This document shows, piece after piece, positions 1 to 44,830 of a stretch of DNA of 44,830 nt. Origin of the DNA: Dehalococcoidia bacterium (lineage in GTDB: Bacteria > Chloroflexota > Dehalococcoidia > UBA2979); assembly GCA_009692725.1 (NCBI GenBank), contig SHYP01000012.1, forward strand, positions 1-44,830, in the 5' to 3' direction. The notes beneath the pieces are model-generated. The model made no database searches. It saw nothing but the letters and a program-made list of their open reading frames with translations, and was not told the DNA's origin. The stretch's first letter is position 1; every line of letters starts with the position of its first letter. A program made the position numbers and the translations under genes.

Positions 1-1
1 G

Positions 2-640
2 GGCAACACGATCCCCTGGACGTACGTGTTCGACAAGGAGCCGACGCTCGAGTCGGGCGGGTACGGCAAGTGGGTGCGCCGCGACATCGCCGAGGCGAAG
101 GCGCTGCTCGCTGCGGCGGGCGCCGAGAAGCTCGTGCTGAACAACATCTTCTACGCCTACGACGTGAACTACGAGAAGATCCCGGAAGTGATTAGCCCGA
201 TGCTGCGCGAGGCCGGGATCACGATCGCCGGCGGCAAGGTCGACTACACCGAGTTCAACTCGCAGTGGACCGGCGCGAAGCTGCCGGAGTTCACCACCGG
301 CGGCTGGGCAACCACCGGCTTCGACGCGGACAACTACTTCCACGGCCACGTGCACTCGAAGTCGACCGGCAACCGCTGGCAGACCAACGACGCGGAGATC
401 GACGCCTGGGCGGACGCGCAGCAGGTGGAGCTGAACCCGGAGAAGCGCCGCGAGCTCTGGCGCAAGATCTGGGACAAGGATCTGGATCAAGCGTACCGCC
501 CGCCAACCGTGGCCGGGATCGCGATCCATGTGTACCAGCCGTGGATGCGCGGCGTGCGCTGGACGGGCACGGTGCCCGGCGACAACAGCTCGTACTACAG
601 CTGGGGCGACCAGGTGTGGTACGCCTGGCTCGACAAGTAG
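2..640 (+). CDS. ABC transporter solute-binding protein, family 5 (C-terminal part)
   Basis: The reading frame is open from the first bases of the window, so this is the C-terminal ~212 residues of a longer protein. It is a peptide/nickel/opine-type (family 5) extracellular binding protein that would deliver a ligand to an ABC permease. It aligns along its whole length with the complete paralogue at 10322-12121: both have a FDKEPT segment, a KVDYT segment, GFDAD, VHSKS, QQVEL, DNSS and end in WLDK. The ligand cannot be read from the sequence. No permease or ATPase gene follows. A strong hairpin terminator lies 25 bp after the stop. The family assignment is firm; the start lies outside the window. 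Confidence 0.85.
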   Translation, partial: GNTIPWTYVFDKEPTLESGGYGKWVRRDIAEAKALLAAAGAEKLVLNNIFYAYDVNYEKIPEVISPMLREAGITIAGGKVDYTEFNSQWTGAKLPEFTTGGWATTGFDADNYFHGHVHSKSTGNRWQTNDAEIDAWADAQQVELNPEKRRELWRKIWDKDLDQAYRPPTVAGIAIHVYQPWMRGVRWTGTVPGDNSSYYSWGDQVWYAWLDK

Positions 641-664
641 CGAGCCGCATCGCGCGACTGCGTT

Positions 665-692
665 GGAGGGCGCCGCAGATGCGGCGCCCTCC
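665..692 (+). terminator. Intrinsic-type hairpin terminator
   Basis: A perfect inverted repeat has 13-nt arms (665-677 and 680-692) around a GA centre and is followed by TCGTTGTC. It sits 25 bp after the stop of the solute-binding protein gene and before the next gene, so it most likely ends that transcript. The T-tract is weak, as is common in GC-rich genomes. Confidence 0.7.
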
Positions 693-834
693 TCGTTGTC
701 CGCCCGTGGCGTCGCGGCCCGGCGTCCGACGGCGCGCGCGACCGTCGATTGCGTGCGTGCTAGGCTGCGCTCTCCGCATGGCTGTGGAGCGCCGTGCCGC
801 CGCACGCGGGCGGCGCTAATGGACACGCCCACCG

Positions 835-2181
835 ATGGTGCAGCCTCCGCCCGCAGGCGCGACCGAGCCGCCCCCGCCGGCCTCGGGCAGCGCGACCCCT
901 GACGGCAGCGGACCCTCGCGCTGGTTCGCGCGCACCTTCGCCGCGCTGGACGACCCCAACTTCCGCCTGTTCTACATCAGCAACATCCTGCAGTTCGGGT
1001 CCATGCAGATGCAGCTCGTCGTGCGGGGCTGGCTCGTCTTCCACCTCACCGGCTCGTTCGCCGCGCTCGGCACGATGGCGCTCGCGAACGCGATTCCGCT
1101 CATCCTCTTCTCGCCGATCGGCGGCGTGATCGCCGATCGCGCGCCCAAGAAGACGGTGATCCAGATCGGGCAGGGCTACAACGCGGTCAACGCCGCGGCA
1201 CTCGCCATCCTCGCGGCCGGCTGGTTCGGCCTCGAGCTCCAGTTCTGGCACCTCTTCCTGAGCGCGTTCCTGCAGGGCGGCGTGAACTCGATCATGCAGC
1301 CCGCGCGGCAGTCGATGATCTCCGACCTCGTCCCGCGCGAGCGGCTCACGAACGCGATCGGCATCAACGCCTCCGGCCAGACGCTAATGCAACTCGTCGG
1401 GCCCGGCACTGCGGGCTTCATGATCGCGGCCGTGAGCCCGGCGATCGTGTTCGCGACTATGGCCGCGATGTACGCGCTGGCGATCACGTTCACGATGCGA
1501 CTACCGACGCGTCCGCTCTACGTCTTCGCACAGTCCGCCGCCGGGGTCGCGGCCGCACATGCGCCGCGACGCAGCCGCGGGGCTGGCGGCGTGAAGGATC
1601 TCGTCGACGGCATCCGCTACGTCACGCATGACCCGGCGATCCGCACGGTGATTGCCGTCAACTTCCTGATCGTCATCGTCGTCATGCCGTACACGATGCT
1701 GCTGCCGGGCTTCGTCAAAGAGGTGCTGCACAAGGGCGCGTTCGAGCAGGGCGCATTGTCGAGCGTGCAGGGCGTCGGCGCGCTCATCGGCGCGATGGTC
1801 GTCGCGTCGACGGGGTCGCGGGGCCGCGGCAAGCTGTTCATCGGCTGCGGCGCGGTGCTCGGCGTGGGCATTGTCGCGTTCGCCGTGTCGACGAACTACT
1901 GGGTCACGCTCCCGCTCATGGTGATGATCGGCGCCGGCCAGGCGGGGCGCATGGCGTTCGGCCAGGTGCTGATTCAGGCCTACTCCGCGGAGGAGTACCG
2001 CGGCCGCGTAATGTCGGTGTGGTTCATGGAGTTCGGACTGGTACAGTTCGGCACGTTCATCGTGGGCTTCCTCGCCGAGTGGTTCGGACCGCAGCTCGCG
2101 ATCGGCGGGCTGGCCGCGACGCTCGTCGTCGGCATGGCCGTCGTCGCGCTGTTCGTGCCGACGATGCGCAACCTGGAGTAG
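835..2181 (+). CDS. MFS transporter, MFS_3/EntS-like
   Basis: This 448-residue integral membrane protein belongs to the major facilitator superfamily and would export or import a small molecule by proton coupling. The N-terminus is proline/alanine rich (about 40 residues) and precedes the first helix. A segment near residue 40 reads DPNFRLFYISN, typical of the EntS/MFS_3 branch. The loop between helices 2 and 3 carries GGVIADRAPKK, the family's basic-loop signature. About a dozen hydrophobic helices follow. The next gene, a methyltransferase, starts 54 bp downstream on the same strand. The substrate cannot be predicted. An ATG at 822 is out of frame, so 835 is the supported start. Confidence 0.85.
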   Translation: MVQPPPAGATEPPPPASGSATPDGSGPSRWFARTFAALDDPNFRLFYISNILQFGSMQMQLVVRGWLVFHLTGSFAALGTMALANAIPLILFSPIGGVIADRAPKKTVIQIGQGYNAVNAAALAILAAGWFGLELQFWHLFLSAFLQGGVNSIMQPARQSMISDLVPRERLTNAIGINASGQTLMQLVGPGTAGFMIAAVSPAIVFATMAAMYALAITFTMRLPTRPLYVFAQSAAGVAAAHAPRRSRGAGGVKDLVDGIRYVTHDPAIRTVIAVNFLIVIVVMPYTMLLPGFVKEVLHKGAFEQGALSSVQGVGALIGAMVVASTGSRGRGKLFIGCGAVLGVGIVAFAVSTNYWVTLPLMVMIGAGQAGRMAFGQVLIQAYSAEEYRGRVMSVWFMEFGLVQFGTFIVGFLAEWFGPQLAIGGLAATLVVGMAVVALFVPTMRNLE

Positions 2182-2235
2182 CCCGCGCGACACGCAGGCA
2201 CGGCGCGGCTGGCCGCGATCGAGCAAGATAGGTGC

Positions 2236-2919
2236 GTGGAGACACCGCCGCGCAGCACCGCGTTCGAACTGTTCGCGCCAATCGCGGGCAGCTACGAGCG
2301 CTGGGCGACGGTGCTCAGCCTCGGCCAGGACCCGCGCTGGCGCGGCGAGCTCGTCGCCCGGCTCGAGCTGCCGCGCTCCGCGCGCGTGCTCGACGTCGCC
2401 ACCGGCACCGGCACGATCACGCGACTGCTCGAGCGCCGGGGCGCGCGCGTCGTGGCCACAGACCAGAGCGCACAGATGCTGGCGCGCGCGCGCGCCGGGG
2501 GCGCTACAACCGTGCTCGGGACCGCCGAGCAGCTGCCGTTCGCCAGCGCGTCGTTCGACGCGGTGACGTTCAGCTACCTGCTGCGGTACGTGCAGTCGCC
2601 GGCGGCGTGCATGGCCGAGCTCGTGCGCGTGCTGCGCCCGGGCGGGACGATCGGCATGCTGGAGTTCGGACGGCCGCGCGGGCCGTGGGGCCCGTGGTGG
2701 AGAGTCTACACACGCCTCGTGCTGCCCGCTGCCGGTGCCGTCATCGGCTCCGGATGGGGCCGCGTGGGCGCGTTCCTCGGGCCGAGCATCGATGCGTTCC
2801 ACGCCGCGTACCCGCCCGCGACGCTCGCCGCCCTGTGGACGGCGGTGGGGCTCGTCGACGTCCGCATGGCACGTCGCTCGCTCGGCGGCGGGCTCCTCAT
2901 GTGGGCGCGCCGGCCGTGA
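2236..2919 (+). CDS. Class I SAM-dependent methyltransferase, UbiE-like
   Basis: This 227-residue protein has a GTG start. It has the Rossmann SAM-binding motif I (LDVATGTGTITRLL) near residue 50, an acidic motif II region (VVATDQS), a motif around SFDAVTFSYLLRYV and a post-motif LRPGGTIGMLEF. This order matches UbiE/MenG and related methyltransferases of quinones or small lipids. Its stop overlaps the GTG of the next gene, a predicted UbiA-like membrane protein. The pair therefore look co-translated and may act on a prenylated or quinone-type substrate; that role is inference. It is not called menG because the demethylmenaquinone pathway is not visible here. Confidence 0.8.
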   Translation: METPPRSTAFELFAPIAGSYERWATVLSLGQDPRWRGELVARLELPRSARVLDVATGTGTITRLLERRGARVVATDQSAQMLARARAGGATTVLGTAEQLPFASASFDAVTFSYLLRYVQSPAACMAELVRVLRPGGTIGMLEFGRPRGPWGPWWRVYTRLVLPAAGAVIGSGWGRVGAFLGPSIDAFHAAYPPATLAALWTAVGLVDVRMARRSLGGGLLMWARRP

Positions 2920-3629
2920 ACCGGCCGGCGTTCTATGCGCGCACGGGAACCGCCACGGGTGACCTGCTGGCGATCCTGCACCCCCCTTATACGCTGTGGC
3001 ATCTCTCGTACGTGTGCATCGGCGCGGGGCTCGCGACGGCGATCGACTGGGTGCGACTGGCCGGTACGCTCGCCGCGTTCCTGCTCGGGACGGGCGTCGC
3101 CGCGCACGCGCTCGACGAGTGGCATTCGCGGCCACTGCGCACGGCGCTGAGCGACCGGGTACTGCTCGCGCTTGCGTCCGCTGCGTTATTGGGCGCAAGC
3201 GGCATCGGGGTCGCGGGCGCGTTCGTGATCTCACCGTGGCTACTCGCGTGGGCCGCCGCGGGCACGCTGCTCGCGATCGCGTACGCACTCGAGTGGCGGC
3301 GCTGGTTGCACACCGAGCCGGGATTCGCGTTCGCGTGGGGTGCGTTCCCGGTGCTGGCCGCGTTCTGGGCGCAGGCGGAGACGCTGAGCCTCGCAGCGCT
3401 GGCGGTCGCGCTCGCGGCGGCGCTGCTCAGCGGCGCACAACGCGCGCTGAGCACACCGGCGCGCTTCGTCCGGCGGGAGACGGCGCGCGCCGTCGCCTCG
3501 TTCGAGGGTGCGCCGGGCGACAGCGCGTGGGACCGGGAACGGCTGCTGGCGACGTGGGAGCGGCCGTTGAAGCTGCTCACCGCAGCGCTGGTCGCGCTCG
3601 CCGCCGGCATGCTCCTGCGGCATGCGTAG
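2916..3629 (+). CDS. Polytopic membrane protein, possibly UbiA-like
   Basis: The GTG start at 2916 overlaps the TGA of the methyltransferase (GTGA), giving 237 residues. The protein has about seven hydrophobic segments. Near residue 20 it reads LHPPYTLWHLSY, and a loop after the second helix reads AHALDEWHSRPL, which resembles the acidic loop of UbiA-superfamily prenyltransferases. Canonical NDxxDxxxD motifs are not seen, so enzymatic activity is uncertain. The C-terminal ~50 residues form a charged segment followed by a last helix. Overlap with the methyltransferase suggests a joint job, for example lipid-quinone modification. This is a family-level guess from short motifs. Confidence 0.6.
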   Translation: MNRPAFYARTGTATGDLLAILHPPYTLWHLSYVCIGAGLATAIDWVRLAGTLAAFLLGTGVAAHALDEWHSRPLRTALSDRVLLALASAALLGASGIGVAGAFVISPWLLAWAAAGTLLAIAYALEWRRWLHTEPGFAFAWGAFPVLAAFWAQAETLSLAALAVALAAALLSGAQRALSTPARFVRRETARAVASFEGAPGDSAWDRERLLATWERPLKLLTAALVALAAGMLLRHA

Positions 3630-3643
3630 CCTGGCGATCGCGA

Positions 3644-3659
3644 CCGTCCCGCAGGACGG
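3644..3659 (+). terminator. Small hairpin after the membrane-protein gene
   Basis: CCGTCC (3644-3649) pairs with GGACGG (3654-3659) around a CGCA loop, 15 bp after the stop at 3629. There is no T-tract. It could be a weak terminator. Confidence 0.35.
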
Positions 3660-3682
3660 CGCGGCGGGAAGCGAACGTGCGC

Positions 3683-3755
3683 GGCGGGAGCGCGGCGGGG
3701 CGACCCACATGAGACGGGCAGGTCGCCCCACAGACGGTTTCGAAGTTCAACGGCG
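3683..3755 (-). pseudogene. Degenerate tRNA-Sec-like sequence
   Basis: This stretch aligns with the tRNA-Sec gene at 12400-12497 in the same orientation. It starts with the same GGCGGGAG (plus strand), shares most bases across the T-arm side, and has an exact 19-nt match, GTCGCCCCACAGACGGTTT, at 3722-3740 and 12442-12460. The rest is diverged. The T-loop is lost, the anticodon stem no longer pairs and the anticodon position would read CGA-like rather than UCA, so it cannot fold as a tRNA. It is either a dead duplicate or an attachment-site-like repeat left by an integrated element. The homology is seen directly; the origin is inference. Confidence 0.6.
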
Positions 3756-3871
3756 CCTGTCCGAATGGTCACGAGGCGTGGCGTGGCGTGCCATTTGGTC
3801 CGGGTTTCCGCCCCCCGCGAGGCTCACCTCCCCTCCTAGCACCCGGCATCGATTCCTCTGAAGGTGCGAGC

Positions 3872-4285
3872 GTGACCAGGTTCATCGTCGACGGAATGAA
3901 CGTGATCGGAGCGCGACCGACCGGGTGGTGGCGGGACGTCGGCGCGGCCTTTATCGACCTCCTCAGCCGGCTGGAGGAGCACGCCCATACTACCGGAGAC
4001 GAGGTGACGCTGGTCCTTGAAGGCCGCTTTGAAACCGTCCTCACGGAAGCGAATCACGACGGGGTGTCCGTGGTGCATGCTCGGCGTCGCGGTCGCGACG
4101 CCGCGGACGACCGCATCATGGAGATCGTCGCAGCGGACGCGAAGCCCGGAACCCTGATCGTCGTAACGTCTGACCGCGTCCTCCGCATGCGTGTCGAACA
4201 ACTCGGTGCGTCCGCGATCGGCGCCACAGCCTTCCTGGCACGACTTGGCGCCCAGACTTCGACCGGCACTGGGGAGATCGCGTAG
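3872..4285 (+). CDS. NYN-domain (PIN-like) protein, YacP-type putative nuclease
   Basis: This 137-residue protein starts at GTG 3872, preceded by an AAGGTG ribosome-binding site; the homologous block FIVDGMNVIG begins at residue 4. NYN/PIN-like folds are metal-dependent RNases. Conserved acidic residues are visible: Asp7 and Asn10 in the first strand, Asp79-Asp80 in a DAADDRIMEI motif, and Asp101 in VVTSDR. The length matches single-domain actinobacterial and chloroflexal NYN proteins. It lies between a tRNA-Sec-like remnant and a decayed ammonium-transport cluster, and appears intact. The target RNA is unknown. Confidence 0.75.
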   Translation: MTRFIVDGMNVIGARPTGWWRDVGAAFIDLLSRLEEHAHTTGDEVTLVLEGRFETVLTEANHDGVSVVHARRRGRDAADDRIMEIVAADAKPGTLIVVTSDRVLRMRVEQLGASAIGATAFLARLGAQTSTGTGEIA

Positions 4286-4452
4286 CTGACGTTCGGCCCG
4301 GCAAGCCGTGACGACAGGGTGCACCGCGCTGTCGGCGTCCATCGCGTCCGCGAGCGGGCGCAGCCTTGAACGGGCGGCAGCGATCGACGAGGCGAAGGGC
4401 GGCGGCGCGCACATGATGTGAGCGCGGCAGCGCGGCTCCCGTACCGCGCAAT

Positions 4453-4694
4453 GGCGGTGCGCAGGCGCTCGGCGTGTTCGGTCGCTCCGGCCGCACTGCG
4501 AATACCCGACCTCGGGCCGGGGGCACCAGCCTGGCGCTGTTCACGGCGCTCAAGGCGCTCGGTATCTATCGGTCCAAGCCGGAGGAGGAGCTGGCCGGGC
4601 TCGACGTCCCCGAGATGGGGGGCACGCGTACCCGGTGCAGGAGATGGCCGGGCTGCGCGCACCAGCGCCCGTCGGGACATTTGTCTCCTCTTGA
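4453..4694 (+). pseudogene. amt: Ammonium transporter (Amt) C-terminal remnant, frameshifted
   Basis: Only the C-terminal end of an Amt/Rh-type ammonium channel is recognisable. A hydrophobic stretch TSLALFTALKALGI is followed by the hallmark cytoplasmic tail EEELAGLDVPEMG. The frame then changes at a run of six G (about 4616-4621); in the new frame it continues HAYPVQEMAG and ends with TGA at 4692-4694. With two fewer G the tail would read EMGHAYP, which fits the family. The rest of the ~400-residue channel is absent; 4286-4452 shows no Amt homology. It precedes the broken regulator and P-II genes, the usual partners of amt. Confidence 0.65.
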
Positions 4695-4721
4695 TCGCAA
4701 CACGGTGACTCGGCCGGACGG

Positions 4722-5847
<1,126 letters not shown>

Positions 5848-5882
5848 TGCGCGCCATCGCCCAAGGCGGCTGGGAGCCGGGA

Positions 5883-7160
5883 CTACTCGACGACCCCCGC
5901 TGAGCGCAGCTCCGCGATCTCGCCAGCCGACAGGCCGAGCTCGCTGAGTACCTCGTCCGAGTGCTGGCCGAGGGCTGGCGCCGGCACATCGGTCCCGGTT
6001 CGGAACCGGGAGTGGTACGTCACCGGTCCAGGCCAGCGCTCGGGTCCGGTGACGGAGTGATCGACGTTGATCATGTACCCCATCGCCTGTACCTGCGGGT
6101 CGTCCGCCATGTCCTCCGGCAGGTTCACTTTCGAGACGGGCGCGCCGGAAGCATCGAACGCCGCGATCCACTCGTCCATCGTCCTGGTAAGCAAGGTCGC
6201 GCGAATGCGCTCGCTGAGCGCGTCGACGCGCTCGCCCCACAGCGGGTCGACGGCGTTGAAGTCGGGGTCGAGCATCGGGTCGTCGGTAATCCCCAGCACC
6301 TGCCGCATCTGCTGGTGGTTGCGCGGCGTCAGCGCGCCGAGTGTGATCGCGCCGTCCCGCACGCGGTACGTGTTGTAGTAGTTGCCAAACGCCCGCCCGG
6401 TCCGCCGCCGCGTGTCGCGTGCCTCGACGATCGCCGACCACGGCGCGCCTTCGGCTCGCAGACGCGCGACCTCCTCCATCACCGGGCGCTGGAGGATTTC
6501 GTCGGACGCCGGCAGTTTGCCGACGCTGCCCGCCTGGATCGAAAGCGCCGTCGCCAGCAGCGATGTCTTGATGTGGTCGCCCTCGCCGCTGACCGCGCGC
6601 CGGAAGAGCGCGGCGCAGATGCCCATGGCCGCGGCCAGCCCAGTCGAGTAGTCGCCGATCGCCGTGCTCGTGATCTGGCGGGGCGCGCCGAACTCGTTCA
6701 CCTTGCCTTCGCCCGCCATCAACCCCGAGTACGCCTGCGCGACGATGTCCGAGCCGGAACGCGTGGCGCTCGGTCCCTGGTCGCCGAAGCCAGTGTTCGC
6801 CATGTACACAATGTCCGGGCGGAAGCGGCTCAGCGTGTCGTAGCCGACGCCGAGGCGCTCCGGCACGCCCGCGCGCGAGTTGATGATGAACACGTCGAAC
6901 TGCGGAATCACCCGATGCACAAGCGCCTGCGCCTCCGGGCGCTGCAGGTCCAGCACCAGGCTCCGCTTGCCGCGATTGAGCGCGTGGAACGCCTTCGACT
7001 CGCCCGGCATGAAGCCGCCGATGAGCCGGGCGCCCTCACCGCCCGGGGGCTCGACCTTCACGACCTCCGCGCCGAGGTCGGCGAGCGTCATCCCGCAGTA
7101 GGACCCTACGACGATCTGGCTGACCTCGAACACCTTGATGCCCGCCAGCGGACCGGCCAT
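5883..7160 (-). CDS. CaiB/BaiF family (class III) CoA-transferase
   Basis: This 425-residue protein belongs to the formyl-CoA transferase family, which moves CoA between carboxylic acids through an aspartyl-CoA thioester. It begins PLAGIKVFEVSQIVVG and has ADLGAEVVKVEPPGGE near residue 28. The GDYSTG motif places the catalytic aspartate at 170 (Asp169 in formyl-CoA transferase). The C-terminal domain has the usual ALGQHSDEVL. The start ATG gives full family length. It faces an enoyl-CoA hydratase and transporters in the same accessory region, consistent with catabolism of an imported organic acid. The actual acid cannot be predicted. Confidence 0.88.
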   Translation of the reverse strand: MAGPLAGIKVFEVSQIVVGSYCGMTLADLGAEVVKVEPPGGEGARLIGGFMPGESKAFHALNRGKRSLVLDLQRPEAQALVHRVIPQFDVFIINSRAGVPERLGVGYDTLSRFRPDIVYMANTGFGDQGPSATRSGSDIVAQAYSGLMAGEGKVNEFGAPRQITSTAIGDYSTGLAAAMGICAALFRRAVSGEGDHIKTSLLATALSIQAGSVGKLPASDEILQRPVMEEVARLRAEGAPWSAIVEARDTRRRTGRAFGNYYNTYRVRDGAITLGALTPRNHQQMRQVLGITDDPMLDPDFNAVDPLWGERVDALSERIRATLLTRTMDEWIAAFDASGAPVSKVNLPEDMADDPQVQAMGYMINVDHSVTGPERWPGPVTYHSRFRTGTDVPAPALGQHSDEVLSELGLSAGEIAELRSAGVVE

Positions 7161-7271
7161 CGCGCCCTCCCCCTCGTCGTGTGCCGTCGCAGGACGTTGT
7201 ACTACACGCGCGGAGTCCAGGCGCTATCGCGGCGCCGCCGCCGGCCGTCTGTGCCCTTCTGCCCACCCGGC

Positions 7272-7727
7272 CTACCGCCCGAAGAAGCGCCGCAACGAGC
7301 CCATGAGCCCACCGCCGCCGCCGCCGCGCCGTCGCGCGGCGTGCCACGCGGCCTCGGCGCCCGGCACCCGGCGGAGCCCCCGGCCACGCGCCTGCAGCAC
7401 CGCCAGCACCTCGCGGTCCTCCCCGGCGTCCAGCCAGTACCCGTGCTCGTCGTCACACGTATCGAGCTCGACGTTGTGCGCGCGGTAGTTGAACGCCGTC
7501 ATCGGCCGGTCGCAGGCCGGGCACGGCAGCTCAGAGGGGCGCCGCGCATAGTCGACCGTGGCCCGGCGCGTCGTCTCGTCCGCGCGCTTCGCCTCGAGCG
7601 CATCGAGCTCGTGTGCGTCGAGCCAGAGCCCACGGCAGTTCGGGCAGCGATCGACGTCGATGCCCTGCATCCGCTCGGCGACGAGCGTCCCGCCATCCCG
7701 CGGGCATGCGAGCGCCCGATCCGCCAT
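7272..7727 (-). CDS. Double zf-TFIIB zinc-ribbon protein
   Basis: This 151-residue protein has two zinc-ribbon units of the zf-TFIIB type. The first reads CPRDGGTL with a later CPNCRGLWLDAHEL (residues about 8-41). The second reads CPACDRPM with CDDEHGYWLDAGE (about 68-101). The C-terminus is Arg/Gly rich with a run of six glycines and ends GSLRRFFGR. Such small proteins are widespread but functionally undefined; nucleic-acid or protein binding is likely. It is transcribed divergently from the enoyl-CoA hydratase gene, 222 bp away. The plus-strand sequence at about 7813-7842 in that gap is a GGTGGCGGC-rich run. Confidence 0.75.
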   Translation of the reverse strand: MADRALACPRDGGTLVAERMQGIDVDRCPNCRGLWLDAHELDALEAKRADETTRRATVDYARRPSELPCPACDRPMTAFNYRAHNVELDTCDDEHGYWLDAGEDREVLAVLQARGRGLRRVPGAEAAWHAARRRGGGGGGLMGSLRRFFGR

Positions 7728-7949
7728 GTCGCTGCTCCTTGCTCGCCATGCGTCGCTGGTCGGAAGGCGACGGCTCGCACCACGTTACACGAACGGCGCG
7801 ACGCCATCGTGCGGTCCCGGCGGTGGCGGCGGTGGCGGCGGATCGGTGATTCCTCAGTATCCGCCACCCGGCGTGGAAGCGGCCACGCCACCAGTTGGCG
7901 GTGTTGGATTATGCTGCGACACCGGTCAGATAACAGAGAAGGAGCATTG

Positions 7950-8729
7950 ATGCCCGACCTCTTGTATGAGAAGCAGGACGGTTACGCGATCTTCACGATG
8001 AACCGCCCGGAACGCTTGAACGCGCTCGGCGGTTCGATGAACGAGGCGCGGGTCGCTGCCCTCGCCGACTTCAACGCCGACCCGAAGATGCGCGTGGGCA
8101 TCATCACCGGCGCGGGACGGGCTTTCTCCGCGGGCGGCGACCTCAAGGAGATGGCCGAGCGCGCGGCTCAGGGGAAGGCCCCGGTGTCGGCCGGCTCGGG
8201 CGGTGGGGCAGCGTCCTCCATGGGATTCTCGACCAGCCCGAAGCCGTTCATCGCTGCGGTGAACGGCCTGGCCATCGGCGGAGGCCTCGAGACCGCGCTC
8301 GACTGCGACCTGCGCATCGCCTCCACGGAGGCGTTCTTCGGGCTCTTCGAGCCGAAGCGCGGGATCATGGCCGGGTATGGCATCCACCACCTGCCGCGAA
8401 TCATCAACCTCACGCACGCGAACTACATCCTCCTCACCGCGGAGCGGTTCAGCGCCCAGCAGGCGAAGGAGTGGGGCGTCGTGAACGAGGTGGTCGAACC
8501 GGCCCGCCTGCTTCCACGCTCGATCGAGATCGCGCAAACGATCATGGAGAGTGCGCCGCTCTCGGTTGAGGGCACGAAGGCGATCGTGCGCGCCTGGCGG
8601 CTCGCGAACATGGACGAGTCGATGCGGCTCTATGAGTGGGTCGGCCGCACCGTGTTCAACTCGGACGATGCCAAGGAAGGCCCGACCGCGTTCGCGGAAA
8701 AGCGCGCTGCCAACTGGGTGGGTCGCTAG
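7950..8729 (+). CDS. Enoyl-CoA hydratase/isomerase family protein
   Basis: This 259-residue crotonase-fold protein starts at ATG 7950, behind a GAAGGAG site. The oxyanion-hole segments are AFSAGGDL (58-65) and NGLAIGGGLE (105-114). Both glutamates that act in hydration are at the expected spacing: Glu114 and Glu134 (in FEPKRG). It would hydrate a 2-enoyl-CoA to a 3-hydroxyacyl-CoA in the cytosol. It lies near a CaiB-type CoA-transferase and transporters, in keeping with acyl-CoA catabolism. The exact acyl chain is unknown. The frame remains open upstream by chance; homology starts only at MPDLLYE. Confidence 0.88.
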   Translation: MPDLLYEKQDGYAIFTMNRPERLNALGGSMNEARVAALADFNADPKMRVGIITGAGRAFSAGGDLKEMAERAAQGKAPVSAGSGGGAASSMGFSTSPKPFIAAVNGLAIGGGLETALDCDLRIASTEAFFGLFEPKRGIMAGYGIHHLPRIINLTHANYILLTAERFSAQQAKEWGVVNEVVEPARLLPRSIEIAQTIMESAPLSVEGTKAIVRAWRLANMDESMRLYEWVGRTVFNSDDAKEGPTAFAEKRAANWVGR

Positions 8730-8744
8730 CTCGACTGTTGACGC

Positions 8745-8784
8745 GGGCCAGGATCGGGGTGACGGCACCTCGATCCTGGCCCGG
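8745..8784. terminator. Bidirectional hairpin terminator
   Basis: CGGGCCAGGATCG (8745-8757) pairs perfectly with CGATCCTGGCCCG (8772-8784), and the loop can extend the stem with GGTG/CACC. It lies between the convergent enoyl-CoA hydratase (plus) and MFS transporter (minus) genes and would serve both. Confidence 0.7.
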
Positions 8785-8844
8785 CGCTGGAACGTAGCGG
8801 TCGGTCCCAGCGAGGCGAACCCAAGCCGCACGCGACCGCTCGCG

Positions 8845-10182
8845 CTAGTCGGCGGCGGCCTCGGCGGCGAGGATGAGCGGCGGCTCGTGGTCCGCGAGCG
8901 AGGTGACCTTCGGCGGCGGCTCGCGCGAAATCAGCACCGCGGCGGCTCCGACGCTGTATGCGACGGCGAGCATCAGCCAGGCCCACGTGTAGGTACCGGT
9001 CGTGTCGAACAGCAGCGATACCGCGAGCGGGCCCGCAGCGCCGAAGACTAGGCCCACCGGCATGCCGATGCTACGGACCGCCCCGATGTGCACGCGGCCG
9101 AAGTACTTCGCCCAGATGAACTCCCCCAGCGGAACGCCGCCGCCGAAGCCCAGCCCCCAGACGAAGAACGCGGCGAGCATCAGCGGTAGCTGGTGGAGCT
9201 CGCCCGCAAGCAGCATCAAGAGCACGCCCGTGACCATCCCGCCGAAGCTCGCGCCCCAGAGCGTGCGGACCCGGAACCGCGCGAGCGTGTAGCCCCAGAG
9301 GAACTTCGCGAGCAGGTTCGCAACGCCGGCGACGGAGGCCGCCAGCGCCGCCTCGCCGCGCGTGAACCCCGCGTTGGTGACGAATGGGATGCCGTGGATC
9401 AGCACCGCGAACGCGGCGCCACCGAAGCAGCCGAACGAGAGCGTGAGCAGCCAGAACGCGCGCGTGCGCACCGCCTCGTGGCGCGTGTACGAGTTCAGCC
9501 GGTCGAGCGTGATCGTGTCGTGGTCCCGCTGCGACGTGCCGACGCCGTCACTCCGGCGCCCGTCCGGGAGCTGTCCGTAGTCCTCGGGCTGTCGCCGCAT
9601 CAGCAGCGCAACCGGAATCGAGAGCACAAGAGCACCGGCGGCCAACAGGACGTACCCGTCGCGCCAGCCTCGTTCGTCGACGACCCTCGTCATGACGAGC
9701 GGCATCGTCATGCTCGCAAACGAGATGCCCGTCGACCCGAGTGCGATCGCCCAGCCGCGCCTCAGTACAAACCACTTCGACATCGTGACGTTGAGAACGA
9801 GCGGTCCAACGAACGCGACGCCGAGGCCCACACCTACCGACTGCAGGGCGAAGAATTGCCAGAGCTCGTGGACACGCGAGATCAGCAGCAGCGATCCTGA
9901 GAGCCCCACAGCGCCCACCAACATCAGCGGACGGGCTCCGTGGCGGTCGACCAGCGGGCCTACGAACACGCCCACGAGACCGCTGACGATGTTGGTGCCG
10001 GTTACGGCGAGCGTGAACGCGCCGACGCTCCAGCCCAGGTCGTCAACGACTGGCCGCAGGAAGATCCCCGCCGAGCCTACCCCCGCCGCCACCGCGACGA
10101 AGTACCCAACGACCGCGCCCGCGACGATCCACCATCCGTAGAAGATGCGCGGACTGTCGGCGGGGCGGGCAGTGGCGGTCAT
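8845..10182 (-). CDS. MFS transporter, monocarboxylate/oxalate-type
   Basis: This 445-residue protein with about 12 hydrophobic helices starts at ATG 10182 (MTATARPADS), just before the first helix; the frame runs further upstream without homology. The first helix contains FYGWWIV, a hallmark of the OFA/MCT-like branch of MFS carriers for monocarboxylates. The loop after helix 2 has VGPLVDRHGARP. A charged central loop (about residues 195-235) separates two six-helix halves. It is divergent from the solute-binding protein gene at 10322 and convergent with the enoyl-CoA hydratase gene. Organic-acid transport would fit these neighbours, but the substrate is not determined. Confidence 0.83.
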   Translation of the reverse strand: MTATARPADSPRIFYGWWIVAGAVVGYFVAVAAGVGSAGIFLRPVVDDLGWSVGAFTLAVTGTNIVSGLVGVFVGPLVDRHGARPLMLVGAVGLSGSLLLISRVHELWQFFALQSVGVGLGVAFVGPLVLNVTMSKWFVLRRGWAIALGSTGISFASMTMPLVMTRVVDERGWRDGYVLLAAGALVLSIPVALLMRRQPEDYGQLPDGRRSDGVGTSQRDHDTITLDRLNSYTRHEAVRTRAFWLLTLSFGCFGGAAFAVLIHGIPFVTNAGFTRGEAALAASVAGVANLLAKFLWGYTLARFRVRTLWGASFGGMVTGVLLMLLAGELHQLPLMLAAFFVWGLGFGGGVPLGEFIWAKYFGRVHIGAVRSIGMPVGLVFGAAGPLAVSLLFDTTGTYTWAWLMLAVAYSVGAAAVLISREPPPKVTSLADHEPPLILAAEAAAD

Positions 10183-10321
10183 GGCCGCGATTCTATGGCC
10201 TTGAGAGCCATGGCGACCGCACGTCGCCCGCTGGGTCGTGGCCGCTGCGGTTCGCCGCGCCACGACGGTCATGATAGATTTCAGTCAATTCGGGACTAGC
10301 AGCGCCACACCGGAGGGATGC

Positions 10322-12121
10322 ATGGAATCGCGAGCTCAGGAAGTCACGGAGAGCAAGGGCGCGGCGATCGGCCGCCGTGCCGCCTTGCGAGGTATCACTA
10401 TCGGCGGCGCAGGCCTCGCGGCGGCCGCCCTCATCGGCTGCGGCGGCGACGACTCTGCTACGTCGGCGCCAGCGTCCGGGGACTCGGCAGCGTCTATCAG
10501 CACCACTGGGAAGCGCCCCGAAAAGCTGCCCTCCGGTTGGAACTGGGATCCGGCCCTGCCGTACCCGTATCAGTTTCCCGAGCCGGCGAAGGAGGCCAAG
10601 CCGGGCGGAACGCTGCGTGTCGCCACGTCATGGGACGTGGGGCCGATGGATCCCACAATCTCGGCGGCCGGTGGCTCCATCACCGTGCCGAACATGGTCT
10701 ACAACCGCCTGGTCGGACACGTGGGCGGGGTCGACGTCGACCCGTTCAAGTTCAAGCTTGAGCCTGAGCTGGCGGCCAGTTGGGAACGCTCGCCTGACGG
10801 CCTTGCGGTTACGTTCCACCTGCAGAAGGGCGTGAAATGGCAGAACGTCGCGCCGTTGAACGGCCGCGACTTCGTGGCGGCCGACGCGAAATACGCATTG
10901 GAGCGTTACGCCACGACAGGCATTCACAAGTCGTACGGGACGAGCGTCAAGTCCATCGAAGCGGTCGACGCTACCACGCTGAAAGTGAACCTCACCAGGC
11001 CGATCATCGACTTCGTGATCCCGCTGGGCAGTCGTTACCAGACGATCTTCCCCCGCGAGCTCGTCGACAACGGCACCATCGCCAAGGAGGCGGTCGGCAC
11101 CGGCCCGATGATCCTCAAGGAGGCTGCCGCCGCGAGCCACGTGCGCCTGGACAAGAACCCCGCTTACTGGGAGCGCAAGGTCCTCATCGACGGCGCGGAG
11201 TTCCGCGTCATGCCCGACGCGGCCGCCCGAATCGCGGCTTTCCGCGCGGGGCAAGTGGAGTATGCCTATTCGCCTGTCACCACGGCGCGCGACGTGCAAG
11301 GGCTGGTCGACTCCAACGGTGGCATCCAGGTCAACATGGTGCCACAGACCTACGTCACCTCGATCGCGCCCGCGTTCAATCTGCGCAACCCCAAGTACGC
11401 AGACATCCGCGTGCGGAGAGCGGTCTCACTGGCGATCGACCGCAAGGCGCTGATGGACGTGATCTGGAACGGCGTCGCCCGCGCGCTGCCGACCATTCCC
11501 TGGATCTACATCTTCGACAAGGAGCCCACCGTCGCCACAGGCGAGCTCGGCAACTGGCTGCGGTACGCCCCCGCCGAGGCGAAGCAGCTGCTGCTGGCCG
11601 CGGGCGCCGAGGACCTCACGATCAACGCGCCGTACTACGAGTACTCAACGTCCGACACGCAGCGCGCGGAACTGATGACCGACCAGATGCGACAAGCCGG
11701 CATCCAGTTCAAAGCATCCAAGGTCGACTACACCCAGTACAACTCCCAGTTGCAGTCCGGGAACTGGGTGGACGCGCTTGGCCACGCCTACCTCGCCCTT
11801 GGCTTCGACGCGGACACGTTCTTCTACACGCAGGTGCACTCGAAGTCGCCCGGTAACCGTGACCACATCACCGACACCGAGATCGACACGTGGGCCGAGG
11901 CGCAGCAGGTAGAGCTCGATCCCAAAGCCCGGCAGCAGATCCAACGCAAGATGTGGAACAAGATACTCGACCAGGCCTGGCGCCCCGTCACCGCGCGCGG
12001 CATGACGTTCGAGATCTACCAGCCGTGGCTGCGGGGCATTCGCTTCGGCGGCGCGCTCGGCGACAACAGCTCCTTCTACGAGTGGGGCGACCAGATCGCG
12101 GAGGCCTGGCTCGACAAGTAG
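10322..12121 (+). CDS. Tat-exported lipoprotein, ABC solute-binding protein family 5
   Basis: This 599-residue protein starts at ATG 10322, with GGAGGG 5 bp upstream. The N-terminus has a twin arginine (Arg18-Arg19), a hydrophobic stretch and a lipobox ending LIGC with Cys40, so it is predicted to be exported folded and lipid-anchored. A Thr/Ser/Ala-rich linker precedes the mature family 5 fold (PGGTLRVATSWDVGPMDP near residue 98). It would bind a peptide or other organic solute for an ABC importer. No permease genes adjoin it. It is a paralogue of the truncated gene at the window start. A hairpin terminator follows 30 bp after the stop. Confidence 0.88.
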   Translation: MESRAQEVTESKGAAIGRRAALRGITIGGAGLAAAALIGCGGDDSATSAPASGDSAASISTTGKRPEKLPSGWNWDPALPYPYQFPEPAKEAKPGGTLRVATSWDVGPMDPTISAAGGSITVPNMVYNRLVGHVGGVDVDPFKFKLEPELAASWERSPDGLAVTFHLQKGVKWQNVAPLNGRDFVAADAKYALERYATTGIHKSYGTSVKSIEAVDATTLKVNLTRPIIDFVIPLGSRYQTIFPRELVDNGTIAKEAVGTGPMILKEAAAASHVRLDKNPAYWERKVLIDGAEFRVMPDAAARIAAFRAGQVEYAYSPVTTARDVQGLVDSNGGIQVNMVPQTYVTSIAPAFNLRNPKYADIRVRRAVSLAIDRKALMDVIWNGVARALPTIPWIYIFDKEPTVATGELGNWLRYAPAEAKQLLLAAGAEDLTINAPYYEYSTSDTQRAELMTDQMRQAGIQFKASKVDYTQYNSQLQSGNWVDALGHAYLALGFDADTFFYTQVHSKSPGNRDHITDTEIDTWAEAQQVELDPKARQQIQRKMWNKILDQAWRPVTARGMTFEIYQPWLRGIRFGGALGDNSSFYEWGDQIAEAWLDK

Positions 12122-12150
12122 CCGGCCAGAAGGCACGGCCCGTGAAAACG

Positions 12151-12179
12151 CGGGAGTCCATGCGTGGCGTGGGCTCCCG
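12151..12179 (+). terminator. Hairpin terminator after solute-binding protein gene
   Basis: CGGGAGTCC (12151-12159) pairs with GGGCTCCCG (12171-12179) with one T-G pair and an 11-nt loop, 30 bp after the stop at 12121. The following bases are TGACCGT, without a T-run. The rest of the gap up to 12399 shows no gene. Confidence 0.55.
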
Positions 12180-12221
12180 TGACCGTCAGGCCATGGGGGC
12201 GCGGCGTTCTGCCCCGAGAGT

Positions 12222-12265
12222 TCGTGGTAACTGCGCGACGCGCGATGAGCGCAGCTCGTGGTAAC
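12222..12265. repeat. Short direct repeat TCGTGGTAAC
   Basis: The 10-mer TCGTGGTAAC occurs at 12222-12231 and again at 12256-12265, with 34-bp spacing, in the gap before the tRNA-Sec gene. No function is apparent. Confidence 0.35.
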
Positions 12266-12399
12266 GCGCAACGGCTGGACGCAGCCGCTCGAGCCTCGGG
12301 GCATCGGTCTGAGCCCGGTTTGCATGACATCCGAGGGAGGCACGAACACGGTGGACGGCGGCCTGGACGCCGGAAACCGCCTACTCCGGCCGATCGAGG

Positions 12400-12497
12400 T
12401 GGCGGGAGTGCGTGGGAGTCGAACCCACCCGGGACGAGCACGTCGCCCCACAGACGGTTTTGAAGACCGCGAGCGCCACCGGACACCATCCACTCCC
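12400..12497 (-). tRNA. selC: tRNA-Sec (anticodon UCA)
   Basis: The minus strand folds as a selenocysteine tRNA of 98 nt including an encoded CCA (12402-12400). It starts GGGAGTGG and ends with CACTCCC plus a discriminator G. The D-arm has the Sec-type 6-bp stem (GGTGTC/GGCGCT) with a 4-nt loop. The anticodon loop is CTTCAAA, giving UCA. The long variable arm has a 7-bp stem (GGGGCGA/TCGTCCC), and the T-arm is GTGGG TTCGACT CCCAC. These features (length, D-stem, long arm, UCA) distinguish it from tRNA-Ser. One oddity is that the eighth acceptor pair appears to be G-G. It lies on the same strand as, and 42 bp after, the truncated formyltransferase gene, and 2 kb from the UGA-containing FTR gene at 14552. 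Confidence 0.92.
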
Positions 12498-12539
12498 GCA
12501 GCGATTCTAGGTCGGCGGGGGCCGCCTTGTCGCAGGGGT

Positions 12540-14216
12540 TCAGGCCGGGTCGGGCGGGGTCGACGCCAGCGGCGCGGCTACTGCTGCGACGGCAGCCACG
12601 GCGAACGTTGCGAACTGCCCGAGCAGCCCGCGTACCGCCGCGTCGTCGAGACCATCCGCGGTCCAGCGCAGGCGCGCACCGCCGTCCTCGACGCATACGC
12701 AGAGGCCGCACGCCAGAGGCTCGGCGCACGCCCAGTCCGCGTCGTGCAGGCAGATGCCGATCGGCAGCGCGATTGCGCCGCCCGAGCGAGCGCGCGCGCG
12801 CAGCGACGGGATGCGTGCGTGCACGTCGAGTGCGTATGTCCCCGCCTCCCGCACACGCTTGAGCTCCGCGCGCAGCGTACGCAGCGCCGGCGCCGCTTGG
12901 AGCAGGCCCGCGCCATCGACGCGCAGGGCCACTGCGGGCGCGCACACCGGCGGCGTGCCTTCCAACAAGGTCGCGAGCGCGTGATCGCGGAACGCCACGT
13001 CGCACGCCGCACGCGGCTCACCGCTGCCGATGAACGCCGCGAGCGTGAGCGCGACGGCGTCTACCCCACTCTCGCCGCCCGCCGCACGGGCCAGCAGCGG
13101 AGCGAGGTCTGCGGGCAGCGCCTGCTCGACCGTCACGCGTTGGCCGGTCGCGGGGGGCCAGTCGTGCGCCAGGCTCGGCGCGGCGGCGTTCGCGAGGCGT
13201 TCGATCCAGAAAGGCTCGTGCTTGGCGACGGCGCGCTGCACTGCGGCTAGACGCTCCGCGAGCGCGTCGCTGAGCACCGGCACACGCGCGTCACGCTCGA
13301 TGCCGCGCGAGGCAAGTGCCGCGCCGTCGAGACGCGCGCCCTCGAGCGTGGCAAACCGCTCGAGCCGCAGCGCGCCGTCGACGCCCGCGACGACCGCGCT
13401 GCGGTCGCCCGCCATGAGCACGGTTCCAGCCGGGACCGACGTGGGGTCCGGGAGCAACGTCGCCTTTTGCACTGCGACCACGCTGCCGTCCGGGCATAGC
13501 AGCTTCGGCAGGCCGAGCGCGTTCTCGTACGGCCCGAAGTCCAGCGCGCGCACGAGCGCATCGAGCGAGTGCACGGGGCGGCGCCAGTCCAGCACGCCCG
13601 CCGCCGGCGGCCGCCGCAACCGCCCGAAGTAGCTGCGGCCCTGCTCCGGCTGCGGCTGCAACGCCGCGGTGCCCGTGGTCAGCTCCGGAATCAGCTCGAC
13701 GAACGAGTGCAGCGCCGCTTCGTAGCAGGCTGCGTTCAAGCTGAGCGCCGTGGCGCGTGGGCCGACGTCGAACTTGACTTGCTTCAACACCACGCCTGCG
13801 TCGACGGCCGGCTCCATGGTGTGCCACGTGATGCCGTGCTCGCGCTCCCCGCGCATCAGCGCCCATGACGTCGCGTGCACGCCGGCGTAGCGCGGCAGCG
13901 GCCCGTCGTGGTAGTTCACCGCGAGGCGGCGCGGCAGCGCGAGCAGCGCCGGCGGTAGCACGCGCAGGTTCACGACGCTGAAGAGGAACTGGAATGACAC
14001 CGCCGATAGCAGCGTCAGGAGGTCAGCGGACGGATCGATGGTAGTAAGCCCGCGCTCGCCGGCCCACTCGATCAGCTACGGCTCTTGCGTGACGATGGCC
14101 CGAATCTCGTGTCCCGCGGCGCGGAACGCGTCGGCGCATTGCGCCAGCAGCGAGCCCTCGCCGATGAATACGGCACTGGCACGCTCGCCCGCGCCGCTCG
14201 CTGCTGTGTCGACCAC
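12540..14216 (-). pseudogene. Formyltransferase plus partial NRPS condensation domain, in-frame amber codon, truncated
   Basis: From GTG 14216 the frame reads AVFIGEGSLLAQCADAFRAA, then a TAG at 14078-14076 (codon 47), then LIEWAGERGL and a full formyltransferase domain. Catalytic-type residues are Asn101, His103 (NYHDGPLPRY) and Asp139 (EPAVDAG), matching methionyl-tRNA formyltransferase Asn106/His108/Asp144. Residues about 290-545 resemble the C-terminal half of an NRPS condensation domain, without HHxxxDG. Related proteins continue into adenylation and carrier domains, but here the frame ends at TGA 12542-12540, next to tRNA-Sec. If translation restarts, the part from ATG 14000 (486 residues) would lack the N-terminal strand of the formyltransferase. 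I regard it as a decaying NRPS gene. Confidence 0.7.
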
Positions 14217-14333
14217 CGCGCGTCCGATCTACCCTCGTCGCGACGCGTCGCGCGCGTGCACAACGCCAAGTCTAGACATTCGTGCGGTGTGGTCGAACGA
14301 ACGTTGCGCGGCGGACAGCGATGCGGCGCCGTC

Positions 14334-14347
14334 ACACTCGCGAGTGT
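14334..14347. promoter_or_regulatory. 14-bp palindrome, possible operator
   Basis: ACACTCGCGAGTGT is a perfect palindrome in the divergent gap, 205 bp upstream of the FTR start. Its symmetry suits a dimeric repressor, but I do not recognise the site. Confidence 0.3.
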
Positions 14348-14540
14348 GCGGCGGTTGTCGGCTCGCGCAGCGGACGTGCCGCGCACGTCGACGATTCGAC
14401 GTAGCGAGGCGCGCTCCGGCGTAGGCTGCCCCACGACGTGCCGATGCCAGCGAGTTGCGTTACCTCGGCGCGAGCCTGTGCCTCGAAGCTGGCCCGCTTG
14501 CATCGCGGCCGCGATCGGCTGGATGCTGGTTGGGTACAGC

Positions 14541-14546
14541 AGGAGG
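14541..14546 (+). promoter_or_regulatory. Ribosome-binding site deciding the FTR start
   Basis: AGGAGG lies 5 nt before ATG 14552. The frame is open further upstream, but this full Shine-Dalgarno match and the onset of homology fix the start. Confidence 0.8.
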
Positions 14547-14551
14547 ACCCC

Positions 14552-15049
14552 ATGGTCGAGCAGCCGAGCGACGCCGATCGGGCGCAAGCGTCGCCCGAGT
14601 CGATCGCGAAGATGTGGAAGTTCGTCACCAACTTCGCGGAGAAGAGCGGCACGTACCTGCACCCGCAGCGCGAGATCACGGAGTTCCTCGTGATCGGCCT
14701 CGCGAAGCACGTCGAGGAACTCGGCCGGCCACTCTGCCCGTGCAACTTCTACGAAGACAAGGCGGCCGAAGCGAAGCAGTCGACGTGGATCTGCGCCTGC
14801 GAGGAGATGCAGAAGTACAAGTACTGCCACTGACTGCTCTTCTGCACGCCGGAAGGTCTTCCGGTCACCGAGTACCTGCCAGCCGACCACGAGGGGCGCG
14901 AGATCTACGGCGTCATCGAGGATCCGCACCCCGACAAGGGCCGAGCACTCAAGCGGCTAGAGGAGAAGCAGGGGCGCACGATCCGCAAGGGCGGCCCGCG
15001 CGCCGACGCGCCGCCGCCCGATGGAGGTCCGCCCACCGACCCGAGCTAG
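14552..15049 (+). CDS. Ferredoxin:thioredoxin reductase catalytic subunit, predicted selenoprotein (Sec94 at UGA)
   Basis: Read through an in-frame UGA at 14831-14833, this is a 165-residue FTR catalytic (beta) subunit. FTR uses a [4Fe-4S] cluster beside a redox disulfide to pass electrons to thioredoxin. The family signature is CPC-x16-CPC-x8-CHC; here it is C62-P-C64, 16 residues, C81-A-C83, 8 residues, C92-H-U94. By comparison with the cyanobacterial enzyme (cluster Cys55, 74, 76, 85; active disulfide Cys57-Cys87), Sec94 replaces active-site Cys87 and would pair with Cys64. After the UGA the same frame continues with the family's conserved LLFCTPEGLPVTEYLPADHE and IYGVIEDP, to TAG at 15047. 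The C-terminus is Pro/Gly rich. A SECIS-like hairpin follows the UGA, a tRNA-Sec gene is 2 kb away, and thioredoxin is the convergent neighbour. Nearby genes end normally at UGA, so the code is not reassigned. Confidence 0.9.
14849..14864 (+). promoter_or_regulatory. SECIS-like hairpin for selenocysteine insertion
   Basis: CCGGA (14849-14853) pairs with TCCGG (14860-14864) around the six-base loop AGGTCT; an inner A-T pair can close it further to a GGTC tetraloop. It begins 15 nt after the UGA, within the window where bacterial SECIS elements bind SelB. As I recall it, the apical AGGUCU loop, with its critical GU, is the same as in the E. coli fdhF SECIS. The hairpin lies inside the coding sequence, as expected for bacteria. 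Confidence 0.75.
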
Positions 15050-15069
15050 CGCGCGCACAGGCACCTGTA

Positions 15070-15116
15070 CGCATGCACGAAGAGCGCCGGCGATACCGGC
15101 GCTCTTCGTGCATGCG
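15070..15116. terminator. Perfect 21-bp-stem bidirectional terminator
   Basis: The arms 15070-15090 and 15096-15116 are exact reverse complements, with a CGATA loop. It starts 21 bp after the FTR stop and ends 37 bp before the thioredoxin stop, so it should terminate both convergent transcripts. Confidence 0.8.
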
Positions 15117-15152
15117 TGGTCGATTGCGGCAGCTGGCGCCGCGATGTGCGCG

Positions 15153-15479
15153 CTAGACGAGGACGGCGTCGAGGCGCTTCTGCAGGTCGCTCTTCGGGCG
15201 GAAGCCGACGATCTGGCCGGCCACGGCGCCCTGCTTGAAGACCAGCAGCGTCGGGATCGAGCGGATCCCGAACTGGCTCGCGATCTTCGGGTTCTCGTCC
15301 GTGTTCAGCTTGACGAACTTGACGCGTCCCTCGTACTCGCCAGCGAGCTCCTCGACGATCGGGGCGACCATGCGGCAGGGGCCGCACCACGGCGCCCAGA
15401 AGTCCACGAGCACCGGGACGTCACTCATCAGGACATCGGCGTCGAAGGTCGCGTCGGAGGTGTCGGCGGGGTGCGCCAT
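15153..15479 (-). CDS. trxA: Thioredoxin
   Basis: This 108-residue cytosolic thioredoxin has the canonical active site WCGPC (Cys32, Cys35) and the cis-proline loop [10 protein letters not shown] with Pro76. Length and motifs match standard Trx. A GGAAGG site lies about 10 nt before the ATG. It reduces protein disulfides and is itself reduced by a thioredoxin reductase. The gene converges on the predicted selenocysteine-containing FTR catalytic subunit, sharing a terminator hairpin, which makes it the obvious candidate partner. That pairing is inference from position; no NADPH-dependent TrxB is seen in the window. Confidence 0.93.
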
Positions 15480-15629
15480 GGCGGTCTTCCTTCCATTCGA
15501 GCGCCGCGCCCGCTGCGGGCTCGTACGCTAGTTGCCTGATGATGCGTCGCTGATGGCCACTATGCCTGAACACGGTGCCGAGCGTTGGCAGCGGCGTTGA
15601 CAGCGCCGCTGCGGATGGCTACAGTCTAT

Positions 15630-15646
15630 ATACCCCTATGGGGTAT
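15630..15646. promoter_or_regulatory. CsoR-type operator
   Basis: ATACCCC-TAT-GGGGTAT is a perfect 7-3-7 palindrome with the G/C tract plus flanking TA pattern of CsoR/RcnR-family operators. It ends 26 bp before the GTG of the adjacent CsoR-like gene, so autoregulation is likely. The ribosome-binding site AGGAG lies at 15661-15665. Confidence 0.75.
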
Positions 15647-15672
15647 GTCAAGCACCGCCGAGGAGCAATCCA

Positions 15673-15996
15673 GTGCCGGAGCCCATCTCGCAAGAACAGC
15701 TGCGCGCGCGCCTCAGTCGCATCGAGGGGCAGATTCGCGGCATCGCCAAGATGCTGGAAAGCGAGCGCCCCTGTGAGGATGTGGTCACGCAACTGATGGC
15801 CGTGCGCTCGGGCATCGACACCGTCGGCGCGCTTGTGCTGGACCAGCACCTCGGCGCCTGCATCGGCCACGAGGACGGCGCCGAGCTACGTGTCGAATCG
15901 CTGCGCGAATCGATGCGCATGTGGTGGCGCTTCGCACCCGGAGCCGCAGGCTTCGCCGTCGCCCCCATGGAAGCCACGTTGCCGCCCGCGGAGTAG
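15673..15996 (+). CDS. csoR: CsoR-family copper-sensing repressor
   Basis: This 107-residue all-helical DUF156 repressor has a GTG start with AGGAG 7 nt upstream. The RLSRIEGQIRGIAKML helix matches the DNA-contacting region of CsoR/FrmR/RcnR proteins. Cys34, His59 and Cys63 (spacing H-x3-C) correspond to the Cu(I) ligands Cys36, His61 and Cys65 of M. tuberculosis CsoR, so copper is the likely signal. Binding of Cu(I) would release the protein from the palindrome just upstream. No copper ATPase or chaperone gene is adjacent; the next gene, plsX, is convergent. Sulfur-species sensing (CstR) is a possible alternative. Confidence 0.85.
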   Translation: MPEPISQEQLRARLSRIEGQIRGIAKMLESERPCEDVVTQLMAVRSGIDTVGALVLDQHLGACIGHEDGAELRVESLRESMRMWWRFAPGAAGFAVAPMEATLPPAE

Positions 15997-16061
15997 CGGC
16001 CTCTTCACCACCCAGCCGGCGCTGACTGTCCCGTCCCGCCCAGTCGTGATTTGTGCAGCCC

Positions 16062-17060
16062 TTACGCTCGCGCGCCGCGGACCGACGCGGCGACCGCTTC
16101 GCGCACGCCGCGCGCGGCGGCGTCGGCCGCGCCCCGCACTGCGTTCGCAACCGCGGCGCCGTCGCTGCGCCCATGCGCGATGTACACCGCGCCATCGACG
16201 CCGAGCAGCGGCGCCGCGCCCGCGCGACGATAGTCGAGCTGGTCCGCGAGCGCTCGCACCTGGGGGCGCAGCAGCAGCCCGCCAAGCCGCCCGCGCCGCG
16301 AGACACGCGCCGCGCGGCGCAGCTCCAACAGCATCATCTCGATCACGCCCTCCGCGAGCTTGAGCGCCACGTTGCCCGTGAAGCCGTCCGTCACCACCAC
16401 GTCGGCGCGGCCCGTGGTGATCTCGCGCCCCTCGACGTTGCCGAGGAAGCGCAGCCCGGGCGCAACGGCGAGCGCGGCGTGCGCCTCGATCACCGCGGGC
16501 GTGCCCTTGCCGGGCTCCTCGCCGATGCTCAGCAGGCCGACGCGCGGCTCCGCGACGCCCAGCACGGCGCGCACGTAAGCGGCCCCCAACAGGCCGAACT
16601 GCACGAGGTGCGACGCGCGGCTCTCCGCGTTCGCGCCGCAGTCCAGCAGCAGGCAGGGGCCCGGTGGCAGCGGCAACAGCGCCCCCAGCGCGGGCCGCTC
16701 CGCGCCTGGCAACCGCCCGAGCACCACCAGTGCGAGCGTGACCACCGCGCCCGTGTTGCCCGCGGACACGAACGCGTCTGCCTCTCCGCGGCGCAGCAGC
16801 TGCAGCGCGACGTACACCGACGATTCCTTGCGGTGGCGCGCATCCAGCGCGTCGTGCTGGTCCATCGCGATCGCGTCAGAAGCGTGCACCACGCGCACGT
16901 TCGCGGGCGTCGCGCCGAGGCGCGCGAGCTCGCGGCCGACTGCAGCGGCATCGCCGACGAGCACGACGTCGACGCCGCCGCGCGCCGCGATCAGCGCGCC
17001 CTCCACGGCCGCCTGCGGCGCGAAGTCGCCCCCCATCGCGTCGACAGCGACGACAGTCAT
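16062..17060 (-). CDS. plsX: Phosphate acyltransferase PlsX
   Basis: PlsX makes acyl-phosphate from acyl-ACP and phosphate for phospholipid synthesis by PlsY. The 332-residue protein begins VVAVDAMGGDFAPQAAVEGA, the family hallmark, and also has SAGNTGAVV, LLDCGANAE, LLSIGEEPGKG, FLGNVEGREI and VVTDGFTGNVALK. Length is standard. Its ATG overlaps the TGA of the upstream methyltransferase gene (ATGA), so the two are translationally coupled. The usual partners fabH, fabD and rpmF are not next to it. Confidence 0.95.
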   Translation of the reverse strand: MTVVAVDAMGGDFAPQAAVEGALIAARGGVDVVLVGDAAAVGRELARLGATPANVRVVHASDAIAMDQHDALDARHRKESSVYVALQLLRRGEADAFVSAGNTGAVVTLALVVLGRLPGAERPALGALLPLPPGPCLLLDCGANAESRASHLVQFGLLGAAYVRAVLGVAEPRVGLLSIGEEPGKGTPAVIEAHAALAVAPGLRFLGNVEGREITTGRADVVVTDGFTGNVALKLAEGVIEMMLLELRRAARVSRRGRLGGLLLRPQVRALADQLDYRRAGAAPLLGVDGAVYIAHGRSDGAAVANAVRGAADAAARGVREAVAASVRGARA

Positions 17061-17851
17061 GCGCGCGCCCGCTCGAACAGCACGACCAGGCGGTCCGCAC
17101 CGTCGTCGAACGGCGTGAGCGCGTAGTCGCCGTACGTCGCCACCACGGCGAGGCCGGCGAGGCGCGCCGCGAGCTGCAGCTCGCCCGGCGTGATCACGCG
17201 CAGCGTGAACTGGTGCGTCCAGCGACGCAGCGGCCCATCCGGCGGCTGTACGTCGTAGTGGAATGCGACCTCGCGCAGTCCCAGCGCGGGCCGGCCTTCC
17301 ACGGCCACGAGCTTGGTCACGAGCGCCCCGCGCCAGGCCCGCGTCCAGTGCGCCACCAGCGGCTGCGGCCCCGGCGCGAGGTCGTCCGGCTGCGGCGCCT
17401 CGACGTCCACCACGACGAGGCCGCCGCGCGCGAGGTGCGCCGCAGCGGTCGCGAGTGCCGCGACGATATCGTCGACGCTGTCGAGGTGCTGCAGCCCGCC
17501 GAACGGCACGAGCACCGTGGCGAAGCGGCGGCGCAACCGCAGCTCGCGCATGTCGCCCTGCACGAGGCGCAGCCGCACGCCGGCCGCCTGCGCACGCGCA
17601 CGCGCCACCGCGAGCATCGCGGCACTCGCGTCGACGCCCACCACGTCATGGCCGCCCGCCGCGAGCGGGATCGCGACGCGACCGGTGCCGCAGCCGAGTT
17701 CCAGCACCGCGCCGCCCTGGCGCTCGGCGAGCTCGCGGTAGAGGTCGATGTCGTCTTCGACGCCCGCGAGGTCGAGGTCGTAGAAGGGCGCCGTCGCGGA
17801 CCAAGGGTCGGCGGGGTCCAGGGCTGCGGCAACGTCGGAGGATGCGGGCAC
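17057..17851 (-). CDS. Class I SAM-dependent methyltransferase
   Basis: This 264-residue protein has motif I VLELGCGTGRVAIPL (about residues 49-63), motif II VVGVDASAAML, and FATVLVPFGGLQHL for the later strand. The C-terminal half contains a beta-rich insertion (EVAFHYDVQPPDG). It is the first gene of a two-gene minus-strand unit with plsX, overlapping it by 4 bp. The substrate cannot be predicted; the link to phospholipid synthesis is only positional. Confidence 0.8.
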   Translation of the reverse strand: MPASSDVAAALDPADPWSATAPFYDLDLAGVEDDIDLYRELAERQGGAVLELGCGTGRVAIPLAAGGHDVVGVDASAAMLAVARARAQAAGVRLRLVQGDMRELRLRRRFATVLVPFGGLQHLDSVDDIVAALATAAAHLARGGLVVVDVEAPQPDDLAPGPQPLVAHWTRAWRGALVTKLVAVEGRPALGLREVAFHYDVQPPDGPLRRWTHQFTLRVITPGELQLAARLAGLAVVATYGDYALTPFDDGADRLVVLFERARA

Positions 17852-17959
17852 GTGGCGATGCTAAGGCGGCGCGGCCGAGGCGAGCAAACCCGCACGCGCC
17901 TCCACACGCCCCGCCGTGCGCCGTTGACGGCCGCGCGCCGCCGCCCCAGCATCGCCGCC

Positions 17960-18481
17960 GTGAACGACGACGCCCGCTGGCGAGCGCTGGTCCGCGAGGT
18001 GCCGGACTTTCCGCGCCCGGGCGTACTGTTCCGGGACATCACCCCGCTGCTCTACGACCCGGCGGCGCTGCGCGCAGCCAACGACGCGCTCGCGGAACGG
18101 GCGCACGCGTTCGCGCCCACCGTGGTCGCGGGCATCGAGGCGCGCGGGTTCATCTTCGGGGTGCCGGTCGCGGAGCGGCTCGGGCTGCCGTTCGTGCCGG
18201 TGCGCAAGCCCGGGAAGCTGCCCGCGGCGTACGCCTCGGTGGCCTACGCGCTCGAGTACGGTGAGGCGGAGCTGCAGCTGCACGAGGAGCCCTCGGTCGC
18301 CGGGAAGCGCGTGCTGGTCGTCGACGACCTGCTGGCGACGGGCGGCACCGCCGAGGCCGCCGCCCGGCTGGTCCACGCGCTCGGGGGCAGCGTGGCGGGG
18401 TTCGCCTTCTTCGTGGAACTCGCCGAGCTCGGCGGACGCGCGCGGCTGGCGGCGCCCGTCACGGCGCTTGTGACGTTCTAA
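17960..18481 (+). CDS. apt: Adenine phosphoribosyltransferase
   Basis: Apt converts adenine and PRPP to AMP. The 173-residue protein begins at GTG 17960, just before the conserved VPDFPRPGVLFRDITPLL. It has VAGIEARGFIFG, PVRKPGKLP, and the PRPP loop VLVVDDLLATGGTAEAA near residues 118-133. The frame stays open upstream but without homology, and the length with this start is standard. It heads a plus-strand gene run that includes mtnP, which releases adenine from methylthioadenosine, so it is well placed for adenine salvage. Confidence 0.93.
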   Translation: MNDDARWRALVREVPDFPRPGVLFRDITPLLYDPAALRAANDALAERAHAFAPTVVAGIEARGFIFGVPVAERLGLPFVPVRKPGKLPAAYASVAYALEYGEAELQLHEEPSVAGKRVLVVDDLLATGGTAEAAARLVHALGGSVAGFAFFVELAELGGRARLAAPVTALVTF

Positions 18482-18647
18482 CCGCCGGCGCGCCAGCCGC
18501 GGGCCTTTCTCCTGACGGCCTGCTGACCGCCTGGGGCGAATGCGGCGGGTAGGGGCCAGCGCGGGTCCGGAGTAGGGGGATTCCCCTAGTGGCCCGCGCG
18601 CCGCAAACGCCTTTACGATGTGTCGTCGAGCTTCGGCAGCCGCAGGG

Positions 18648-19191
18648 ATGGCGTTCGGAACGGCGGGCAACGTGGCACTGCGCAAGGCAGCGGGCGCCCA
18701 GCTCAGCAAGCGCGGCTTCTGGGTGTTCACCGAGTACCGCTATGAGCATCCTGCCGGCGCGTTTCGGCTGGGCGCGCACGGCTTCGCGCGCGCGCGCCGC
18801 GCGCTCGACGAGGGCGGCGCCGCCGCGATCGGCCGCGCCGATGGGCGCACGCTGTGGTGGACCGGCGACGCCTTCTACTGGGCCGACGACGAGGACGGCG
18901 AGCAAGTCGCACTGCTCGCATGGGACCGCCGCCGCCGCGACAGCGCGCGCATCGAGCGGCTGCGCAAGCAGCGCGCGCACGAGGGCACAGCCGGCGAGGC
19001 GCGCCGCGAGCGCGTGCCACCAGACGTGCGCACCGCGGTCTGGTTCCGCGACGAGGGCCGCTGCGTCGAATGCGACACGGAGGACGACCTGCAATTCGAT
19101 CACGTCATCCCGATCGCGCACGGGGGCGGCAGCGCTCAGGCGAACGTGCAACTGCTGTGCGGCGACTGCAACCGCCTCAAGAGCGACTCGC

Positions 19192-19199
<8 letters not shown>
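18648..19199 (+). CDS. HNH endonuclease domain protein
   Basis: The C-terminal ~55 residues form an HNH nuclease: CVECDTEDDLQFDHVIP, then AHGGGSAQANVQLLCGDCN, with two zinc-type CxxC pairs around the metal-binding histidine and asparagine. The N-terminal ~110 residues are unrecognised and rich in aromatic and charged residues. I place the start at ATG 18648 (MAFGTAGN); an in-frame ATG at 18618 is possible, and neither has a clear Shine-Dalgarno. The 3' end overlaps the TTG start of mtnP by 8 bp. Its role in a methyl-cycle operon is unclear. Confidence 0.75.
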
Positions 19200-22276
<3,077 letters not shown>

Positions 22277-22307
22277 CCAACGGGTCGCCCGCCGGGGGGA
22301 GAATCGC

Positions 22308-23546
22308 ATGTCCACGACGTTCATGAGCTCGCCGTCGCTGTTGCTCACCAGCGAGTCGGTGACCGAGGGCCACCCCGACAAGGTGTGCGACCAGATCTCG
22401 GACGCGGTGCTGGACGCGATGTTGCAGCAGGACCCGATGTCGCGCGTGGCGTGCGAGGCCGTGGTCAACACCGGCTTCGTGCTGATCTTCGGGGAGATCA
22501 CGACGCGTGCGTACGTCGACCTGCAGGAGATCGTGCGCCGCACCGTGCGCGAGATCGGCTACAACCACTCCGACATCGGCTTCGACTGGGAGACGTGCGG
22601 CGTGATCTCGTCGCTCAAGGAGCAGTCGAGTGACATCGCGCAGGGCGTGAACCGCTCGCTCGAGGCGCGCCAGGCGGCCGGCGAAGTCGAGGCGCTCGAC
22701 CTCGAAGGCGCCGGCGACCAGGGCATGATGATCGGCTTCGCCTGCTCCGAGACCGACGAGTACATGCCGCTGACCACCGTGCTCGCGCACCGGCTCGTGC
22801 GGCGCCTCGCGGAGCTGCGCAAGACGGGCGCGCTCACCTACCTGCGCCCCGACGGCAAGTCGCAGGTGACCGTCGAGTACGCGTACGGCGTACCGAAGCG
22901 CATCGAGGCCGTCGTCGTGTCGACGCAGCACAACCCCGAGGTGAGCGAGGAAACGATCCGCCGCGACATCGAGCAGCTGGTGATCCGGCAGATCTGCCCG
23001 CCCGAGCTGATGCAAGACACGAAGATCTTCGTCAACCCGACGGGGCGCTTCGTGAACGGCGGCCCCGCCTCTGACGCAGGGCTGACGGGGCGCAAGATCA
23101 TCGTCGATAGCTACGGCGGAATCGCACGCCACGGTGGCGGCGCGTTCAGCGGCAAGGATCCGAGCAAGGTCGACCGCTCCGCGGCGTACGCCGCGCGCCA
23201 CGTCGCAAAGAACGTCGTCGCCGCGGGGCTCGCCGAGCGGCTCGAGGTGCAGGTGTCGTACGCGATCGGCGTCGCACGCCCCACGTCGATCGCCATCGAG
23301 ACGTTCGGCACCGCCAACATCGCGGAGGCGGAGATCGAGCGGCTCGTGCACCAGCACTTCGACCTGCGCCCCGCCGCGATCATCCAGCGTTTCGACTTGC
23401 GCCGGCCGATCTACCGCCAGGTGGCCGCGTACGGCCATTTCGGCCGCTCCGACCTCGACCTGCCGTGGGAACGGCTCGACGTCGTCGACGCGCTGCGCGC
23501 CGATGCCGGCCTGCCGGCCGTGCGCCTGCAGCCGCACTCGGCGTAG
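22308..23546 (+). CDS. metK: S-adenosylmethionine synthetase
   Basis: MetK makes SAM from methionine and ATP. The 412-residue protein begins with [20 protein letters not shown] and has [12 protein letters not shown], the [20 protein letters not shown] segment and [17 protein letters not shown], all signature blocks of the homotetrameric enzyme. Residue His in EGHPDK and the K+/Mg2+ site Asp in GHPDKV are present. It completes a local methyl cycle with ahcY and mtnP. Thirteen bp separate it from the next gene, so co-transcription continues. Confidence 0.97.
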
Positions 23547-23559
23547 GCGCGGCCGGCGC

Positions 23560-24660
23560 GTGCGCGCGATCGTACTCGTGGGCGGCGAGGGTACGCGCCT
23601 GCGGCCACTCACGTGGCGCACGCCGAAGCAGCTCGTACCCGTGCTCGGACGCCCATTGCTCGAGCATTTGCTGCTGCATCTGCGCGCGCACGGCGTCACC
23701 GCGGTGACGCTTGCGCTCATGCGCACGCGGCTGTCCGAGGTCGTGCACGCGGCGTTCGCCGACGGCGGCGCGCTCGGCCTCGCGCTCGACTACGCGTACG
23801 AGGAGACGCCGCTCGGCTCCGGCGGCGCGATCGCCGCGATCGCGGGCGGCTGGGACGAGCCGTTCCTCGTGTGCAACGGCGACATCATCACGGACCTCGA
23901 CATCACGGCATTCGCCGCGGCGCACCGCGCGCGCGGCGCCGCGATCTCGATCGCATTGCACGAGGTCGACGACCCGTCCGGCTTCGGCGTGGTCGCGCTC
24001 GATCCGGACGGCCGCATCACGCGCTTCGTCGAGAAGCCGCCGCGTGCGGAGGCGCCGTCGCGCCTCGTGAACGCGGGCACGTGGCTGTTCGAGCCGAGCG
24101 CCATCGCGTCGCTCGACCCCACGCGCTTCCAGCGCGTCGAGGACGAGCTGTTCCCGACGATGGCGGCCGCGGGCGGCCCGATCTTCGGCTACGTCGGCTC
24201 GGCGTACTGGCGCGACATCGGCAACGCCGACGCCTACCTGCGCGTGAACCTGGAGCTGCTCGCGGGCGCGCTCCCCGCCCGGCTGCCCGCCGACTGGCCA
24301 CCGGAGCGCGTACTCGTCGGCGCCGGCGCGCACGTCGCGCCCGGCGCGCGCGTGAGCGCGCCCGCGCTGCTCGGCGCCGGCGCGCGCGTCGACGCGGCGG
24401 CAAGCGTGGAGGGCCCCGCGGTGATCGGCGCAGGCTCACACCTCACCACGGGCGCGCTCGTGCGCGGCTCGGTACTGTGGGCGCGCGTACGGGTCGGCCC
24501 CGGCGCGCGCGTGATCGACTGCGTGGTCGCCGACGACGTGGAGATCGGCGCCGGCGCCGAGCTCGTCGGCGCGGTCGTCGCGCACGGCGCGCGTATCGCG
24601 GACGGCGCGCGCGTCGCGCCGGGCAGCCGCATCGAACCGGACGCGCAGGAGGGCTCATGA
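23560..24660 (+). CDS. Sugar nucleotidyltransferase (mannose/glucose-1-phosphate type) with hexapeptide tail
   Basis: This 366-residue protein starts at GTG 23560 directly before AIVLVGGEGTRLRPLTWRTPK, the nucleotide-binding signature. The catalytic domain carries VCNGDIITDLD (metal Asp) and FVEKPP, and ends with the YWRDIGNADAYLRVN block. The C-terminal ~115 residues form left-handed beta-helix (hexapeptide) repeats such as VLVGAGAHVAPGARV. It would activate a sugar-1-phosphate with NTP; GDP-mannose is likely given the neighbouring phosphomannomutase-like and phosphomannose-isomerase genes, but the sugar and base are not proven. The 3' end overlaps the next gene (ATGA). Confidence 0.87.
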   Translation: MRAIVLVGGEGTRLRPLTWRTPKQLVPVLGRPLLEHLLLHLRAHGVTAVTLALMRTRLSEVVHAAFADGGALGLALDYAYEETPLGSGGAIAAIAGGWDEPFLVCNGDIITDLDITAFAAAHRARGAAISIALHEVDDPSGFGVVALDPDGRITRFVEKPPRAEAPSRLVNAGTWLFEPSAIASLDPTRFQRVEDELFPTMAAAGGPIFGYVGSAYWRDIGNADAYLRVNLELLAGALPARLPADWPPERVLVGAGAHVAPGARVSAPALLGAGARVDAAASVEGPAVIGAGSHLTTGALVRGSVLWARVRVGPGARVIDCVVADDVEIGAGAELVGAVVAHGARIADGARVAPGSRIEPDAQEGS

Positions 24661-26087
24661 CGGAGATCCGCTTTGGCACGGACGGTTGGCGCGCGGAGAT
24701 CGCGGAGGACTTTACCTTCGAGAACGTGCGCGCCGTCGCGCAGGCAACCGCCGAGCACATGCTCGGCACCGGCGCCGCGGCGCGCGGCGTCGTGGTGGGC
24801 TACGACACGCGCTTTCTGTCCGCGTCGTTCGCCGCCGCCACCGCGGAGGTGCTGGCCGCGAACGGTATCCACGTCGCGCTGACCGCCGCCGCGGGCCCCA
24901 CACCCGCGCTCTCGCACGCCGTGATCGAGCGCGGTGCGGGCGGCGGCGTGATGATCACCGCGAGCCACAACCCCGCACGCTGGAACGGCTTCAAGCTGAA
25001 GGAACACTTCGGCGCCTCGTCGCCACGCGACGTGACCGACGCCATCGAACGCGCGATCCCGGGCGTGTTCGCGGAGCACCGCGTGCGACGTCTGCCGATC
25101 GGCGCGGCGGAGGCGGGGGGGCTCGTCGAGCGCTTCGACCAGCGCCCCACGTACCTCGCTGCGTTGCGGCGACTCGTGGACGTCGAGGCGATCCGCACCG
25201 CAGGCCTGAACGTGCTCGTGGACTCGATGTACGGGGCGGCGGGGGGCTATGTGGCGGAGCTGCTGAGCGGCGACGCGACGCGCGTCGAGGAGCTGCACGG
25301 CACGCGCAACCCCGCGTTCCCGGGCATGCGCGCGCCCGAGCCGATCGCGGCGAACCTCGGCGAGCAGCTCGCGCAACTCGCGCAGGGCGGCTACGACATC
25401 GGCCTTTCGAACGACGGCGACGCGGACCGCCTCGGCCTGGCCGACGAGCACGGCGTGTTCATCACGCAGTTGCAGGCGTTCGCGCTGATCGCCCACTACC
25501 TGCTGAAGGTGCGCGGCGAGCGCGGACCGCTCGTGCGCTCCGTGACGATGACGCGCATGATCGACCGCCTCGGGGAGCGCTACGGTTGCCCCGTGTACGA
25601 AACGCCGGTCGGCTTCGTCAACCTCGGGCCGAAGATGCGCGAGACGAACGCGCTGCTGGCGGGCGAGGAATCGGGCGGCTACGCCGTGCGCGGCCACATC
25701 CCGGAGCGCGATGGCATCCTCTCCGGTCTGCTCATCCTCGAAGCGATCGTACGCACGGGCCAGCGTCCGTCCGCGCTGCTGCAGGCGCTGTACGCGGAGG
25801 TGGGCACGCACGAGTACGATCGCGTGGACATCACGCTGCGCGGCGACGAGCGCGACGCGATCCGCGCGCGCGTGGCAGCCGCGCAGCCGCAGGAGATCGC
25901 GGGGCTGCGCGTGACCGCGCGCGACCAGCTCGACGGCTACCGCTTTCAGCTCGAAGGCGGCTGGTGGTTGCTGCTGCGCTTCAGCGGCACCGAGCCGCTG
26001 CTGCGCATCTACGCGGAGATGCCGACGATGGGGCAGGTGCAGGCAGCACTGGAAGCGGGACAGGCGATGTCGGGAGCCACGCTGTGA
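24657..26087 (+). CDS. Phosphoglucomutase/phosphomannomutase family protein
   Basis: This 476-residue alpha-D-phosphohexomutase interconverts hexose-6- and hexose-1-phosphate. It has RFGTDGWRAEIAEDFTFENV at the N-terminus, the phosphoserine loop GVMITASHNP, the metal loop SNDGDADRLG, the sugar-specificity loop GEESGGYAVRGHIPERDG and the phosphate-binding RFSGTEPLLRIY. GEESGGY is typical of PGM/PMM enzymes that accept glucose and mannose. It overlaps both neighbours by 4 bp and feeds the nucleotidyltransferase just upstream. Confidence 0.92.
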   Translation: MTEIRFGTDGWRAEIAEDFTFENVRAVAQATAEHMLGTGAAARGVVVGYDTRFLSASFAAATAEVLAANGIHVALTAAAGPTPALSHAVIERGAGGGVMITASHNPARWNGFKLKEHFGASSPRDVTDAIERAIPGVFAEHRVRRLPIGAAEAGGLVERFDQRPTYLAALRRLVDVEAIRTAGLNVLVDSMYGAAGGYVAELLSGDATRVEELHGTRNPAFPGMRAPEPIAANLGEQLAQLAQGGYDIGLSNDGDADRLGLADEHGVFITQLQAFALIAHYLLKVRGERGPLVRSVTMTRMIDRLGERYGCPVYETPVGFVNLGPKMRETNALLAGEESGGYAVRGHIPERDGILSGLLILEAIVRTGQRPSALLQALYAEVGTHEYDRVDITLRGDERDAIRARVAAAQPQEIAGLRVTARDQLDGYRFQLEGGWWLLLRFSGTEPLLRIYAEMPTMGQVQAALEAGQAMSGATL

Positions 26088-27163
26088 ACACGAGCGACGC
26101 GGAGCGCACGCTCGATGACCGGGACGCGATCGGCCGCGTCGACCCGTCGGGCATGGCGGCGCTGATCGCGGGGCTGCCCGCGCAGAGCCGCGCGGCCTGG
26201 GATGCGGGGCACGCGTGGCCGCTGCCGTCCGGCTTCGAGACGCCGCAGCGCGTCGTGCTGCTCGGCATGGGCGGCTCGGCCATCGGCGCCGACGTCGCCG
26301 CCACGCTGGCCGCGCGCTGGGGCCGCGTCCCGGTACAGGTCGTGCGCGGCTACACCCCGTCGGCGGTCGACGAGCGCACACTGCTGATCGCCTGCTCGTA
26401 CTCGGGCGACACCGAGGAGACGCTGGAGGCGTTCCAGCAGGGCCTGCCGCAGGCGGGCATGCGCCTCGCGATCACGTCGGGCGGCCGGCTGACGCAGCTC
26501 GCTGCGAGCATGGACTACGCGCTGTTCAACTTCGAGTTCGCGGCGCCGCCGCGCGCCGCCTTCGGCTGGGCGCTGTTCCCGCTGCTTGCGATCTTCGAAC
26601 GGCTCGGCGTGCTCACGCTCGCCCCGGGCGCCGTCGACGCCGCGCTCGCCGAGCTGGCGCGCTGCGCCAACGACTGGGGCCTCGACGTGCCGGAGGAGCG
26701 CAACGCAGCGAAGCAGCTTGCACGTCGCATCGCGGGCCGCGTGCCGGTGATCCTCGGGCCGGACCTACTGGAGGTAGCGGCGCGGCGCTGGGCCGGCCAG
26801 CTGAACGAGAACGCGAAGCAGTGGGCGCTGTTCGCGGCGCTCCCGGAAGCGGACCACAACCTCGTCGTCGGCTTTCCCGGCCCTGCCATCGCGCGCGAGG
26901 CGCTGCACGTGCTGCTGCTCGACGCGCCCGCGCTGCACCCGCGCAACCGCCTGCGCGTGCGCCTGACCGCGCATGCGCTCGAGGAAGCCGGCATGCCGCA
27001 CGACGAGCTGCTGATCGGCGGCACCGAGCCGCTGGATACGCTGCTGCGCGCCTGCTACCTCGCGGACTGGGTGTCGCTGTACACAGCGGTGCTGAACGGC
27101 GCGGACCCGCATCTGGTGCGCGTCATCGACTGGCTGAAGCAGGCGCTCGCCGACGGTAGCTAG
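26084..27163 (+). CDS. Bifunctional phosphoglucose/phosphomannose isomerase
   Basis: This 359-residue SIS-domain protein starts at GTG 26084, overlapping the mutase stop. It has VVLLGMGGSAIGADVA, ACSYSGDTEETLEAFQQ (SIS phosphosugar loop), the LNENAKQWA segment carrying the catalytic Glu, and a C-terminal HNLVVGF. These blocks match the archaeal/actinobacterial dual-specificity PGI/PMI family. It would connect fructose-6-phosphate to glucose-6- or mannose-6-phosphate at the start of the activated-sugar route encoded by the two genes before it. It is the last plus-strand gene before the convergent ribosomal superoperon. Confidence 0.88.
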   Translation: MNTSDAERTLDDRDAIGRVDPSGMAALIAGLPAQSRAAWDAGHAWPLPSGFETPQRVVLLGMGGSAIGADVAATLAARWGRVPVQVVRGYTPSAVDERTLLIACSYSGDTEETLEAFQQGLPQAGMRLAITSGGRLTQLAASMDYALFNFEFAAPPRAAFGWALFPLLAIFERLGVLTLAPGAVDAALAELARCANDWGLDVPEERNAAKQLARRIAGRVPVILGPDLLEVAARRWAGQLNENAKQWALFAALPEADHNLVVGFPGPAIAREALHVLLLDAPALHPRNRLRVRLTAHALEEAGMPHDELLIGGTEPLDTLLRACYLADWVSLYTAVLNGADPHLVRVIDWLKQALADGS

Positions 27164-27258
27164 CGCCGACGCGCGTCCGCCGGCACGCCGACTTCATCCC
27201 TTGCATCGCGATCTGCGCGCTCGCGGCGCCCCGACTTACGTCGAGACAATCGATGAGG

Positions 27259-27288
27259 GCTAGCGAACTCGCTACTGAGGCCGCTAGC
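27259..27288. terminator. Possible hairpin at the rpsI end
   Basis: GCTAGCG (27259-27265) can pair with CGCTAGC (27282-27288), the latter overlapping the rpsI stop. It lies in the 120-bp gap between convergent units. No T-tract is present, so this is tentative. Confidence 0.3.
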
Positions 27289-27679
27289 GCTTGGTGAACT
27301 GCGGCGCCTTGCGCGCGCGCTTGAGGCCGAACTTCTTGCGCTCCTTCTCGCGCGGGTCGCGCGTGAGCAGGCCCTCGGCGCGCAGCGGCCTCTTGTACAG
27401 CTCGTCGGAGACCACGAGGGCACGCGCGATGCCGAGGCGGATCGCCCCGGCCCAGCCGGTGTTGCCGCCACCCGCGACCTTCACCTGAATGTTGAAGCGG
27501 CGCTGTGTGTCGGTGGCAGCGAGCGGGCGCAGCAGGTCCTGCCGGGCGGACGCGCGCACGATCACTTGCTCCAGCGGGTGGCCGTTCACGACGACGGTGC
27601 CGGTGCCCGGGTAGAGCCGCACGCGCGCGACGGCCGACTTGCGGCGGCCGAGACCGTAGTAGTAGTGCTCAGTGGTCAT
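27284..27679 (-). CDS. rpsI: 30S ribosomal protein S9
   Basis: This 131-residue S9 has YYYGLGRRKSAVARVRL at the N-terminus, VAGGGNTGWAGAIRLGIARA in the core and a basic tail ending APQFTKR, whose last Lys-Arg reaches the P-site tRNA in known ribosomes. Length is normal. It follows rplM by 23 bp as the last gene of the superoperon, the usual L13-S9 pairing. Confidence 0.97.
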   Translation of the reverse strand: MTTEHYYYGLGRRKSAVARVRLYPGTGTVVVNGHPLEQVIVRASARQDLLRPLAATDTQRRFNIQVKVAGGGNTGWAGAIRLGIARALVVSDELYKRPLRAEGLLTRDPREKERKKFGLKRARKAPQFTKR

Positions 27680-27702
27680 GGAGGCTCCTTGCTACGGTAC
27701 CG

Positions 27703-28203
27703 CTACTCGGCGGCGGTGGTGCGCTGGCGGACGCGCGCGCCCGTGCCGGCGCGGACCTGCGCCTCGTGCGGGTGGGTGGGCCCGGAGTACACCTTGAGGT
27801 GGCGGAACAGCTCGCGGCCCAGCGACCCCTTCGGGAGCATCCCGCGGATCGCGTGCTCGACGACTCGGCGCGCGTCGCGCTCCAGCTGCTGGCGCACGCT
27901 GCGCTCGCGCAGGCCGCCCGGGTAGCCGGAGTGGCGGTAGTACACCTTCTGCTGCGCCTTCTGCCCCGTGAGCGCGATCTGGCGCGCGTTCACGATGATC
28001 ACAAAGTCGCCCATCGGCAGGTGCGGCTCGTACGTGGGCTTGTGCTTGCCCATCAGCAGGCGCGCCGCCTCGCCCGCCAGCCGCCCGAGCGGGCGGTCGT
28101 TCGCGTCCAGCACGTGCCAGCTCCGGTCCATGGAGCCGGCGTGCAGCCGGAACGTCTTGGTGGTCGCGTGCTTATTCGCCGTCGGCGAGGGCATCGTCGT
28201 CAT
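27703..28203 (-). CDS. rplM: 50S ribosomal protein L13
   Basis: This 166-residue L13 has RSWHVLDANDRPLGRLA, GDFVIIVNARQIALTG, YYRHSGYPGGLRERS and a GMLPKGSLGRELFRHLKVY block. It is about 20 residues longer than usual: a TTMPSPTANKHATTK leader, and a short C-terminal extension. The start at 28203 overlaps the end of truA by 32 bp; an ATG at 28194 would shorten the overlap. It is coupled to rpsI downstream. Confidence 0.95.
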   Translation of the reverse strand: MTTMPSPTANKHATTKTFRLHAGSMDRSWHVLDANDRPLGRLAGEAARLLMGKHKPTYEPHLPMGDFVIIVNARQIALTGQKAQQKVYYRHSGYPGGLRERSVRQQLERDARRVVEHAIRGMLPKGSLGRELFRHLKVYSGPTHPHEAQVRAGTGARVRQRTTAAE

Positions 28204-28999
28204 CGCAGTCCTCGGTCCAGTGCAGCGCCTCGGGCGCGTAGCGTACGTCCGTGAGCGTCAGTCCGTGCGCCGGCGCCACCGGCCCCGCGCTGCTCGCCGC
28301 CCCCTCGAGCAGCCGCGCGAACGCCTGCGGCGTGAGCGCCCCCGTCCCGACCCGGCTCAGCGCGCCGACGATGCGGCGCACCTGCTGCGGCAAGAAGCTC
28401 TCCGCCTGCACACGCACGCGCAGTGCGTGCAGGCCCACCCGCTGCACGTCGCACGAGGCGAGCGTGCGCAGCGGCGACCGCGCCGGCGCGAGCCCCCCCG
28501 CGAACGCCGACCAGTCCACCATCGCACGCGGCAACGTCGTCGCCGCCGCCTGCATCGCCGTGACGTCCAGCGTCGGCCGCAGCTGCCAGCTGTACAGCCG
28601 CAGCAGCGGCGAGCGCGGGCGCCCATGCGCGATGCGGTACTCGTAGCTGCGCAGCAGCGCGCGCCGGCGCGGGTCGAAGTCCGCCGCGACCACCGTCGCG
28701 TCGCGCACCGCCACGTCCTGCGGCAGGTAGCGATTCAGCGCCGTCACGAAGCGCGCCGGCCCGTGCCCAGAGGTCGTGTCGAGCGTGCAGACCTGGCCGC
28801 GAGCGTGCACGCCCGCGTCCGTACGGCCCGCAAGCCTCAGCCGCTGCCGCTCGCCCGTGAAGCGCGCCAGCGCCACCTCGAGCTCGCCCTGCACCGTGCG
28901 CAGCCCCACCGCCTGCGCCTGCGAGCCGGCGAATGCCGCGCCGTCGTAGGCGACCAGCAGCGCGATCCGCCGCGCCTGCGCCGGAAGCGGTGCGCTCAT
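28172..28999 (-). CDS. truA: tRNA pseudouridine(38-40) synthase TruA
   Basis: TruA isomerises U38-U40 in the tRNA anticodon arm. The 275-residue protein has LLVAYDGAAFAGSQ, then AGRTDAGVHARGQV with catalytic Asp61 (E. coli Asp60), then RSYEYRI and FLPQQVRRIVGAL. The acidic C-terminus (EDCDDDDALADGE) overlaps the rplM start. Position between rplQ and rplM is conserved in many bacteria. Confidence 0.94.
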   Translation of the reverse strand: MSAPLPAQARRIALLVAYDGAAFAGSQAQAVGLRTVQGELEVALARFTGERQRLRLAGRTDAGVHARGQVCTLDTTSGHGPARFVTALNRYLPQDVAVRDATVVAADFDPRRRALLRSYEYRIAHGRPRSPLLRLYSWQLRPTLDVTAMQAAATTLPRAMVDWSAFAGGLAPARSPLRTLASCDVQRVGLHALRVRVQAESFLPQQVRRIVGALSRVGTGALTPQAFARLLEGAASSAGPVAPAHGLTLTDVRYAPEALHWTEDCDDDDALADGE

Positions 29000-29014
29000 C
29001 CTGCGCGGCTTCGC

Positions 29015-29368
29015 TCACGACAGCAGCTCAATCTGCACCATCATCGCGCCGTCGCCCTTGCGCGGCCCCAGCCGGGAGATGCGCGTGTAGCCGCCGGGAC
29101 GGGTCGCGAACCCAGTCGCGATCGGACCGAACAGCTTCTCGACGACGGCGGGCTCGTACACGTAGGCCAGCGCCTGCCGCCGCGAGTGCAATGTGCCCCG
29201 CTTGCCGAGCGTGACCATGCGCTCGACGATCGGGCGGATCTCCTTCGCGCGCGCTTCCGTCGTGCGCACCGCGCCGTGCTTCAGCACCTGCGTGGTGAGC
29301 GCGCGGAACAGCGCGCGGCGCCGATCCGTGGGCATGTCGAAGCGGCGACCCGCTATCTGGTGTTTCAC
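29015..29368 (-). CDS. rplQ: 50S ribosomal protein L17
   Basis: This 117-residue L17 has a GTG start that overlaps the rpoA TGA (GTGA). Visible motifs are KHQIAGRRFDMPTDRRRALF, VRTTEARAKEIRPIVERMVT, and GGYTRISRLGPRKGDGAMM near the end. It lies directly after rpoA, the normal alpha-operon order. Confidence 0.96.
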   Translation of the reverse strand: MKHQIAGRRFDMPTDRRRALFRALTTQVLKHGAVRTTEARAKEIRPIVERMVTLGKRGTLHSRRQALAYVYEPAVVEKLFGPIATGFATRPGGYTRISRLGPRKGDGAMMVQIELLS

Positions 29369-30489
29369 GCGACGCCGTCCTCGCCATCGGCAATGTCGCT
29401 GTTGTCGTCGCCCGCCTCGCGCAGCGCCTGGATCAGCGCAGCGCCCAGCGAGCCCACGGACTCGTCTGGTTCGATCTCCACGCCACGCCGCTCCGGCGGC
29501 GACGCGACCGCCACCGGGCCGGAGCCGCTGAGCGGCAGCACCGTCGGCTGGCGGCGCGTGTCGATGCGCGGCGCGGGGAAGCCCTTCGCGACCAGCCGGT
29601 TGCGCAGCTCCTCGTAGGACTTCTCGCCGAAGTTGCGCAACGCGAGCAGTTCCTCCTCAGAGCGCTCGAGGATCGCGCTGACGGTCGTGAGCCCGGAGCG
29701 CTTGAGGCAGTTGTACGCGCGCACGGAAAGGTCCAGCGCCTCGATCGGCGTGTCGTACCCGTCAAAGCCGCCACTGATCTCCACCACCTTGCCGACGAGC
29801 GCCGGCTCCGGCCGCCCGAGCCGCTGGAAGCCGAGCATCTGCTCGCGCAGGATCTCGGCGGCGAGCGAGACGGCCATCGACCCGGTGATCGTGCCGTCCG
29901 TCCACACTTCCAGCTCGAGGCGGTCGAAGTCCGTGTCCTGGCCGACGCGCGTGTGCGCGACGTGGTAGTTGACGCGCCGCACCGGCGTGAACAGCGCGTC
30001 CACCGGGATCACGCCGATCGGCAGCCCCTCGCTCACGGTCGCCGGCAGGTAGCCCCGCCCGGATTCGACGTTGAGGTCGACGACCAGCGAGGCGTCAGCG
30101 TGGTCGAGCGTGGCGAGCTTGAGCTCGGGGTTCGCGACCTCGTAGTCCGCCGTCGCCTGGATGTCACCCGCTGTGACCACGCCAGCGCCGGACGACTCCA
30201 GGAACAGCCGCGCCGGGCGGTCGGAGAAGGCGTGCAGGCGCACTTCCTTGAGGTTCAGCAGGAACTCGGTGATGTCCTCCTGCATGTGCGGCAGCGTCGA
30301 GAACTCGTGGTCGACGCCCTCGACACGCACCGAGGTAATCGCCCCGCCGGGAAGCGAGGCGAGGAGGATGCGCCGCAGCGCATTCCCCAGTGTAGTCCCA
30401 AAGCCCGCCTCGAGCGGCTCGGCGACGACCTTGACGTAGTCACCGTCCTCCTGCTCGACGCGGATCTCGGGGATGTGCAGTTCGGCCAT
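29365..30489 (-). CDS. rpoA: RNA polymerase subunit alpha
   Basis: This 374-residue alpha subunit starts at ATG 30489 (MAELHIPEIRV), behind a GGTGGA site. The N-terminal dimerisation domain has LEAGFGTTLGNALRRILL and GYLPA; the C-terminal DNA-binding domain has LDLSVRAYNCLKRSGLTTV and LRNFGEKSYEELRNRL. About 50 residues follow the C-terminal domain (Pro/Ser stretch, then an acidic end DNSDIADGEDGVA), longer than the typical ~315-330 residues. It overlaps rplQ by 4 bp. Confidence 0.96.
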   Translation of the reverse strand: MAELHIPEIRVEQEDGDYVKVVAEPLEAGFGTTLGNALRRILLASLPGGAITSVRVEGVDHEFSTLPHMQEDITEFLLNLKEVRLHAFSDRPARLFLESSGAGVVTAGDIQATADYEVANPELKLATLDHADASLVVDLNVESGRGYLPATVSEGLPIGVIPVDALFTPVRRVNYHVAHTRVGQDTDFDRLELEVWTDGTITGSMAVSLAAEILREQMLGFQRLGRPEPALVGKVVEISGGFDGYDTPIEALDLSVRAYNCLKRSGLTTVSAILERSEEELLALRNFGEKSYEELRNRLVAKGFPAPRIDTRRQPTVLPLSGSGPVAVASPPERRGVEIEPDESVGSLGAALIQALREAGDDNSDIADGEDGVA

Positions 30490-30547
30490 GCATTCCACCT
30501 GCCTTGGTTGCGCGGTGTACGGACGCCGGCCCATGCCGGCGCTCGGG

Positions 30548-31156
30548 CTACCGCGAGTAGTACTCCACGATGGCGTTCGGGTTGAAGTGCGAGTCATAGT
30601 CGCCGGCGCCCGGCTCCGCGACCATGCGCCCGACGAGCGCCGAGCGGTCGATCTCGAGCCAGCCGGGCACGTCGCGCGCGTCGATCTCCAGCTTCAGCGT
30701 CTTCGCGTACTCGGAGCGCGCGCCGCGCTCCGACAGCGCGACGACGGCGCCAACCTTCATGCGCGCGCTCGGCACGTCGAGCTTCTTGCCGTTGACCGCG
30801 ACCAGCCCGTGCGACACCAGCTGCCGCGCCTGCGCCCGCGTGGAGCTGAAGCCGAGCCGGAACACCACATTGTCCAGCCGCTCCTCCAGCGAGCGCATCA
30901 GCAGGTCGCCGGTCACGCCGGGGCGGCGCACCGCGACCTCGTAGTAGTGGCGGAACTGCTTCTCCATCAGCCCGTACGCGTAGCGCACCTTCTGTTTCTC
31001 GATCAGCTGCTGGCCGCGGTCGGAGATCTTCCGGCGACGCAGCGAGCGCGGTCCGGGCGGGCTGGGCCGGCGCACGACGGCGCACTTGAGCGTGCCGCAG
31101 AGCGACGCGCCGTAGCGACGGCACTTGCGGCACTTGGGTCCGGTGTAACGAGCCAT
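30548..31156 (-). CDS. rpsD: 30S ribosomal protein S4
   Basis: This 202-residue S4 is the zinc-binding C+ type: Cys9, Cys12, Cys20 and Cys25 in GPKCRKCRRYGASLCGTLKC, with a shorter loop than in Thermus S4. The S4 RNA-binding domain is at RLDNVVFRLGFSSTRAQARQ and VSHGLVAVNGKK. The C-terminus ends NAIVEYYSR, as expected. It lies between rpsK and rpoA. Confidence 0.96.
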   Translation of the reverse strand: MARYTGPKCRKCRRYGASLCGTLKCAVVRRPSPPGPRSLRRRKISDRGQQLIEKQKVRYAYGLMEKQFRHYYEVAVRRPGVTGDLLMRSLEERLDNVVFRLGFSSTRAQARQLVSHGLVAVNGKKLDVPSARMKVGAVVALSERGARSEYAKTLKLEIDARDVPGWLEIDRSALVGRMVAEPGAGDYDSHFNPNAIVEYYSR

Positions 31157-31165
31157 CGAATCCTC

Positions 31166-31561
31166 CTACTGCCGCGGCCGGCGCCGCGGGCGGCAGCCGT
31201 TGTGCGGAATCGGCGTGACATCACGAATCGAGAGCACGCGCACGCCGGAGGATTGCAGCGCGCGCACCGCGGCCTCGCGCCCGGCGCCCGGGCCCTTCAC
31301 GAACACTTCGATCTCGCGCAGACCGTGCTCCATCGCGCGCTGCGCCGCGCCCTCAGCCGCCAGCTGCGCCGCGTACGGCGTGCTCTTACGCGAGCCCTTG
31401 AAGCCCGCGGTGCCGCCGGAGCCCCAGGCGACCACGTTCCCGTTCGGGTCCGTGAGCGTGATGATCGTGTTGTTGAACGTGGACGACACGTACGCGCGCC
31501 CGCGCGGAACCGACTTCCGCTCGCGGCGGCGCGGCGTGCGTCGTGTTTGCGCTCGACCCAT
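31166..31561 (-). CDS. rpsK: 30S ribosomal protein S11
   Basis: I chose ATG 31561 (MGRAQTRR), with GGGAGT upstream, over an earlier in-frame ATG, giving 131 residues. Motifs are [50 protein letters not shown] and the C-terminal [16 protein letters not shown]. It sits in the standard S13-S11-S4 order. Confidence 0.96.
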
Positions 31562-31644
31562 CGTGATACTCCCTGCAGCGCCGGCGTCCAAACGCCGGAC
31601 CGTGGTCCCGTGCCGTCTCGCTCGGCGGCCGTGCCGCCCGGCGC

Positions 31645-32028
31645 TTACTTCTTCCGCGCGGCCTTGCGCTTCCCGGACACCGTCCGCCGCACCCCGCGCC
31701 GCGTCCGCGCGTTGGTCTTCGTGCGCTGGCCGCGCACCGGCAGCCCGCGACGATGCCGCTGCCCACGGAAGCAGTTGATCTCGATCAGCCGCTGGATGTT
31801 CTGGCGGATCTCGCGGCGCAGGTCACCCTCGACGATCATCCCGCCCTCGACGACGGCGCGCAGCCGCGCCACCTCGTCGTCGGTCAGGTCGCGCACTTTC
31901 GTCGTGGGATCGATCTGCGTCTGCTCGAGGATCTGCGCGGCCTTCGGACGGCCGACGCCGTAGATGTACGGCAGCGAGAACAGCACTTGCTTGTCCCGCG
32001 GGATATCGACGCCGGCGATGCGTGCCAT
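31645..32028 (-). CDS. rpsM: 30S ribosomal protein S13
   Basis: This 127-residue S13 has [18 protein letters not shown], the helix-hairpin-helix [14 protein letters not shown], and the basic tail [18 protein letters not shown]. Length is normal. It is followed by rpsK after 83 bp, and preceded by rpmJ. Confidence 0.97.
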
Positions 32029-32049
32029 GGCGCGCTCCTAACCTTACTG

Positions 32050-32163
32050 CTAGCCCTGTCGCTGCTTGTGCTTCGGCACCACGCAGATCACCCGCAGCAC
32101 CCGGTGGCGGCGGATGATCTGGCAGCGCTCGCAGCGCTTCTTGATCGACGCGGATACTTTCAT
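32050..32163 (-). CDS. rpmJ: 50S ribosomal protein L36
   Basis: This 37-residue protein begins [20 protein letters not shown] and ends KHKQRQG. Cys11, Cys14, Cys27 and His32 form the zinc site of the C+ L36 type. The start is the ATG at 32163. It fits between infA and rpsM, its conserved place. Confidence 0.95.
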
Positions 32164-32190
32164 CGCCTCATCGCCGTTCCCTCGCCTCCG

Positions 32191-32436
32191 CTAGCGGAAG
32201 CGGTAGGTAACCCGCCCGCGCTTTAGGTCGTACGGGCTCAACTCCACCAGCACTCGGTCGCCGAGCAGGATGCGGATGTAGTGCACCTTCATCCGCCCTG
32301 AGACATGAGCAAGCACGTGGTGGCCATTCGCAAGCTCGACATCGAACATCGCGTTTGGCAGCGCGTCCTTGATCACGCCCTCGACCTCGATGACCTCTTT
32401 CTTCTGCTTCGGCTGCCGCGTCCTGCGTTCCGGCAA
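32191..32436 (-). CDS. infA: Translation initiation factor IF-1
   Basis: This 81-residue S1-like OB-fold protein has [40 protein letters not shown] and ends [11 protein letters not shown]. It is about nine residues longer than E. coli IF-1 because of a basic N-terminal segment ([12 protein letters not shown]). It lies between map and rpmJ, as usual. Confidence 0.95.
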
Positions 32437-32457
32437 GCGTTGTCCTCGTCTGCAGCG

Positions 32458-33228
32458 TTACGCCACGATGCGCGTGAGCACGTCCGGCTCACCTTCGGTG
32501 ATGGCCACGGTCTCCTCGAAATGCGCGCACAGGCTCAGGTCGCACATGCGCACGGTCCAGTGATCCTCGAGCTCCTCGGTGTCCGGCTGCCCAAGCGCGA
32601 ACATCGGCTCCAGCGCCAGCACCATGCCGGCCTTCAGCCGGTAGCCGACGCCGGGCCGTCCGTAGTTCGGGATGTGCGGCGGCTCGTGCATCTCGCGCCC
32701 CACGCCGTGCCCGCCGTACCCCTCCACGATGCCGTACCCCGCCTGCTCGCCGATCGTGCCGATGGCGTGCGAGATGTCACTGAGGTAGTTGCCGCTGCGC
32801 GCCTGCGCGATGCCCGCCCACAGCGACTGCTCCGTACGCCGCAGCAGCTCCGCGACCGCGTCCGGCACCGCGCCGACGGCGGCCGTAAATGCCGCGTCCG
32901 ACACGAAGCCCGCATACGTGACGCCGAGGTCGATGCTCACGATGTCCCCCGCGCGCAGCGCACGGTCGGACGGGATGCCGTGCACCAGCTCCTCGTTGAC
33001 CGAGTAGCAAATCGCGCTGGGATACGGCGGCCGCCCGCCCGGCGCGTAGCCGACGAACGTCGCCACGCCGCCGCGCGCGCGAATCTCGCGCTTTGCCAGC
33101 TCGTCCAGGTCGCGGCCCGTCACCCCAGGCGCGACGGCGTCACGCAGCAGCGCGCGCACCTCGGCGTTCAGGCGCCCCGCGTCGCGCATGCGCGCCAGCT
33201 CGGTGGCGGACTTGACTGTGACGGACAT
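32458..33228 (-). CDS. map: Methionine aminopeptidase, type I
   Basis: Map removes the initiator methionine. From ATG 33228 it has 256 residues; an in-frame ATG 9 bp upstream is possible. Metal ligands are all present: Asp100 and Asp111 (VSIDLGVTYAGFVSDAA), His174 (GGHGVGREMHEPP), Glu207 (LALEPM) and Glu238 (HFEETVAI). It follows adk in the common secY-adk-map-infA order. Confidence 0.95.
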   Translation of the reverse strand: MSVTVKSATELARMRDAGRLNAEVRALLRDAVAPGVTGRDLDELAKREIRARGGVATFVGYAPGGRPPYPSAICYSVNEELVHGIPSDRALRAGDIVSIDLGVTYAGFVSDAAFTAAVGAVPDAVAELLRRTEQSLWAGIAQARSGNYLSDISHAIGTIGEQAGYGIVEGYGGHGVGREMHEPPHIPNYGRPGVGYRLKAGMVLALEPMFALGQPDTEELEDHWTVRMCDLSLCAHFEETVAITEGEPDVLTRIVA

Positions 33229-33246
33229 AACCGGCATCCGAGTATG

Positions 33247-33915
33247 TTACGCCTTCCCCGTGCCGCTGGTCACGGCGCTGATCGCCCCGAGCAGCCGCTC
33301 CGTGATGGCCGTGGGCTCGCCCGTCCCGTCGATGGCATGCAGCTTGCCCTGCGCGCCGTAGAACTCGGCCAGCGCCTCGGTCCAGGCGCGGTTTGTGTCC
33401 AGCCGTGCCTGTACGGTGGCCGGCTGGTCGTCTGCGCGTTGCGTGAGCGCCGTGCCGCAGCGGTCGCATACGCCCGCAGCGCGTGGCGGGCTGCTCAGCT
33501 GGTGGTAGATGGCGCCGCAGCTCGGGCAGCCCCAGCGGCCGGTGAGCCGGGCGACCAGCAGCGCCTCCGCCACCTGGATGTACAGCACCGCGTCGATCGC
33601 GCGACCCAGCTCCGCCAGCGCGCGGTCGAGCGCCTCGGCCTGCGGGATCGTGCGCGGGAAGCCGTCGAGCATGATCCCGGCGGCGGCGTCCGGCCGGCGG
33701 ATGCGCTCCAGCAGCATCGCGATCGTAACCTCGTCCGGCACCAGCTCGCCGCGCGCCATGTGCTGCTGCGCCCGCGCGCCGAGCTCCGTGCCCTCGGCCG
33801 CCGCCTGGCGGAACATGTCGCCCGTCGAGATGTGCAGCAGCCCGAGGCGCTCCGCGAGCAGCGCCGCCTGCGTACCCTTCCCCGCGCCCGGCAACCCCAG
33901 CAGGATCAGCTGCAT
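33247..33915 (-). CDS. adk: Adenylate kinase
   Basis: Adk equilibrates AMP + ATP with 2 ADP. The 222-residue protein has the P-loop GLPGAGKGT (7-15), the AMP-binding STGDMFR, GIMLDGFPRT, and a long LID domain with a structural zinc site Cys130, Cys133, Cys150 and Cys153 (CPSC...CDRC). Its ATG overlaps the secY stop by one base. Confidence 0.96.
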   Translation of the reverse strand: MQLILLGLPGAGKGTQAALLAERLGLLHISTGDMFRQAAAEGTELGARAQQHMARGELVPDEVTIAMLLERIRRPDAAAGIMLDGFPRTIPQAEALDRALAELGRAIDAVLYIQVAEALLVARLTGRWGCPSCGAIYHQLSSPPRAAGVCDRCGTALTQRADDQPATVQARLDTNRAWTEALAEFYGAQGKLHAIDGTGEPTAITERLLGAISAVTSGTGKA

Positions 33916-35240
33916 CAGGAAATGAATCCTTCGTAGTTGCGCATCAGCATCTGCGCTTCGAGCTGGCGCATCGTGTCGAGCACCACGCCGACGACGATGA
34001 GCAGGCCGGCCGCGCTGATCTGCAACGACTGCACGTCGAACACCCGCGTGGTCACGAACGGCACGATCGCGATGAGGCCCAGGAAGAACGCGCCGCCCGC
34101 GGTAATGCGGATCAGCACGCGCGTCAGGTACTCCTGCGTCGGCCGCCCCGGCCGGAGCCCGGGGATGAAACCGCCCTGCCGCTGCAGGTTCTCCGCGAGG
34201 TTCTGCTGCTGGAACACGACCACCGTGTAGAAGTACGTGAAGATGAACACCAGCAGGAACACCGAGAGCCAGTAGATCGGCTCCGTCGGCGAGAGCGCGC
34301 GCTGCAGGAAGTCGGCCGAGCTCGCCATCCAGCCGACATCGACGGTCCGCGCGACGAACTGGAAGAACGCCGGCGGGAAGATCATGATCGAGAACGCGAA
34401 GATCAGCGGGATCATCCCCGCCGAGTTCACACGCAGCGGGATATGCGTCTGTCCTTGCTGCCGATACATACGCCCCCCGCTGAACGTCGAACGCGCGTAC
34501 TGCACGGGAACGCGCCGCTGCGCCTCCTGCACGAGCACGATCGCGTAGACGATCCCCACGGTGACCAGCCCCAGAAAGATCAGCCGCCCGAAGCCGATGC
34601 CGCCGCCGCCAACCACGCCGCCGAGCAGCCCCGGCATGCCCGCGACGATGCCGCCAAAGATAATCAGCGAGATGCCGTTGCCGATGCCCTTCTCCGTGAT
34701 CAGCTCACCCAACCACACGAGGAACATCGTGCCGGCGACCATCGAGAAGAGCGACGCCACCGTCGGAAGGAACGTGTCCGCACCAAAGCCGACCCCGCTC
34801 ACACCGCCCAGCTGCTGGATCAGCAGCAGCTGCGCGTAGCCCTGCAGCGCCGCGAGTGGCACCGTCAGCCAGTGCGTGTAGATCTGCAAGCGCTGACGGC
34901 CGGACTCGCCTTCCTTCTGCAGCGCCGCGAGCCGCGGCACCAGGCCGCCGGCGAGCTGCATGATGATGGACGCCGTGATGTACGGGTATACGCCCAGCGC
35001 CGCCACCGACAGGTTGCGCAGCGCACCGCCCGAGAAGATGTTCAGGAAGCCGAGGATCGCGTTGTTGTCGAACGTCTCGCGCAGCTGATCCGCGTCGACG
35101 CCCGGCACCGGGATGTGCGCCACCATGCGGAACACGAGCAGCAGCCCGAGCGTGAACAGCACCTTCTGGCGCACTTCCGTCTGCTGGAAGGCGTCGATAC
35201 CCGCCTGCATCAGGCGCGGCCGCGCGGTCTGCGTCGCCAT
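33915..35240 (-). CDS. secY: Protein translocase subunit SecY
   Basis: SecY forms the protein-conducting channel in the inner membrane. The 441-residue protein has about ten transmembrane helices. Visible signatures are FRMVAHIPVPGVD before the plug region (FLNIFSGGALRNLSVAALGV), GVYPYITASIIMQL, GEGIGNG-like EKGIGNGISLIIF, and the C-terminal loop LRPGRPTQEYLTRVL that binds the ribosome. It lies between rplO and adk. Confidence 0.96.
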   Translation of the reverse strand: MATQTARPRLMQAGIDAFQQTEVRQKVLFTLGLLLVFRMVAHIPVPGVDADQLRETFDNNAILGFLNIFSGGALRNLSVAALGVYPYITASIIMQLAGGLVPRLAALQKEGESGRQRLQIYTHWLTVPLAALQGYAQLLLIQQLGGVSGVGFGADTFLPTVASLFSMVAGTMFLVWLGELITEKGIGNGISLIIFGGIVAGMPGLLGGVVGGGGIGFGRLIFLGLVTVGIVYAIVLVQEAQRRVPVQYARSTFSGGRMYRQQGQTHIPLRVNSAGMIPLIFAFSIMIFPPAFFQFVARTVDVGWMASSADFLQRALSPTEPIYWLSVFLLVFIFTYFYTVVVFQQQNLAENLQRQGGFIPGLRPGRPTQEYLTRVLIRITAGGAFFLGLIAIVPFVTTRVFDVQSLQISAAGLLIVVGVVLDTMRQLEAQMLMRNYEGFIS

Positions 35241-35245
35241 GCGGA

Positions 35246-35749
35246 CTAGGCCTCCTGCGCCTTGGCCTTGCGGCGGTGGATGCGATCACGCACGCGGTGC
35301 TCCGCAGGCGCCTGCTCGTCGAAGCTGCCGCCGGCAGCGCTGATCGCATCCTTTGCGGCCTGCGACAGGCGCGGTGCGATCACGGTGAGCGCGTACGGCA
35401 GCTCGCCGTTGCCGAGCACCTTGTACGGCGTCTGCGCGCTCGCGATCAGCCGCACCGCCGCCAGTGCCTCTGCGTCGACCCTGGCTCCTGCGTCGAAGCA
35501 GCGCGCGAGGTCGCGCAGGTTCACCGCCTGGTACTCGACGCGCGTGAAGTTGCGGAAGCCGCGCTTGTGGCCGAGCCGGCGCACAATCGACATCTGCCCG
35601 CCCTCGAACTGCGCGCGCACGCCGCCGCGCGCCTTCTGGCCCTTGCGCCCGCGCCCGCCGTACGTGCCCTGCCCAGACGCCTGCCCGCGGCCCACGCGCT
35701 TGCGCGCGTGCTTCGCGCCCTTCGGCGGCTGCAGTGAGTGCTGGTCCAC
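35246..35749 (-). CDS. rplO: 50S ribosomal protein L15
   Basis: The start is GTG 35749, which shares its first base with the last base of the rpmD stop codon (TAGTGG), giving 167 residues. The Gly/Arg-rich N-terminus (RKRVGRGQASGQGTYGGRG) is the family hallmark, followed by FEGGQMSIVRRLGHKRGF. The C-terminus extends about 15 basic residues beyond the usual end. secY follows after 5 bp. Confidence 0.94.
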   Translation of the reverse strand: MDQHSLQPPKGAKHARKRVGRGQASGQGTYGGRGRKGQKARGGVRAQFEGGQMSIVRRLGHKRGFRNFTRVEYQAVNLRDLARCFDAGARVDAEALAAVRLIASAQTPYKVLGNGELPYALTVIAPRLSQAAKDAISAAGGSFDEQAPAEHRVRDRIHRRKAKAQEA

Positions 35750-35931
35750 TACGGGAGCTCCTCTACGGTCACCAGGTGCGCGACCTTGTGCGCCATACCG
35801 CGAATGCTGCGCGAGTCCTCGTGCTCCACGACGTGGTGCAGCCGCTTCAGGCCCAGCGCGCGGATCGTCGCCTTCTGGTCCGCGGCATAGCCGATCGCGG
35901 ACTTGGTCCACGTGATGCGCAGGCTCGCCAT
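35749..35931 (-). CDS. rpmD: 50S ribosomal protein L30
   Basis: This 60-residue L30 reads LRITWTKSAIGYAADQKATI, then RALGLKRLHHVVEHEDSRSI and MAHKVAHLVTVEE, the full family pattern. It lies between rpsE and rplO with nearly no spacing. Confidence 0.95.
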   Translation of the reverse strand: MASLRITWTKSAIGYAADQKATIRALGLKRLHHVVEHEDSRSIRGMAHKVAHLVTVEELP

Positions 35932-35933
35932 CG

Positions 35934-36482
35934 CTACACTGCCGCTTGCGCGAACGCACGACGCTCGGCGACCACGTCAGCCGGCTGCCGCAGCATCTTC
36001 AATCCCTCGATGGTCGCACGCACCGTGTTCACCGGGTTGTTCGAACCGAGCGACTTCGTCAGCACGTCCTTCACGCCCGCGGCCTCCATGACCGCGCGCA
36101 CGCCGCCGCCCGCGATCAGCCCGGTCCCCGCGGATGCCGGGCGCATCACGATCGTCGACGCCTTGAAGTTCGACACGATGTCGTGCGCGATCGTCCCCTG
36201 CCGCATCGGCACCTGGATCATCGAGCGCCGCGCGATCACGCCGCCCTTGCGGATCGCCTCAGGCACCTCGTTCGCGCGGCCCATGCCGAAGCCGACCTTG
36301 CCCGCTCCGTCACCCACGACGACGATCGCCGTGAACGAGAAGCGCCGGCCGCCCTTGACCACTTTCGCCACGCGGTTGATGAACACGACCTTCTCGATGA
36401 ATTCCGACGACTCATCGTCATCGCGCCGCCGCTCGCGCCGTGGGCCGCGGTCGCTGCGTTCGCCGCCGCGTCGCTGCACCAT
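35934..36482 (-). CDS. rpsE: 30S ribosomal protein S5
   Basis: This 182-residue S5 has the double-stranded RNA-binding domain ([39 protein letters not shown]) and the C-terminal [19 protein letters not shown]. The N-terminus has a basic/acidic leader rich in Arg and Asp. Its start coincides with the rplR stop. Confidence 0.96.
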
Positions 36483-36844
36483 CAGAACACCAGCCCTTCT
36501 TCGCGGGCGGCATCCGCCAGCGCGCGCACACGACCGGCGTACGCAAACCCACCGCGGTCGAACACGACCGCCTCCACGCCTGCCGCGCGCCCGCGTTGCG
36601 CCACCAGCGCGCCCACCTGCTTCGCGCGCTCCGTCTTCGTACCGCCTGCTGCGCGCGTGGCGGCCTCCATGTCGGACGCCTGCACCAGCGTACGCCCCAC
36701 GCGATCGTCGATGAGCTGCGCGTAGATGTGGTTCGACGAGCGGAACACGGCGAGCCGTGGCCGATCGGCGGTGCCCAGCACGCGCTTGCGCAGCCGCTCA
36801 TGGCGGCGGATGCGCGCCGCGCGCGCGGTGTCCTGTAGCGACAT
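36482..36844 (-). CDS. rplR: 50S ribosomal protein L18
   Basis: This 120-residue L18 has [34 protein letters not shown] and the C-terminal [20 protein letters not shown]. It binds 5S rRNA in known ribosomes. Position between rplF and rpsE is standard. Confidence 0.96.
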
Positions 36845-36854
36845 CGCTCTGCTC

Positions 36855-37391
36855 CTAGCGCCCGGTCTTGCCCGCCTTGCGGCGGACTTGCTCGCCGGCG
36901 TAGCGGATGCCCTTCCCGCGGTACGGCTCCGGCGGCCGTACTTTGCGGATCAGCGCAGCCTGCTGGCCGACGACCTGCTTGTCGATGCCGACCACGTGTA
37001 CCCGCGTCGGCGACTCGAGCTCAAACGTCGCGCCGTCGATCGGGTCCATGGGCACCTGGTGCGAATAGCCGACCGTCAGCACCAGTTGCTGGCCGCGCAG
37101 CTCCGCGCGATAGCCCGTCCCCTGGATCTCCAGCGACTTGCGAAACCCCTCCGACACGCCGTGCACCATGTTCGCGAGCAGCGCGCGCGTCAGCCCGTGC
37201 AGCGCGCGGTGCGTCGGCGCGTTCGAGGGCCGCGTCACGACGATGCGCCCCTCCTCGAGCGACGCCCCGATCGACGGGTGCATCGCGTGCGCCAGCTCGC
37301 CACGCGTGCCGCGGACGCGCACCTCCTGCCCGTCGATCGCGACATCGACGCCTGCGGGTACCGGGATCGGGAGTTTGCCGATGCGCGACAC
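36855..37391 (-). CDS. rplF: 50S ribosomal protein L6
   Basis: The start is GTG 37391 ([20 protein letters not shown]), giving 178 residues; the frame continues upstream inside rpsH without homology. Two repeated L6 domains are seen, ending in the signature [15 protein letters not shown]. It follows rpsH by 8 bp. Confidence 0.96.
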
Positions 37392-37399
37392 GTTCGCTC

Positions 37400-37798
37400 C
37401 TACCAGACGTAGCAGAGCACTTCGCCGCCGATGCGCTGCCGCCAGGCCTCGTGGCCCGACATGACGCCCTGCGACGTGCTCATAATCGCGATGCCGAGCC
37501 CGCCATACACGCGCGGAATCTCGCCCTTGTCGACGTAGACGCGCAGCCCCGGCCGCGACACGCGGCGGATCCCCACGAGCATCGCACGCCGGTCCGGGCG
37601 GTAGTTCAGGCGCAGCCGCAAGTATCGCCGCGCGCCCTCGCTCTCCTCGCTGTAGCCGGAGATATAGCCCTCCTTCTGCAGCACGTCCGCGACGGCGGCC
37701 TTCACCTTCGAGGCAGGGATGCGCACCTGCTCGTGTCGCGCGCCCACCGCGTTGCGGATGCGCGTGCACATATCTGCCAACGGATCCGACATCGTCAT
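37400..37798 (-). CDS. rpsH: 30S ribosomal protein S8
   Basis: This 132-residue S8 has DPLADMCTRIRNAVGARHEQ, VLQKEGYISGY, and the C-terminal RNA-binding block GLGIAIMSTSQGVMSGHEA followed by GGEVLCYVW. A second ATG at 37792 is an alternative start. Order rpsN-rpsH-rplF is standard. Confidence 0.96.
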   Translation of the reverse strand: MTMSDPLADMCTRIRNAVGARHEQVRIPASKVKAAVADVLQKEGYISGYSEESEGARRYLRLRLNYRPDRRAMLVGIRRVSRPGLRVYVDKGEIPRVYGGLGIAIMSTSQGVMSGHEAWRQRIGGEVLCYVW

Positions 37799-37847
37799 CT
37801 GTCTGCTCGCCTGCCTTCCCGGGGCCGTCGCCGCGCGGACGCGCCGA

Positions 37848-38051
37848 TCACCACGAGGACTTCTTCACGCCGGGCAGCTTGCCCTGGTTCGCCAGCGTCC
37901 GGAAGCAGATGCGGCACATGCCGAACTGCCGCATGTAGCCGCGCGGCCGCCCGCACGGGCGCTTCGCCCACACCACCGGACAACGGTTCCGATGCCGCAC
38001 GGCGAACTTCGCCGGCTGCTGCGACTTCACGATGTTGGACATCTTCGCCAT
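37848..38051 (-). CDS. rpsN: 30S ribosomal protein S14, zinc type with an insertion
   Basis: This 67-residue S14 has [28 protein letters not shown] and the C-terminal LPGVKKSSW. The four zinc cysteines are Cys24, Cys33, Cys46 and Cys49. In the usual type-Z S14 the first pair is C-x2-C; here it is C-x8-C, because about six residues (VVWAKR) are inserted in the first knuckle. The insertion is a clean multiple of three and the flanks are conserved, so it is probably real. Position between rplE and rpsH supports the identity. Confidence 0.93.
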
Positions 38052-38065
38052 CGCGCTCGCTCCCG

Positions 38066-38629
38066 CTAGCTCTTCACGAACGGCATGCCGAGCAACTGCA
38101 GCAGGCGCTTGCCCTGCTCGTCGTTCGGCGCCGAGGTGATGATGTTGACCTGCATCCCGCGCACCCGCTCGACCGAGTCGAACGAGATCTCAGGGAAGAT
38201 GAGCTGCTCCGTCAGGCCTAGCGCGTAGTTGCCGTGCCCGTCGAACGCGTTCGCCGGCACGCCACGAAAGTCCCGCACGCGCGGCAGCGCCGTGTTCACC
38301 AGCCGGTAGTAGAACTGCCACATACGGTCGCCGCGCAACGTCAGCGACACGCCGATCGGGTTGCCCTCGCGCAGCTTAAAGTTGGAGATCGCCTTCTTCG
38401 CGCGGTTCACGATCGGCCGCTGCCCCGTGATCGTGGCGAGGTCCGCCGTCGCCGATTCGACCGCGCGGCCGTTCGTGAGCGCCTCGCCAAGACCGATGTT
38501 GACGCTGATCTTGAGCAGCGTCGGCACCTGCATCGGGTTGGGCAGCCCGAACTCGCTGGCGAGCACGGGCGCGATCTCCGCGCGGTAGCGGCGCTTCAAC
38601 TCGGGAATCGTGGCGGTGTTCGTTGTCAT
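38066..38629 (-). CDS. rplE: 50S ribosomal protein L5
   Basis: This 187-residue L5 starts at ATG 38629, overlapping the rplX stop (TAATG). It has [56 protein letters not shown] and the C-terminal [10 protein letters not shown]. It binds 5S rRNA in known ribosomes. Confidence 0.96.
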
Positions 38630-38946
38630 TAGTCGACCGACTCGTTGCAGCGCTTGCAGTAGCGGATCTTGCGGCCGTCCTCCAGGATGCGGAAGCCGAC
38701 GCGCACGGCCTGCGTGCAGGCCGGACACACGACGCGCACGTTCGACACGTGCAGCGGCGCCTCGAGCTCCACGATCGCCGACGCCTCGGTCGCCGACCGC
38801 TGGCGGCGGTGCCGCTTCACGATGTTCGCGCCGGACACCACCAGTCGTTGCTCCTTTGGCAGCACGCGGCGCACTTCGCCGCGCTTGCCGCGGTCCTTGC
38901 CCGTCGTGATCTCCACGGTGTCGTTGCGCCGCACCTTGGCCGCCAC
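38629..38946 (-). CDS. rplX: 50S ribosomal protein L24, zinc-ribbon form
   Basis: The start is GTG 38946, overlapping the rplN stop, giving 105 residues. The KOW segment VEITTGKDRGKRGEVRRVLP is followed by IVKRHRRQ and a C-terminal zinc ribbon with Cys74, Cys77, Cys97 and Cys100 (CPAC...CKRC). The cysteine-bearing form is common in several phyla, including Chloroflexota. Confidence 0.95.
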   Translation of the reverse strand: MAAKVRRNDTVEITTGKDRGKRGEVRRVLPKEQRLVVSGANIVKRHRRQRSATEASAIVELEAPLHVSNVRVVCPACTQAVRVGFRILEDGRKIRYCKRCNESVD

Positions 38947-39317
38947 TAGAGCACCTCCGGCGCCAGCGACACGATGCGCATGAACTCGCGGTCGCGCAGC
39001 TCGCGGGCCACCGGCCCAAAGATGCGCGTGCCTCGCGGGTTGCCCTGCTTGTCCGCCAGCAGCACCGCGGCGTTCTCGTCGAACTTGATCGCGGAGCCGT
39101 CCGACCGTTGGTACGGGTGCGACACGCGCACGACCACCGCGCGCACCACGTCGCCCTTCTTCACGCTGCTGTTCGGCTGTGCTTCTTTCACCGACGCAAT
39201 AATCGTGTCGCCCACGCCCGCGTAGCGGCGGCGCGACCCGCCCAGCACGCGGATGCACATCAGTTCGCGCGCGCCAGAGTTGTCCGCGACCTTGAGCCGG
39301 CTCTGCTGCTGGATCAC
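38946..39317 (-). CDS. rplN: 50S ribosomal protein L14
   Basis: This 123-residue L14 has a GTG start and reads [20 protein letters not shown], then VRAVVVRV and the C-terminal [20 protein letters not shown]. Length and motifs are standard. The start overlaps the rpsQ stop by 4 bp. Confidence 0.97.
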
Positions 39318-39760
39318 GTGGACGCCTGCTCATCCGGTGCCGCCGGCGCAGCCTGCGCCTCGCTCGATGCCTCAGCCGCCCCTGCCGCGGCACTCGCCGC
39401 GGCCGCCTCGTCCTGCGCGCGGGAGGCGGCGCGCTGCACGTCGCTCACCAGCATCGCGTCGATCGATGTCGGCTCCACCTGTGCGACTGCGCGCTCTTGC
39501 AGCACCTCCACCAACCGCCAGCGCTTCGTCTTGCTGATCGGCCGGCATTCCTCGATGCGCACGGTGTCGCCGAGCGTCGCCAGGTTCTCAGGGTCGTGCA
39601 CGGGGTAGCGCTTCGTGTGCCGGATCACCTTGTGGTAGAGGCGGTGCTGCGACGCCCGCTCGATCGACACGATGATCGTCTGGTCGCCCTTGTCGGACAC
39701 CACCGTGCCCACCCGCGCCTTGCGGTTCACGGCGCGCACGCCTGCGGCTGCTTGCGTCAT
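39314..39760 (-). CDS. rpsQ: 30S ribosomal protein S17 with Ala-rich tail
   Basis: The first ~90 residues are S17: [50 protein letters not shown]. The protein then continues for about 55 residues of Ala/Glu/Ser-rich, low-complexity sequence, giving 148 residues against the usual ~85. The tail is in frame up to the overlap with rplN, so it is not a misread stop. Its function is unknown. Confidence 0.93.
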
Positions 39761-39764
39761 CGGC

Positions 39765-39974
39765 CTACGCTCCCCCCGCCGCGACGCGCTCCGCGAGCAG
39801 CGTCTTCAGGCGTGCGATCTGCTTCTTCGTCTTGCGCACCTGCGACACGTCCGCAAGCTGCCGCGTCGCGGACTGGAAGCGCAGCTTGAACAGCGACTCG
39901 TGCGCGGACTCGAGGTCTGCGCGCAGCTGCGCGTCGTCCCGCTCGCGCAGTTCGCTCGCCAGCTTGCGCGGCAT
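39765..39974 (-). CDS. rpmC: 50S ribosomal protein L29
   Basis: The start is ATG 39974, overlapping the rplP stop (TAATG), giving 69 residues. The coiled pattern LRERDDAQLRADLESAHESL and FQSATRQLADVSQVRKTKKQ is that of L29, which sits at the exit tunnel. Confidence 0.95.
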   Translation of the reverse strand: MPRKLASELRERDDAQLRADLESAHESLFKLRFQSATRQLADVSQVRKTKKQIARLKTLLAERVAAGGA

Positions 39975-40390
39975 TACGAGCCCTCCTCGCGGCCGATCAC
40001 CTTCGTGTCGACCGGCAGCTTGTGGTGCGCGCGCCGGAACGCCTCGCGCACCGCGACTTCCGACACGCCGGCCACCTCGAACATCACGCGGCCCCGCTTG
40101 ACCACCGCGACCCAGTGGTCGGGCGGGCCCTTGCCTTTGCCCATGCGTGTCTCCACCGGCTTCTTCGTCACCGGCTTGTCCGGGAAGATGCGAATCCACA
40201 CCTTGCCGCCGCGACGCAGCGACCCTGTGATCGCACGCCGCGCCGACTCGATCTGACGCGCGTCCACCCACGCCGTCGTCTGCGCCTGCAGACCCCACTC
40301 GCCGAACGCGACCGAGTTGCCGGTCATCGCCGCGCCCGCGCGACGGCCGCGGTGCTGCTTGCGATACTTGACGCGCCGCGGCATCAACAT
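39974..40390 (-). CDS. rplP: 50S ribosomal protein L16
   Basis: This 138-residue L16 has [56 protein letters not shown] and [14 protein letters not shown]. An ATG six bases into the frame (MPRRVKYRK) could be the true start. Order rpsC-rplP-rpmC is conserved. Confidence 0.96.
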
Positions 40391-40394
40391 GGCG

Positions 40395-41063
40395 CTACTC
40401 CCCCGTGTCGATGCCGGCGAGCGCCAGCGGCGACTGCCGCGGGTCGATGTCGCCCTTGTAGATCCAGCACTTCACGCCGATCTTGCCGAACGTCGTGTTC
40501 GCCTCCGAAATGCCGAAGTCGATGTCCGCGCGCAGCGTGTGCAGCGGCACTCGCCCCTGCATCTCCATCTCCGACCGCGACATCTCCGCCCCGCCGAGGC
40601 GCCCCGAGATGCGCACGCGGCAACCGAGCGCGCCCCGCTGCATCGTGCGTTGCACGGACTGCTTCATCGCGCGGCGGAACGCCACACGTCGCTCGAGCTG
40701 CTCCGCCACCGAGCGCGCGACGAGCGCCGAGTCGAGCTCCGGCACGCGGATCTCCTCGATGTTCAGCCGCACGCGCCGCTCCGTCGCCCGCTCGAGCGCG
40801 CCACGCAACTGCTCAACGTTCTGCCCGCCGCGGCCGATGACGATACCCGGCTTCGCGGTGCGCACCGTCAGACTGAGCTGGTTTGCGTTGCGGTCGATCA
40901 AGATCGCGGAGATGCCGGCATCCGGTAACAAACGCATCACGAGACCGCGCAGGCGCATGTCCTCCTGCACGAGCTTCGCGTAGTCGCGCTCGCTGAACCA
41001 CTTGGACTGCCAGTCCCGCGTGATGCCGAGGCGGAACCCGTAGGGGTGTACTTTTCGCCCCAT
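40395..41063 (-). CDS. rpsC: 30S ribosomal protein S3
   Basis: This 222-residue S3 begins [20 protein letters not shown], has the KH motif [17 protein letters not shown] and ends its core with [15 protein letters not shown]. It follows rplV with no gap. Confidence 0.97.
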
Positions 41064-41405
41064 CTAGAACCCCTCGTTCCCCTCGACCACGATCTCGATG
41101 TGTGACGACCGCTTGAGGATCGGGCTCGCCCGACCACGCGATCGCGGCTTGAAGCGCTTCTGCGTGCGCGCGTCCCCGGCGACGGCGCGCTTCACCAGCA
41201 GCTGGTCCGGGTTCAGGTTGTAGTTGTTCTCCGCGTTCGCCGCCGCCGACTTCACGGTCTTCCACACGATGCGCGCGTACGGCTGCGGCAGATACTCGAG
41301 CACCAACAGCGCCTCGCCGACGGGCAGGCCGACGATGCTCCGCAGCACCAGCCGCACCTTGGACGGCGAGACTGGCTGGTTCGAGGCAAGCGCGCGCACT
41401 TCCAC
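41064..41405 (-). CDS. rplV: 50S ribosomal protein L22
   Basis: This 113-residue L22 has a GTG start overlapping the rpsS stop. It reads SPSKVRLVLRSIVGLPVGEA, AAANAENNYNL and RFKPRSRGRASPILKRSSHI, the hairpin that lines the exit tunnel. Confidence 0.97.
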   Translation of the reverse strand: MEVRALASNQPVSPSKVRLVLRSIVGLPVGEALLVLEYLPQPYARIVWKTVKSAAANAENNYNLNPDQLLVKRAVAGDARTQKRFKPRSRGRASPILKRSSHIEIVVEGNEGF

Positions 41406-41689
41406 TAGCGTGCCCTCGACGTCGTCTCGCTACGCCCGCGGTGACCGCGGAACGTGCGCGTGAACGCGAACTCGCCGAGCTTGTGCCCGACCATGTTCTC
41501 CGTGCAAAACACCGGCACGTGCCGGCGCCCGTCGTGCACCGCGATCGTCAGCCCGACGAACTCCGGCATGATCGTGGAGTCGCGGGACCAGGTCTTGATC
41601 GCCGCCTTCGTCCCGGAGCGCTGCAGCGCCTCGACGCGCTGGAGCAGCCGGGGCTCCACGTACGGACCCTTCTTCGTGGATCGCGACAT
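41405..41689 (-). CDS. rpsS: 30S ribosomal protein S19
   Basis: This 94-residue S19 has [35 protein letters not shown] and [16 protein letters not shown]. Length and order (rplB-rpsS-rplV) are standard. Confidence 0.97.
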
Positions 41690-41695
41690 CGCGGC

Positions 41696-42532
41696 CTACC
41701 TTCGCCCGCTGCCACGGCGCCGCTGAATGGAGCGGTCCGTGCGCTTGTTGTTGCGCGTGCGGAAGCCCAGCGCGGGCTTGCCCCACGGCGTCTTCGGCCC
41801 GGGCATACCGATCGAGGCCTTGCCCTCGCCACCACCGTGCGGGTGGTCGACGGGGTTCATCGCGGACCCGCGCACCTGCGGCCGCCTGCCGCGGTGCCGC
41901 GTGCGGCCAGCCTTGCCCAGCTTCAGCAGCGCGTGTTCCGCGTTGCCGACCGTCCCCACCGTCGCCATGCACAGCTCGGATACGTAGCGCATCTCGCCGG
42001 ACGGGAGCCGCAGCAGCGCGCGCCCGTTGTCCTTCGCCATCAGCTGCACGCCCGCGCCCGCCGCCCGCGCCAGCTGCGCCCCGCGCCCCGGCTGCAGCTC
42101 CACGTTGTGCACGGTCGTGCCGGGCGGCAGGGCCGCCAGCGGTAGCGTATTGCCCATCGTGATCGGCACGCTGGGGCCGGAGACGATCTGCTGTCCGACC
42201 GCCACGCCGGTCGGCGCGACGATGTAGCGCTTCTCGCCGTCCGCGTAGTGCACGAGCGCGATGCGCGCGCTGCGCCCCGGGTCGTACTCCACGCCGGCGA
42301 TGCGGCCGGGCACGCCCGGCTTGTCGCGCCGGAAGTCGACGATGCGGATCTTGCGCTTCGCCCCGCCGCCGCGGTGACGCACGGTGATCACGCCGCGGTT
42401 GTTGCGCCCGGCACGCTGCTTCTTCGGCGCGAGCAAGGACTTCTCAGGCGTGTGCTTCGTGATCTCGGTGAACGAGAACCCGGTGGCCCCGCGACGGCCC
42501 GGCGAGGTCGGTCGAAACTTGCGAACCGGCAT
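41696..42532 (-). CDS. rplB: 50S ribosomal protein L2
   Basis: The start is ATG 42532 ([15 protein letters not shown]); the frame extends upstream into rplW without homology. The 278-residue protein has [20 protein letters not shown], an OB/SH3 core, and the peptidyl-transferase-centre loop [17 protein letters not shown] with its conserved histidine. Confidence 0.97.
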
Positions 42533-42534
42533 CG

Positions 42535-42834
42535 CTAGACCCCCTCGAAGACCTGGATTTGCTCGCCCGCCTGCAGCGTGACGATCGCTTTCTTCCACGC
42601 CGCCTGCCGCCCGGACGTCTTCCCCATGCGCTTCTCTTTGCCGCGCACCTTCATCGTGTTCACCGTCTGCACGTGCACGTGCGGGAACGCGAGCTCGACG
42701 GCGGCGGCGATCTGCGGCTTCGTCGCCTTGATCGCCACCTCGAACACGAACTTGCTCTGCGCCGACAGCATCGTGCTCTTCTCGGTCACGATCGGGCGCC
42801 GGAGCACCTCGTACGCGTGGATCGCTTTCGGCAT
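42535..42834 (-). CDS. rplW: 50S ribosomal protein L23
   Basis: This 99-residue L23 has [36 protein letters not shown] and [15 protein letters not shown]. It sits between rplD and rplB with 2-bp gaps and is the exit-tunnel docking protein in known ribosomes. Confidence 0.97.
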
Positions 42835-42836
42835 CG

Positions 42837-43499
42837 CTATGCTCCCGGCACCGCGGCGCGACGCAGCGTCGCGCGCTCGCCGCCCCAGAGCGCCTCGATG
42901 CGGCGCACGGCGTCGACGGTCAGCAGCACCGTGTGGTGCGACAGCAGGTCACCGACGTTCAGCGTGTCCGCCGGCAGCACACGCGTGCCATCAAGATTGC
43001 GCGCGGACAGGTGCGCGTTGCGATCCGCCGCACCCGTCACGATCAGCGCCGAGCGCTCCACACCGAGCGCGGCAAGCATGCCCTTGACCGCCTTCGACGA
43101 CGGCGTGTCGAGCCCCAATCGGTCTACGACGACGAGCCGCTGCTCCTGCGCGCGCGCCGACAGCACCGAGCGAATCGCCAGCCGGCGCATCCGCTTCGGC
43201 AGCCGCTGCACGTACGACCGCGGCGCCGGACCGAAGATCACGCCGCCGCCGCGGCGCAGCGGCGAACGAATCGAGCCCATGCGCGCCCGGCCGAGCCCCT
43301 TCTGGCGGCTGGTCTTGCGCGTGGAGCCGCGCACCTCGCCCCGCGTCTTCGTGTGCGCCGACCCGGCGCGCCGCGCCGCGAGCTGCGCTACCAGCGCCTG
43401 GTGTACCACCGCGGCGTTCGGTTCCAGGCCAAACACGCTGTCGTCCACGTCGATCGCCTCGAGTGCCGCGCCGGCCGCCGAACGCACGTCAAGCTTCAT
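42837..43499 (-). CDS. rplD: 50S ribosomal protein L4
   Basis: This 220-residue L4 has [20 protein letters not shown], the tunnel loop [40 protein letters not shown], and a C-terminal [20 protein letters not shown]. Its ATG overlaps the rplC stop by 4 bp. Confidence 0.96.
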
Positions 43500-44293
43500 T
43501 CGGTCGCCTCGCCATCGGCCGTGTCGGCCACCGGCTCGGCATTCGCCGTGTCGCCAACTGCATCACCAGCGTCGTCACCGCGCTCCGCCGACGTGTCAAC
43601 GAGCGGCTCGGCGTCCACCGGCGCCGCGACCGCGACGAGCGTTGGCGGCGTGTACTGCTTCATCGGGGCGCGCCGACCCGGCATCACAGTCACCACCGCG
43701 GTGTTCGGCCCGGGCACCGAACCCTCGACAAAGAGCAGGTTACGCGCGGGGTCGGTGAGCACCACCAGCACGTTCATCACTGTCGCCGTACGCGCGCCCA
43801 TGTGACCGGCCATGTGCTGCCCGCGCCACACCTTGCCTGGCGTGGTGCCCGCGCCCACCGATCCGGGCGCGCGGTGGCGGTCGGACTGCCCGTGCGTCTT
43901 CGGTCCGCCGCTGAAGTGCCAACGCTTCACGCCGCCCGCAAACCCGCGCCCCTTGGACACGCCGGTCACGTTCACGTACGCGCCCGCGCTGAACGTATCC
44001 ACGGTCACGACCTGGCCCACCTCCGGCGCGTCGCCGCTGGGCGGGAACTCGCGCAGCACGCCGAGCGGCGCATCGATGCGCGCGCGCCGCAGGTGGCCGC
44101 GCTGCGCACGCGTCAGCCGCTTGCGCCCCGCCTCGAAGCCCAGCTGCACCGCCGAGTACCCGTCGCGCTCCGGCGTGCGCACCTGCGTCACGCGGTTCGG
44201 GCCGAGCTCGATCACGGTCACCGCACGTGCACGCCCCGCGCCGTCATACAGGCGCATCATGCCGATCTTGCGACCAATCATCCCGGTAACCAT
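43496..44293 (-). CDS. rplC: 50S ribosomal protein L3 with acidic tail
   Basis: The core reads MIGRKIGMMRLYDGAGRARA, SKGRGFAGGVKRWHFSGGPK, THGQSDRHRAPGSVG and HMGARTATVMNVLVVLTDPA, standard L3. From about residue 210 there is an extra ~55-residue Asp/Glu/Ala-rich tail ending TADGEATE, making 265 residues. It follows rpsJ. Confidence 0.95.
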   Translation of the reverse strand: MVTGMIGRKIGMMRLYDGAGRARAVTVIELGPNRVTQVRTPERDGYSAVQLGFEAGRKRLTRAQRGHLRRARIDAPLGVLREFPPSGDAPEVGQVVTVDTFSAGAYVNVTGVSKGRGFAGGVKRWHFSGGPKTHGQSDRHRAPGSVGAGTTPGKVWRGQHMAGHMGARTATVMNVLVVLTDPARNLLFVEGSVPGPNTAVVTVMPGRRAPMKQYTPPTLVAVAAPVDAEPLVDTSAERGDDAGDAVGDTANAEPVADTADGEATE

Positions 44294-44314
44294 GATGCCC
44301 TGCGGTCCTGCCTG

Positions 44315-44623
44315 CTACAGCTTGATTTCGATGTCCACGCCGGACGGCAATTGCAGCCGCATGAGCGTGTCCACCGTGCGCGATGTCGGCTCGAAGATGT
44401 CGATCAGCCGCTTGTGCGTGCGCGTCTCGAACTGGTCGCGCGAGTCCTTGTCGATGAACGGCGAACGAATCACCGTGTACTTGCGAATGCGCGTCGGCAG
44501 CGGCACTGGCCCCGCGACCGCCGCGCCGGTGCGCTCGGCTGCCTCGACGATCTGCGCAGCAGAGCGGTCCAGCACGCGATGGTCATAGGCCTTCAGCCTG
44601 ATACGAATGCGTTGCCTCGGCAC
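44315..44623 (-). CDS. rpsJ: 30S ribosomal protein S10
   Basis: This 102-residue S10 reads [38 protein letters not shown] and [20 protein letters not shown]. Length is standard. It is the first gene of the S10 operon, directly after tuf. Confidence 0.97.
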
Positions 44624-44649
44624 AGTCCCCGCCTGCCTCTCGAGCGACC

Positions 44650-44685
44650 CGCTCGAACTACCCGCTGCACTACCGCTCGAACTAC
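44650..44685. repeat. Three 12-bp tandem units between tuf and rpsJ
   Basis: CGCTCGAACTAC (44650-44661), CCGCTGCACTAC (44662-44673) and CGCTCGAACTAC (44674-44685) lie head to tail, the last overlapping the tuf stop. The first and third units are identical. No function is apparent. Confidence 0.4.
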
Positions 44686-44830
44686 TCGCTCACCCCGGTG
44701 ACCACACCTGCGCCCACCGTGCGGCCACCCTCGCGAATCGCGAAGCGCAGCCCCTCCTCTACCGCCACAGGTGTGATCAGCTCGATCCCACACGTGATGT
44801 TGTCACCGGGCATCACCATCTCCGTGCCCT
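44682..44830 (-). CDS. tuf: Elongation factor Tu (C-terminal part)
   Basis: The last 48 residues of EF-Tu are seen: [20 protein letters not shown], then [19 protein letters not shown] and SE, with the TAG stop at 44684-44682. These are domain III signatures. The rest of the gene lies beyond the window. It precedes rpsJ, as in many str-S10 arrangements. Confidence 0.95.

Follow-up and report, generated by a model that had tools for sequence, protein, structure and literature searches.

The window analysed here, positions 1 to 44,830 of contig SHYP01000012.1 (44,830 nucleotides) from a Dehalococcoidia bacterium (assembly GCA_009692725.1), carries a gene resembling that of the catalytic subunit of ferredoxin:thioredoxin reductase (FTR), the frame of which is interrupted by a TGA at the codon of a redox-active cysteine. 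The question raised by this locus is whether the UGA is decoded as selenocysteine (Sec) and, if it is, which reaction the resulting enzyme would catalyse and how it relates to the selenoproteins and FTRs that are already known.

The interrupted frame and the residue at position 94

The frame of the FTR-like gene (Table 1) is open only if its TGA is read through. When this codon is translated as U, the product of 165 residues displays C62-P-C64, a spacer of 16 residues, C81-A-C83, a spacer of eight residues and C92-H-U94, followed by 71 residues and a TAG, in agreement with the FTR-beta spacing CPC-x16-CxC-x8-CH(x) and the continuing frame put forward in a sequence-only reading of this DNA. In a profile search, the Pfam model FeThRed_B (PF02943) matches residues 18-101 with 87.5 bits, for a cut-off of 22, and spans the TGA. 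The alignment with the solved FTR 1dj7 is gapless and lays its CHC over the CHU of the window protein, and C62, C64, C81, C83, C92 and U94 occupy the six FTR positions, aligned with the solved FTRs at equal spacing. These positions presumably comprise four cluster cysteines and two redox positions, and we take position 94 to be Cys87 in the numbering of Synechocystis FTR. The proposal that the UGA replaces the last active-site cysteine is corroborated by the homologues that align across the codon: among the best 120 of 1,520 homologue proteins, 119 have Cys at this position, one (P0093) has Trp and none is a Sec form. The Trp of P0093 is perhaps a UGA that was called Trp by the gene caller.

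Table 1. Features of the window at and around the interrupted gene
Feature	Position	Strand	Basis or remark
tRNA-Sec, anticodon TCA	12400..12497	-	ARAGORN; Rfam RF01852 70.7 bits at 12404-12497
Formyltransferase-like ORF, 486 aa	12540..14000	-	PF00551 59.8 bits; between tRNA-Sec and FTR
Shine-Dalgarno-like AGGAGG ahead of ATG (14552)	14541..14546	+	Sequence
FTR catalytic-subunit-like selenoprotein gene	14552..15049	+	165 aa, predicted Sec94; PF02943 match
In-frame TGA, predicted Sec94	14831..14833	+	At the second redox-active Cys position of FTR
Predicted bacterial SECIS core CCGGAA-GGTC-TTCCGG	14849..14864	+	Codon conservation; hairpin present in the minimum-energy fold of the window
Perfect 22-nt inverted repeat, 5-nt loop	15069..15117		Between the convergent FTR and thioredoxin genes
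Thioredoxin (WCGPC), likely FTR substrate	15153..15479	-	PF00085 113.6 bits; TIGR01068 131.9 bits

The same codon was followed in related genomes. A scan of genome contigs gave 55 loci, one of which (L054) stops short of the codon; TGA is found in 44 of the 54 informative loci, which bears out the expectation of UGA at this codon in other genomes, and the other ten have TGC or TGT. An enlarged set, made of these loci and those of a class-wide genome search with duplicates removed, comprises 59 distinct sequences including the window, with 49 TGA, nine TGC and one TGT, and neither TAA nor TAG at this codon. Sequencing error as the source of the TGA was rejected because independent assemblies repeat it. 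Two genomes (G111 and G188) each carry a TGA-type and a Cys-type FTR, and in G188 the Cys copy (L101) carries 14 additional residues ahead of the CxC.

The history of the codon was approached with a tree of 141 rows, in which columns 94 and 98 were masked and which omitted 36 of the 120 database proteins along with L045 and L053, two TGA loci that are cut off. All 47 Sec rows fall within one clade of 52 (support 91/89, bootstrap unsettled). They share this clade with five Cys rows, and it can be surmised that Sec was probably gained once in the stand-alone subfamily and lost a few times. Four residues past Sec, Cys98 is present in 48 of the 49 TGA sequences, encoded by TGC in some and by TGT in others, and this position is Val in all ten Cys loci; L012 combines U with Val98, and the five Cys rows inside the clade have Cys98 in three cases, Thr98 in one and Val98 in one, the last on a long branch. 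A co-variation of Cys98 with Sec94 was considered and dropped: in the masked tree all Sec rows lie in one clade, and the pairing may therefore represent one event followed by descent. Cys98 may be a resolving thiol, or a marker of one origin.

Selenocysteine machinery and a predicted SECIS

The tRNA-Sec gene of the window lies 2.1 kb from the FTR gene, and among the 55 loci seven have a tRNA-Sec in the flank available, each of these seven being a TGA locus. The nearest genome available (G001) has an FTR gene at 95% identity with a tRNA-Sec on the same contig. As to the sel genes named in the sequence-only reading, selA and selD were recovered in this genome; selB was found neither there (79% complete) nor in the other of the two nearest genomes, G155 (89% complete), yet it exceeds its cut-off in 40 of the 43 genomes that have an FTR with an in-frame TGA. 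These 43 belong to a set of 80 genomes, which also includes 27 with an FTR lacking this TGA, one in which the FTR is cut (G233) and nine without FTR. The codon was read directly in 33 of the 43 TGA genomes and in seven of the 27 non-TGA genomes, and taken from listed stops in the rest; the codon of G066 is Cys, which places this genome outside the 43, and G233 and L054, which end before the codon, are excluded from the counts.

A tRNA-Sec of at least 60 bits is present in 40 of the 43 TGA genomes, selA in 40 and selD in 38, and every one of the 43 has at least two of tRNA-Sec, selA, selB and selD. None of the four was detected in 11 of the 27 FTR genomes without TGA, and the association of the machinery with TGA gives a Fisher p of 6e-6, the genomes being non-independent and their relatedness uncorrected. 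The 60-bit line is our own choice, the Rfam gathering score being 47; many genomes have, alongside a strong tRNA-Sec match, weak ones of 44-53 bits, and six of the 11 genomes in which none of the four was detected have tRNA-Sec-like matches of 47-50 bits.

A SECIS element is likely to follow the UGA directly, a proposition substantiated by the locked codons of its loop and upper stem and not by folding energy. Codons 101-103 are GAA GGT CTT in all 47 full-length TGA genes and form the apical part of the predicted hairpin, the GGU of the loop lying 22-24 nt 3' of the UGA; codon 104 is CCC or CCG in these 47 sequences. GGT-CTT occurs in none of the ten Cys genes, in which the Gly codon is GGA, GGG, GGC or GGT, and in five window genes GGT accounts for 7% of Gly codons and CTT for 4% of Leu codons. 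The hairpin GGAA-GGUC-UUCC is lengthened by CC/GG in the window, whereas in other sequences the extension is either GAUG/CAUC, with an A bulged out, or C-G above a bulged U. A comparable loop, AGGUCU, is present in the SECIS of Escherichia coli fdhF.

In the window, the 53 nt that follow the TGA fold no better than shuffled versions (z 0.37); the corresponding values are 0.27, -0.21 and -2.21 (L013) in three other TGA sequences, and 0.27 and -1.70 in two Cys sequences. Only L013 of the four folded TGA sequences beats its shuffles, and folding energy alone is uninformative on the SECIS. As a control, selD was sought by motif in nine related genomes and recovered in eight, L138 giving no match. 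All eight genes have a UGA and a perfect stem over a GGT, but the latter lies 33-36 nt after the UGA and other hairpins are nearer; the control is ambiguous, and the selD hairpins lend weak support to one common loop.

On the basis of these sequence comparisons, we propose that selenocysteine is very likely the residue inserted at UGA94. If the TGA were instead a true stop, the gene would encode a truncated protein of 93 residues or be a pseudogene. TGA is indeed an ordinary stop in the window, where it ends two of the six other ORFs checked, but truncation would cost the protein its second redox residue, the downstream frame is kept over 47 sequences with a median dN/dS of 0.23 indicative of purifying selection (52 usable of 55 pairs, 11 sequences), and the exclusion of every codon other than TGA, TGC and TGT from the 59 distinct sequences is difficult to reconcile with a stop; we regard this explanation as highly improbable. 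The TGA stops of the neighbouring ORFs also dismiss a general reassignment of UGA, and they count against the idea that a tRNA, reassigned or misreading, decodes UGA94 as Trp or Cys, an idea for which the Trp listed in P0093 could be invoked. The tRNA-Sec and sel genes of the bearing genomes and the locked codons of the hairpin are likewise at odds with such a decoding, which appears scarcely credible.

Gene neighbourhood and a proposed role in thioredoxin reduction

The selenoprotein predicted from UGA94 stands beside a plausible substrate. A thioredoxin gene is convergent with the FTR gene, at a distance of at most 0.9 kb, in 12 TGA sequences including the window among the 58 sequences searched, and in six of these 12 an NADPH-thioredoxin reductase (TrxB) is encoded on the other flank of the FTR. 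The inverted repeat that separates the FTR and thioredoxin genes of the window is possibly their shared terminator. The side on which the six relatives have TrxB is occupied in the window by the formyltransferase-like ORF, which has matches of 77-79% identity in L001 and L002 and is probably outside the FTR system. At the genome level, the TrxB model is matched at 1e-40 in 24 of the 33 TGA genomes tested, and FTR is therefore often not the sole candidate thioredoxin reductase.

The predicted model of the protein (pLDDT 90) has the FTR fold, and its closest folds are FTR catalytic chains, among them 7bzk_A and 1dj7_A at an rmsd of 1.2-1.3 over 90-92 residues, several of these chains having been solved in complex with thioredoxin. 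The variable (alpha) chain of FTR (PF02941) was matched in none of 38 related genomes, the control Synechococcus elongatus being matched, and the enzyme is therefore not a plant-type FTR heterodimer. We consider it highly probable, from the gene and its relatives, that the locus encodes a stand-alone, single-Sec, FTR-type [4Fe-4S] enzyme, in which UGA94 would be decoded through SelB and the SECIS and which would pass electrons from ferredoxin to the adjoining thioredoxin.

In Synechocystis FTR, a Cys57-Cys87 disulfide lies beside the cluster. Following the established FTR mechanism, the resting enzyme of the window, in which SelB would have inserted selenocysteine at the hairpin just 3' of UGA94, may contain a Cys64-Sec94 selenenylsulfide adjoining a [4Fe-4S] cluster held by Cys62, Cys81, Cys83 and Cys92. 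One ferredoxin electron, delivered via the cluster, would open the Cys64-Sec94 bond, the Sec selenolate would then lean on a cluster iron, and Cys64 would attack the thioredoxin disulfide; a second electron would close the cycle, with Sec94 as both leaving and resolving group. It can be hypothesised that Sec speeds the opening and re-closing of the selenenylsulfide and makes the oxidised enzyme easier to rescue. For the steps that go beyond the sequence, we infer the chemistry from the FTR literature.

It is conceivable, if unlikely in our estimation, that the UGA encodes Sec but that the enzyme is a ferredoxin-dependent reductase of another substrate, such as a small thiol, a peroxiredoxin or a glutaredoxin-like protein. 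The lack of an alpha chain match in the 38 genomes and the frequent TrxB matches would suit this alternative, as would the presence among the fold relatives of the Methanosarcina disulfide reductase 4tpu and the Desulfotalea glutaredoxin fusion 7pwe; in addition, most of the 55 loci have no window-like thioredoxin in the examined flank, which is short in some. However, within the lineage of the window the gene that recurs next to FTR is that of thioredoxin, and the nearest folds remain the FTR catalytic chains, several of which were solved with thioredoxin; thioredoxin reduction is the role that we propose. If the gene is read as predicted, much of Dehalococcoidia would reduce thioredoxin via a selenenylsulfide beside a [4Fe-4S] cluster.

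Other predicted Sec-FTR types and comparison with known systems

When the phylum (Chloroflexota) was searched with the double-U model NF041072 and PF02943, a further type came to light, in which the FTR is joined to a rubredoxin-like domain (PF21349, 54.8 bits in L122) and TGA stands at the same Cys position. Nine of these fusions were fetched, four of them chosen for a flagged TGA: seven have TGA (L121, L122, L128-L131 and L134) and two have Cys (L132 and L133). The Sec motif of the fused forms is CY-TGA-GLYV, their hosts belong to other families of the same class, and the seven TGA genomes have selA in all seven cases and tRNA-Sec in six. In one contig (C65 of G053), selA (9961-11310) lies about 2 kb from the Sec rubredoxin-fused FTR (13453-13704). 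A single clade of both Sec groups was rejected on a tree of 46 rows that did not include L123 (p-AU 1e-43). This result fits separate Sec gains in the stand-alone and the rubredoxin-fused FTRs, and a very old Sec behind both groups, lost many times, is also compatible with the clade test. L123 (G259, contig C292, minus strand, 3-593) is a single sequence that combines FTR and glutaredoxin domains and has its TGA at the other redox position, that of C64 in the window protein, in a YCP-TGA-R motif with a hairpin after the TGA.

It can tentatively be hypothesised, with slightly more doubt than confidence, that selenium was placed repeatedly and independently in FTRs, on the cluster-facing residue in the stand-alone and rubredoxin-fused forms and on the opposite Cys in the glutaredoxin fusion. 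On this view, the pairing of a selenolate with a [4Fe-4S] cluster would be a recurrent natural way of letting one-electron donors carry out a two-electron disulfide reduction, and Cys98 would act as an in-protein resolving thiol.

Sec-FTR as such is already catalogued: it was predicted in 2008 from two Global Ocean Sampling sequences, of which one contains two Sec (Zhang & Gladyshev, PMC2398784), FtrB was tabulated as a CxU selenoprotein in 2022 (PMC9312934), and it appears again as CxU in a 2026 table together with the NCBI model NF041072 (PMC13188914). The Global Ocean Sampling proteins share with the window protein the FTR catalytic subunit and the TGA at a redox-active Cys, their CxU corresponding to CHU here; the available text describes two marine sequences, and neither their lineage and gene context nor a counterpart of Cys98 (PMC2398784). 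The NF041072 family, FtrB_double_U, is likewise an FtrB family with Sec within the catalytic pair, but it is named as a double selenoprotein, whereas the window protein has one UGA and reaches 31.9 bits of the required 160, which excludes its membership. One rubredoxin fusion (44.7 bits) and the glutaredoxin fusion L123 (96 bits) also fall below this cut-off, and none of 201 genomes of the phylum yields a match over it. NF041072 rejects the window protein, so such genes may be annotated as ending at residue 93. In the accessible portion of the open-licence literature searched, we found no description of the Dehalococcoidia Sec clade, of its gene cluster or of the rubredoxin-fused form. What the present analysis adds, and what is new to that body of literature, is a class-wide clade with a single Sec, together with its likely SECIS and its gene cluster, as well as another clade with Sec at the same residue, that of the rubredoxin-fused FTRs.

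With the ferredoxin-dependent disulfide reductase of Methanosarcina (4tpu, whose chain is named Rubredoxin) the window protein shares an FTR-like catalytic domain. The cyanobacterial and plant FTRs (1dj7, 2pu9 and 7bzk), which work with a variable chain, share with it the six conserved positions, their spacing and the fold (rmsd of about 1.2), but they have Cys where the window protein has Sec, and the latter carries about 60 extra C-terminal residues past the match. The dozens of natural Sec enzymes predicted here, with their close Cys relatives, would offer a means of testing the contribution of Sec to cluster-driven disulfide cleavage.
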